38,877 bases of DNA, from positions 1-38,877 of the IMG/VR virus record IMGVR_UViG_3300020119_000267, one strand, 5' to 3'. A program made the position numbers and the translations under genes. Positions 1-38,877 of this stretch are shown here, piece by piece; within the stretch, counting starts at the first letter, position 1; each line of letters begins with the position of its first letter. Under the pieces are notes generated by a model, which made no database searches, was not told where the DNA came from, and saw nothing but the letters and a program-made list of their open reading frames with translations. The DNA comes from a virus.

Positions 1-37
1 AGAGAAAAAACATGGCAAAAAAAAATAAATCTAAAGA
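1..37. repeat. Terminal direct repeat, left copy
   Basis: The first 37 bases recur at 38842-38877. The only difference is a run of nine A after the ATGGC in this copy against eight in the right copy. Such an end overlap is what an assembler leaves when it closes a circular or circularly permuted genome. It is too short to be a typical phage terminal repeat, so I read it as an assembly overlap rather than a biological end. Confidence 0.85.
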
Positions 38-164
38 TGAAATGAATCCAGCCATGAAAAAAAAAATTATAGGACATATTAAAAAGGATGATAAAGAATT
101 CAGATCGCAAATTAAAGATGATAAGAAATTAACTAAATTGGTCAAATCCGCTAAAAAATCATAG
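12..164 (+). CDS. Small lysine-rich phage protein (50 aa)
   Basis: An ATG at 12 opens a 50-residue, strongly basic protein (starts MAKKNKSKDE) with many KK and DD pairs and no hydrophobic stretch. It belongs to a run of tiny Lys-rich genes between the connector and tail genes; function is unknown. The reading depends on nine A's in the homopolymer at 18-26. In the copy at the other end of the window there are eight, and the upstream ORF from 38759 would then read straight into this frame, giving one protein of about 80 residues. Which form is real decides the true start. Confidence 0.55.
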   Translation: MAKKNKSKDEMNPAMKKKIIGHIKKDDKEFRSQIKDDKKLTKLVKSAKKS

Positions 165-171
165 AGCTAAT

Positions 172-306
172 ATGCCATTGAAAAAAGGTAAATCGAAAAA
201 AGTTATCTCAGAGAACATCGCAACTGAGGTAAGGGCGGGCAAGCCGGTCAAACAAGCCGCTGCCATAGCCTATTCAAAAGCTAGCAAAGCGCGTAAAAAA
301 AAATGA
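172..306 (+). CDS. Small basic phage protein (44 aa, MPLKKGKSK family)
   Basis: ATG at 172 follows the previous stop by 7 bases and ends at TGA 304-306. The 44-residue product begins MPLKKGKSKKVISENI and has a later AGKPVKQAAAIA segment. I recognise that pattern from many small phage proteins of unknown function encoded close to structural genes. It is basic and probably helical. The stop overlaps the region of the GAGGT binding site for the next gene, so translation is likely coupled. No biochemical role is known to me. Confidence 0.8.
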   Translation: MPLKKGKSKKVISENIATEVRAGKPVKQAAAIAYSKASKARKKK

Positions 307-314
307 GGTAGGCC

Positions 315-893
315 ATGAGTTTCACACCAAATATTCCACAGAGCGGACAATCGCTTGGTAACTCACGCACTCAAGTTTTAAATAACTTCGCCTCACTGCG
401 CGCAACGATGGCTGCCAACCATGTAGATGTCAATTTGACCAATCCTGGTTGGCACACTTATATCAAATGGTCTGTGCAAGCCTCTGACCCAACAACTGGT
501 GCCAACGAAATAAATGAATATGTCAAAGTTGTCGGCGGCGTGGCTAAAAAGTTTTTGGCAACACCTTCTGCCGGTGCTATTTTTGTCACGTATCCTGGTA
601 TTCCTCCAAGCGCTCTATCAAATGGCTATAGCTACTTGCCAGGTGGTTTATTGATCCAGTGGGGCTCTGTAGCCTCGCCAGGAACATCTGGCACAGTAAC
701 GTTTGCAACAGCCAATATTGCGTTCCCAACCAATCTGTTCAATGTCCAACTGACTATGGGAAGGGTCAATGCCTCAGGTGGCAGCGGCGTTGCCGTCATT
801 GATACCTCGCAGACATTTGACAAAACAACATTCAGCTATATCTCATCAACATCCTCCAGCGTGACTTTATACTGGGTTGCTATAGGAAACTAA
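315..893 (+). CDS. Putative tail fibre/appendage protein
   Basis: A 192-residue protein starting at ATG 315 after a GAGGTAGGCC ribosome binding site. The N-terminal 60 residues look like an alpha-helical virion-attachment segment (QVLNNFASLRATMAANH). From about residue 105 it is Gly/Ser/Thr-rich beta sequence, with a LLIQWG segment followed by VTFATANIAFPTNLF. That pattern resembles the C-terminal domain of gp53-like tail fibres (GxxIQWGxx...VTFPxxF). It lies directly before the tail hub gene, one base away. Virion appendage or receptor contact is inferred from the fold-like pattern and context, not demonstrated. Confidence 0.6.
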   Translation: MSFTPNIPQSGQSLGNSRTQVLNNFASLRATMAANHVDVNLTNPGWHTYIKWSVQASDPTTGANEINEYVKVVGGVAKKFLATPSAGAIFVTYPGIPPSALSNGYSYLPGGLLIQWGSVASPGTSGTVTFATANIAFPTNLFNVQLTMGRVNASGGSGVAVIDTSQTFDKTTFSYISSTSSSVTLYWVAIGN

Positions 894-894
894 C

Positions 895-3129
895 ATGCAG
901 CCAATAACAATTGCAGCATGGGAAAAAGGTCTTAAAAACGATACAAGACCATTTCAGAACCCTAATGACGCCCTGACGCGCTTTGAAAATGCATATGTTT
1001 ACCGTGAACGTATTTTAAAGCGCCAAGGTCTAAGGTTGCTTGGACGGCTGCAGAGGGATTTGACCGGCCAAGTGCTTGGCATGCTTGATGGTAGCGGTAA
1101 CTTTTCCGGCAACATTGTCTCTATTCTCTCATTGGAAACTAACGCAGAGATTGCGCCAGGCACTCTGTCTATTTCTGATGGCACCAATACATACACCGAT
1201 AACGGATTAGGTGTTTTGACAGGCGCGCCCGGCGGAACAGGAACCATCCATTACAATAATGGCGCGCTGACAATAAGCAATGGAGCGGCTGGAGGAACAT
1301 TAACGGCAGCATTTGATTATTATCCAACGCTTCCTGTTATGGGAATAAGTCAATTTGAAATTGCCGCTATTAATTCAACAACCACTGTTTTTTTCGATAC
1401 TAAATACGCTTATATTTATAGCGCAGGCTTTGAAGAATGGATCGTGCCAGGCGTAACGTGGGATGGCACAGACTCGGACTTTTTCTGGACAACTAATTAT
1501 CGCGGCGCCAATCCGCAAGACAGGCTTTTCTTTGTCACTAATAACGTGAAGAGCGCTGGCTCTCCAATGCGTTACACCAATGGCGCTACATGGACAACAT
1601 TTGCACCGCTTGTCTCTGCTACCAATACGCTCTTTGAAGCAGCTATTTTAATTCCATATTATGGAAGACTATTGGCGCTTAACTGCACCGAAGGCACAAC
1701 TGCCGGCGGCATTGCCGGTGCCGTGAATGTTTTCAACCGCTGCAGAGCCTCGGCTATCGGTAGCCCTATTGCTGCCGATTCGTGGCGCACTGACATTTTT
1801 GGCCAAGGTATAGTCATTGATGCGCCAACGAACGAAAGTATTATCGGCACCACATTTATCAAGAACACCCTTATCGTAGAGTTTGAAAGGTCACACTGGG
1901 AGCTTCGCTATGTTGGTGAATATGGTATTCCTTTTATCTGGGAAAGAGTATCCGCTGACTTCGGTTCTGAATCTCAATGGTCAGGAGTCACTTTCGATAA
2001 TGCCTCTCTCATTGTTGGTTCCACGGCCATCCTTGCTGCTAATGCTGCAGGAGTCCGAAGAATAGACGAGGACATTCCCGACACTGTCTTCAATATGCGC
2101 AATGCTGAAGATGGAACGAAGCGCATCATTGGCGCAAGGGATTATCAAAAAGAGCTTGTCTATTGGTGCTACGTCGATAGCGATTTCCAAGAGCTGACCA
2201 CCCAACTATATCCGCAAAAAGTTTTGGTCTATAACTACCGCAATGGCAGCTTTTCGCAGTTCCGCCAAAACGTAACTTTCATGGGTCAGTTCCAAACCTC
2301 GGAAAATATAACCTGGTCATCGACAAATATTTTGTGGGACGATGAGACAGTTTATTGGGACGATGTCAAATCACAATCCCTTTTCCCCAATATCGTTTGC
2401 GGCAACCAACAAGGCTTTATCAGCTATTTTAACGAACAAATTCCCGATGACCCAAGCCAGACAATTACGGCAATTGATAGGACAGTCACCCCTGTTGTCA
2501 TCACAAGCCCCAATCACAATTACGTCACCGGCGATATAATACAGTTCGTTAATATTGTTTTTAGTGATGGAACTAATCCTATTACAACAGATTTAAATAA
2601 TAGATTCTTCCAAGTAACATTTATTGATCTCAATACATTTTCAATTAGTGAATGGGACTTTGTTAATGAAGATTATGTCGATGACTTCTCTTATATTCCG
2701 GCAAGCGGGACAGGGACTTATGTTGGCGGCGGCCAGATCATTCTTTATCCCAAGATGCTCATTGAAACCAAAGACTTCAACCCGTGGCTCGAGCAGCTAA
2801 AACAGGTCAAACTGATCCGCATAGATTTCCTCCTCGACGTCAATGAATCGGCAAATGTAACTGTGATGGCCTCGCCCTCTTCTACTGCTTTTGATGCCTC
2901 CGGAGTCCTTGGCAACTTCCAAGTTGAGACTTATGACCCATCAAGTATTTCGGAATATGCCGAATATCTGTGGCACCGCTTCTATCTGACCATGAACGGA
3001 CAGTTTGCACGCATCCGGTTAACGTATGATGACAATTTAATGAACACCGCATCCACGCACGCCGAACCTTTTGTTCTTAACGCAATGACAATATGGCTGC
3101 GTCCTGGCGGCTCATCAGTGCTGAGGTAA
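895..3129 (+). CDS. Tail hub / DNA stabilisation protein (P22 gp10-like)
   Basis: A 744-residue beta-rich protein with no membrane segment. The N-terminus (ITIAAWEKGLKNDTRPFQNPNDAL) sets out the segment that usually opens podoviral gp10-type stabilisation proteins. The middle has repeated Trp/Tyr-containing strands, as in a beta-propeller (RLFFVTNN, YYGRLLALN, LIVGSTAILAANAAG). In P22, gp10 joins the connector ring to the tail needle and closes the head after packaging. The position, between connector and fibre genes and upstream of the ejection proteins, fits this. At 744 residues it is much longer than P22 gp10 (472). An inserted beta-domain near 540-650 (Asn/Thr-rich, with repeated Ile-Ser) may account for this. 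Family assignment is by resemblance. Confidence 0.6.
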   Translation: MQPITIAAWEKGLKNDTRPFQNPNDALTRFENAYVYRERILKRQGLRLLGRLQRDLTGQVLGMLDGSGNFSGNIVSILSLETNAEIAPGTLSISDGTNTYTDNGLGVLTGAPGGTGTIHYNNGALTISNGAAGGTLTAAFDYYPTLPVMGISQFEIAAINSTTTVFFDTKYAYIYSAGFEEWIVPGVTWDGTDSDFFWTTNYRGANPQDRLFFVTNNVKSAGSPMRYTNGATWTTFAPLVSATNTLFEAAILIPYYGRLLALNCTEGTTAGGIAGAVNVFNRCRASAIGSPIAADSWRTDIFGQGIVIDAPTNESIIGTTFIKNTLIVEFERSHWELRYVGEYGIPFIWERVSADFGSESQWSGVTFDNASLIVGSTAILAANAAGVRRIDEDIPDTVFNMRNAEDGTKRIIGARDYQKELVYWCYVDSDFQELTTQLYPQKVLVYNYRNGSFSQFRQNVTFMGQFQTSENITWSSTNILWDDETVYWDDVKSQSLFPNIVCGNQQGFISYFNEQIPDDPSQTITAIDRTVTPVVITSPNHNYVTGDIIQFVNIVFSDGTNPITTDLNNRFFQVTFIDLNTFSISEWDFVNEDYVDDFSYIPASGTGTYVGGGQIILYPKMLIETKDFNPWLEQLKQVKLIRIDFLLDVNESANVTVMASPSSTAFDASGVLGNFQVETYDPSSISEYAEYLWHRFYLTMNGQFARIRLTYDDNLMNTASTHAEPFVLNAMTIWLRPGGSSVLR

Positions 3130-3130
3130 T

Positions 3131-3625
3131 ATGAGTTTTTCGTCAGACCCTCCAATGCAGGCCAATCAACTTCCGATATCTATTGACTTCGCGGAAAATG
3201 AGCCAGAATTCAAGCAGCAATTAGGGATACTTTATAAAAGAATAGCCAATTCTGTTAATTCAAAAACTGGTGGTCTTTATTTACCAATAGAAACTAATTC
3301 ATTTAACCAATATTTTATTCCGACCAATACGCAGCAATTCCGGCCGGTTTACCGCACAACTGTCAATTTTGGCGCCCTGCCAAACAACACAACAAAATCT
3401 GTTTCTCATGGCATTGCGTTCACTTCTGCCTTCAATATTACAAATATCTACGCAGAGGCAACTGACCCAACGAATTTGATCTATATTCCCATACCTTATG
3501 CAAGCGCCACCGCTGCTAATATCATTGAACTTAATGCCGATGGCACCAATGTCAACATTACAACCAATAAAGACAGGACAAGCTTCACAATTTGTTTTGT
3601 GACTTTGGAATATACAAAATATTAA
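3131..3625 (+). CDS. Putative tail protein, unknown function
   Basis: A 164-residue protein whose ATG lies one base after the previous stop, so the two are probably translationally coupled. It opens MSFSSDPPMQANQLPISIDF, followed by a helical segment ending YKRIANSVNSKTGGLY. This resembles small tail-associated proteins of other virome podophages. The C-terminal half is beta-rich and ends at a textbook terminator, which closes this transcription unit. A role as an attachment or trimerisation factor for the neighbouring fibre is a guess from location. Confidence 0.6.
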   Translation: MSFSSDPPMQANQLPISIDFAENEPEFKQQLGILYKRIANSVNSKTGGLYLPIETNSFNQYFIPTNTQQFRPVYRTTVNFGALPNNTTKSVSHGIAFTSAFNITNIYAEATDPTNLIYIPIPYASATAANIIELNADGTNVNITTNKDRTSFTICFVTLEYTKY

Positions 3626-3703
3626 TGATATGTTATTTTGAGGCTGTTCCAACTGTATATGCTAGTTTCATTTCTGACCCTTTGCAAATTCCCTTTTTGA
3701 GTT

Positions 3704-3731
3704 CCCCCGCTCTTCGGAGTGGGGGTTTTTA
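3704..3731 (+). terminator. Rho-independent terminator with UUCG loop
   Basis: CCCCCGCTC pairs with GAGTGGGGG (nine pairs, one G-U) around a TTCG tetraloop closed by C-G, followed by TTTTTATTTCTTT. It lies 78 bases after the stop of the upstream tail gene. The 131 bases between 3653 and 3784 otherwise hold only an AT-rich leader that could carry the promoter of the ejection genes. Confidence 0.9.
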
Positions 3732-3784
3732 TTTCTTTATTATCTAATATATTTTAGTTAGTTTGAGTTTAAAAGAGGTTAACT

Positions 3785-4357
3785 ATGGCACTATGGTCAA
3801 TACTTGGAGCTTTGGCAGGCGGCGCCGGCCTTGGCGCACTCACAAATAAAAAAAGCAGGGGCGGCATTGCCGATTTTCTTTTCGGCTCTGACAAGTTCAA
3901 GCGCGAGCGCGCATTTACCCCACAGCAAAACCAATTGTTCCAAGGGATGGGAAATACTCTTCAAAATAGCGGGGGATATAACCAAGCCTTTAGCAACCTG
4001 CAAAACCTGCTCGATCCCTCCAATGAGGCTTATGATCGTTTCACCGCTCCCTACATGCGCCAGTTCAATGAGCAAACGCTACCAATGCTTGCCGAGCGCT
4101 TCGCCGGCTTTGGCAATAACTCCGGTGCCCTCTCTTCCTCTGGCTTTGGCCAATCTCTTGGCGCAGCCGGCGCGGGACTGCAAGAAAACCTAGCTTCGCT
4201 TAAGTCTCAACTTGGCCTGCAAGCCGGACAACAGATATTTGGGCAGTATGGCAACTTCTTACAGCAAAAACCCGAATATGCTTACCAGCAGCAAAACCAA
4301 GGCTTCTTGGCGCCGTTCTTAGGCTCTGCCACAGGTGCATTTTTTGGAGGTAGGTAA
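3785..4357 (+). CDS. Putative DNA ejection (internal virion) protein, small
   Basis: A 190-residue protein after an AAAGAGGTTAACT ribosome binding site. The N-terminus is a glycine-rich hydrophobic helix (ILGALAGGAGLGAL). The rest is Ala/Gln/Gly/Asn-rich (for instance QSLGAAGAGLQENL and QQIFGQYGNFLQQ), ending in a second Gly/Phe-rich segment. The composition and a membrane-active N-terminus match podoviral internal proteins such as the smaller P22 ejection proteins. It is first of three head-to-tail genes, and its TAA shares a base with the next ATG (TAATG). Assignment rests on composition and position. Confidence 0.6.
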   Translation: MALWSILGALAGGAGLGALTNKKSRGGIADFLFGSDKFKRERAFTPQQNQLFQGMGNTLQNSGGYNQAFSNLQNLLDPSNEAYDRFTAPYMRQFNEQTLPMLAERFAGFGNNSGALSSSGFGQSLGAAGAGLQENLASLKSQLGLQAGQQIFGQYGNFLQQKPEYAYQQQNQGFLAPFLGSATGAFFGGR

Positions 4358-5580
4358 TGGGCTTCTTAGGATCATTTCAAAGCTCTCGTGGCAAACTTGC
4401 AGCTCAGCTTGGCGAGGCCATTGGCGGCGGACTTGGTGAGCTTACAGGCTCGTATTTTGCCAACAATGCCCTAAACAGCGTTATCAATGATCCCAAGCTC
4501 AAAAATGCCGATAGCGCCGAGCGTATTAGCGCCCTTCAGTCCAAACTTGCCCCATTTGGCCAGCGGGGCGAAAAAATGCTCTTACGTCAGCTCGAGCTTG
4601 AAGAGAAAAGGGCGGCAAAGGATGCTGATAGGCTCGCCGCAAGATATTACGAAAATCCCAATAGCTTAACGCCGGAACAAAGAGCTTCGTTGCCATCTGA
4701 CGTTATCGCTAAAGAAAAGACTCTCAATAAACCCTCGAAAACTGCTGCTACAAACGAACCCGTACCACCTGAGCAGGCGCAAAAAATTGAGCAAATCCTA
4801 GAAGAAAATCCCAATGACAATGCCGAACAACTTGGCGTTAAATTTGCAAAGGCCGGCATCCATCCTGTTTATTCCAGCCCCTATCTTGAATCCCGTCGCA
4901 GGATCGGTGAGAAGAAAACCGAAAAGCTCAATAACCGCGATGAAAAAACGATTGAATCTCTCTCCACCGCACCTGGAAAAGCTATCACCCAAGCATCGCT
5001 TGGCGCCATAATCAATGGTACATTATCCGGTGAGCAAAACCCAGGTAGTTGGGCAGATATTGCCCGAATAACCGGCATTAAAGCTTTTGAAACACCAGGC
5101 GCTGCCGCAGCTGCTACAGCCGGCAAAGAATTCATGATCCACTCTCTTAATGATATTCGCGGGCGTCCCAACCAATTTTTAGAGCAGCAGATCACAAAAA
5201 GCTTAACAGAAACCGGCCTTCCTCAAAATGCCAACGCTGCCAAAGCTAGAGTTTTGAAGTTCACGGTCGACGCTACCAATGAATATGACAAAATTGTAAA
5301 TGACCTCGTCGACAAAGATAATTATCCACCAGGCAAGCTCAAGATCGAAGCGCAAAAGCGCTACGCTGAATGGGAAGACAAAGAACAGGTCAAATTAGAA
5401 AAAGATATCAAGGACATCACCAAGGGCAATTACCGCTCACTTGATGAGAATCGCTATATTGAAAATGCAAGAGAGAAAGCCAAACAATTTCCCGATCATA
5501 TCTTAATTGAGAATAGCGATGGCACCATCGGGCTATGGACAAAAGCTAAGCCACTTCCCCCGGGAGCTAAAGCGCTATGA
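4357..5580 (+). CDS. Putative DNA ejection (internal virion) protein, middle
   Basis: 407 residues, overlapping its neighbours at TAATG (4357) and ATGA (5577-5580). The N-terminal 40 residues are Gly/Ala/Leu-rich (LGEAIGGGLGELTGSYF). The rest is mainly charged helix with low-complexity Ala/Glu/Lys runs and a short hydrophobic segment near 235-265 (SLGAIINGTLSG to TPGAAAAATAG). No enzymatic motif is visible. As the second gene of a three-gene cassette downstream of the tail hub it fits an ejection protein. Confidence 0.6.
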   Translation: MGFLGSFQSSRGKLAAQLGEAIGGGLGELTGSYFANNALNSVINDPKLKNADSAERISALQSKLAPFGQRGEKMLLRQLELEEKRAAKDADRLAARYYENPNSLTPEQRASLPSDVIAKEKTLNKPSKTAATNEPVPPEQAQKIEQILEENPNDNAEQLGVKFAKAGIHPVYSSPYLESRRRIGEKKTEKLNNRDEKTIESLSTAPGKAITQASLGAIINGTLSGEQNPGSWADIARITGIKAFETPGAAAAATAGKEFMIHSLNDIRGRPNQFLEQQITKSLTETGLPQNANAAKARVLKFTVDATNEYDKIVNDLVDKDNYPPGKLKIEAQKRYAEWEDKEQVKLEKDIKDITKGNYRSLDENRYIENAREKAKQFPDHILIENSDGTIGLWTKAKPLPPGAKAL

Positions 5581-6977
5581 GCATCCCTGATTATCTCGAT
5601 ATCGAAAATGTTCCAGAGCCAAGAAAAGATTTTAAGCCCAATGAATACAATGCAGCCAATGAGTCCTCTACTGAAACCGGAGTTCGCGGCGCTATCCGAT
5701 CTGCTGCTAGATTTGGCGAGGGCGTACTTGGCGCTTATGGCGAGGCGCAAAACCTCCGTAAGAATGTTGAAAACGCAATTATCGAAACAGGTACTTCTTT
5801 TTTACCAGAATCTGCTCAAGGAATTGTCGGCGAAGGCTTGAAAGTTGCTACAAAAGGTCTGCCAAGGTACACCCAAGAAAAGCTGGTCGATGAGCCTTTT
5901 GGATCAAACAAACTATTTCAGCAAGTCTCCAATGAGATAACTCAAGGGTATACAAAACCGCAAAACGATGTTGAAAAAGGCGTTGATGAGGTCTTTACAA
6001 TGGCCGGTAACTTAGCCCTCGGTTCGCCAGCTGTTGCAGGACAGACATTTGCCAGAAAGCTTTTTACTGACTTAGGACTTAGCGCGCTTAATAAAACAAC
6101 ACGCGAAGGCGTCAAACTTTATGGCGGGGGCGATATTGCCCAGCACGCAGCTGGCCTTGGCGCTATGATCTTGGCCACATTCCTCGGAAGAGCCAACCCA
6201 CGGCAGATTGCAAGCGATCTATACAATTTGCGCGATAGCCGTATCACTCCTCAAACAACTGTCAATGCTTATGGCAATCCCAATCAAGCAGCGGCCGGCA
6301 GTTTGTACAATGATCTCCAAGGTATTAGAGCGCAGCTGACACAAGGCGGCAAACCAGCTCCAGCGGAAAGTGAACTTATATCCCAAATTGATACATTACT
6401 TAGCAAAGTTAATCCAAACGGCGAAATACCTGTCCAAGAGCTGACGAAATGGCAATACCAGCTCAATAGGCTAAGACAAAATTATCCACAGATCACTTTC
6501 GATAATAGGCTCGTCGATCCTATCCGCCAAGCTAACCAGCGGGCTATCGGCCAAGGGCTTGCCAATGATCCCATTGCTTATCAAGCGCACCGCGAGGCCA
6601 ATGAAGCCTTTGCAGCCGGAGCGCAAGCGCATACCATGAGCAACTTTATTCAAAAATGGATACCCAAGCATATGCAAAGCGGCGCCATTGGCGCATTGCT
6701 TGGCCACGGACTCGACGCCTCCCGAATCATTCCAGGCGCAGCAGCTGTTGGCACTGCAGCATCAGCTCTATGGGCAGGGCGCATCATCCGCCACGTCATG
6801 CAAAGTCCCGTCCTGCGGCGAGAATATGGAAACTTGCTGAACAATATTGGGCAAGAAAATATCCCCGCAGCAATCAACTCCGCTAATAAACTACATGATG
6901 ATCTTGAAAAAGATAAAAAACTTCAGAAAGAATTAGATAATAATGATTTTATAGATATTGAACTAATTCAATCATAA
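5577..6977 (+). CDS. Putative DNA ejection (internal virion) protein, large
   Basis: 466 residues starting with ATGA overlap on the previous stop. A membrane-active stretch is seen around 165-200 (HAAGLGAMILATFLG) and another near residues 360-390, which is Ala/Gly-rich with an AAAVGTAASALWAG segment. The middle (250-350) is helical, Gln/Asn-rich. The C-terminus is very charged. I see no lysozyme or transglycosylase signature. This is the last gene of the rightward late unit; leftward early genes converge on it about 90 bases further on, and no strong terminator hairpin is visible in that gap (6978-7064). Confidence 0.6.
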   Translation: MSIPDYLDIENVPEPRKDFKPNEYNAANESSTETGVRGAIRSAARFGEGVLGAYGEAQNLRKNVENAIIETGTSFLPESAQGIVGEGLKVATKGLPRYTQEKLVDEPFGSNKLFQQVSNEITQGYTKPQNDVEKGVDEVFTMAGNLALGSPAVAGQTFARKLFTDLGLSALNKTTREGVKLYGGGDIAQHAAGLGAMILATFLGRANPRQIASDLYNLRDSRITPQTTVNAYGNPNQAAAGSLYNDLQGIRAQLTQGGKPAPAESELISQIDTLLSKVNPNGEIPVQELTKWQYQLNRLRQNYPQITFDNRLVDPIRQANQRAIGQGLANDPIAYQAHREANEAFAAGAQAHTMSNFIQKWIPKHMQSGAIGALLGHGLDASRIIPGAAAVGTAASALWAGRIIRHVMQSPVLRREYGNLLNNIGQENIPAAINSANKLHDDLEKDKKLQKELDNNDFIDIELIQS

Positions 6978-7064
6978 TTATCGCGGTCTAATCTGCCATT
7001 ATCAGTGTACCAATTATAGAACACCATCGCAAAAAAGAATGATAAAAAAGCCGTTGATCCCATG

Positions 7065-7343
7065 TTATTTTTTTTCCTCTTCCATTTTCATTTTTTTAGC
7101 CAGCGCATGTATTTGTTTAATAGCGTCCTTTATATGTTTGCTAAGGCCGTTCATAAGATTGTCCAATTCCTTGTCTGTTACAGTCTCATTCATTGATAAA
7201 CCCATAACAATTGATAACGCTGTTGTTGCTACAGTCACGGCATGAGTTGGCGTTTCGCAATCCGATAACAACATGATCGCATAACGCTTGGACATCTCCT
7301 CATATTTGCCATGCTTTGCTTCATCAAGTTCACTCTTTGTCAT
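7065..7343 (-). CDS. Small helical protein, unknown function (92 aa)
   Basis: The ATG at 7343 is chosen because GAGGAG lies five bases before it; an upstream in-frame GTG at 7355 lacks this. It overlaps the end of the gene before it by 14 bases. The product is predicted mostly helical, with a neutral central segment (HAVTVATTALSIVMGLSM) and a Lys/Glu-rich end (KKMKMEEEKK). It is the last gene of the leftward early operon. I do not recognise the family. Confidence 0.7.
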   Translation of the reverse strand: MTKSELDEAKHGKYEEMSKRYAIMLLSDCETPTHAVTVATTALSIVMGLSMNETVTDKELDNLMNGLSKHIKDAIKQIHALAKKMKMEEEKK

Positions 7344-7854
7344 AAGGCTCCTCACTTATTAATGTAAATTTTTTTATCGCTTTCTTTGCCCATACACAAC
7401 CACACGAACAGTCCCAGCCATAATACCAAAGCGGGGTTGTTGATGGCTCTATTCCTAAAAACGGGGCTATAATTATCCCCTGATAATGCCTAGCGACCCT
7501 TTTCCAATGGATCTTTGTCTCTAATTCTCTTTTAAAAAAAAGAGGCATAAATAAATTTACGTTTTTTTTGTCATTATATTTAATTGAAAAATCAATCAGC
7601 TCTTGCTGTGTCTGAATATGCAAAATATTGGCTTCATCAAAAAAGGTTATTTCATATTTATAGCGCAAGCCTTGGAGGTTATATTGCTGCTCTATGCACC
7701 AATCCCGCCAATTATGCTCATCGTCTGCCGTAAACCAAAGACCAGGCGGCTTTATGCCAATTAAATATTGCGGGGAGTGGTAAATACGATTTTTAAAATA
7801 AGCCCTGCGCTCCAGTTTTTTTATGTAGTTACAAGAGTAATGATAATATTTCAT
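7330..7854 (-). CDS. Possible ADP-ribosyltransferase-fold phage protein
   Basis: 174 residues. I recognise the layout from phage and bacterial proteins of unknown function: an N-terminal YYHYS, then KPPGLWFTADD with W..WC, then ILHIQTQQEL, then YQGIIIAPF, and a C-terminal WYYGWDCSCGCVW. A His close to the N-terminus followed by an aromatic strand and a late acidic or Ser segment is the arrangement of ADP-ribosyltransferase folds, so a toxin-like or host-modifying activity is possible but not shown. No ribosome binding site precedes the ATG. A consensus extended -10 lies seven bases before it, so the mRNA is probably leaderless. Confidence 0.7.
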   Translation of the reverse strand: MKYYHYSCNYIKKLERRAYFKNRIYHSPQYLIGIKPPGLWFTADDEHNWRDWCIEQQYNLQGLRYKYEITFFDEANILHIQTQQELIDFSIKYNDKKNVNLFMPLFFKRELETKIHWKRVARHYQGIIIAPFLGIEPSTTPLWYYGWDCSCGCVWAKKAIKKFTLISEEPYDKE

Positions 7855-7861
7855 GGATGAG

Positions 7862-7891
7862 ATTATATCATGAAATTGAGAATAATTACAA
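7862..7891 (-). promoter_or_regulatory. Sigma70-like promoter with extended -10 (leaderless)
   Basis: On the minus strand TTGTAA (7886-7891), an 18-base spacer and TGATATAAT with TATAAT at 7862-7867. Seven bases separate it from the ATG at 7854. The same TGATATAATCT string is found in the promoter at 11785-11790, suggesting a recurrent phage promoter type. Confidence 0.65.
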
Positions 7892-7894
7892 GTT

Positions 7895-8020
7895 TTATTT
7901 CTTCAATTTATTCTCAAGGTTCTCGATCTTTGCACGAAGCCTGGCACATTTTATGCTGTAATAAAGCATCAAGAAATTATTTTTTGCCAATTTTAAGCGG
8001 ATTAAAAATTTCTCATACAT
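7895..8020 (-). CDS. Small coiled-coil protein (41 aa)
   Basis: A 41-codon frame from ATG 8020 to TAA 7895-7897, overlapping the end of the preceding gene by eight bases, as most genes here do. It starts MYEKFLIRLKLAKNN and ends ARLRAKIENLENKLKK, a short amphipathic heptad-like helix. A GAAG just upstream of the ATG is the only candidate binding site. It fills what would otherwise be a 160-base gap in a densely packed operon. Function unknown. Confidence 0.5.
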   Translation of the reverse strand: MYEKFLIRLKLAKNNFLMLYYSIKCARLRAKIENLENKLKK

Positions 8021-8246
8021 TTTCTTCATTGCTTAGCTCATCCGCTGGAAATATTTTAGTGTTCTTATGAAATGGTATCCTCAAATTGCCCTGTTTGTTT
8101 ACCCAAAATTTGCCATCAATATTGGCATAATATCTCTCATTTGCCGGCTCTTTAATCCAGATATCGCCAGGCCATACATAAAGGGGCGCCGTTTTGCTGT
8201 ACCACTCTTTTGTCAAGCGTTTAATCCTATTGTTTCCCTGCGCCAT
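8013..8246 (-). CDS. Small protein of unknown function (77 aa)
   Basis: ATG at 8246 overlaps the stop of the gene before it by 20 bases; an AGGG lies five bases upstream. The product has an aromatic, beta-like centre (APLYVWPGDIWIKEP, RYYANIDGKFWVN) and an acidic end. The repeated DIWI/NIDGKFWVN style suggests a small beta-barrel, but I recognise no family. Confidence 0.65.
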   Translation of the reverse strand: MAQGNNRIKRLTKEWYSKTAPLYVWPGDIWIKEPANERYYANIDGKFWVNKQGNLRIPFHKNTKIFPADELSNEENV

Positions 8247-8373
8247 AATACCCTAGCACATTACCAACACAAGTTCCCAGCGCCAAAGTCTCCAATAGAG
8301 GCATATCAAATCTATGAGCCGCTATCATAAGCGATATGATTAGATATGCCATGAATTTTTCGTAATAAGTCAA
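8227..8373 (-). CDS. Small membrane protein, TTG start (48 aa)
   Basis: I place the start at TTG 8373, which overlaps the previous stop as TTGA and has GGGAG four bases upstream. An ATG at 8352 lacks a binding site, and starting further up would overlap the phosphatase gene by 58 bases. The 48 residues hold two apolar stretches (FMAYLIISLMIAA and LLETLALGTCVGNVLGYYGA), so this may be a two-helix membrane hairpin. A holin is conceivable but it sits among early genes, so a host-takeover role is as likely. Confidence 0.55.
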   Translation of the reverse strand: MTYYEKFMAYLIISLMIAAHRFDMPLLETLALGTCVGNVLGYYGAGKQ

Positions 8374-8918
8374 AACTCTCCCATCCCTTGGCCTACGTCG
8401 AAAGTAAATATCCCGCGGCGCTGCCACATTCTAATAACTTTAGGGCGGTCATCGAATACCATTTCTACCTTCTTATCCTCTGCAATAGCTTCATCAAGCC
8501 ACTTCTCTTTAAGTTGATCGTCCGGCGTGTAGTCTCCAATAGGACGCATTTTTAAACGTTTATCCCAATTCCAATATAAAGTCGGATCAATAAAATCTTC
8601 TATCCAATGTATAGTTTTTTTTATGACACTTTCGCATCTTCCTGACCATATATAGATATCTTCAGTATTGGGATTTTTTTGGAATAATTGAAGTAGTTTA
8701 ATAGTTGTCCAAATAGGCTCATCCTTATCGCAAGCCTCATAAAAAGCTTTCCAGTCTGGTTTAAAAAGCTCTTTAGTTCGTCTATCATAAAACTTATGAT
8801 GTAAATCACCCTCAGCAAAATGAAATTGGCGAAAACAATGAGGATTTTTGGAAGGATCAACAAAATGCCTTCTATGACTGCAATCAGCGAGCGTGCCATC
8901 GAGATCAAATATAATCAT
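8370..8918 (-). CDS. HAD-family phosphatase, polynucleotide kinase 3'-phosphatase type
   Basis: 182 residues with the haloacid dehalogenase motifs in order. Motif I is FDLDGTLAD at residues 4-12, with the nucleophile Asp and the general acid Asp two residues on. Motif II Ser is in IWSGR (about residue 93), the conserved Lys is in LKEKW, and motif IV is FDDRPKVIRMWQRRG near 155-169. The SGR...T..W and MR..GD..PD..LK pattern is that of the C-terminal phosphatase half of T4 Pnkp. That enzyme removes 3'-phosphates from nucleic acid ends. No kinase domain or RNA ligase is present, so partner enzymes would be the host's. Strong TTTGGAG binding site before ATG 8918. Confidence 0.85.
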   Translation of the reverse strand: MIIFDLDGTLADCSHRRHFVDPSKNPHCFRQFHFAEGDLHHKFYDRRTKELFKPDWKAFYEACDKDEPIWTTIKLLQLFQKNPNTEDIYIWSGRCESVIKKTIHWIEDFIDPTLYWNWDKRLKMRPIGDYTPDDQLKEKWLDEAIAEDKKVEMVFDDRPKVIRMWQRRGIFTFDVGQGMGEF

Positions 8919-9066
8919 TTACACTCCAAATTTGAAAAGCTGTGTCTACATGTTTAAATATCGGTCGCACAGCTAAACATATGAAAACCGCGGTCTTACT
9001 GGTATAATACCTCTTCTTAGAACGAACAGAAATAAATTCACGCCCTTCAAGGTCAAAGACTCTCAT
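8905..9066 (-). CDS. Small protein of unknown function (53 aa)
   Basis: ATG at 9066 lies inside the end of the upstream gene (14-base overlap) and the TGA at 8905-8907 lies inside the start of the phosphatase gene. The frame therefore exactly fills the gap, as expected of a real gene in this operon. The product starts MRVFDLEGREFISVRSKKRY and is basic with an apolar middle (TAVFICLAVRPIF). GGAA lies immediately before the ATG, so the site is weak. No family recognised. Confidence 0.6.
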   Translation of the reverse strand: MRVFDLEGREFISVRSKKRYYTSKTAVFICLAVRPIFKHVDTAFQIWSVNDYI

Positions 9067-9334
9067 TTTCCATCATAGGTTTTTGTATAATTTTTGGCGG
9101 CCATTGAGCCTCTGATACCTGCAGCTCTGATTGTATAGTAGTTGTATCTCTAAATCCAAATCCCACTCCATCGGTAATAAGGATATTTTCCGAGAATTTA
9201 TATTTACCAGGCGCCAGATAAATTTCTACGTATGAGTTTTTTTTCCTATGTTTTGCAGCAAAGTCAATAATGAACTGCAAAGTGCAACTGCGCCATTTCT
9301 TTTTTTTGTGGTGACCATATTTTTTATATTTCAT
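9053..9334 (-). CDS. Small protein of unknown function (93 aa)
   Basis: Overlaps the stop of the preceding gene by ATGA (9331-9334). A basic start (KYKKYGHHKKKKW) is followed by strands such as YVEIYLAPGKYKFSENILIT. That wording resembles one coil of a right-handed beta-helix protein, but 93 residues are too few for a tailspike. It may be a fragment or a small independent domain. Confidence 0.6.
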   Translation of the reverse strand: MKYKKYGHHKKKKWRSCTLQFIIDFAAKHRKKNSYVEIYLAPGKYKFSENILITDGVGFGFRDTTTIQSELQVSEAQWPPKIIQKPMMENESL

Positions 9335-9519
9335 TTTCTAAATTCTTCTTCGATGACCGAACCATTTTCTGTTATTTCGCACCATCTGTCCCAATGGTTA
9401 AATTGCGCTACGCTGCAGCCATCTTCACCGAGAAATGTTAAGTTGTCATGAACATTGCTTCTTTGTAGAGCAGTGACAATATACTCTTTGTTATAACTAG
9501 ATACTTTGAATTTTTTCAT
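9331..9519 (-). CDS. Small protein of unknown function (62 aa)
   Basis: ATG at 9519 overlaps the previous stop as ATGA and has GGAGAGAGAG upstream, so it is preferred over the earlier in-frame ATG at 9537. The product (KKFKVSSYNKEYIVTALQRS) looks like a small beta-rich fold with a conserved-looking end DRWCEITENGSVIEEEF. No family recognised. Confidence 0.65.
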   Translation of the reverse strand: MKKFKVSSYNKEYIVTALQRSNVHDNLTFLGEDGCSVAQFNHWDRWCEITENGSVIEEEFRK

Positions 9520-9746
9520 TTTTGGCTCTCTCTCCATAGGTTTATCATTTTGGGCAGATCAATATATATTTTTGAGGTCGGCGTTATCGTCAGTTTATGC
9601 CCGTGGCGATTGTTCCATCGCTTTACCGCGTCGAGTTGCTTGGATGGCTCTTTGATTACCTCATCGCCAAACGCCCATTTGCCAAAGCTATCGGCCTCTT
9701 CATGGGTGAGGTATTTCATTACCCAATCTCGCAAACCACCGTTCAT
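9516..9746 (-). CDS. Small protein of unknown function (76 aa)
   Basis: ATG 9746 overlaps the previous stop as ATGA, with GGGGGAAG just upstream. The protein is helical at first (YLTHEEADSFGKWAFGDE) and then basic (WNNRHGHKLTITPTSK). The acidic/basic split and the overlap pattern are the only clues; no family recognised. Confidence 0.65.
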   Translation of the reverse strand: MNGGLRDWVMKYLTHEEADSFGKWAFGDEVIKEPSKQLDAVKRWNNRHGHKLTITPTSKIYIDLPKMINLWRESQK

Positions 9747-9991
9747 GCTTCCCCCTGTATGCGACGGTGCAGTGTCTTTAAATAAGCAAGCGGGAGGTTT
9801 GTATAATCGCCCGTGATTATCTGCCGGAACTCCCGCTCATTTAAGACAAGCAGCTCAGCGCATTGTTTATCGGTCATTTTGCGCTCAAGCATGAATTCCT
9901 TGATCTTGATAATAAGCGCGGTCTTTTGCGCAAATATCTCTGCCTGGTCAATGTTTAATCTGATCGGCGAGGCCGTTATTGGTGTTGTCAT
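9743..9991 (-). CDS. XRE/HTH_37-type DNA-binding protein
   Basis: 82 residues with a compact helix-turn-helix at about 28-72: IIKIKEFMLERKMTDKQCAELL, then the turn and LNEREFRQIITG, then a segment ending YLKTLHRRI. The spacing is that of the HTH_37/XRE family seen in antitoxin-type and phage regulators. No toxin partner is adjacent. A single unpaired HTH in an early operon suggests a regulator of host or phage genes. Confidence 0.65.
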   Translation of the reverse strand: MTTPITASPIRLNIDQAEIFAQKTALIIKIKEFMLERKMTDKQCAELLVLNEREFRQIITGDYTNLPLAYLKTLHRRIQGEA

Positions 9992-10013
9992 TTTAATGCT
10001 CTAAAAGTTTTTT

Positions 10014-10112
10014 TTAATTTTTATAATATATGTAAACTATTGCACACATAACCAGCATCATAAAGCAGCCGTACACGCACATCGTGATATCTTGTATTGC
10101 CGCATCGCTCAT
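10014..10112 (-). CDS. Single-pass membrane miniprotein (32 aa)
   Basis: ATG 10112 overlaps the stop of the preceding 57-codon gene as ATGA and the frame runs to TAA 10014-10016. After an MSDAAIQDI head the rest is an apolar helix (VYGCFMMLVMCAIVYIYY) ending KN. One membrane span with a short N-terminal tail and almost no C-terminal tail is evident. Function unknown. Translational coupling supports that it is made. Confidence 0.55.
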   Translation of the reverse strand: MSDAAIQDITMCVYGCFMMLVMCAIVYIYYKN

Positions 10113-10282
10113 ACTTTCCAAGCCTCGGGAATATTTTGCTTCTCACAGTCAAATTTATAGACGTCGAGGATTTTCCAAACCTCTTTTGTCGATTCTTGAA
10201 ATGTAGCTTTGTTGCTCCGCTTAGGCCTCGTATTGTTCTCTACCCAGGTCATCTGATATTTGCCATCTTGCACTTGTTTCAT
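10109..10282 (-). CDS. Small protein of unknown function (57 aa)
   Basis: ATG at 10282 after an AAGGAAGAG site; 57 codons to TGA 10109. The product is charged and hydrophilic (YQMTWVENNTRPKRSNKATF) with a helical end. No membrane segment or known motif. The good binding site and the coupled stop make it a convincing gene. Confidence 0.65.
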   Translation of the reverse strand: MKQVQDGKYQMTWVENNTRPKRSNKATFQESTKEVWKILDVYKFDCEKQNIPEAWKV

Positions 10283-10294
10283 GTCTCTTCCTTT

Positions 10295-10486
10295 TTATAA
10301 AAAACACCAGCCAATAAAAAGCCCGATCAAAAAGCTTATCAACGAATATAAGCAGATCGCGGCCACAAGCTCGCCATATGTTACCGTATAATTTATTCTG
10401 ATCGGCTCATCGCAGGATTTTTGCGGGGGCGGCTGATAGATTAAATCTTCAAATGATATCTGCTTATCTTTGTTATCATCGCTCAT
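10295..10486 (-). CDS. C-tail-anchored membrane protein (63 aa)
   Basis: ATGA overlap with the previous gene (10483-10486). A charged N-terminal domain with a proline-rich stretch (LIYQPPPQKSCDEP) is followed by a C-terminal membrane span (VAAICLYSLISFLIGLFIGW). Such a layout places the soluble part in the cytoplasm. Function unknown; one of several tiny membrane proteins in this operon. Confidence 0.65.
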   Translation of the reverse strand: MSDDNKDKQISFEDLIYQPPPQKSCDEPIRINYTVTYGELVAAICLYSLISFLIGLFIGWCFL

Positions 10487-10905
10487 ATGCGCTCTTGCCT
10501 CTGCATTTGCTGCATGAATATATTAAACCGATTGGCATATTTTTGCTGCTCTCTCTGCACTCTTTTTTTAGATTGCTTGCTTCTAGCATGGCCATCTTTT
10601 GTCTGCACAGTGCAGCACAAAAAAGGATGCGTCTCATCGCCAAACTTGCGGCATATCGTCGGCCGGCTCTCATAAATGTTGCAAGAATAATCCGTATTCA
10701 AAAACATGCAAATGCCCATGGCCGTTTTGTATAGGTATGACGGCTCCTCATTCTCAAAAACGCTAACTTCATCCTTGTCCTCAATGATCTCAATGGGCGC
10801 ATTGATGACTTTGTCGGCAAACCTGGTTATGAGATCGCGGGGCAGCGGCGCACTATCGGAGCAGCACTCGGCATGGCAATGCTTATGAAAAGGCAAGCAG
10901 TTCAT
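10483..10905 (-). CDS. YkgJ-type cysteine cluster protein
   Basis: 140 residues. The cysteines CC at 14-15 (HAECCSD), CMFL and CNIYESRPTIC, with a later CC (FLCC), follow the pattern of the YkgJ family (CxxCxxCC, a zinc- or iron-chelating domain). The family is reported in bacteria and phages without an established reaction. The C-terminal third is a basic Lys/Arg/Gln-rich tail. It overlaps both neighbours by ATGA, and the gene upstream encodes an HTH with four Cys close together, so metal binding may be a shared theme. Confidence 0.75.
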   Translation of the reverse strand: MNCLPFHKHCHAECCSDSAPLPRDLITRFADKVINAPIEIIEDKDEVSVFENEEPSYLYKTAMGICMFLNTDYSCNIYESRPTICRKFGDETHPFLCCTVQTKDGHARSKQSKKRVQREQQKYANRFNIFMQQMQRQERI

Positions 10906-11183
10906 TTTCTCTCTAAAGCAGTTATACGCTTATGAAGTGTGTTAAGTTTAAATTCAAAGTGTTTAAGATAGTTTTGAAATTCACTTATCGAAATAACCTC
11001 ATCAGCTTTCGGTTCTATATAAATTTCCCAGTCATTACTTTCATCTAATTGTTGACAATCTAAACCAGTCTCATCTTGAAGGTGCCCTTTATGGATACTG
11101 TAATATCTAGCTGCTCCCCAACTAGGTTGAGAAATTTTCTTACCTTCGGCCAGCCATATCATGGCCTGTTTTAAGTTAGCCAT
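10902..11183 (-). CDS. Tad2-like (DUF2829) candidate anti-defence protein
   Basis: 93 residues from ATG 11183, which has AAAGGTG four bases upstream; the longer frame from 11249 has no such site. The N-terminal domain starts ANLKQAMIWLAEGKKISQPSW and ends in NDWEIYIE around residue 60. That is the layout of DUF2829/Tad2 (a helix with EGKK, then P-S-W, then D-W-E-I). Members of this family bind the signal molecule of the Thoeris immune system. A C-terminal coiled-coil segment follows (SISEFQNYLKHFEFK). The domain resemblance is by eye; binding of the signal molecule is inferred from the family. Confidence 0.6.
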   Translation of the reverse strand: MANLKQAMIWLAEGKKISQPSWGAARYYSIHKGHLQDETGLDCQQLDESNDWEIYIEPKADEVISISEFQNYLKHFEFKLNTLHKRITALERK

Positions 11184-11445
11184 TTGCACCTTTTTTTTCT
11201 TTGATCTCTTTGCAGTATGGGCAGTTTTGGCAGCTGCACTCATCGTCAAAAAGCGTTTTCCAATCTATCCCAAAATATGCAGCAAGTGCTTTTCCCCGCG
11301 CCAAACTAAGCCCTATCTTGCCGCAGATAATATGCGAGAAATTCTCCGGCGAGCAGCCAATTCCTTTTGCAACCTCATACCAGCGCACTCCCTTTTCAAT
11401 GCGGAGTTTGTTGAGCATTAAAAGTTGTTTACAGCTTATTTTCAT
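11176..11445 (-). CDS. XRE-family HTH regulator with Cys-rich tail
   Basis: 89 residues. The HTH spans about 8-60 (LNKLRIEKGVRWYEVAKGIG, then SPENFSHIICGKIGLSLARG), a Cro/C1-type arrangement, with a following helix ending FGIDWKTLF. The tail has CSCQNCPYC, four cysteines in nine residues, likely to bind metal or sense redox state. It overlaps both flanking genes. As the second gene of the leftward operon next to a divergent promoter carrying a palindrome (11794-11808), it is a candidate local regulator. Confidence 0.7.
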   Translation of the reverse strand: MKISCKQLLMLNKLRIEKGVRWYEVAKGIGCSPENFSHIICGKIGLSLARGKALAAYFGIDWKTLFDDECSCQNCPYCKEIKEKKGANG

Positions 11446-11764
11446 ATTTTACTTTTTGTCCAGGTAGTGGGATGCGCGTCCAATGGGTCACTTTTGCTTG
11501 ATTGTACGATGACATAATAAGTTCGCCCTTTTTATTATAGTTCAGAGAGCTTGGCTCGCGAATAATTTCGCCGTCGCTAAAAAGAATAAAACCTTCTGTT
11601 TTTTGGCTATACCAATCAGTATTTCGCGGTATGGGCACCGGATGCTTTGAGACTTCATACCAGATAACGTCGGCACAAACTTTTGGCCTTTGGCGGGATG
11701 ATAAAACTTTGTACACGAGAGCGCCTATCAAAGAGCCGGCTATTATTGCTATTGTCTCGATCAT
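11429..11764 (-). CDS. Membrane-anchored DUF551-like protein
   Basis: 111 residues: an N-terminal membrane helix (IETIAIIAGSLIGALVYKVL), then a soluble domain ending THWTRIPLPGQKVKYENKL. The THW(T/M)(R/P)(I/L)PLP end is the hallmark of DUF551 domains in many phage early proteins. First gene of the leftward operon, immediately downstream of the consensus promoter. The soluble domain is probably cytoplasmic or periplasmic depending on orientation, which I cannot settle. Confidence 0.65.
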   Translation of the reverse strand: MIETIAIIAGSLIGALVYKVLSSRQRPKVCADVIWYEVSKHPVPIPRNTDWYSQKTEGFILFSDGEIIREPSSLNYNKKGELIMSSYNQAKVTHWTRIPLPGQKVKYENKL

Positions 11765-11837
11765 GTTATTCCTTTTTCTTGTAGATTATATCAATTTTAT
11801 GATAAAATAGCCAAGAATTTTAACTTCAGGGGTAAAA
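11765..11837. promoter_or_regulatory. Divergent early promoter region with palindrome
   Basis: Leftward: AGCCAA at 11809-11814 reads TTGGCT on the minus strand, then an 18-base spacer and an extended -10 TGATATAAT (TATAAT at 11785-11790). Rightward: TTGTAG 11779-11784, 18-base spacer, TAAAAT 11803-11808, followed by an AGGGG binding site before ATG 11838. The two promoters overlap. A perfect seven-base palindrome ATTTTAT/ATAAAAT around one base (11794-11808) lies in the shared DNA, so it could be an operator for one of the HTH proteins encoded next door. Confidence 0.6.
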
Positions 11838-12137
11838 ATGAGCGAAAGCAAAGGCAAGTTTTTGGATGAAGAAAGCAGTCTGAACGATCCCGACCGGCAT
11901 AAATATATAAAATTAGCACAGCTTCAGGCGGCTTTATTTAAAATCACTGACTCAAATGGTGAAGGCATCGAGCTATTAATAAGCTTGATGATGACTAAAA
12001 TCATGCAAGCGTTTCAGGTCAATCAGGTCAGCGAAGGCGATCGTATTGAAACTCTCCATCGCTTCGGCAAATCTATAAGCGAGCAGTTAAACAAATTAAA
12101 TGACGTTTACAAAGCGCGCTACGGAGATGCTAAATGA
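11838..12137 (+). CDS. Helical protein of unknown function (99 aa)
   Basis: First gene of a short rightward operon; AGGGG lies five to six bases before the ATG. The protein is predicted helical throughout (ELLISLMMTKIMQAFQVNQV) with an acidic N-terminus. No family recognised. The next ATG overlaps its stop region by four bases. Confidence 0.7.
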   Translation: MSESKGKFLDEESSLNDPDRHKYIKLAQLQAALFKITDSNGEGIELLISLMMTKIMQAFQVNQVSEGDRIETLHRFGKSISEQLNKLNDVYKARYGDAK

Positions 12138-12469
12138 AACCCATGTACCGCGAAGATATTATTAGAAAATTCTTAAAGGAAAAGAATGTCACCCATTTGG
12201 ACTGCATCGTCGCAATGGTGGATTTTTTTGTCTTAATGCAATCAATTACCGGCCAAACGGCAGAAGAGCGGGCAACATTTTCTCAAGCCTGCAATTCAAT
12301 AAGTGAATTTTGTAAAGAAACCGGCTGTTCATATAATCAAAATGGCGCGCAGCTCCTATTAGATATTTTAGACTACGCCTTCAAATCAGCTACCATTGAT
12401 GATGTCATCGAAGCTATCGCCCATGCTGAAAATTTAAGACAAGCACAAACCAAAGAGGAAAATACATGA
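12134..12469 (+). CDS. Helical protein of unknown function (111 aa)
   Basis: Overlaps both neighbours by four bases (ATGA at 12134 and at 12466). Helical, with several Ala/Leu-rich stretches (YREDIIRKFLKEKNVTHLDC, AQLLLDILDYAFKSA). No catalytic pattern or membrane span. Genes in this operon may act together but nothing shows how. Confidence 0.7.
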   Translation: MKPMYREDIIRKFLKEKNVTHLDCIVAMVDFFVLMQSITGQTAEERATFSQACNSISEFCKETGCSYNQNGAQLLLDILDYAFKSATIDDVIEAIAHAENLRQAQTKEENT

Positions 12470-12645
12470 ACACATATACATTTCAAGAAAAAGCCCTCGA
12501 GGCTATAGCGCAATTGTGCATTATGCAGACAACTACAACGCTTGTTTTGGCAACTAAAGAAAGCCCGCCAGACATTGAAAAACTCTGCGATACATTGGTT
12601 ATTTTTATAAAAACATTGGCGGAGAAAAAGAATGAGCAAAAATAA
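12466..12645 (+). CDS. Small protein of unknown function (59 aa)
   Basis: ATG 12466 overlaps the previous stop (ATGA) and the frame runs 59 codons to TAA 12643-12645, with the next gene starting 14 bases before that stop. The product (TFQEKALEAIAQLCIMQTTT...FIKTLAEKKNEQK) is a short amphipathic helical protein, probably cytoplasmic. GAGG lies 12 bases before the ATG. It is shorter than many automatic cut-offs but clearly part of the operon. Confidence 0.65.
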   Translation: MNTYTFQEKALEAIAQLCIMQTTTTLVLATKESPPDIEKLCDTLVIFIKTLAEKKNEQK

Positions 12646-13033
12646 ATGGAAGTGCTGCAAGACAAATCCGCCAGAGCTTGGCAAAAAGGTTCTATGCGAA
12701 ATTGAAGGGGATATCTTTGTCGCGCAGCGCTATGAAGATTATTATATTCCCATACCTTTTGCCGATCACCCTTTTGCAAAACAGCTCTGCCACCCAAATT
12801 ATTGGTGCGAGATTGATTTTCCAAAACAATTGCATGGATATACAAAGGTTGCGCCATCTAGCGATGGTAATGAATCCCCCGCGGAGATTTATAATAGGTC
12901 AATAACTATGGACGAATACAAGAGAGTTGCGCCGGAAGATTATCAAAAGCTGGCCGATGCTTTAATTAGCTCCATTGGCTCTTGTTTGAACTACCCAGAA
13001 AACCGTGTGCCGATAAATTTAGAGACTAACTAA
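12632..13033 (+). CDS. DUF551-like early protein
   Basis: 133 residues after a GGAG site. It begins WKCCKTNPPELGKKVLCEIE and continues with GDIFVAQRYE, then an aromatic segment ending YWCEIDFPK. That is the usual DUF551 wording (W....PP..G..VL....G....A.Y), a small beta domain of unknown role. It is the second gene of this type here, the other being the membrane-anchored one at 11429-11764. The C-terminal 55 residues are helical. Its end overlaps the leftward RusA gene by eight bases. Confidence 0.65.
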   Translation: MSKNKWKCCKTNPPELGKKVLCEIEGDIFVAQRYEDYYIPIPFADHPFAKQLCHPNYWCEIDFPKQLHGYTKVAPSSDGNESPAEIYNRSITMDEYKRVAPEDYQKLADALISSIGSCLNYPENRVPINLETN

Positions 13034-13379
13034 CTTCAACGCGCACGCCGCGGATTGGCGATTTTTCCTGTCCATATGCCCATGTGATATTGCTATTGCC
13101 ATCGGCGCGCCCGGGAGCCAATCCAGGTATTAGCAGATCGGCAAATACGTCACGGATATGCTTAAATGCCACCATTAAATTATCATCGTCGAGCTTACGC
13201 GGGGCAAGCCGCGTAAGTTTAACGGTGCAGGGAAATTTGATTTGCGGCCGCTCTTTTTTCCAACGAAGTGTGAGCAAAGCTTTTTGGGCTTTTTGACGCT
13301 TGGCCTTTACTGACCAGTGTTGTGAGACATTGGCCTCGGAAATTGTTGGAATTGGCAGCGTCCAATTCAATTGGCTCAT
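13026..13379 (-). CDS. RusA-like Holliday junction resolvase
   Basis: 117 residues with the pattern of the RusA family. A basic first half (WSVKAKRQKAQKALLTL) and beta strands are followed by RKLDDDNLMVAFKHIRD, the Asp-rich site that binds metal in RusA, and then PGRADGNSNITWAYGQ. RusA proteins cut four-way DNA junctions in two metal-dependent steps, and phages use them to resolve branches before packaging. Overlaps the next gene upstream by ATGA, as in its neighbours. Assignment by motif resemblance. Confidence 0.7.
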   Translation of the reverse strand: MSQLNWTLPIPTISEANVSQHWSVKAKRQKAQKALLTLRWKKERPQIKFPCTVKLTRLAPRKLDDDNLMVAFKHIRDVFADLLIPGLAPGRADGNSNITWAYGQEKSPIRGVRVEVS

Positions 13380-13693
13380 TTTTTGCAGCAGTCTTGGGCA
13401 CGCTCGCTTAATAGCTCTTCGAGCGCTTCTTGCAATTTGCTTTTGCGATCTAATTTTTCTTGTAATTCCACGCCGTAGTTTGCCATCATAAGTATATCAA
13501 ATTCAAGTTGACGTTGCAGATCGGTAAGCTCATGCTGCAACCTTTCTGCTAAAAAATCTTTTGATTCGGGCGATATTTTTACAAATTCCATTTTTTCCTC
13601 GGTATTGTATATTTTCTTAAGTCTTTTGGCATAGTTAGCTATATAATTAGATGTGCTTCTACGATATGGATAATCTTTTTCTTCGTAGCTCAA
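13376..13693 (-). CDS. Coiled-coil protein of unknown function (105 aa)
   Basis: ATGA overlap with both neighbours. Two long amphipathic helices are visible (AERLQHELTDLQRQLEFDIL and LQEKLDRKSKLQEALEELL), with no DNA-binding or catalytic pattern. It lies between a resolvase and an SSB-like gene, so it may assist replication or recombination; that is context only. Confidence 0.7.
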   Translation of the reverse strand: MSYEEKDYPYRRSTSNYIANYAKRLKKIYNTEEKMEFVKISPESKDFLAERLQHELTDLQRQLEFDILMMANYGVELQEKLDRKSKLQEALEELLSERAQDCCKK

Positions 13694-14040
13694 AACGGCA
13701 CCCCTTCATCAGCCTTTGGCTCGTCAACGTGGTCTTTTTTGCTGCGCTCGCCGGACGGCTTGTAAGCAGCCTCGGGATTCTCTTTGAGGAATTTTTTAAC
13801 GCATCGGAGCGCTTCGCCAAAGAACTGGTCTTTTATCTCAAGTGTGCGGGCGCCGACAATGTTAAAGTATTTAGTTTGACCCATTGAGTTGGTATATTTT
13901 TCCGAGGGGGGAGTTACAAATTCGCGTCCTTTATCTTCCATGTACATCATTTTATATATAATGAGGCCGGAAGGGAGTAATATATTAAAGCTTCCCTTTA
14001 CTATTCCTTTATTGACGGGATTGTAATGTAATACTTGCAT
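13690..14040 (-). CDS. SSB-like / SpoVG-like DNA-binding protein
   Basis: 116 residues with a beta-rich start (QVLHYNPVNKGIVKGSFNIL, then SGLIIYKMMY), like the SpoVG/KOW-like fold found in phage single-strand binding proteins. It has a basic middle and ends DEPKADEGVPF. An acidic tail finishing in (D/E)xxPF is the hallmark of the SSB C-terminal tip that docks host replication proteins. First gene of the leftward unit with a good promoter at 14082-14110. A phage SSB is the best reading, but the fold assignment is by eye. Confidence 0.6.
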   Translation of the reverse strand: MQVLHYNPVNKGIVKGSFNILLPSGLIIYKMMYMEDKGREFVTPPSEKYTNSMGQTKYFNIVGARTLEIKDQFFGEALRCVKKFLKENPEAAYKPSGERSKKDHVDEPKADEGVPF

Positions 14041-14081
14041 GTCAAACCTTTTTTTTAATTAACTCGCAAAAACTAGTTTTT

Positions 14082-14110
14082 ATTATACCTTTTTTTTCAA
14101 TTATCATCAA
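14082..14110 (-). promoter_or_regulatory. Leftward promoter for the SSB-like/RusA operon
   Basis: On the minus strand TTGATG (14105-14110), 17-base spacer, TATAAT (14082-14087). It lies upstream of ATG 14040, whose binding site is AAGG. Operator copy 1 begins only eight bases upstream of the -35. Confidence 0.7.
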
Positions 14111-14117
14111 GCTGTAT

Positions 14118-14145
14118 CTTACGTGGTATATTTATATCATGAACG
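14118..14145. promoter_or_regulatory. Operator copy 1 (degenerate)
   Basis: Same 28-base layout as copies 2 and 3: eight-base arms around a twelve-base AT centre GTATATTTATAT. The right arm CATGAACG matches copy 2 at 7 of 8, the left arm is poorer; an internal TTACGT/ACGTAA inverted repeat is perfect. It starts 53 bases before copy 2, about five helical turns, and sits between the leftward and rightward promoters. Confidence 0.5.
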
Positions 14146-14156
14146 TAACAAATCGC

Positions 14157-14185
14157 TTGGTTATAAATCACGTTTATGGTATATT
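14157..14185 (+). promoter_or_regulatory. Rightward promoter overlapping operator copy 2
   Basis: TTGGTT (14157-14162), 17-base spacer and TATATT (14180-14185) preceded by TG to give an extended -10. The -10 lies in the centre of operator copy 2. Sequence over 45 bases matches the promoter at 18877-18905 at 37 positions. Confidence 0.65.
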
Positions 14186-14198
14186 TATAGCATAAACG
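14171..14198. promoter_or_regulatory. Operator copy 2 (perfect inverted repeat)
   Basis: CGTTTATG, twelve bases, CATAAACG: a perfect eight-base inverted repeat. The centre carries the promoter -10 element, so a bound protein would block RNA polymerase. Confidence 0.7.
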
Positions 14199-14289
14199 AT
14201 ACTAAAAACTCTCTGGAGCCTCGCTAATAGGATAAATGAGCAGATCGAGTTGGTAGAGTTTAGACAAAAACAAAAAAAAGGGAACTTAA

Positions 14290-14562
14290 ATGAACGAATT
14301 TAAATACTTTCAAGTCAGATCAATGAGACACAATTTTGGTACATTGTGGGACAATCTTAACCAAGCATTTGCGGAACTTGAGAAGGCTGAGAAAAGAATT
14401 GGCTATGGCAAATTGTACGTTGCCAAGGTCAATTTTTTAGGCAGAACTGAAGATGAGCAGAAGAATCTACAGCCTCGCGAATTCACTCGCGACGATTTTG
14501 CTACGGAAACTGATTGGCGCATTGCACACACACATTTTGGCAATCAAAGGAAGGGAGCATAA
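14290..14562 (+). CDS. Small early protein of unknown function (90 aa)
   Basis: First gene of the operator-controlled rightward operon; GGGAACTTAA precedes the ATG. The product is rich in charged residues and mixed helical (FGTLWDNLNQAFAELEKAEK), with Tyr/Phe-rich beyond residue 40. No family recognised. The 91 bases between operator copy 2 and the ATG form the 5' leader. Confidence 0.7.
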   Translation: MNEFKYFQVRSMRHNFGTLWDNLNQAFAELEKAEKRIGYGKLYVAKVNFLGRTEDEQKNLQPREFTRDDFATETDWRIAHTHFGNQRKGA

Positions 14563-14564
14563 AC

Positions 14565-14798
14565 ATGGAACTCGATTTATTATTTGAACTTATCAAGTGT
14601 GAGAATCGCAAGAATTGGCCGTCGATTGCTGAAACTGCAATTCAGAATGATTTGCTCAAAATACTTTACACTGTTGGCTGCACTTTGGAAGTGAGCTGTC
14701 CGGAGGGTTATAAAATTTTTGCCGAAATTATAGCAGAGGAAGTCAAAGATTCAATGAAGGGTTTATTGGATGGGACGCAAAGGAAAAAGGTGGCTTAA
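14565..14798 (+). CDS. Small early protein of unknown function (77 aa)
   Basis: ATG 14565 is preferred because AAGGGAG lies seven bases upstream and the previous stop ends at 14562. A longer in-frame start at 14514 would overlap the previous gene by 49 bases. Mostly helical (LLFELIKCENRKNW), acidic then basic. No family recognised. Confidence 0.65.
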   Translation: MELDLLFELIKCENRKNWPSIAETAIQNDLLKILYTVGCTLEVSCPEGYKIFAEIIAEEVKDSMKGLLDGTQRKKVA

Positions 14799-14800
14799 AC

Positions 14801-15061
14801 ATGAATTCTTTTTTTGATAATGAAATTTATATTACTTCAAAAGCAGATTTACAACGTTGGGTTTCCGATCAATGGAAACCTTGCGATCCTGATAGTTACA
14901 GCGTTGATGCTAATTCAATGATTACGGGCATAACAGATTATTTGTGGCTTTCATTGCATTACAATGAAAATTGGAATACTCAAAAACCGTTGCCTAATGA
15001 TATAAATGTTTTTGAGATCGCAGATTATTTAGAAAAAAATATACAAAGGGTCAGTGAGTAA
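14801..15061 (+). CDS. Small early protein of unknown function (86 aa)
   Basis: ATG two bases after the previous stop. The protein has an aromatic middle (WVSDQWKPCDPDSY, DYLWLSLHYNENW) and an acidic helical end. No family recognised. Confidence 0.65.
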   Translation: MNSFFDNEIYITSKADLQRWVSDQWKPCDPDSYSVDANSMITGITDYLWLSLHYNENWNTQKPLPNDINVFEIADYLEKNIQRVSE

Positions 15062-15298
15062 ATGAACACAAAAGGGTTTTTAAAATTTTTAGAGGTTAAA
15101 AATCAATTAACACCGGCTGAAATGACAACATTGGCTACAGAATTAGGAGCTTGTTATTTGAGCTATGGCAAAATGAAAAGCGATTTAATGTCTTTTCTTG
15201 TCGAGGGTGATTTGGTTGGTTTTCGCAAGCAACTTGCGCATATGGAAGAGCAAGGGCGGGCAATTAAAGCGAATTTAGAAAACAATATCAGACACTAA
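15062..15298 (+). CDS. Small early protein of unknown function (78 aa)
   Basis: ATG follows the previous stop directly. Helical throughout (KFLEVKNQLTPAEMTTLATE). Last gene of the operon, followed at once by a bidirectional terminator. No family recognised. Confidence 0.65.
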   Translation: MNTKGFLKFLEVKNQLTPAEMTTLATELGACYLSYGKMKSDLMSFLVEGDLVGFRKQLAHMEEQGRAIKANLENNIRH

Positions 15299-15337
15299 TA
15301 AAAAACCCCTTCTGCAACCGTGGAGCTGTAGAAGGGG
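15299..15337. terminator. Bidirectional terminator
   Basis: An eleven-base-pair stem, CCCCTTCTGCA at 15306-15316 with its partner at 15327-15337 (one G-U pair), around a ten-base loop. On the minus strand the stem is followed by TTTTTTATT, ideal for the leftward unit; on the plus strand only a short T/C stretch follows. The 117 bases from 15338 to 15454 hold no other clear feature. Confidence 0.85.
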
Positions 15338-15454
15338 AGCTTTCTCTCTACCAAAATGATTTTTTTCTGTCTTCTTAACTTCACACCAAAATCTAGTCTT
15401 CACCAGATGTTAGTATTCCTTCAAAAAACAATGCCAATATATACATTGGCTGCA

Positions 15455-15709
15455 TTAATTGAAAGGCTCTTTTCGATTATTGAGCAGGTCAATTTTTTTT
15501 GCCTCGTTTGCAATTTGCATTGCGTATCCTACTTTTTCTTTTCCAAGTGTTGTTAGAATTGCGATAAATTTTTGATCGCTATCTTTTGCTGCATCGTATA
15601 GCTCGCGAAGATAGGGCGGTAAAAATATTGGCGAGATTTCGACGGGATCGTCATTGAGCCAGCGGCCGAATTCAATCTCCGTTGAATCTACTAAACGCGT
15701 CCACGTCAT
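15455..15709 (-). CDS. Small protein of unknown function (84 aa)
   Basis: ATG at 15709 after AAGGA, overlapping the end of the helicase gene by 38 bases. N-terminal part aromatic and charged (TWTRLVDSTEIEFGRWL), then a helical second half (KDSDQKFIAILTTLG). Last gene of the leftward replication unit. No family recognised. Confidence 0.65.
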   Translation of the reverse strand: MTWTRLVDSTEIEFGRWLNDDPVEISPIFLPPYLRELYDAAKDSDQKFIAILTTLGKEKVGYAMQIANEAKKIDLLNNRKEPFN

Positions 15710-17048
15710 TTTGTGTCCTTGTTGCTTTTAGAGTTTTTTCAATGTCTTGATCTTCAAATAATCTGCCGTATTCAAATCGCATCCGGATTGTGCCGAGGTT
15801 GCCAAAGTTTCTGTTCTTTTTGACGTGGACGTAGGTGAAATCGTTGTCTTTGCCGCGGTTTGGGCGATCGAGCATAATGATTGTGTCGGCGTCCTCTTCG
15901 ATGGAACCCGATTCGCGGATATCGCCGAGCTGAGGGGTGGGATCGTTACGTTGGCTCATGTTCCGGTTAAGTTGCGCCAATGCCACGATGGGGACTTTGG
16001 TTTTTTTTGCAAGCTGCTGAAGTCCCTTCGAGATCGAATCAATTTCAAGATGCTTATTGGAATATTTGCCGACAGATTTTACGAGCGTTAGGTAGTCGAC
16101 GAAAACTAGGTCGCAGCCGTGCTGCTGAATGAGCTGGTTGGTCTTTGTGTGGATGTAGTTCATATCGGCCGGAACGGAGCCATCGAGAACAAGATTGGAG
16201 CCGCGGCGCAGGGAGTCCACGTTGATAATCATTTCCATTTCTGTTTGCGTTATGTTCCCTTCGTTGAGGCGCTTGGGATCAATTTGCGTGTAGGCGCCGA
16301 TCAACTTATCATAGATATCGTGCGGCGTCATCTCAAGCGTGAGGAATAAGATACGCGATTGAGGCTTGACGCTTAGGATGTTAACAATGACGTTCATCAT
16401 GTAGGTTGTTTTACCGGCGGAGGTTGAGGCCGCGATGATATTATAAGAGCCTTCGGAGAATCCGCCGATGAGTCCGTCGAGTTTGTGGTATCCCGTCTCG
16501 ACGCCGATAAAGTTGGATTTTCCCGCCAAGTAATTGAGTCTTCGTTGCTGGACAATTTCGGCGTATGTTTTGCCATCGCGGAAATTTTGCGACAGCTCCG
16601 CAATTGAGTAGCATTGGGAACTTTGGGAGGTGCATAAGTTTTGCAGGTCAGAGATGAGCGAGGCGATCGTTGCCTCTGGCGATTCGTTCTCATCAGTTAG
16701 TTTCTTAAAGGCATCTTGGATTTTTGCCGCGCTTTCATGTTTGATCTTTTCTTTGCGGACGATGGCGAAGAAATGGTCGAAGTCTACTTCGCTGTAGCAG
16801 TCCTTGATGAAAGTTAGCACTTCACCGATTGAGGTGATAATATCTTGCGGCGTCGATGCCCGCAGCGCCTCGTGAACGCTACGCAGATTGATCTCCACTG
16901 AGCCTTGATATAGTTCAGTGATTGTGTTAAAGACAAACTTGCAAGCTTTTGAGCGGAAGCATTTAGCGTCGAGCTTCCTGAAGTTCGGCGCATAGAAGTT
17001 CAGCACAACCGAGGCCAATAGAAATTTTTCAGCCGTGAGCGGGTTCAT
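15672..17048 (-). CDS. DnaB-like replicative helicase
   Basis: 458 residues from ATG 17048, chosen because GGTG lies six bases before it and the upstream in-frame ATG at 17060 has no site. A helical N-terminal domain (about 1-110) precedes a RecA-like core. The core has the P-loop ASTSAGKTT near residue 210, FLTLEM, then Walker B DLVFVDYL, then IVALAQLNRN, and DIRESGSIEEDADTIIMLDR. These are the five motifs of DnaB-type hexameric helicases. It unwinds DNA at the phage fork and presumably recruits host primase. Overlaps the flanking small genes. Confidence 0.9.
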   Translation of the reverse strand: MNPLTAEKFLLASVVLNFYAPNFRKLDAKCFRSKACKFVFNTITELYQGSVEINLRSVHEALRASTPQDIITSIGEVLTFIKDCYSEVDFDHFFAIVRKEKIKHESAAKIQDAFKKLTDENESPEATIASLISDLQNLCTSQSSQCYSIAELSQNFRDGKTYAEIVQQRRLNYLAGKSNFIGVETGYHKLDGLIGGFSEGSYNIIAASTSAGKTTYMMNVIVNILSVKPQSRILFLTLEMTPHDIYDKLIGAYTQIDPKRLNEGNITQTEMEMIINVDSLRRGSNLVLDGSVPADMNYIHTKTNQLIQQHGCDLVFVDYLTLVKSVGKYSNKHLEIDSISKGLQQLAKKTKVPIVALAQLNRNMSQRNDPTPQLGDIRESGSIEEDADTIIMLDRPNRGKDNDFTYVHVKKNRNFGNLGTIRMRFEYGRLFEDQDIEKTLKATRTQNDVDAFSRFNGD

Positions 17049-17328
17049 CGAACACACCATTACGTTTTAAAAAAATAAGAGGGTTATCTAATAAATAATC
17101 AATATCTTTGCTGAAATAACGGATGGTTGTGCGCCCATTAGCCTTAACTGTTTTCAAGACTTTACATTCTTTGCAGTAATTTAAAATGGTTGTAATTGTG
17201 GTTGTGGAACACTTAAATTTCCGAGCTAATTCCCTGATGGAATCTGTTAATCCCTCCGTATAGGTTGTTTCCTCGATCATTTCTTTAAGAATTCTTTTTT
17301 GATTTTCAGTAAGCAGAATTTGCTTCAT
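17029..17328 (-). CDS. Winged-helix protein, paralogue of the initiator N-domain
   Basis: 99 residues: QILLTENQKRILKEMIEE, SIRELARKFKCSTTTI, ILNYCKECKVLK, then a wing and YFSKDIDYLLDNPL. Layout and many positions match the first 90 residues of the next gene upstream (QILLT..QK, LA.K.K.S..TI, FS..I...L..P), so the two are paralogues. A winged-helix DNA-binding protein without the initiator's long C-terminal half; it could be a modulator that competes for the same sites. Confidence 0.75.
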   Translation of the reverse strand: MKQILLTENQKRILKEMIEETTYTEGLTDSIRELARKFKCSTTTITTILNYCKECKVLKTVKANGRTTIRYFSKDIDYLLDNPLIFLKRNGVFDEPAHG

Positions 17329-17395
17329 AGGTCTGAATCTCCTTTTGAAACAAGCATCTTACCAATTGTCTCAATAAACGTCCATCTCTGTGTTT

Positions 17396-18310
17396 TCACC
17401 CTTCGGTTGAACGTTCTATAATTTTTATAAGCTCTTGATTCAGATCAAGGTGTGTTTTGGACTCGGACGCTGTAGCCACTAAAATCTTAATGCTGGCAAG
17501 TGTGCGGCGAAAACCATATGTGTGGATGGCTGTTAATGCGGTGCCGATGTTTAAAGATACGTGCTGGAGCGTCACAGTTGCGTTGTGGGCGCATATCGCC
17601 AGGTCTTTGGCTTTGGAGTGGTTTTGAGTTAAAGTTGGCTCACGATTGAATTGTGAGCGTTCTTTAAGCTTGGAACGAAATAGGCCTATAGGATTTTTAA
17701 TGTTGTGGCTTCTTTGAACTTCTGCGATAGCGTCGAGAATATATCGGCGGCAGTAGTTATGTGCTAAGTAGTGGCAAGCGCCCGGGTCAATGGCGGGGAA
17801 AGCGTCGAAGATGTCTTCCATAGCCAGTCTTGCAACATCGTTGTAAGGGATGTTTTCATTTTTAGAGCCAGCGTCCACATTGTTATCATTGTTTAATACT
17901 TCTTCTTTATACTTATATATATGCTCTCTTGGGGGCGGTTCCGCAAGTCCTTCATTATTAGATACTTGTTTGTTAGCCGATTGATTATCCGATTGATTAG
18001 CCGATTCGTTATCCTCTGTGTGTTCATGCCAAAAATAACCAAATTTGCGCAGCCAGAAAACAGGGGCTTTAAGGAACTCGAAAATTTCATCTGAAAAAGT
18101 CTTTATATATTTTTTGGAGCCATCGTAAAGAAATTGTACAAGGTTGAGGCGCTTAAGATATTCAAAAATTTTACATATAGTCTTCAGACTAGTTTTATAT
18201 TTAAGTGCCAATTTGCGGTAACTGAGATCAAGGCCGCCATATCCGTAGGCGTCTCTTGCCATTTGATCGAGAACTGATTTTTGAAGGTCTGTAAGAAGGA
18301 TTTGCGCCAT
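17396..18310 (-). CDS. Putative replication initiator (O-like)
   Basis: 304 residues from ATG 18310 with GGAG eight bases before it. The N-terminal winged helix is shared with the downstream small gene (see 17029). A Gln/Asn/Ser-rich linker (about 110-135) holds three twelve-base DNA repeats. The C-terminal part is helical with HYLAHNYCRRYILDAIAEVQ and no known enzymatic motif. A winged-helix protein that binds repeats inside its own gene and is followed by a DnaB-like helicase is the lambda O / P arrangement. Assignment as initiator rests on that layout. Confidence 0.6.
   Translation of the reverse strand: MAQILLTDLQKSVLDQMARDAYGYGGLDLSYRKLALKYKTSLKTICKIFEYLKRLNLVQFLYDGSKKYIKTFSDEIFEFLKAPVFWLRKFGYFWHEHTEDNESANQSDNQSANKQVSNNEGLAEPPPREHIYKYKEEVLNNDNNVDAGSKNENIPYNDVARLAMEDIFDAFPAIDPGACHYLAHNYCRRYILDAIAEVQRSHNIKNPIGLFRSKLKERSQFNREPTLTQNHSKAKDLAICAHNATVTLQHVSLNIGTALTAIHTYGFRRTLASIKILVATASESKTHLDLNQELIKIIERSTEG
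17972..18007. repeat. Three tandem 12-bp repeats (candidate origin iterons)
   Basis: Three direct copies, GTTAGCCGATTG, ATTATCCGATTG and ATTAGCCGATTC, with a fourth partial copy continuing beyond 18007. They lie inside the putative initiator gene, in frame, where they encode the Asn/Gln/Ser linker. AT-rich DNA (17905-17930, with a run of alternating TA) lies to the left. This resembles the iteron and AT-rich arrangement of lambdoid origins. Confidence 0.5.
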
Positions 18311-18345
18311 GTTGAAAGCTCCGTTAAGCATTAAATTAATGTTTA

Positions 18346-18476
18346 GGGATTGCTTTCTTTGGACTTTTTGCTTATTCTGTTGGCTCTTAAAACCGGATAG
18401 TTTATAAGAATCTCAGAATTGGTAAGCTCCTATTTAGCAATCCCAATAGAATCGGCGGGAAGGTTAAGTCCCGCCG
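18346..18476. ncRNA. Structured non-coding element
   Basis: The 196-base gap between the HTH repressor gene and the initiator gene holds nested complementary segments. GGGATTGCT (18346-18354) pairs with 18436-18444. GCTTATTCTG (18370-18379) pairs with 18414-18418 and 18423-18427 across a TTGG bulge. A 9-bp hairpin with one bulge lies at 18385-18409 (loop CGGATA). A separate 8-bp stem CGGCGGGA/TCCCGCCG follows at 18453-18476. A short T-rich stretch follows on the plus strand. A small RNA, a leader for the initiator mRNA or a DNA site are all possible; the strand is not established. Confidence 0.4.
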
Positions 18477-18527
18477 TTTCAATTTCACGGCAACTTTAGA
18501 TACTTTAAAGTTTGATTTCCATCAAAA

Positions 18528-18884
18528 TCAGTTCCAGACCAGCGTGTCTTTACCGAACTCCTTTAAATTCAACTCCTCTTGCACGCGTTTTTCTACCACC
18601 CGCTTAATCATTTTTGGCTTATAGACCGTTATCCAGTCCGTTTGGGGAGGTTCGTCAAGTATGGCGGCGAACTCGTAATAGGTAAAATAACCGTGGGTTT
18701 TCGTGACAATGTTGTGGATTGAGCTAAAATAAACGTCCCTGCCGCTTGTGATGCGGCACCACTTGGCCGGCGTGATTCCGGCGATGGTAAGGAATTCATT
18801 GACTTTGATGCGGTTTTCTTTACAGAAGCGCTTCATCTTCAGGCGGATGAGTGCGCGTAACTCTTCTTTTTTTTGGTTGCTCAT
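18528..18884 (-). CDS. HTH repressor-like protein
   Basis: 118 residues from ATG 18884; an upstream in-frame start would run through the operator. A helix-turn-helix is seen at about residues 20-60 (FCKENRIKVNEFLTIAGITP then AKWCRITSG), followed by a beta/helical part ending in a basic tail. Its 5' end adjoins operator copy 3, whose promoter -35 overlaps its start codon, so it would repress its own divergent neighbour and possibly itself. I take it as the candidate that reads the three operators. There is no peptidase domain, so it is not a LexA-type cleavable repressor. Confidence 0.6.
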   Translation of the reverse strand: MSNQKKEELRALIRLKMKRFCKENRIKVNEFLTIAGITPAKWCRITSGRDVYFSSIHNIVTKTHGYFTYYEFAAILDEPPQTDWITVYKPKMIKRVVEKRVQEELNLKEFGKDTLVWN

Positions 18885-18905
18885 AAATTCCGTTTGTGTT
18901 ATATT
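18877..18905 (+). promoter_or_regulatory. Rightward promoter for the recombination operon
   Basis: TTGCTC (18877-18882), 17-base spacer, TG and TATATT (18900-18905): extended -10. It shares 37 of 45 bases with the promoter at 14157-14185, including the operator. Confidence 0.65.
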
Positions 18906-18918
18906 TGTAGCACAAACG
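18891..18918. promoter_or_regulatory. Operator copy 3 (perfect inverted repeat)
   Basis: CGTTTGTG, twelve bases, CACAAACG: a perfect eight-base inverted repeat around the promoter -10, with the same layout as copy 2 and compensating changes in both arms (A to G matched by T to C). Symmetric change in both arms shows the dyad itself is conserved. Confidence 0.75.
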
Positions 18919-18955
18919 ATATAAAATGATCGAATATAAGTAAAGGAGAAAAAAA

Positions 18956-19711
18956 ATGACAGTAGCAACCATCAACGGGCTTAGCCCAGAAGAGTATCGG
19001 GTTATCAAAAACCTGATCGACCCATCGAACAAGTTCAACAATGAGCAGATTGGGCTGTTTTTGCATGTTTGCAAAGAACGTAAACTTGACCCAAGGCTTA
19101 AACAAATTTATGCGATACCGCGCAAAAACAAGGACACGGACAGAAACGAGCTAACGGTACAAGTTGGCATTGATGGCTTTAGGCTCATTGCTGAGAGAAC
19201 GGGAAGATATGCGCCAGGGCGCCCCACCGAGTTTGTCTTTGCAGAAGATGGAAGCGTCATATCTGCAACGGCATACGTTAAAAAGCAGACACTGGACAAT
19301 ACCTGGCACGAAGTGTCGGCCACGGTTTTTATGGTCGAGTATAGGCCAAAGTTCAATGACAGGTTTTGGGTGCAGATGCCGTGCAGCCAGCTGGAAAAGT
19401 GCGCCGAGTCCAAGGCTATCCGCAAGGCGTTCCCTGGCGAGACAAGCGGGCTATATTCACCGGAAGAGATGGCGCAAGGCGGCGATGTCATACAGGCCGA
19501 AGTTGCAGAGCCGGAGATTGTTATAGATACCTCACCGCAAGCCCAAGAGCTTCGCCTTGAGATTTCTGCAGAAACAAAAGATTTTACAGAGGCGCAACTA
19601 GCTAGGTTCAATGATGGTCTGAAAAAGAACAATATCAAGCTTGAAGAGGCCACGGTCGAGCAGCTAGAGCTAAGCTTGGCCGGCGCTCGCAAAATTAGGG
19701 GAGGCAAATAA
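18956..19711 (+). CDS. bet: Bet (RecT-like) single-strand annealing protein
   Basis: 251 residues after an AAAGGAG site. The early part has the Bet family signature: ERKLDPRLKQIYAIPR, then VGIDGFRLIAERTGRYA, then MPCSQLEKCAESKAIRKAFP. Bet/RecT anneal complementary single strands and act with a 5'-3' exonuclease, which is encoded next (19711). The C-terminal 60 residues are acidic and probably a flexible or partner-binding tail. Start and product length match family norms. Confidence 0.9.
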   Translation: MTVATINGLSPEEYRVIKNLIDPSNKFNNEQIGLFLHVCKERKLDPRLKQIYAIPRKNKDTDRNELTVQVGIDGFRLIAERTGRYAPGRPTEFVFAEDGSVISATAYVKKQTLDNTWHEVSATVFMVEYRPKFNDRFWVQMPCSQLEKCAESKAIRKAFPGETSGLYSPEEMAQGGDVIQAEVAEPEIVIDTSPQAQELRLEISAETKDFTEAQLARFNDGLKKNNIKLEEATVEQLELSLAGARKIRGGK

Positions 19712-20040
19712 TGAGCAGTCTTATCCAAGGGTCAAAAGAGTGGCTTGAGTTTCGGCGCATCCGTGTGGGTTCATCAGACTCAGCGGCCATTATGGGCGTC
19801 TCGCGCTATAAAACGGCGTATGAGCTGTATATGGAAAAGAAAAATCCCAACTTTGAAAACATTGCTAACGATGCAATGCGGGAAGGCACTCGAAAAGAGC
19901 CGATTGCGCGCAAATGGTATGGCGAGCTTATCGACGAGGTATTTTCACCGGTGGTCGCTGTGCATCCAATTTACCCGCTGATACACTCGTCAATTGACGG
20001 GGTAACATTTGATTGGGATGAGCTGATCGAGATAAAATGA
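19711..20040 (+). CDS. YqaJ-type exonuclease, N-terminal part (ends at in-frame UGA)
   Basis: 109 residues starting at TAATG overlapping the bet stop. It has QGSKEWLEFRRIRVGSSD, then SSIDGVTFD and LIEIK, which carry the metal-binding Asp and the Glu and Lys of the PD-(D/E)xK site, then a TGA. The frame continues unbroken for 181 codons to 20583. The family usually has Cys directly after EIK and then PG. Without readthrough this piece would lack half of its fold. It may be a nonsense mutation, a sequencing error, or readthrough/recoding; see findings. Confidence 0.75.
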   Translation: MSSLIQGSKEWLEFRRIRVGSSDSAAIMGVSRYKTAYELYMEKKNPNFENIANDAMREGTRKEPIARKWYGELIDEVFSPVVAVHPIYPLIHSSIDGVTFDWDELIEIK

Positions 20041-20086
20041 CCGGGAATAAAAGCTTTTGAGGACATCAAAAAAAATGGAATTCCCG
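20038..20086 (+). promoter_or_regulatory. UGA codon followed by nested hairpins
   Basis: TGA at 20038-20040 is followed by CGGGAAT at 20042-20048, which is complementary to ATTCCCG at 20080-20086. Inside, TTTTGA (20055-20060) pairs with TCAAAA (20066-20071) around GGACA. UGA followed by C is also a leaky stop context. Confidence 0.4.
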
Positions 20087-20583
20087 ACGATTATTTTTGC
20101 CAATGCCAGCACCACATGTTGGTCACTGATTTGGAAGAGGTGACGTTTATTGCCTACGTCAATGATAAAACTTTTCACATCATCAAAGTGAAGCGCGACG
20201 ATAAATATATTTTAGAGCTGCTCGACAAAATTCTTGCCTTTTTGGACTGCCTGCAAAATAATACGCCACCAGAGCAGACAAAACGCAAAACGAAAGTTGA
20301 CTATGAAGAGACAAACGACGCAGAAATACTGTCTAAAATTGCTATCATCCGAGCGGCTAAAAAGCGCATGGCTGTGGAAGAGGCGCTTATTGATGCGGCA
20401 AGGAGTGAACTTGAGCAGCTATCCGCGGGACGAAATTTGCGAGGAGATGGCTTCCAGCTTTTCCGCACAACCACAGCCGGAGCTGTTGACTACTCAAAAA
20501 TCCCTGAGCTGAAAAATGTTGACTTAGAAGTGTACCGCAAGCCATCGTACCAAAAATTTACCATTAAGGTTGATGATGTATAG
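20041..20583 (+). pseudogene. YqaJ-type exonuclease, C-terminal part
   Basis: In frame with the N-terminal part across the TGA. It continues PGIKAFEDI, then GIPDDYFCQCQHHMLVTDLE (the second half of the nuclease core with the conserved Gln), then a charged helical tail ending YRKPSYQKFTIKVDDV. The first in-frame ATG inside it is at 20116 (residue HHM), which would remove part of the core and has no clear ribosome binding site. So the piece is probably not made as an active protein on its own. Confidence 0.65.
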
Positions 20584-20656
20584 TTTTTTAGTCTCTTGGG
20601 CGCTGTTAAATAGTTTTTTGCTGCTATTAATATGGCGTTCAAGATATTAAGGGACT

Positions 20657-20706
20657 AATCCCCCTAGTCTCCTTGGTCAAAGGTTCTCAGATTTGGGGGA
20701 TTTCTT
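20657..20706 (+). terminator. Terminator of the recombination operon
   Basis: AATCCCCC (20657-20664) pairs with GGGGGATT (20695-20702), followed by TTTCTTATG. The 30-base loop holds an inner CCTT/AAGG pairing. The region 20584-20815 contains this and no gene I can support. Confidence 0.7.
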
Positions 20707-20815
20707 ATGCACATGATGCGCGGCATTGTGTGTTTTTCTGGCAGTATCTTCAACTTCCGGCCGGCAGCAGCAGCAAAACCAGATGCGCAAAATCCTTGGG
20801 CAACATTCTGTGCAA

Positions 20816-21115
20816 TTACTTTTGATTGTTAGATGGGGGCTGATTTGGATCATTGCTATCTGCTTTGACCGCGGGTTGTTGCGCGGCGCCAGGCGTCAAG
20901 TCCAAATGTGGGTTGATACCTGTTTCATGAATTACTACATCGTCAACGATAGTTTCAACTGTTTTCTGGAGCGGATTTTCGTCCGGAAGATGCAGCGCTT
21001 TGTTAATTTGCGAGCAGGATATAAGCAAAAAAACTATGGCGATGAGTATCAAGATCGTCAAGAGGATATATAGCAAAGAAGTGATTGAGATATCGGATAG
21101 TGAAAATGTTGTCAT
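20816..21115 (-). CDS. Membrane protein, possible lysis protein or lipoprotein
   Basis: 99 residues. A long apolar helix (about residues 12-33, LLYILLTILILIAIVFLLIS) is followed by CSQ. The LLISC sequence is compatible with a lipobox but the segment has no basic N-terminus, so this is uncertain. The rest is acidic, then Pro/Asn/Gln-rich (PNQPPSNNQK). It lies two bases after the tailspike gene and is the last gene of the leftward late unit, a common place for lysis genes. A spanin- or holin-like role is a possibility, not more. Confidence 0.6.
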   Translation of the reverse strand: MTTFSLSDISITSLLYILLTILILIAIVFLLISCSQINKALHLPDENPLQKTVETIVDDVVIHETGINPHLDLTPGAAQQPAVKADSNDPNQPPSNNQK

Positions 21116-21116
21116 A

Positions 21117-23174
21117 TTAACCCACCCTTGTAGCGGAAATTCGCCCGTTTGCAGTTCCTGTGCCTCCTGAAAAAGCGCCGCTAGTTGTTAAATAGTATGT
21201 AGTTGTGCCAGAAAGTACAGCGCGTACAACAGGAATTGTCCCGCATAAATTGCCGGCAGTGAAATTGCTAAATATTGCAAATGCTGTATCGCCAAGAGTT
21301 CCGGTTCCCCCAGTTGTTGTTGTAATATCAAATCTAGCTCCCGAGGCAGCGCCAGAAAATGTAATATTTCCAATAGCTGAGATGTCCCAAATACCCGCCG
21401 TTAAATTTATCGAGGTTATATTGATTTGTACTGTTGACATTAAACTAATGCCGCTACCGGTCGATGAGATGGATTCGCCAATGAATCCTGTTGGTGGGGC
21501 GGTATTTGTATTATTGCCCTTCATCTGCACGCCGGTAGATAACACCTGAAAATCTGTTGTGTCAATTGATGGCACGCCAGAGCCATTAGTTACTAATACG
21601 CCATTGTTTGCCGTTGTAATTTGGCCGATAACGTTTGTGGCACTGGCATAAAAAATCTCATTTGCAACAGCCGTTGTTGGGTAAGTGGCTGTTGTATATG
21701 CCGGTGCGGTATTGGCTCCGGTGCTTTGCAACAACTGACCGGATGTGCCGTTGCTGAGCGGGAAAAAAGCGCCCGTCATTGTTGTGACACTAACGCCGCT
21801 TGATGTTCCTGCAAAACTTATACCGCCATATTTTAATGTACCCGCGCCAGTGATCGTATTAACGTTGCTCGAATCAATGACGCCGCCAAAAACTTTGCAT
21901 GTTGTGCCAGCACCAACAGAAACGGCGCTATTTGTGCCTGCTTCATATACGTTATTTTCAGAAACGAAGGTTCCAGTTCCTGTCGTCACCATATTGGTGA
22001 GCGTCGAATTGCGCATTGTCGCGGTGGAAGATGAATTGTAATGAAACGATAATGTGAAACCGTTAGGAAATGAGTTTTCATCAATATCAAAGTAGGAAGT
22101 ATCGTTAAATGTCCAGGTGCCACTCAGCTCGCAGTGATCGCAATCCAAAACGGCAGCATTGCTGAAAGTCGATTTTCCGATGACAATGCAGTAGTCCCAG
22201 ATCGCTGTCCCACCAGTGAACAGGTTAGTACCCGTAGTTCCGCTTTCGTTACCTAGATAGCAATAAGTGCAGGTCGTCTCCATCGCAGAGTTAAAGAAAA
22301 ATCCTGTGGCCGAATTGATCGTACCATAGCAGCCGGCCAAGACAAAATCGTGACCGCCAGACGATTGCAAATTTAATGCTGCCACGTTATCGACAACAGA
22401 TAAGAAGCAATCATTTAAAATTAATCTTGTGTCGGCTGCGCCAGTAACAGACACGCAAGAATCCCCATTTGTTTCGAGGCAGATGTTGGCGATATTGGCT
22501 GTTCCAGAATAAGAAGCAGAAACTTTCCCTTTAAGTTTGACCGGAAAATTCTGAGCGAACCTGTAATCGCTTTGAACACCGTTTGAGCTAGTGATACATA
22601 CGCCGGCTTTCATTGTGATATCTTCAACATAGGTGCCTTGCTGAATATAAATGACGTCACCAGAAACTGCCGCCGCAAGAGCTGCAGTCACAGTTGCATA
22701 ATTAGCGCCTTTTGTTATGTCGCCAACGATTAATTTGGCTACATGGAGATCATCAAATCCGGTACCCACTTCAAAATTGATGGCGTTTGTTGAGCCTGTT
22801 ATTGCAATTGTGTTGCCAGTTGATGTGTAGGTAATTTGTCCGGCAGCCGAGGGATAGACCGGCGATGAGCCGAGAGGGACTGCGATATCTAATAAGCCGC
22901 CATTGGTTCCATTGGCTACTTTGACCCAGATATTATGAACCGGATCGAAGCTGGCGTCGATATAGGAAAAAAACCACATGTCGCCTTCGTGGTCTGGAAA
23001 TGTGGCGCTGGCATTGGAGTTGCGCCAGAGCGTGAACAGGGGGAATTGCCCGTCATTGATTGTCGGCGCTCTTGCTACGTTGACAACAGGAGTTGTTGAA
23101 AGCGGCGTGCCGATATAATTGAGAGTGTTGATCTGTCTCGGGGGAATACCGGCTTGGTAGAGATTTGGATTCAT
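21117..23174 (-). CDS. Tailspike with right-handed beta-helix
   Basis: 685 residues. The N-terminal 45 contain TPVVNVARAPT, shared with the fibre gene at 25225. The beta-helix part (about 150-460) contains VTAALAAAVSGDVIYIQQGT, the typical entry of pectate-lyase-like tailspikes, followed by repeated short strands with Cys and Asn ladders. A C-terminal Thr/Gly/Asn-rich head follows. Such spikes bind and often cut surface polysaccharide; I see no catalytic residues to name. Its start overlaps the stop of the previous gene. Confidence 0.7.
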   Translation of the reverse strand: MNPNLYQAGIPPRQINTLNYIGTPLSTTPVVNVARAPTINDGQFPLFTLWRNSNASATFPDHEGDMWFFSYIDASFDPVHNIWVKVANGTNGGLLDIAVPLGSSPVYPSAAGQITYTSTGNTIAITGSTNAINFEVGTGFDDLHVAKLIVGDITKGANYATVTAALAAAVSGDVIYIQQGTYVEDITMKAGVCITSSNGVQSDYRFAQNFPVKLKGKVSASYSGTANIANICLETNGDSCVSVTGAADTRLILNDCFLSVVDNVAALNLQSSGGHDFVLAGCYGTINSATGFFFNSAMETTCTYCYLGNESGTTGTNLFTGGTAIWDYCIVIGKSTFSNAAVLDCDHCELSGTWTFNDTSYFDIDENSFPNGFTLSFHYNSSSTATMRNSTLTNMVTTGTGTFVSENNVYEAGTNSAVSVGAGTTCKVFGGVIDSSNVNTITGAGTLKYGGISFAGTSSGVSVTTMTGAFFPLSNGTSGQLLQSTGANTAPAYTTATYPTTAVANEIFYASATNVIGQITTANNGVLVTNGSGVPSIDTTDFQVLSTGVQMKGNNTNTAPPTGFIGESISSTGSGISLMSTVQINITSINLTAGIWDISAIGNITFSGAASGARFDITTTTGGTGTLGDTAFAIFSNFTAGNLCGTIPVVRAVLSGTTTYYLTTSGAFSGGTGTANGRISATRVG

Positions 23175-23791
23175 TATGAAATAATTCCATAAAGGGTAAA
23201 AGTTCCTGTGACAACGTTACCTGATGATGTCGCGATCTGAATGGATGTTGTAACAATCGGTGTATTGTAGCTGCCCATTAATTGAGATAATGAGGCGCTT
23301 GCCCCTGCGTTTTCTTTAATCATTTGACCGTGGCAAAGCGGATATCCTACGCCAGAAGTAAGATTGTTCAACCAAAACGTTCCACCCATTGTTGCGGTAG
23401 AAGCAGCATTACCAAACATTAAAATACTGGTAGCAGTAACGTTTGCTAATGTAGTAGAAGTATAGCTATTAGTATTTTGACCAGAAGTATAACCACTATT
23501 GATAAAACCACCGCCAGAATTCAATTGAATTCCTACGCTTATTGTACCATCAAAAGTCATGTCACTGAACATTAAAACGTAATTGTTATAAGTAGCCGAT
23601 ACGCCACTTAAAGCAATCGTGCTGTTTGTGCTGGCTATTTTTTGGTCGAGCCATACCCAGCAACCCACTTGTTTGGATGGCGTCAAAGCCGCAGTAGACG
23701 CCGTAGAAGTGAATACTTGCCCGTTTGATGCGGTGATCGAAGCTCCAAGTCCGCCCTCGGCCAGCGTTAGAATCTTAGGTTTATATGACAT
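23174..23791 (-). CDS. Tail fibre / receptor-binding protein
   Basis: 205 residues, Ser/Thr/Gly-rich with repeated short strands (TYNNYVLMFSDMTFDGTISV). The N-terminus (MSYKPKILTLAEGGLGASIT) is a typical fibre start, followed by a lone Trp-rich segment (CWVWLDQ). The stop overlaps the start of the tailspike and its own start overlaps the HNH gene by 11 bases. It is probably a virion surface component. Confidence 0.65.
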   Translation of the reverse strand: MSYKPKILTLAEGGLGASITASNGQVFTSTASTAALTPSKQVGCWVWLDQKIASTNSTIALSGVSATYNNYVLMFSDMTFDGTISVGIQLNSGGGFINSGYTSGQNTNSYTSTTLANVTATSILMFGNAASTATMGGTFWLNNLTSGVGYPLCHGQMIKENAGASASLSQLMGSYNTPIVTTSIQIATSSGNVVTGTFTLYGIIS

Positions 23792-24275
23792 TGAGTTTAG
23801 ATCCTCTTTGACGATTTTTTCTTAACATATCTTGCGTATTTTCCTTCGGTGTTCCAAGCCATAAATGTTCTGGATTTGTACATTTAGGATTATCGCAAGT
23901 ATGGCAAACACATAAACCTTCGGGAATTTCGCCTTTGTGGATTTGATAAGAAAGCCTATGTGCTTTAACAGGGACAAATCTTTTTCCGTTATGTCCATTC
24001 AATTGCGCATATCCATTTTTATCAGTCGAACCATTCCAGTCCCAGCAACCTTCTTTTATTTCAACTTTTTCTAAAAATTGAGCTTTCATTTTTTCAAACT
24101 TTTCTTGTTCTGTTGCTTTAGGCCAAAAAAGGCGGTTTGCATTTCCTTCAATTCCAAAGTTCTTATTAGTACACTTCCTGTTGCAAAATCTTGCAGGTTT
24201 TTGGCTCTCATGTTTTCTCCACTCAAAGCTTTTACCACAGGTCTCGCAAGTTGAAATTCCCTTAATACATGCCAT
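23781..24275 (-). CDS. HNH homing endonuclease
   Basis: 164 residues. Two Cys pairs at the N-terminus (CETCGK and CNRKC) form a zinc ribbon, then comes the HNH core: AHRLSYQIHKGEIPEG, CVCHTCDNPKCTNPEH, LWLGTPKENTQDM. These are the residues of HNH_3-type homing nucleases. It lies between two fibre genes and would cut DNA to spread itself. It has a strong GGAGGT site and an extended -10 (TGATATGAT, 24297-24305) upstream, so it may have its own promoter. It overlaps the fibre start, as usual for a free-standing insertion. Confidence 0.85.
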   Translation of the reverse strand: MACIKGISTCETCGKSFEWRKHESQKPARFCNRKCTNKNFGIEGNANRLFWPKATEQEKFEKMKAQFLEKVEIKEGCWDWNGSTDKNGYAQLNGHNGKRFVPVKAHRLSYQIHKGEIPEGLCVCHTCDNPKCTNPEHLWLGTPKENTQDMLRKNRQRGSKLNVI

Positions 24276-24306
24276 ATGACCTCCATTTTTATGGATATCA
24301 TATCAT

Positions 24307-24939
24307 TTAAATAAAACCCCAGCTAGTCCCGTTGTAAACTATTTGAGCGCAACCATAATTAATATTCATAGTGGCCGATCCTGCGCCATCAATATTTCCG
24401 GCGTTTGGTGTAATGGTGATAGCATTTGTTCCGGCTGAGCCGACATTATCTTTGATGTAATAGGTTTGTCCCGTGGCAGGGGAGGCGATCAAATTAATTG
24501 TTCTTGGCGCTGAGCTATCAACCAAAATGACTTGATCGTTTGCAAGTGTGGTATAAGGATAAGCTCCTGGAGTTGTAAATTTTAAGCGGGCATTGGATGT
24601 TCCGATAACAGTTACAAAACCCGTTGCATCGACACTAAAATCCGCAGAGTTAAACGCAGCCATGCCGACCTTTGTTCCGTCAGTGGCAGCAATAGCGGAT
24701 GCGTATTGCACTTCGATATTAAACGTGTTGGCCGCTAATGAATCGGATTGAATAGGTATGCTATGAGCTGCAACAATAGTTCCATTTACGTTGATATTGC
24801 CGGAGCTGTTTGCCAAAACGGGCGATGTGCCCGGGGCTGTATGAGCTTGTACTGTGATCTCATCAATAGCTGTATTAGAACTGCCGTGAGGCCCGATATC
24901 ATCAAGATTATTTGTAAATGGATTCCATTTATAGACCAT
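24307..24939 (-). CDS. Tail fibre protein (210 aa)
   Basis: Starts with a short KWNPFTNNLDDIG module seen at the start of many phage fibre proteins, after AAGGA. The rest is Ser/Thr/Ala-rich strands (IQSDSLAANTFNIEVQYASA) and ends NYGCAQIVYNGTSWGFI, a style common at fibre tips. Assumed part of the receptor-binding apparatus. Confidence 0.65.
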   Translation of the reverse strand: MVYKWNPFTNNLDDIGPHGSSNTAIDEITVQAHTAPGTSPVLANSSGNINVNGTIVAAHSIPIQSDSLAANTFNIEVQYASAIAATDGTKVGMAAFNSADFSVDATGFVTVIGTSNARLKFTTPGAYPYTTLANDQVILVDSSAPRTINLIASPATGQTYYIKDNVGSAGTNAITITPNAGNIDGAGSATMNINYGCAQIVYNGTSWGFI

Positions 24940-24948
24940 GAAATATCC

Positions 24949-25215
24949 TTATGGGAAATAGGTAGTTCGGGAATCCCAGGCATAGTTAAAAATACTTCCC
25001 GCATTAGGTAGCTGGTAGTAAGTGGGGTTGCTACCCGAATATGTTATTTTTACGATGAACCAACTTGTGTCCGTAGTGGAGGCATTAGCAGTGCGGTTCC
25101 ATCCGATATAAATGGGATTGTTGCCGCTATAGTCCATTCTTTTTTCAAGAAAGGTTTCGGCCATCCCCTTAAGTTCAAGATGCGAAAAATCCGCAACGAT
25201 TTGTGGCTTGCTCAT
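24949..25215 (-). CDS. Small tail-associated protein (88 aa)
   Basis: After AAGGA. Aromatic and Ser/Thr-rich with a YSGNNPIYIGWNRTANAS segment; no signal or membrane span. The WNRTANASTTDTSWFI pattern is seen in phage tail proteins of unknown function. Probably a chaperone or structural part of the fibre. Confidence 0.6.
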   Translation of the reverse strand: MSKPQIVADFSHLELKGMAETFLEKRMDYSGNNPIYIGWNRTANASTTDTSWFIVKITYSGSNPTYYQLPNAGSIFNYAWDSRTTYFP

Positions 25216-25224
25216 TGTTTATCC

Positions 25225-26247
25225 TTAAGCAAATGCTAGGGTTCCGTTAGAGTACATAACAATAAAATCTGTGTTGGCAACTGTGCACATTAGCAAGAGT
25301 GATTCGTTAGCGTTGGCAGCACTTGTCACAGTACCGGTTGCGCCGGTAGTTGATGCCGAGGCTTCTTTATGAATTGTCTGGCCAGCGTTTTGAGCTATGA
25401 CCCAGCCGGCTGTATTAGCAGGCGATCCGGTTACTATAATCATATCGCCAACGGCAGCAGTGGCAGGAAGTGTCAATGTAGTAGCGCCGGCGTTTGTGCA
25501 AACATAGGAGTTTTGTACTGCTAAGCTTCCGCTTGTGCCAGAGACAGTGTTGACGTTGTAGCCACCGGATTTAACATCGACAGCAAGAGTATGTGCGCCG
25601 CCGGTAAATGTAACGCCAGTTGAGCTTGTTAGTGTTGTAAATGCAGGATCAGCGCCTGTTGAGCCGACAAGAACTTGGCCGTTAGTTCCAGCTGTTGTGG
25701 CAACTACTGCCGAGGTGCCTTCGCCAATGAGTACGCCATGAGCTGTCAATGTGACTGCTCCTGTACCACCGCCGGCAACAACTGCTGTGCCAAAAACTGG
25801 GTCGGCAGCAGCGCCTTGCGAAATTAGAGGCACGCCGCTAGTAGCAGAAGGGGCAACTTTTGTTATTGTGGCAGTGCCAGCGCCAACAAGCACGTTGTGG
25901 TTAGTTAAACCTATGAGCTGCACTGTTTCTGTAGCAGCTGAGCCGGCAACCGTGATGGAGCCAGTACCGAGGATATTGAAGTTACCGCCGGAAGGGGACT
26001 CGGCGCCGCCGGAGTTGCCTGTAATTGTATTGATCGCGCCAGCAGTAGTTGAGTTGACCCATGTGGCAGAGCCTGCAGCAATATTGGTCAAAAACCAGAT
26101 AACATGGCTTGAGCTATTGACCCACTCTTGACCAATAGGATAATTAATATCTGTTGTTGTTGGATCGCGAGCGGCAACCACCGGAGTAGGAAACACTGCG
26201 ACGTGTGGTTGAAGATATCCCAAAGCTAAGACAGGCTGATATGACAT
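25225..26247 (-). CDS. Tail fibre protein with shared N-terminal module
   Basis: 340 residues after GAGGT. The first 45 residues contain TPVVAARDPTTTD and W(V)NSSSHVIWF, close in wording to the N-terminus of the tailspike at 21117. The middle has the ADPxF / GTNGQVLVGSTGADPAF type repeats known in fibres, and the C-terminus is a beta-rich head (VGDMIIVTGSP). First gene of the leftward fibre unit. Confidence 0.7.
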   Translation of the reverse strand: MSYQPVLALGYLQPHVAVFPTPVVAARDPTTTDINYPIGQEWVNSSSHVIWFLTNIAAGSATWVNSTTAGAINTITGNSGGAESPSGGNFNILGTGSITVAGSAATETVQLIGLTNHNVLVGAGTATITKVAPSATSGVPLISQGAAADPVFGTAVVAGGGTGAVTLTAHGVLIGEGTSAVVATTAGTNGQVLVGSTGADPAFTTLTSSTGVTFTGGAHTLAVDVKSGGYNVNTVSGTSGSLAVQNSYVCTNAGATTLTLPATAAVGDMIIVTGSPANTAGWVIAQNAGQTIHKEASASTTGATGTVTSAANANESLLLMCTVANTDFIVMYSNGTLAFA

Positions 26248-26265
26248 AGTAACCTCTTTTTATTT

Positions 26266-26297
26266 TTTAAAGTGGGTAAAACTTTTTTAGGTGTCAA
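26266..26297 (-). promoter_or_regulatory. Possible promoter for the fibre unit
   Basis: A perfect TTGACA (26292-26297 on the minus strand) lies upstream of a TTTAAA (26266-26271). The 20-base spacer is longer than usual, so this is weak. Confidence 0.3.
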
Positions 26298-26326
26298 CGA
26301 ATAGTAATTAGTTTATTGTGTTTTCT

Positions 26327-26851
26327 ATGATTCAATTTCTACCCATAAAAAAACTAAAGGGATACCACAGAAATCCGCGCAAAATTACGGCCGAATCAAT
26401 GGCAAGACTTTGCGAAAATTTAGCAGCCGACCCCAAGCTTATGGAGCGCCGGCCGCTGCTTTGCTACATAGATGAAGAGGGCAGTTATATTGTATATGCC
26501 GGCAATCAGCGTTTGCGCGCAGCTGCAAAACTTGGCTGGAAAGAGATCGCTTGCTTTGTTGATGATACCTATGACTATGAGACTATCCGCAAACGAATTG
26601 TTTTAGACAATAAAGCAGCTGGCGAGTGGGACTATGATATTTTGAGCAGCGACTATGAAACAGAAGAGCTGTTCAATCTTGGCTTTACTGAAAACGAGCT
26701 TTTTGGAAAAGATGACGAAAAAAAAGAAGCCATCCCGCCAAAATTAAAGGCCACGATCATTTTTGAGGATGAAAAACAAATGGATGAGTTCTGCCCAAAA
26801 CTTGAAGAGTTTTGCGAAACACATGATTTAACACTTAAGCTTGGGAAGTGA
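26327..26851 (+). CDS. ParB-like nuclease-domain protein
   Basis: 174 residues from ATG 26327, preferred over an in-frame GTG at 26318. It has the ParB N-terminal signature: KLKGYHRNPRKIT, then LERRPLLC-type strand, then YIVYAGNQRLRAAAKLGWKE (GNxR), and DNKAAGEWDYD. ParB/sulfiredoxin-like domains bind CTP or cut DNA, and small ones next to terminase genes are common in phages. No ParA partner is present, so partition is unlikely; a role in packaging or modification is a guess. Confidence 0.8.
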   Translation: MIQFLPIKKLKGYHRNPRKITAESMARLCENLAADPKLMERRPLLCYIDEEGSYIVYAGNQRLRAAAKLGWKEIACFVDDTYDYETIRKRIVLDNKAAGEWDYDILSSDYETEELFNLGFTENELFGKDDEKKEAIPPKLKATIIFEDEKQMDEFCPKLEEFCETHDLTLKLGK

Positions 26852-27016
26852 GTGGATCAAAACAATTTCTTCCTTAACATTCCTTAAAATATCATCACAA
26901 AATTCATGATCTTTTATTACTTGTTGCGCTTTAGCATTTGCCTCCTCGCGATCTATTGCCTCTATTTCTTCTGAATAAATTCCGGAGATTTTTATTTCCA
27001 CTATAAATTTTTTCAT
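26828..27016 (-). CDS. DpnD/PcfM-like small protein
   Basis: 62 residues on the opposite strand to its neighbours, after AAGGAAGCT. The start MKKFIVEIKISGIYSEEIEA with alternating charged residues and an EEANAKAQ helix is typical of the DpnD/PcfM-like fold. It overlaps the end of the ParB-like gene by 24 bases. Antisense location in a packaging operon is unusual; its function is unknown. Confidence 0.7.
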   Translation of the reverse strand: MKKFIVEIKISGIYSEEIEAIDREEANAKAQQVIKDHEFCDDILRNVKEEIVLIHSLPKLKC

Positions 27017-27070
27017 AGCTTCCTTATTGTTTTTGCCTTATTATCTTCACTCTCAAATGTGGGAGTGAAA

Positions 27071-27325
27071 ATGTCAATCAAACAAATGGATATGTTTGAA
27101 AATTCAGATATCTACGGATTATTACACGGCGAATTAATGGAATTACGTTCGCAACTAGACCATCACAGGCGTTCTTTTTTTAGTAGACAAAAAGAATTAA
27201 GTAATATCATCGTAAAACAACAAGGCGAAATCGACAGATTGCGCGAAATATTAATAAAAGCAATGAACCCAAAGGTATTAGATGAGCGACGAAATAGTGA
27301 AGAAAAAACGAGGCCGCAAGCCTAA
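27071..27325 (+). CDS. Coiled-coil protein before terminase (84 aa)
   Basis: ATG 27071 after GGGAG; an in-frame GTG at 27059 has no site. Mostly a single long helix (ELMELRSQLDHHRRS, KQQGEIDRLREIL). It overlaps the next gene by 44 bases. Possible assembly factor; no family recognised. Confidence 0.65.
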   Translation: MSIKQMDMFENSDIYGLLHGELMELRSQLDHHRRSFFSRQKELSNIIVKQQGEIDRLREILIKAMNPKVLDERRNSEEKTRPQA

Positions 27326-27794
27326 ATTGCCAGTTGGCGATGTTATGGTTCCCGTGGAACCACCAACACCAAAGCACAAAACATACTCAAAAAAACGTGA
27401 GAAAAAAGAAGAGGTTGTTGAAATTGATTGGGATCAATTTGAAAAGCTTTGCGGCTATCAATGCACAGCAGAAGAAATAGCAGATTTTTTCCGTGAAGAT
27501 TTTGATCTCTTTTGTGATCGAGTTGAAAAACACTATAAAAAATCCTTCGACGATGTCATCAGAATTTTTGGCGCCCCTGGACTTTGTTCGCTGCGCAGAT
27601 CGCAATTCATACTTGCAAAAACAAATTCTCAGATGGCCATCTGGCTTGGGAAAATTTATCTTAAGCAAATCGACCCAGCGCAAAGCCGTGTTGAGGAAAC
27701 TGTGGATAGGCTGACAAGTGTACTTGAGCAGATCGACGAGGAAACCAAGCGCGCCCTTGCACAAAAAGATGAGCTAAATCTAAGTGTATTTTAA
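27282..27794 (+). CDS. Small terminase subunit (putative)
   Basis: 170 residues. A Lys-rich head (KKKRGRKPK) is followed by YQCTAEEIADFFREDFDLFC, a helix-turn-helix, then an oligomerising helical part, and an acidic tail. Position just before the large subunit (shared A at 27794) and HTH architecture fit a TerS that recognises packaging sites. Sequence resemblance is moderate. Confidence 0.75.
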   Translation: MSDEIVKKKRGRKPKLPVGDVMVPVEPPTPKHKTYSKKREKKEEVVEIDWDQFEKLCGYQCTAEEIADFFREDFDLFCDRVEKHYKKSFDDVIRIFGAPGLCSLRRSQFILAKTNSQMAIWLGKIYLKQIDPAQSRVEETVDRLTSVLEQIDEETKRALAQKDELNLSVF

Positions 27795-29323
27795 TGAATC
27801 TTACAAAAGAGCAACGCATTGCCGCCCGCGTTTTAGCCGATCCTTTGCTACGGCTCGAAAACCTGTTTTATATCGTAGATGCGGGCGGCAATCGCGTTAA
27901 ATTTAAAATGAATACAGCCCAGCGCAAATTTTATAATGAGCGCTGGACTTGTAATATTATTTTAAAAGCGCGACAGCTTGGATTTTCAACGCTAATTAGT
28001 TTATATTTTCTAAATAAATGCCTTTTCTCTTCTAATACATCCGCCGGCATAATCGCTCACACTAGGGAAGATGCAGAAAAACTTTTTCGACGTATTAAAT
28101 TTGCTTACGAGCATTTGCCGGCAGGTCTTAAAGATACTGTTTACCTCGATGGTGATAGCGCTAGTGAGCTTATGTTATCTAATGGCAGTAATATCCGCGT
28201 GGGTACTTCTCTTCGTTCTTCTTCCAACCAGCTTTTGCATATCTCAGAATTTGGCAAGATTTGTGCAAAGTATCCAGAAAAGGCAGATGAGATTATTGCG
28301 GGGTCTCTCAATACGATCGCGCCAGGGCAAGAGGTTTTCATCGAATCAACCGCCGAAGGCTCCGACGGACATTTTTACAACCTCTGCGAGCGATCCCGAA
28401 CCCTTCTGAAACGAAATATTCCCCTATCCCACATGGATTTTAAATTCCATTTTTTTCCTTGGTGGCAAGACCCAAAATATGTCCTCGATCATTGGGTCGA
28501 AGAATCAAAGGAAGATAAGGAATATTTTTTATCACTAGAGTCCCAAGGTATCTATTTAAGCGGCTATCAAAAAAGCTGGTACCTTAAGAAAAAAGAAGTG
28601 CAAGGCGATGCTATGTTTGCCGAATTTCCTAGCACGCCCGACGAGGCTTTCCGCTCATCGGCCTCAGGCATATTCTACGGTAAGGATTTGGCCTCGCTCC
28701 GAGCTGATAGGCGCATCACTGCCGTTCCTTATAATCCAATGCTGCCGCTTTTTACAGCGTGGGATTTAGCGCATGGTGTCTCTGGTTATACTGTCTGCTG
28801 GTTTTTTCAAATTGACGGCGACAAGATCAAGCTTATTGATTTTTACATGGGATCGGGTTGCTCGCTAATTGAGCATATCAAATTCGTTAAGCAAAAAGGC
28901 TATGCGCTCGATGCTGCATTGTTTCCCCATGATGTTGAAAACACGGAGAGCATTTTAGGGCTAACACGCAATGAGGTCATTCAAAACTTAGGTATCGAGG
29001 TTGTTGTTTGCAACAAGCTATTAATATCGGAAGGTATCGATGCTGTTCATGCTATGTTCCCCAAGCTTTGGATTGATGAGAAAAAATGCTCAGAAGGCAT
29101 ACGGATGCTTGATAACTATCGAAGGGAGTGGGATGATCGCTTAGCCAAATGGTCACATAAACCCTTTGCAGACATAAACTCACACGCCGCCGATGCGTTG
29201 CGCATGATGGCGATAGGAATGAAAAAAATACATGGAACGGAAAGCGACCTCACAACAGATAAAAAAGCTCTCGAACAGTACTTCGGAATCGCAGGAGGAA
29301 AACAACGCTCTCCATTCAATTGA
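27794..29323 (+). CDS. terL: Large terminase subunit
   Basis: 509 residues. The ATPase part has a degenerate P-loop ARQLGFST at 59-66, LLHISEF near 147-153 as Walker B with the catalytic Glu, and IESTAEGS. The nuclease part has AWDLAHG near 322-328 and HAADALRMM at the end, RuvC-like acidic residues. This motor packages DNA into the head and cuts it. The P22-type portal and the permuted ends agree with headful packaging. Confidence 0.9.
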   Translation: MNLTKEQRIAARVLADPLLRLENLFYIVDAGGNRVKFKMNTAQRKFYNERWTCNIILKARQLGFSTLISLYFLNKCLFSSNTSAGIIAHTREDAEKLFRRIKFAYEHLPAGLKDTVYLDGDSASELMLSNGSNIRVGTSLRSSSNQLLHISEFGKICAKYPEKADEIIAGSLNTIAPGQEVFIESTAEGSDGHFYNLCERSRTLLKRNIPLSHMDFKFHFFPWWQDPKYVLDHWVEESKEDKEYFLSLESQGIYLSGYQKSWYLKKKEVQGDAMFAEFPSTPDEAFRSSASGIFYGKDLASLRADRRITAVPYNPMLPLFTAWDLAHGVSGYTVCWFFQIDGDKIKLIDFYMGSGCSLIEHIKFVKQKGYALDAALFPHDVENTESILGLTRNEVIQNLGIEVVVCNKLLISEGIDAVHAMFPKLWIDEKKCSEGIRMLDNYRREWDDRLAKWSHKPFADINSHAADALRMMAIGMKKIHGTESDLTTDKKALEQYFGIAGGKQRSPFN

Positions 29324-29576
29324 GCGCCTCATCAATATGCTCAATGAATCGCTCGCTCGGCAAGATAAACTTTTGGAGAGGTGTGAGCGCAACATGCAAA
29401 AGCTTGAAGAGGCTGTCAGAGTTATCCGCGGCGTTGAGGTTCAAGTTCGCCCCCATGCCAAAAAATCTGGTTGGTATGGCGAGGAGCTTAATGGCAATAG
29501 CATGGAACGATTTCAACCTAATAAGATAAATCAAATTACTGTGGAATTAGATTCTAAAAGTGGCAAATCTAATTAG
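29232..29576 (+). CDS. Coiled-coil protein after terminase
   Basis: 114 residues if it starts at ATG 29232, overlapping terL by 92 bases. An ATG at 29337 would give 79 residues, but neither has a good binding site. Helical and charged (LNESLARQDKLLERCERNMQ), ending QITVELDSKSGKSN. No family recognised. Confidence 0.55.
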   Translation: MERKATSQQIKKLSNSTSESQEENNALHSIERLINMLNESLARQDKLLERCERNMQKLEEAVRVIRGVEVQVRPHAKKSGWYGEELNGNSMERFQPNKINQITVELDSKSGKSN

Positions 29577-29620
29577 TTAAATTGGTTGATTGTTAAAAGT
29601 ATTTTAGCCAATTTCAGGCT

Positions 29621-31630
29621 ATGAGAAATAATGATCCTCTTTTTTGGCCTAATTTCGACATATCCTCGAAAATGCGCGAGGTAATGCAAAATAATTACGA
29701 TAAAACCTCCCATGTTTTGCAAGCTCAATGGGCGCAATGCGAAATCGACCAGCGATTTGCGCTAGGCGATGCCGAACTTTGGAATTTGCTATGGCCGTCA
29801 CAGCTCGATATCAGCCGGCGGACATATAATTTCAACCTGACCAACTCGGTCATACAGATGATATCGGGCTATCAGAGGCGAAACCGCAAGTCCTCCACCT
29901 GTGTTCCTGTCCGCAATGGTATGCAAAGAACCAGCGATCAGTTCACCAAATGCCTTTACCACGTCCATGATGTCAATAAGGGCTATCAAATCTATTCTGA
30001 TGGCTTTGAGCAAGGCAGCCTTATCCAAGGGATGGGACTTATTAGGTTTTACCTGGACAACCGCTTTGAGCCTGTCTCTCCTGAAATTAGGATGAAGTAC
30101 ATAGATTTTAAATCGGTTATCATTGACCCGTTTTTCCGTAAGGCCGACCTCTCAGACTGCAGGTATATCTGGACGCGCCAGTATATGACCAAAACGGAGT
30201 GCGCGGCTTTCTACGAGGCTTATTATGATGAGATCATGAGGCTCTCTCCCATAACACCGGACGAAAAATTCTATTACATGCCGGAGATTTATGAGATTCA
30301 ATATACCGACCTTATCGCTGTTGATGAGTATCATTATCAGTCTCAGCGCAAAGCCAAGTTCTTAATCGACAAAGAGACTGAAGAGTGCCAAGAGATAACG
30401 TTCAGTAGAGAACATGTCGGCAGGATCATGCGTGCTTTTCCAGATAGACTGGCCGTTGTTGAAAAAACTGTGCCAACAGTTTCTCGCCTTATCATGCTGA
30501 ACAATTGCATTTTTTCCGACACATTGTGTCCCGATGGCATTGATAGGATGCCTTTTGTGGCTACTCTTGGGTATTTCTCGCCCGATACGCCGTACTATTC
30601 CTACAAGTTCAAAGGGGTCATCCGCGACCTTCGCGACAGTCAATACCTTTTCACACGTTTGAAAGTCAGCGATCTCGATATCCTTGAGAGCCAGCAGCAA
30701 GGATTGAAAATCCGTGAAGGCTCTTTGGTCACTCCTCACGACTCCATGAACAATGGCCACGGTAGGGCGCTATTTTACAAAAAGACCGCCAGCCCAGATG
30801 ACATTCAGCCTATGCCGATCATCCCTCCGGCGCCCACCATGATACAAATGGAGGAAATGCTTAAGGAACTCGTCAACAGAATATCTGGCGTCAATGAAAC
30901 GCTGCTTGGCACTGATATCAATGACAAGGCCGGTATCATCTCCGCTATGAGGCAATCGGCCGGTGTGACCACATTGACACGCCTCTTCGATCAAATGGAT
31001 TTAATGCAAACACTTGCCGGAGAGATCATCATCGAGCTGATCCAGAAGAATTGGACTTATGGCAAAGTGCGCCAAGTGATCGGCGAGGAGCCAACACCAG
31101 AATTTGAGAACAAAGCCTTCTTTAAATATGGGGTTAAAGTTGCACAAGGCGCGCTTACTGAAACTCAAGAGCAATTGCAGCTGCAACAAGTGCTGTATTT
31201 CCGTGAAGTCACTGGCATACAAATTCCTGACAAGGTCATCATCGAAGCATCGACACTGCAGAACAAAGAGAAGCTCATTGCAGCGCTTGAAGAGCAGAAC
31301 AAAGCTCAGCAGGAGATGATGAAGGAAGAGCATGACCTGAAGATGCAGCAGCTTGAAGTTGACACGAAAACAAAACTTGCCTATGCCGAATCACAGCTTG
31401 GTCTTGCTGCCGAGCGGAGAAATAAGATCGGACTTGATATGGCTTTAAATGTCGAAAGAATACAAAAATCAAAAGAAGATCGTTCTGCAAGCGCACTTAA
31501 TTTTATAAAAGCAATTAAAGAATTACAATCAATTGACATTGAACACTTACAAGGTTATATAGATATTATTGAGCGGCTGCAACCTAGCGAGGCCGCTGAA
31601 ACTCCAGAACGCGTTGAAAGTGAGGTATAA
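29621..31630 (+). CDS. Portal protein, P22-type
   Basis: 669 residues, close to P22 gp1 (725). It opens FDISSKMREVMQNNYD, then WNLLWPSQLDISRR and MISGYQRRNRKS. The central part (about 240-440) has LYKT-like strands. The C-terminal 150 residues form a long helical barrel (QLEVDTKTKLAYAESQLG). The portal is the dodecameric gateway for DNA packaging and release, and the barrel fits a P22-type portal that senses head filling. Weak AGG site before the ATG. Confidence 0.85.
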   Translation: MRNNDPLFWPNFDISSKMREVMQNNYDKTSHVLQAQWAQCEIDQRFALGDAELWNLLWPSQLDISRRTYNFNLTNSVIQMISGYQRRNRKSSTCVPVRNGMQRTSDQFTKCLYHVHDVNKGYQIYSDGFEQGSLIQGMGLIRFYLDNRFEPVSPEIRMKYIDFKSVIIDPFFRKADLSDCRYIWTRQYMTKTECAAFYEAYYDEIMRLSPITPDEKFYYMPEIYEIQYTDLIAVDEYHYQSQRKAKFLIDKETEECQEITFSREHVGRIMRAFPDRLAVVEKTVPTVSRLIMLNNCIFSDTLCPDGIDRMPFVATLGYFSPDTPYYSYKFKGVIRDLRDSQYLFTRLKVSDLDILESQQQGLKIREGSLVTPHDSMNNGHGRALFYKKTASPDDIQPMPIIPPAPTMIQMEEMLKELVNRISGVNETLLGTDINDKAGIISAMRQSAGVTTLTRLFDQMDLMQTLAGEIIIELIQKNWTYGKVRQVIGEEPTPEFENKAFFKYGVKVAQGALTETQEQLQLQQVLYFREVTGIQIPDKVIIEASTLQNKEKLIAALEEQNKAQQEMMKEEHDLKMQQLEVDTKTKLAYAESQLGLAAERRNKIGLDMALNVERIQKSKEDRSASALNFIKAIKELQSIDIEHLQGYIDIIERLQPSEAAETPERVESEV

Positions 31631-31631
31631 A

Positions 31632-31817
31632 ATGTTAGGATATGGAAAAAAAATGGGCGATATGTCCGTCGATACTATGGATTATGAATATCCACAAGCC
31701 GGTTACGCTGGCAACCAAGAAGGCAAAACCACTGAATACCAATCTCGGCAAAATCGTATCGTGACTGAAGAAGCACGCGAGATCGAGAAGAAAAATTATC
31801 GTGGTAGATACGAATAA
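31632..31817 (+). CDS. Small protein after portal (61 aa)
   Basis: ATG 31632 follows the portal stop by one base and has GAGGT upstream; longer frames are shadows. Tyr/Gln/Glu-rich and hydrophilic (MDYEYPQAGYAGNQEGKT). Followed by a strong terminator. Confidence 0.65.
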   Translation: MLGYGKKMGDMSVDTMDYEYPQAGYAGNQEGKTTEYQSRQNRIVTEEAREIEKKNYRGRYE

Positions 31818-31847
31818 GTTCTTTTTAACTCCTAGCAGAGTTATATT

Positions 31848-31873
31848 GACCGTCTCCGGACGGTCTTTTTTTT
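31848..31873 (+). terminator. Rho-independent terminator
   Basis: GACCGTC pairs with GACGGTC (seven pairs) around TCCG, followed by eight T. Confidence 0.9.
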
Positions 31874-31884
31874 GGAGAAAATAA

Positions 31885-32076
31885 ATGGCCAATGAATATT
31901 GCAAAAATTGTAAGTTCTCAAACTTCATCAATGAAGACAAAGTCTATGAAGGCTATTGCCGGAGATATCCTCCTGCTTACAAAGGGGCTTATGATGCTTG
32001 GGCTTTTCCAAAAGTAGGGCAATACGAAACTTGCGGTGAATATAAGCTAAGAGAAAATGATGAGCAGAAAAAGTGA
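31885..32076 (+). CDS. Cys-rich small protein (63 aa)
   Basis: Cys pairs CKNC and two further Cys (GYC, ETC) with YCRRYPP and FPKVGQYETCGEYK. A metal-binding mini-domain is likely. The next gene overlaps its stop by 20 bases. GGAG eight bases upstream of the ATG. Confidence 0.7.
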   Translation: MANEYCKNCKFSNFINEDKVYEGYCRRYPPAYKGAYDAWAFPKVGQYETCGEYKLRENDEQKK

Positions 32077-32611
32077 ATATGGCGACCGCGACACGGTAGG
32101 TTCGATCTATTTAAAGGCGCAAGAAGAGCATAAAAATGATGCGCCTATTATCAATGGCGATCTGACACATGAGCTAATGAAATCCTTTGTTCACGATCTC
32201 AACGCGTGCATCAATTCTAAGCCCAATGGCGATAAACCGTTTTATATAACTGTTCATGAGAAAAAAGATTTGCTGATGAAAAACGCTATTTTGCGGCGTA
32301 TCATTCCCTCTGGCAAACGCCCATTTCCCGAAGATGATACGGTAGTTTTTTACACCGATCCCGTGAAGGGCGAAACCCTTTTTTGCTGGTGCCTTCCGCA
32401 CTATGTGGAGATGAACAATATTATTTTGAACGAAAATCTTTTTGATCCCGACTATGTAGCCAACATCAGGGCATGGCTCAACATGGATTTAACAAGATTT
32501 GGCTTTATGAAAGACCCAATCGGAAATTGGATTCCCGACCCTAATTTTCAATATCATAAGATGACCAAAGAAGCGGCGCAAAAGCATGTAAAGCTTTTTA
32601 TCCCTTCATGA
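32057..32611 (+). CDS. Virion-associated protein of unknown function (184 aa)
   Basis: Overlaps the previous gene. Two consecutive ATG (32057, 32060). Mixed alpha/beta with DKPFYITVHEKKDLLMKN and a TLFCWCLPHY segment. I recognise a common podophage protein of unknown role between portal and capsid genes. No catalytic motif. Confidence 0.6.
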   Translation: MMSRKSEYGDRDTVGSIYLKAQEEHKNDAPIINGDLTHELMKSFVHDLNACINSKPNGDKPFYITVHEKKDLLMKNAILRRIIPSGKRPFPEDDTVVFYTDPVKGETLFCWCLPHYVEMNNIILNENLFDPDYVANIRAWLNMDLTRFGFMKDPIGNWIPDPNFQYHKMTKEAAQKHVKLFIPS

Positions 32612-32620
32612 GGAGGCTTT

Positions 32621-32869
32621 TTGGATACCTTCGGATTTTGGGCAAATGTCTTGGACGCCTGTTTTTTAGCTACCGGAAAATTTGGAAAATTTCTCAATGC
32701 AAGAGGCAATCGCATTTGCTTTTTAATCGATCTTTGCTGTTTGAGCTATTGGTTTTGGATGGATTTGCAGCGCGGACTTTATTCGCAGGCGGCCTCTGTC
32801 ATAATATCTGCCGGCATTGCCATCTACGGTTGGCGGCGGTGGGGTAAGAACAAACCTGTCAAAGACTGA
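32621..32869 (+). CDS. PnuC-like small membrane protein, TTG start
   Basis: 82 residues from TTG 32621 with GAGGAGG ideally spaced upstream; an ATG at 32608 opens a different frame. Membrane segments at about 30-50 (ICFLIDLCCLSYWFWMDL) and 56-72 (AASVIISAGIAIYGWRRW). The NxRGNRxCFxID and GIAIYGWxxW wording is that of small PnuC-like phage membrane proteins. Its end overlaps the leftward methyltransferase by 11 bases. Confidence 0.6.
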   Translation: MDTFGFWANVLDACFLATGKFGKFLNARGNRICFLIDLCCLSYWFWMDLQRGLYSQAASVIISAGIAIYGWRRWGKNKPVKD

Positions 32870-33866
32870 ATGACATTTGTTTGCTTCCATGCTTTAATCT
32901 CGCCTCAGCAATCTCGCAATATTCCTTTTCCTTCTCAATGCCAATGGCATTAAAGCCTAGATTTTGCGCTGCTAGAATTGTTGTGCCTGAGCCTGCGAAG
33001 GGATCGAGTAGGATGCCGTCTTTTGGAGGCATGACAAGCTTGATGAGATATTCCATGAGTTTTAGGGGCTTAACAGTTGGATGACTACAAGGTTTATCAA
33101 GCCCTGCATTACGTTCGCTCGATGATGCTTTTGGACAATAAAAAAATCTAGAAGGTTTACCAAGCATCGCACCTGCTTCCTCATCCAAAATTAGATTGGC
33201 TGGCCAGCGGCCTAATAACTCGCCTGGTTTGGGATCATTATAAGAATCAGGGCGTGCAGGAGTTACCCAACCTGATTCACCTATTGATTCTTTAGGAGCT
33301 GCATGTTTTCTTCTTTCGATAGAAGGATTTTTACCTTGAATTCTACAAGCATCAATATTAATGCCAGCTTGTCCCCACTTCTCAGCGTTTTGCTTAAACG
33401 TGCCATCGAGAGGTTTCATGCAAAGCAAGATCGGTTCGTACGCTGGCTTAAGAGCCGTACCAAATCCCTCAATTCCAAAATGGTTATGACTTTTAGGAAA
33501 GCCACTCCCAAAAAGCCACATCAGGCAATCGCGAATTTCCCATCCTGCATTTTCAATGCCGCAAGCTTGGCGATGATAGCGACGTGGAGCGCCGAACATA
33601 AGCATGTGGCCGCCTGGTTTTACAATGCGGAGTGCTTCTTTGCCGAATTCATACATGAATTCTTCAAACTGATCGTTGCGGTTCTCATCATATCTGGCTG
33701 CTTCATGAGCCGCAGAATTTGTATGGGTTCCCAATTCTTTGCGCCCAATTTTGAGCTTTTCTTTGGAGAATTTATCCCAACCTTTGTTCATAAAGTGAAG
33801 GCCATAGGGCGGGTCTGTAACAATTGCCGAAAAGGTATTGTCCGGTTGTGAGCGCATCCAATCCAA
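32859..33866 (-). CDS. DNA methyltransferase (N6/N4 type), orphan
   Basis: 335 residues from TTG 33866. Catalytic motif IV TDPPY lies near residue 18, so the order is beta-like (DPPY first, LDPFAGSGTT AdoMet site last, near 297). It methylates adenine N6 or cytosine N4. The frame upstream reads INNIINEDCLDWM, the usual family start, from an ATT at 33893 with AGG five bases upstream, so the true start may be that non-canonical codon. No restriction gene is adjacent; it probably shields phage DNA. It is on the opposite strand inside the head gene block, typical of an inserted accessory gene. Confidence 0.85.
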   Translation of the reverse strand: MDWMRSQPDNTFSAIVTDPPYGLHFMNKGWDKFSKEKLKIGRKELGTHTNSAAHEAARYDENRNDQFEEFMYEFGKEALRIVKPGGHMLMFGAPRRYHRQACGIENAGWEIRDCLMWLFGSGFPKSHNHFGIEGFGTALKPAYEPILLCMKPLDGTFKQNAEKWGQAGINIDACRIQGKNPSIERRKHAAPKESIGESGWVTPARPDSYNDPKPGELLGRWPANLILDEEAGAMLGKPSRFFYCPKASSSERNAGLDKPCSHPTVKPLKLMEYLIKLVMPPKDGILLDPFAGSGTTILAAQNLGFNAIGIEKEKEYCEIAEARLKHGSKQMSFSL

Positions 33867-33900
33867 GCAATCTTCATTTATTATATTATTAATAAATTAC

Positions 33901-34158
33901 CTATTTGGGTTTGTTTTTATAATGCCAATCACGGCTTTTGTTTTTTTGGCTGATAGATAAACAAGCTTTAGAACAATATTTGTTGCGGTAGACATCGACC
34001 GGTTTTCCGCAGATCAAACAATCGGGGCATCTTTTAGGGTCTTCGGGAAGCGGACAGAGTTTTTTGCGCCTTTCATATGCACAACTAATACATTCATTTC
34101 CATCGAAGTAAAAATCAGATTCGTTTTTCGATTTATTACATATCGAACAAATTTTCAA
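33901..34158 (-). CDS. Zinc-ribbon protein, TTG start (85 aa)
   Basis: TTG 34158 with GGAG six bases upstream; the frame from 34185 is only a shadow extension. Two CxxC pairs (CSICNKSK and CISC) then CPDCLICGKP and CSKAC. These resemble the zinc ribbons of HNH proteins (compare the gene at 23781) but no HNH core follows. It ends eight bases before the methyltransferase start region and may be its partner. Confidence 0.65.
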   Translation of the reverse strand: MKICSICNKSKNESDFYFDGNECISCAYERRKKLCPLPEDPKRCPDCLICGKPVDVYRNKYCSKACLSISQKNKSRDWHYKNKPK

Positions 34159-34276
34159 TTTTATCTCCAAAATCTTTACAAACAATAAAGTTTTGCTTAC
34201 TTATTAATCAATAGGTATCCATCTACCTTTAAAGATGTTGAACGGTTTGAACGCGCTCACCACGCAAAGGAAAAAC

Positions 34277-34996
34277 ATGACTGAAGAAACAACGCAAGAC
34301 AGCGAAAGACTAGAGGCCGCACCTCAGCTGGAAACAAAAACAGATGTTGATGATTCGCAAAAGACACAATCTCATTCAGAAGATGAGGATTTTAAGGAAC
34401 GTAACTGGCGACAAGCTCGGCAGAAAATGCGTGAACAGGAAGCAATGCTAAAAGCTCAACAGCAACTAATTGAGCAAATGCGCAGCGCACCAGTTCAAAA
34501 ACCTGCGGAGCCAGAGCTAGACGAATCAGGGTACCTTAATGCTGGTAAGACCAAAGAGATGATAGCAAGAGAGGCTGAAAAGATCGCCGACGCTAGAGTC
34601 AAGCAAGCTTTGGAAGATAGCGAAAAATCTAGGTTCCGTGAGCGCCTCAAATCCAAATTTTCCGACTTTGATGATGTTGTCAACGGCGAGTCTATAGCGT
34701 TACTTGAAGAACAAGATCCGGACTTTGCCGATGCAGTATCATCCATTTCCGATCCGTACAAAGCAGGAATTCAGGTCTATAAATACCTGAAATCTTCAAA
34801 CTTATTGGAAAAGCTACCATCGCGGCGCCGTAAAAAGGAAGTTGAGGAGAAACTGAAAAAAAATGAAAAAAATGTTCCCTCTCCTGCTCAATACGATCAA
34901 CGCCCTATGGCTCAAGCTTTCACAATGGGTTCAGAAGATTCTTCCAAACTTTGGGAAGAAATGAACAAATATGCGTCGATGGGTTCCGGTTACTAA
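34277..34996 (+). CDS. Scaffold protein (putative)
   Basis: 239 residues from ATG 34277 (AAAGGAAAAAC upstream). Acidic and Gln-rich, long helices (WRQARQKMREQEAMLKAQQQ), and a basic C-terminal segment (PSRRRKKEVEEKLKKN). This charge layout and location immediately before the capsid gene are those of phage scaffolds that guide prohead assembly. Confidence 0.7.
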   Translation: MTEETTQDSERLEAAPQLETKTDVDDSQKTQSHSEDEDFKERNWRQARQKMREQEAMLKAQQQLIEQMRSAPVQKPAEPELDESGYLNAGKTKEMIAREAEKIADARVKQALEDSEKSRFRERLKSKFSDFDDVVNGESIALLEEQDPDFADAVSSISDPYKAGIQVYKYLKSSNLLEKLPSRRRKKEVEEKLKKNEKNVPSPAQYDQRPMAQAFTMGSEDSSKLWEEMNKYASMGSGY

Positions 34997-35012
34997 ATAA
35001 CCGAGGTACATC

Positions 35013-35960
35013 ATGACCGTAAATATTGGAACAATGCCGCCACAAATTCAGCAGCGGTATAACTCTAAATTGCTGTCTACACCTGAGCAAAACAACATCC
35101 ACAAACTGTTTGCCAGCTATGTAGAACTACCAGACAACGTCGGATTCATTGACAGACAGTCAAGATACGACAGACTTGATTTATTCCCAGTGCCACTTGG
35201 CGATAGCCAACTTAACCCTCCATCGCAGCTGCTTAACCGCGTTGACGTTGACTGCCGTGTTAGAAACTATGCAACATACATCGTTCTAACTAGGCAACTT
35301 ACGATCACAAACGAAGACCCTGTGCTTAACTCCGGAACTGCCCGTCTTGGACAGGCCATGAGGGAAACGCAAGACCAGTTAGTGCGTGACGAACTTGAAG
35401 CGACAGCCTCAGTTGTCAACTGCGTTAACGGCGTTAACGGCGATTTGCCAACGGAAATGACAGTTCGCGATGTCGATGATATTGTCGCACTGCTGCAGAA
35501 CAACAACGGCGAATACATTACCAACATCATCGGTGCGGAAAATAAATTTTCGACAGCTCCGATCGGTGACTCCTACGGTATGTTGTCCACAACACGTATG
35601 ATCCCTGTATTCAACAACATGCAAGGATTTATCCGCAAATTTCAGTATCCGGACATCAAGAATACACTTGCTTGCGAATGGGGCGGTGTGAACAACGTGC
35701 GTATGTTCGTCTCTAGCGGCGGATCAGTTTCGGCCAATGCCTCATTGCTCGGCAATTACATTGCCAAATTCTTCACTTGCGCTAAGGAAGCTTATAAGGT
35801 GGTCAATCAGACCGGCGGAAAAGGTAAAGTTATTTACCGTCCTCCAGGATATGGCGACGACCCTGCAATGCTCCGTCAAACACTGGCCTGCGTATTCTAT
35901 CAAGGGCAGTGCATTACACAAGACCTGTGGATCAACAACCTAAGATCAACAGGAATTTAA
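35013..35960 (+). CDS. Major capsid protein, N4-gp56 family
   Basis: 315 residues with RLGQAMRETQDQLVRDELEA, STAPIGDSYGMLSTTRMIPV and ACEWGGVNNVRMFVSS, the wording of the N4-gp56 capsid family. The HK97-like fold is expected. Highly expressed late protein; followed by its partner gene with an AAGGAGG site. Confidence 0.85.
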   Translation: MTVNIGTMPPQIQQRYNSKLLSTPEQNNIHKLFASYVELPDNVGFIDRQSRYDRLDLFPVPLGDSQLNPPSQLLNRVDVDCRVRNYATYIVLTRQLTITNEDPVLNSGTARLGQAMRETQDQLVRDELEATASVVNCVNGVNGDLPTEMTVRDVDDIVALLQNNNGEYITNIIGAENKFSTAPIGDSYGMLSTTRMIPVFNNMQGFIRKFQYPDIKNTLACEWGGVNNVRMFVSSGGSVSANASLLGNYIAKFFTCAKEAYKVVNQTGGKGKVIYRPPGYGDDPAMLRQTLACVFYQGQCITQDLWINNLRSTGI

Positions 35961-35972
35961 GGAGGTTTAATT

Positions 35973-36989
35973 ATGTTGCCATATCAATTTATCGAAGGTG
36001 GTTCTTTTACCTCCGACTCGACACTTGTTAAACAGCTACAATTGAGCGCTGCACCCGATTACTTTTTTGTTAGGAACCGCACTAACTACGGTGATACAAC
36101 AGCAGTCAGCCCAATTGAGGCATGGTATTTCAATGGCATGAGCATTGGAACAGCGTATGGTAATGCGCAAACCGTTACCACAAACGCCCTTTCCACTGTT
36201 GCCATTACAACCAACGGTTTCACTTTTGTGAATACTGCCAACCCACCAACATTTGCTGCCCTGGCAGCTACAGCAATCACCGGAAACGCAGGAACTTTTG
36301 TTGTCTCAATGGCAAACACTGGCTCCATTGCTGTCGGCGATTATGTCAGGCTGTATGCAACTACTGGCGAGCTGCAAATTGCCGGATATGTTTTCCAAGT
36401 AACGGCAGTTACTACAAACACATCCATAACCTTGGGCTATATGGCGTCTAGCGGAATTACTTTCGCTGCTGACGCAACGGCTGGCCAAGTGCTTAAGCTC
36501 ATCCCTAACCTGATGTATCCAAAAGCACTGCGCATTGCCAATATTACCCAAGCAGCTCAAGCGGTTGTCTACTTCACACAGAAAAACCCGTACACACCAG
36601 GCGAGAGACTTGCGTTCAGAGTGCCAAGCCAATTCGGCATGACACAGATGAACTACGTTGAAGCTAGAGTGCTGAGCGTAACAAATAGTGCTACCGTCTC
36701 ATCGGTGACTTTGGATTGGGATACTTCAGGCTATACAGCCTTCACATTCCCAACATCTGCTCAAGCAGCCGCCGGCGTAAGCCCTGCTATTGCTGTGCCA
36801 TCTGCTTCGGCAGTTGTACCGCTAAACGGCAGCGCAACAAACCCGCAGCAACCGCCAGGAACTAACTTGCTCGATGCGTTTGACAACCAAAACCTATACT
36901 ACATGCAGATCGGCTCTAATATAATTAAAGCCAGCTCGAAAGTATTCGATTGGTTCTCATTCAAATACGACCAATTTACTTCAAGCTAA
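35973..36989 (+). CDS. Putative head decoration/structural protein
   Basis: 338 residues with a strong AAGGAGG site. An N-terminal domain is followed by repetitive Ala/Thr/Asn-rich beta sequence (TNGFTFVNTANPPTFAALAA) and a Pro/Ala-rich stretch near the end. No catalytic residues. Location after the capsid gene suggests a surface or vertex protein. Confidence 0.65.
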   Translation: MLPYQFIEGGSFTSDSTLVKQLQLSAAPDYFFVRNRTNYGDTTAVSPIEAWYFNGMSIGTAYGNAQTVTTNALSTVAITTNGFTFVNTANPPTFAALAATAITGNAGTFVVSMANTGSIAVGDYVRLYATTGELQIAGYVFQVTAVTTNTSITLGYMASSGITFAADATAGQVLKLIPNLMYPKALRIANITQAAQAVVYFTQKNPYTPGERLAFRVPSQFGMTQMNYVEARVLSVTNSATVSSVTLDWDTSGYTAFTFPTSAQAAAGVSPAIAVPSASAVVPLNGSATNPQQPPGTNLLDAFDNQNLYYMQIGSNIIKASSKVFDWFSFKYDQFTSS

Positions 36990-36990
36990 T

Positions 36991-37017
36991 AATAGGGGGG
37001 ATTAATTTCCCCCTATT
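36991..37017 (+). terminator. Stem-loop/terminator after the decoration gene
   Basis: AATAGGGGG (36991-36999) pairs with CCCCCTATT (37009-37017), nine pairs around a nine-base loop, followed by TTAATTTAT. It may attenuate rather than fully stop transcription. Confidence 0.65.
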
Positions 37018-37039
37018 TTAATTTATAAAGAGGAATTAA

Positions 37040-37414
37040 ATGGAAATTAAAGAACACAGTAAAAAGTCTTTTGTTAAGGGCGATCCCATCCGCACTGAAG
37101 AGCTTGTCAAAAAGATGAAAAAAGAAGCCCAAAAGCTAGTTAAGGGCAGATTTGAGTTTATTGATGCCCAAGGCGGATATCTAGAATTTAACTGGCGCTT
37201 TTTCAAAGATGATCCACTTGTGACCTATAAGCTATATCACAACGAAGAAACCGAACTTCCGATGGGTTTGGTGAAGCACTTGAACAATACGTTCAAAAAA
37301 ATACGCGAGTTTGATCCCAACATTGATAAGTTCGGGAAAAACCGCGGTGTTCCATCCACCTATCAAAGAGTTTCCCGCGTGAAATTTACCCCAACGGAGT
37401 ATTTTGGTGTCTAG
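37040..37414 (+). CDS. Head-associated protein of unknown function (124 aa)
   Basis: After GAGGAATTAA. Basic, with an aromatic beta part (FEFIDAQGGYLEFNWRFF). It overlaps the next gene. A common neighbour of N4-gp56-type capsids; role unknown. Confidence 0.65.
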   Translation: MEIKEHSKKSFVKGDPIRTEELVKKMKKEAQKLVKGRFEFIDAQGGYLEFNWRFFKDDPLVTYKLYHNEETELPMGLVKHLNNTFKKIREFDPNIDKFGKNRGVPSTYQRVSRVKFTPTEYFGV

Positions 37415-38423
37415 CCCAACCCTGCAAGATATCATAACGAAAGTGCGGTTTTTGACTGCCTCTGAAACCTCGAATCAGTTGACCGATACTGATATCCTAA
37501 ATTTCATTGCCAGTTTCTATGAAAATGATCTTCCCGCGGAATTTCGTTCTCTAAAATTAGCCGACATTTATACGTTTGATACCGTGCGCGGAGTGGGTAC
37601 CTATCCTTTTGACAGTGCGAACTTCACAACCGTCAATGCTCCAGCTCGCATTGCCAAGAGGAACATTTTTTTCACCGATGACATCTCTCAGTTCAACGGC
37701 TATGACACTTATTACAGCCAGCAGTTTATCCAGCAGTTTCCCATCGGCAATGGAACGGCTGGAATTCCGCCCTATGCGTTTACCACACAGAACAACCCCA
37801 TTTTGCGCAGTGTCAACAATAATCCTGCAAGCATAAGCTACCCTACAGGTAGAGTGCAAAATATCCTGATAACGGCCTTTAACACCAATCAAACTTTCAA
37901 TGTGACGGACGATGGAAATGGTAATCTGGTTGGAGATTGTGTTTCCGGATCAATTAATTATGACACTGGAGCTGTCACAAACTTGGTTTTTACAGGTTCA
38001 GTTGATGCCGGAAATAATATTTCTATAGAATACCTTCCTATCCAATACCGAATTCCCTTAAGCATCCTGTTCTATCAAAACCAGTTTTCGCTTTTCCCAA
38101 TTCCTGACCAGGGCTACACCGTTGAGATGCAAGCATACCGCACACCAAACCAGGTATTGCTCAACACTCCGGCAAACCAGGGTATTCCAGAGCTGCGCGA
38201 GTGGTGGGAACTAATCGCTTTCGGCGCTGCCAAAAAGTTCTATGAAAATAGGCTTGATACCGATGGGATCATGATGATGGACAAAGCCTTAGTAGAGCGC
38301 TACTCCGTTGCCGAGGCCAGAACTTATGCTCAAATAGGGCAAGAGCAGATCAGAACTATTTTTACTGACCAATTAAACGGCTCTTCATACAAAGGCTATA
38401 GAGGAAATTACAATGGCTACTAA
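37407..38423 (+). CDS. Head-to-tail connector/adaptor protein (putative)
   Basis: 338 residues from GTG 37407, ideally spaced from GGAG; a TTG at 37404 is the alternative. Helical N-terminus (TLQDIITKVRFLTASETSNQ, then DTDILNFIASFYENDLP) and a beta-rich middle. The first domain resembles podoviral gp4-type adaptors that bind the portal. Confidence 0.6.
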   Translation: MSSPTLQDIITKVRFLTASETSNQLTDTDILNFIASFYENDLPAEFRSLKLADIYTFDTVRGVGTYPFDSANFTTVNAPARIAKRNIFFTDDISQFNGYDTYYSQQFIQQFPIGNGTAGIPPYAFTTQNNPILRSVNNNPASISYPTGRVQNILITAFNTNQTFNVTDDGNGNLVGDCVSGSINYDTGAVTNLVFTGSVDAGNNISIEYLPIQYRIPLSILFYQNQFSLFPIPDQGYTVEMQAYRTPNQVLLNTPANQGIPELREWWELIAFGAAKKFYENRLDTDGIMMMDKALVERYSVAEARTYAQIGQEQIRTIFTDQLNGSSYKGYRGNYNGY

Positions 38424-38544
38424 AAAAGCACCCCACAAAAAAAAGGCAATGCCAAAGCCAATGCCTAAGAAAAAAGTGAAAACTGCCAAAAAAATACCCA
38501 ATAACCGCAAGAACCCAATCGACGATTACACCGACATCGTCTAA
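38413..38544 (+). CDS. Small Lys/Pro-rich protein (43 aa)
   Basis: ATG 38413 overlaps the connector stop region; GAGGAAATTACA precedes it. Composed almost only of Lys/Pro/Met runs then an acidic end (RKNPIDDYTDIV). DNA-binding-like, function unknown. Confidence 0.7.
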   Translation: MATKKAPHKKKAMPKPMPKKKVKTAKKIPNNRKNPIDDYTDIV

Positions 38545-38579
38545 GTGTTCTACGTGGAACAAAATTTTGAAGAGGTAAT

Positions 38580-38762
38580 ATGGCTAAAGACAAATGGATA
38601 CAAGGCGCCATCAAACACAAAGGCGCGCTTCATAAGGAACTTGGAGTTCCTGAAGGTAAAAAAATACCCGCTAAAAAACTCAATGAGGCAGCCAAAAAAG
38701 GCGGCGTTGAAGGAAAGCGAGCCAGACTTGCAAAAACACTAAAAAAACTGAGGAAAAAATGA
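38580..38762 (+). CDS. Small Lys-rich phage protein (60 aa)
   Basis: Starts MAKDKWIQGAIKHKGALHKE, ELGVPEGKKIPAKKLN; I recognise this as a widespread small virion-region family without a known function. GAAGAGGTAAT site; the ORF opening at 38545 in another frame is a shadow. Its stop overlaps the next ATG. Confidence 0.75.
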   Translation: MAKDKWIQGAIKHKGALHKELGVPEGKKIPAKKLNEAAKKGGVEGKRARLAKTLKKLRKK

Positions 38763-38877
38763 AAAGTTGTTACAGCGATAAAGATGACTCCAAAAAAATG
38801 GAGATGAAGCCTAAGAAAAAAACCAAAAGAGAAAAAATGAAAGAGAAAAAACATGGCAAAAAAAATAAATCTAAAGA
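38759..38877 (+). CDS. Lys-rich small protein, partial at window end
   Basis: ATG 38759 overlaps the previous stop (ATGA). 39 residues are inside the window (CYSDKDDSKKMEMKPKK then KEKKHGKKNKSKD). Through the circular junction it would continue into the frame of the gene at 12 if the homopolymer has eight A's; with nine A's it ends at a TAA just past the run. Confidence 0.65.
   Translation, partial: MKSCYSDKDDSKKMEMKPKKKTKREKMKEKKHGKKNKSK
38842..38877. repeat. Terminal direct repeat, right copy
   Basis: Repeats 1-37 with eight A instead of nine in the homopolymer. Confidence 0.85.

Follow-up and report, generated by a model that had tools for sequence, protein, structure and literature searches.

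Paired palindromes over two early promoters of an uncultured phage as candidate operators of a Cro-like repressor

The stretch of DNA analysed here (the window), a virus record 38,877 bases long, contains two perfect inverted repeats that lie over the −10 boxes of two similar promoters. What purpose do these dyads serve, and which protein would bind them? The reading we favor, to which we give a probability of about 0.6, is that they are the operators of an autoregulated Cro-like early repressor, for which the likeliest candidate is the 118-aa HTH protein encoded beside one of them.

The sites lie in two divergent gene pairs (Table 1). At the 18884/18956 divergence the HTH gene and recT face each other directly, with 71 bp between them. 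Leftward, the HTH gene is followed by a hairpin, the DnaD-like gene, a small winged-helix-like ORF and the DnaB-like helicase gene; rightward, recT is followed by the YqaJ/RecE-like exonuclease frame. The second pair, at 14040/14290, consists of gene 13690-14040 and those beyond it on the left, and four small ORFs on the right; gene 13690-14040 had no family match. The preliminary description of this DNA had proposed that the two promoters start separate rightward operons, and the gene map bears this out, the gene at 18956-19711 encoding a RecT-family protein. A selenocysteine reading of the TGA in the exonuclease frame was rejected: recoding is unsupported because the downstream hairpin was no better than shuffles (z −1.16) and TGA is an ordinary stop codon in 24 of the 59 listed window genes. 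No known RNA families were matched.

Table 1. Coordinates of the sites, promoters and genes discussed in the text.
Feature	Coordinates	Strand	Basis or remark
Dyad copy 1, CGTTTATG-N12-CATAAACG	14171..14198	+	over extended −10 of the promoter of the 14290 operon
Dyad copy 2, CGTTTGTG-N12-CACAAACG	18891..18918	+	over extended −10 of the recT promoter, just before the HTH gene
Degenerate third copy, CTTACGTG-N12-CATGAACG	14118..14145	+	on TGGTATATT
Promoter 1, TTGGTT (14157-14162), 17 bp, TG-G-TATATT (−10 at 14180-14185)	14157..14185	+	sequence; family motif scan
Promoter 2, TTGCTC (18877-18882), 17 bp, TG-T-TATATT (−10 at 18900-18905)	18877..18905	+	sequence; family motif scan
Leftward promoter-like site beside the degenerate dyad, TTGATG-17-TATAAT	14082..14110	-	
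Weak leftward promoter-like site that could transcribe the HTH gene, CTGTCA-18-TATATT	18933..18962	-	9/12 matches; tentative
118-aa HTH protein, candidate Cro-like repressor	18528..18884	-	profile, family-guided model, conserved position
G+C-rich hairpin between HTH gene and replication gene, CGGCGGGA-N8-TCCCGCCG	18453..18476		
Replication initiator or helicase-loader-like protein	17396..18331	-	weak DnaD-like match
DnaB-like replicative helicase	15672..17060	-	
RecT-family single-strand annealing protein	18956..19711	+	
YqaJ/RecE-like exonuclease frame, broken by TGA at 20038-20040	19711..20583	+	
Operon of four small ORFs behind promoter 1, no function assigned	14290..15298	+	ORFs 1, 3 and 4 scanned
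Leftward genes beside the degenerate dyad (first gene 13690-14040)	13026..14040	-	

Both dyads have perfect 8-N12-8 arms and lie exactly where they had been placed, over the −10 boxes. The two copies share the same spacing and 24 of 28 bases, and the best same-spacing dyad pair in 300 shuffled genomes reached an identity of 0.76. A lone perfect 8-N12-8 dyad is unremarkable (0.83 expected per shuffled genome of the window's size); chance cannot account for the pairing, unlike a single dyad. The copies differ at dyad positions 6, 9, 17 and 23, of which 6 and 23 form a matched symmetric pair (A>G / T>C). The symmetry of the change had been taken to mean that the dyad is under selection; one compensatory pair lends this support and does not prove it. 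When the inner positions are counted too, 12 of 14 pairs are palindromic in copy 1 and 11 of 14 in copy 2. The half-sites (CAYAAACG) are 20 bp apart from centre to centre, about two helical turns, and lie on one face of the DNA with one on each side of the −10; classical Cro operators have a narrower half-site spacing. Dyad 2 lies 6 bp upstream of the ATG of the HTH gene (18884). The degenerate copy starts 53 bp before copy 1 and is adjacent to a leftward promoter-like site, on its −35 side; the right half-site of this copy is good and the left one poor. The preliminary description had the position of this copy and its leftward promoter right, and numbered the copies inconsistently: next to the HTH gene stands the 18891 dyad and not, as it stated, the third copy. 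By the scans run, the dyad sites are limited to these two promoter regions of the window.

Both perfect dyads are centred on an extended −10, TGnTATATT, with a TTG −35 located 17 bp upstream; the −35 of promoter 2 falls at the start of the HTH gene. A transcript from the weak leftward site at 18933..18962 would have dyad 2 in its leader. Among the 22 HTH-divergent intergenic regions of the family, TGNTATAWT occurs on the recombination strand in 11 and on the HTH strand in one, as compared to 1.7% of random 200-bp stretches. The common extended −10 of the family is of the TGTTATATTT type, with a TTG and an A/T-rich block upstream, and a 50-bp promoter profile trained on relatives only recovers both promoters of the window, with scores of 20.2 and 14.3. 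What these two promoters have in common in their core is thus a family-wide early promoter, and the palindromic arms are an element additional to it. The promoters had been described as near-identical, with 37 of 45 bases equal, a count that is right for the 45 bases starting 14 before the dyad. Operators placed over two early promoters remain our reading; much of the similarity is the family promoter motif. Because half of the family intergenic regions share the extended −10, part of the similarity between copies 1 and 2 belongs to the promoter and not to the operator.

The relatives were gathered by a search with the P22-type portal protein, which yielded 68 IMG/VR loci and four from genome assemblies, and one weak match among 50,697 deposited phage records; the nine relatives used in the portal alignment are 46–56% identical to the window portal. 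With an HTH profile built from five position-equivalent proteins, one of them from the window, genes of this HTH type came up in most of the larger records; 22 were aligned. Family profile A4, to which the window protein contributes, has its best PDB matches in the Cro proteins 8co2 (6e-10) and 8c7k (8e-10). Pfam matches in the 22 members (PF15943 in 8, PF01381 in 11) are to HTH_3, YdaS and HTH_26. The family also matches phage repressor families. A small Cro/YdaS-type HTH gene divergent from recombination genes is kept in about 20 relatives, most of which have RecT, Erf or exonuclease as the divergent neighbors. From the ORF lists, three relatives (G005, G011 and G020) have a replication-type ORF downstream on the HTH strand; Pfam gave no convincing match for those of G005 and G011. 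A G+C-rich hairpin follows the HTH gene in 11 of 12 genomes' intervals as compared to 60 of 300 random intervals, which are mostly coding, and several of the hairpins lack a T-run in the direction of the HTH gene; a conserved terminator at this position is only suggestive.

The dyad itself recurs sparingly. Searches of IMG/VR gave no match to the narrow operator pattern, and the generalised pattern CGYTYRTGNTATANNNNTNNCAYRARCG, with Y/R at the variable arm positions, has exactly one match in 2.9 million IMG/VR contigs. This match is in G020, a relative with a homologous portal protein. Its perfect dyad, CGCTCATG-N12-CATGAGCG, has arms that differ from the window's and overlaps the ATG of a 68-aa HTH gene whose product scores 4e-9 against the family profile when tested by itself. 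The neighbor of that gene is terminase instead of recT, and its product has no close kinship to the window protein. The 1.33 Mb of family loci contain 198 TGNTATAWT anchors, and a perfect 8-N12-8 dyad in this register was found only at the two window sites and in one relative; 0.004 such dyads were expected (entries L108 and L046 are the same site). A looser dyad (12/16 pairs) in the same register lies on TGTTATATT in the HTH-RecT intergenic region of locus L023 (G001). L028 and L029, found in IMG/VR through relatives of the L023 HTH protein, were set aside as unrelated phages in which a comparable dyad is absent. The preliminary description had named absence of the dyads from close relatives that keep both operons as an observation against its proposal. 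The dyad recurs in one relative, and most relatives that keep the operons lack its exact form, so the sites have changed; a regulator changing along with its site also predicts this absence.

These data bear on three other explanations. The similarity could be mainly that of two copies of the family promoter, with arms that are incidental or a promoter feature and no repressor. The frequency of the extended −10 with its upstream elements in the family speaks for this, as does the fact that most such TGNTATAWT regions carry no dyad, but it leaves unexplained the two perfect 8-bp arms with their matched change and the occurrence in a relative of another perfect dyad whose arms are different; we regard it as improbable. 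Far less probable still is that the dyads are replication, partition or DNA-structure sites (cruciform, origin or parS-like) and not transcriptional operators. The locus is beside replication genes, and an extrachromosomal state is conceivable for a phage without a tyrosine integrase; no partition operon was identified, however, and all three copies are in exact register on the TGnTATATT box, as one would expect of operators but not of partition or origin sites.

More weight, though still unlikely, goes to real operators with a different binder, either a host transcription factor or one of two other HTH proteins of the window, with a different role for the 118-aa protein. On the HTH family profile the ORFs at 9743-9991 (E = 2e-5) and 11176-11445 (E = 0.0017) both outscore the 118-aa protein, and 11176-11445 also matches Pfam HTH_26 at 1.5e-4, as well as phage repressor families. 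The 118-aa protein alone matches HTH_26 at E = 0.041 and a family profile built without its own sequence at E = 0.044 (among 249 ORFs). Close homologues of the window HTH protein, RecT and DnaB were not found in IMG/VR, and the HTH protein had no match in genome contigs, phages or plasmids; it is probably a divergent family member, its sequence match to the Cro family being weak. Neither competing gene adjoins a dyad, however, and both lie inside leftward gene runs, whereas the regulator-type gene of about 20 relatives occupies the position of the 118-aa gene, divergent from recombination genes. A single-sequence model of the 118-aa protein was poor (pLDDT 42), and AlphaFold2 with the 22-row family alignment predicts a helical HTH domain (pLDDT 86) with five helices in the first 75 residues. 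Foldseek against the PDB returned nothing below E = 0.33, the weak matches being mostly Xre-type HTH proteins. Because of its gene position and the family-guided model we prefer the 118-aa protein as the best candidate binder. The preliminary description had also put forward the adjacent HTH gene, and this choice is supported by the kept position, the predicted fold and, in one relative, the dyad adjoining an HTH gene.

In the early phase of infection, the RNA polymerase of the host would start from the two extended −10 promoters, those of the 14290 and recT operons, and the HTH-replication side would be served by a leftward promoter. Accumulating HTH protein would bind the half-sites on either side of the −10 and block polymerase, shutting down both early operons. 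The analysis shows the sequences and their geometry, a pairing beyond chance, the kept gene order and promoter core, and the recurrence in a relative; we infer the binding, the identity of the binder, the direction of its effect, for which we go by the positions, and the timing. The bound regulator would conflict directly with RNA polymerase. Since the half-sites lie on one face and flank the −10, repression with negative feedback is the most likely effect. A bound dyad at 18891 would sit in the HTH gene's own leader and so limit its synthesis, and the leftward 14040 operon may have a weaker modulating site in the degenerate copy at 14118, which lies next to the operon's −35.

In lambda, Cro acts at OR and OL, the PR operon has the order cro-tR1-cII-O-P and the PL operon carries bet-exo. 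As in lambda, the window has a (candidate) early repressor gene, a hairpin and replication genes in order, recombination genes on a divergent early operon, and two promoters that carry the same sites. Unlike lambda, it lacks cI and a triple operator, its sites are centred on the extended −10, and its operons run apart from a single intergenic region that contains no immunity gene. Another likeness is to YdaS of CP-933P, a cryptic prophage of E. coli O157:H7. YdaS has been shown to be a Cro analogue, and it binds palindromes that overlie its own promoter and the one opposite, a distant promoter, PL, sharing the sites (PMC8630535). There the CI analogue PaaR2 is divergent from ydaS and the palindromes are 18 bp, with consensus GTTTAGTAA (PMC8630535). 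Both systems have a small HTH gene, of the YdaS/Cro type in CP-933P and a candidate for that type in the window, just upstream of replication genes, palindromes overlapping divergent promoters, the HTH gene's own included, and a distant promoter with the same sites. The window differs in its 28-bp sites with half-sites 20 bp apart, and a CI-type repressor gene between the early operons, divergent from the HTH gene, was not found at the locus, where recT stands instead. Mycobacteriophage immunity repressors are reported to act via operators and stoperators (PMC9283540, PMC6550527), and one recognises an asymmetric site (PMC9283540). The likeness is a phage repressor, here a candidate, with sites at early promoters; the window sites differ in being symmetric and, in the scans run, confined to two promoter regions.

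The preliminary description had proposed a two-operon switch in a phage without an integrase, and so a non-integrating or lytic regulator. We found no evidence of two states and no CI-like partner at the locus, and a Cro-type shut-off fits the arrangement better than a two-state switch. The tyrosine integrase (PF00589) is indeed absent from the window, in a search that works on this phage family because it found the integrase in 2 of 18 records (the window and 17 relatives). The two, G001 and G027, make the step from its absence to a lytic lifestyle a weak one; lytic growth, loss and an extrachromosomal state may all be compatible with it. Only tentatively, and with some doubt, would we extend the scheme to a lineage mostly without integrase whose early circuit is Cro-only, with one HTH gene, no CI partner and a constant −10 promoter, the arms and the HTH protein varying so that each phage has its own specificity.

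The type of control, which is the most likely one here, is already known; what the analysis follows through a family of unstudied phages is, at the least, the arrangement of the genes. For this large group of uncultured phages, which have P22-like portals, the result offers a regulator-operator pair that can be put to the test. The apparent absence of a CI partner raises the question of what role a Cro-type regulator plays when it stands alone, and the constant promoter core with its changing palindromic arms makes the group useful for studying how the specificity of phage repressors changes.

An early promoter motif, consisting of TTG, an A/T-rich block and TGTTATATTT, is conserved across the phage family on the strand of the recombination genes. 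It was seen in 11 intergenic regions that separate a small HTH gene from divergent genes (in most relatives RecT, Erf or exonuclease), and examples are listed in the table together with two relatives found by portal protein in which a dyad occurs in the same register on an extended −10 box.

Features in the window and in loci (L) of related phages
Feature	Locus	Position	Strand	Remark
Dyad on extended −10 box	L023	709-740		Portal relative; adjoining small HTH gene
Dyad on extended −10 box	L046	240-267		Portal relative; adjoining small HTH gene
Early promoter motif	L096	18705	-	
Early promoter motif	L090	2323	+	
Early promoter motif	L043	2383	+	
Further HTH protein	window	9743-9991	-	In leftward gene run
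Further HTH protein	window	11176-11445	-	In leftward gene run
Putative ParB-like ORF	window	26318-26851	+	Adjoins terminase genes; judged by eye

Other repeats were also observed. Immediately 5' of the dyad in L046 (genome G020, about 195-240) are three AACAT-type direct repeats spaced about 10-11 bp apart. L096 has no dyad; instead, the roughly 140 bp that precede HTH gene 18839 contain three near-identical direct repeats of the acacgattgctaatttt type, possibly direct-repeat operators or iterons. L087 contains a perfect inverted repeat with 13-bp arms, GCTTTACATGGTA-N6-TACCATGTAAAGC (11217-11248).

The two ends of the window (1-37 and 38842-38877) carry the same sequence, AGAGAAAAAACATGGCAAAAAAAA..., apart from a single base within a run of A, and the record is therefore probably a complete, circularly closing genome. 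A single TGA (20038-20040, +) interrupts the YqaJ/RecE-like exonuclease frame at the very codon that in most relatives encodes the Cys of EIKCP, so that the window reads EIK*PG. Because a hairpin 3' of this TGA was not significant and TGA is an ordinary stop codon elsewhere in the window, the interruption is most likely due to a nonsense mutation or an error in sequencing.

Both further HTH proteins match the Cro-like profile, built from position-equivalent HTH proteins, better than the candidate repressor (18528-18884) does. A G+C-rich hairpin (18453-18476) separates the gene of this candidate repressor from the next large ORF on its strand, and with the equivalent intervals of relatives such a hairpin is present in 11 of 12 genomes checked, a placement like that of tR1 after cro in lambda.
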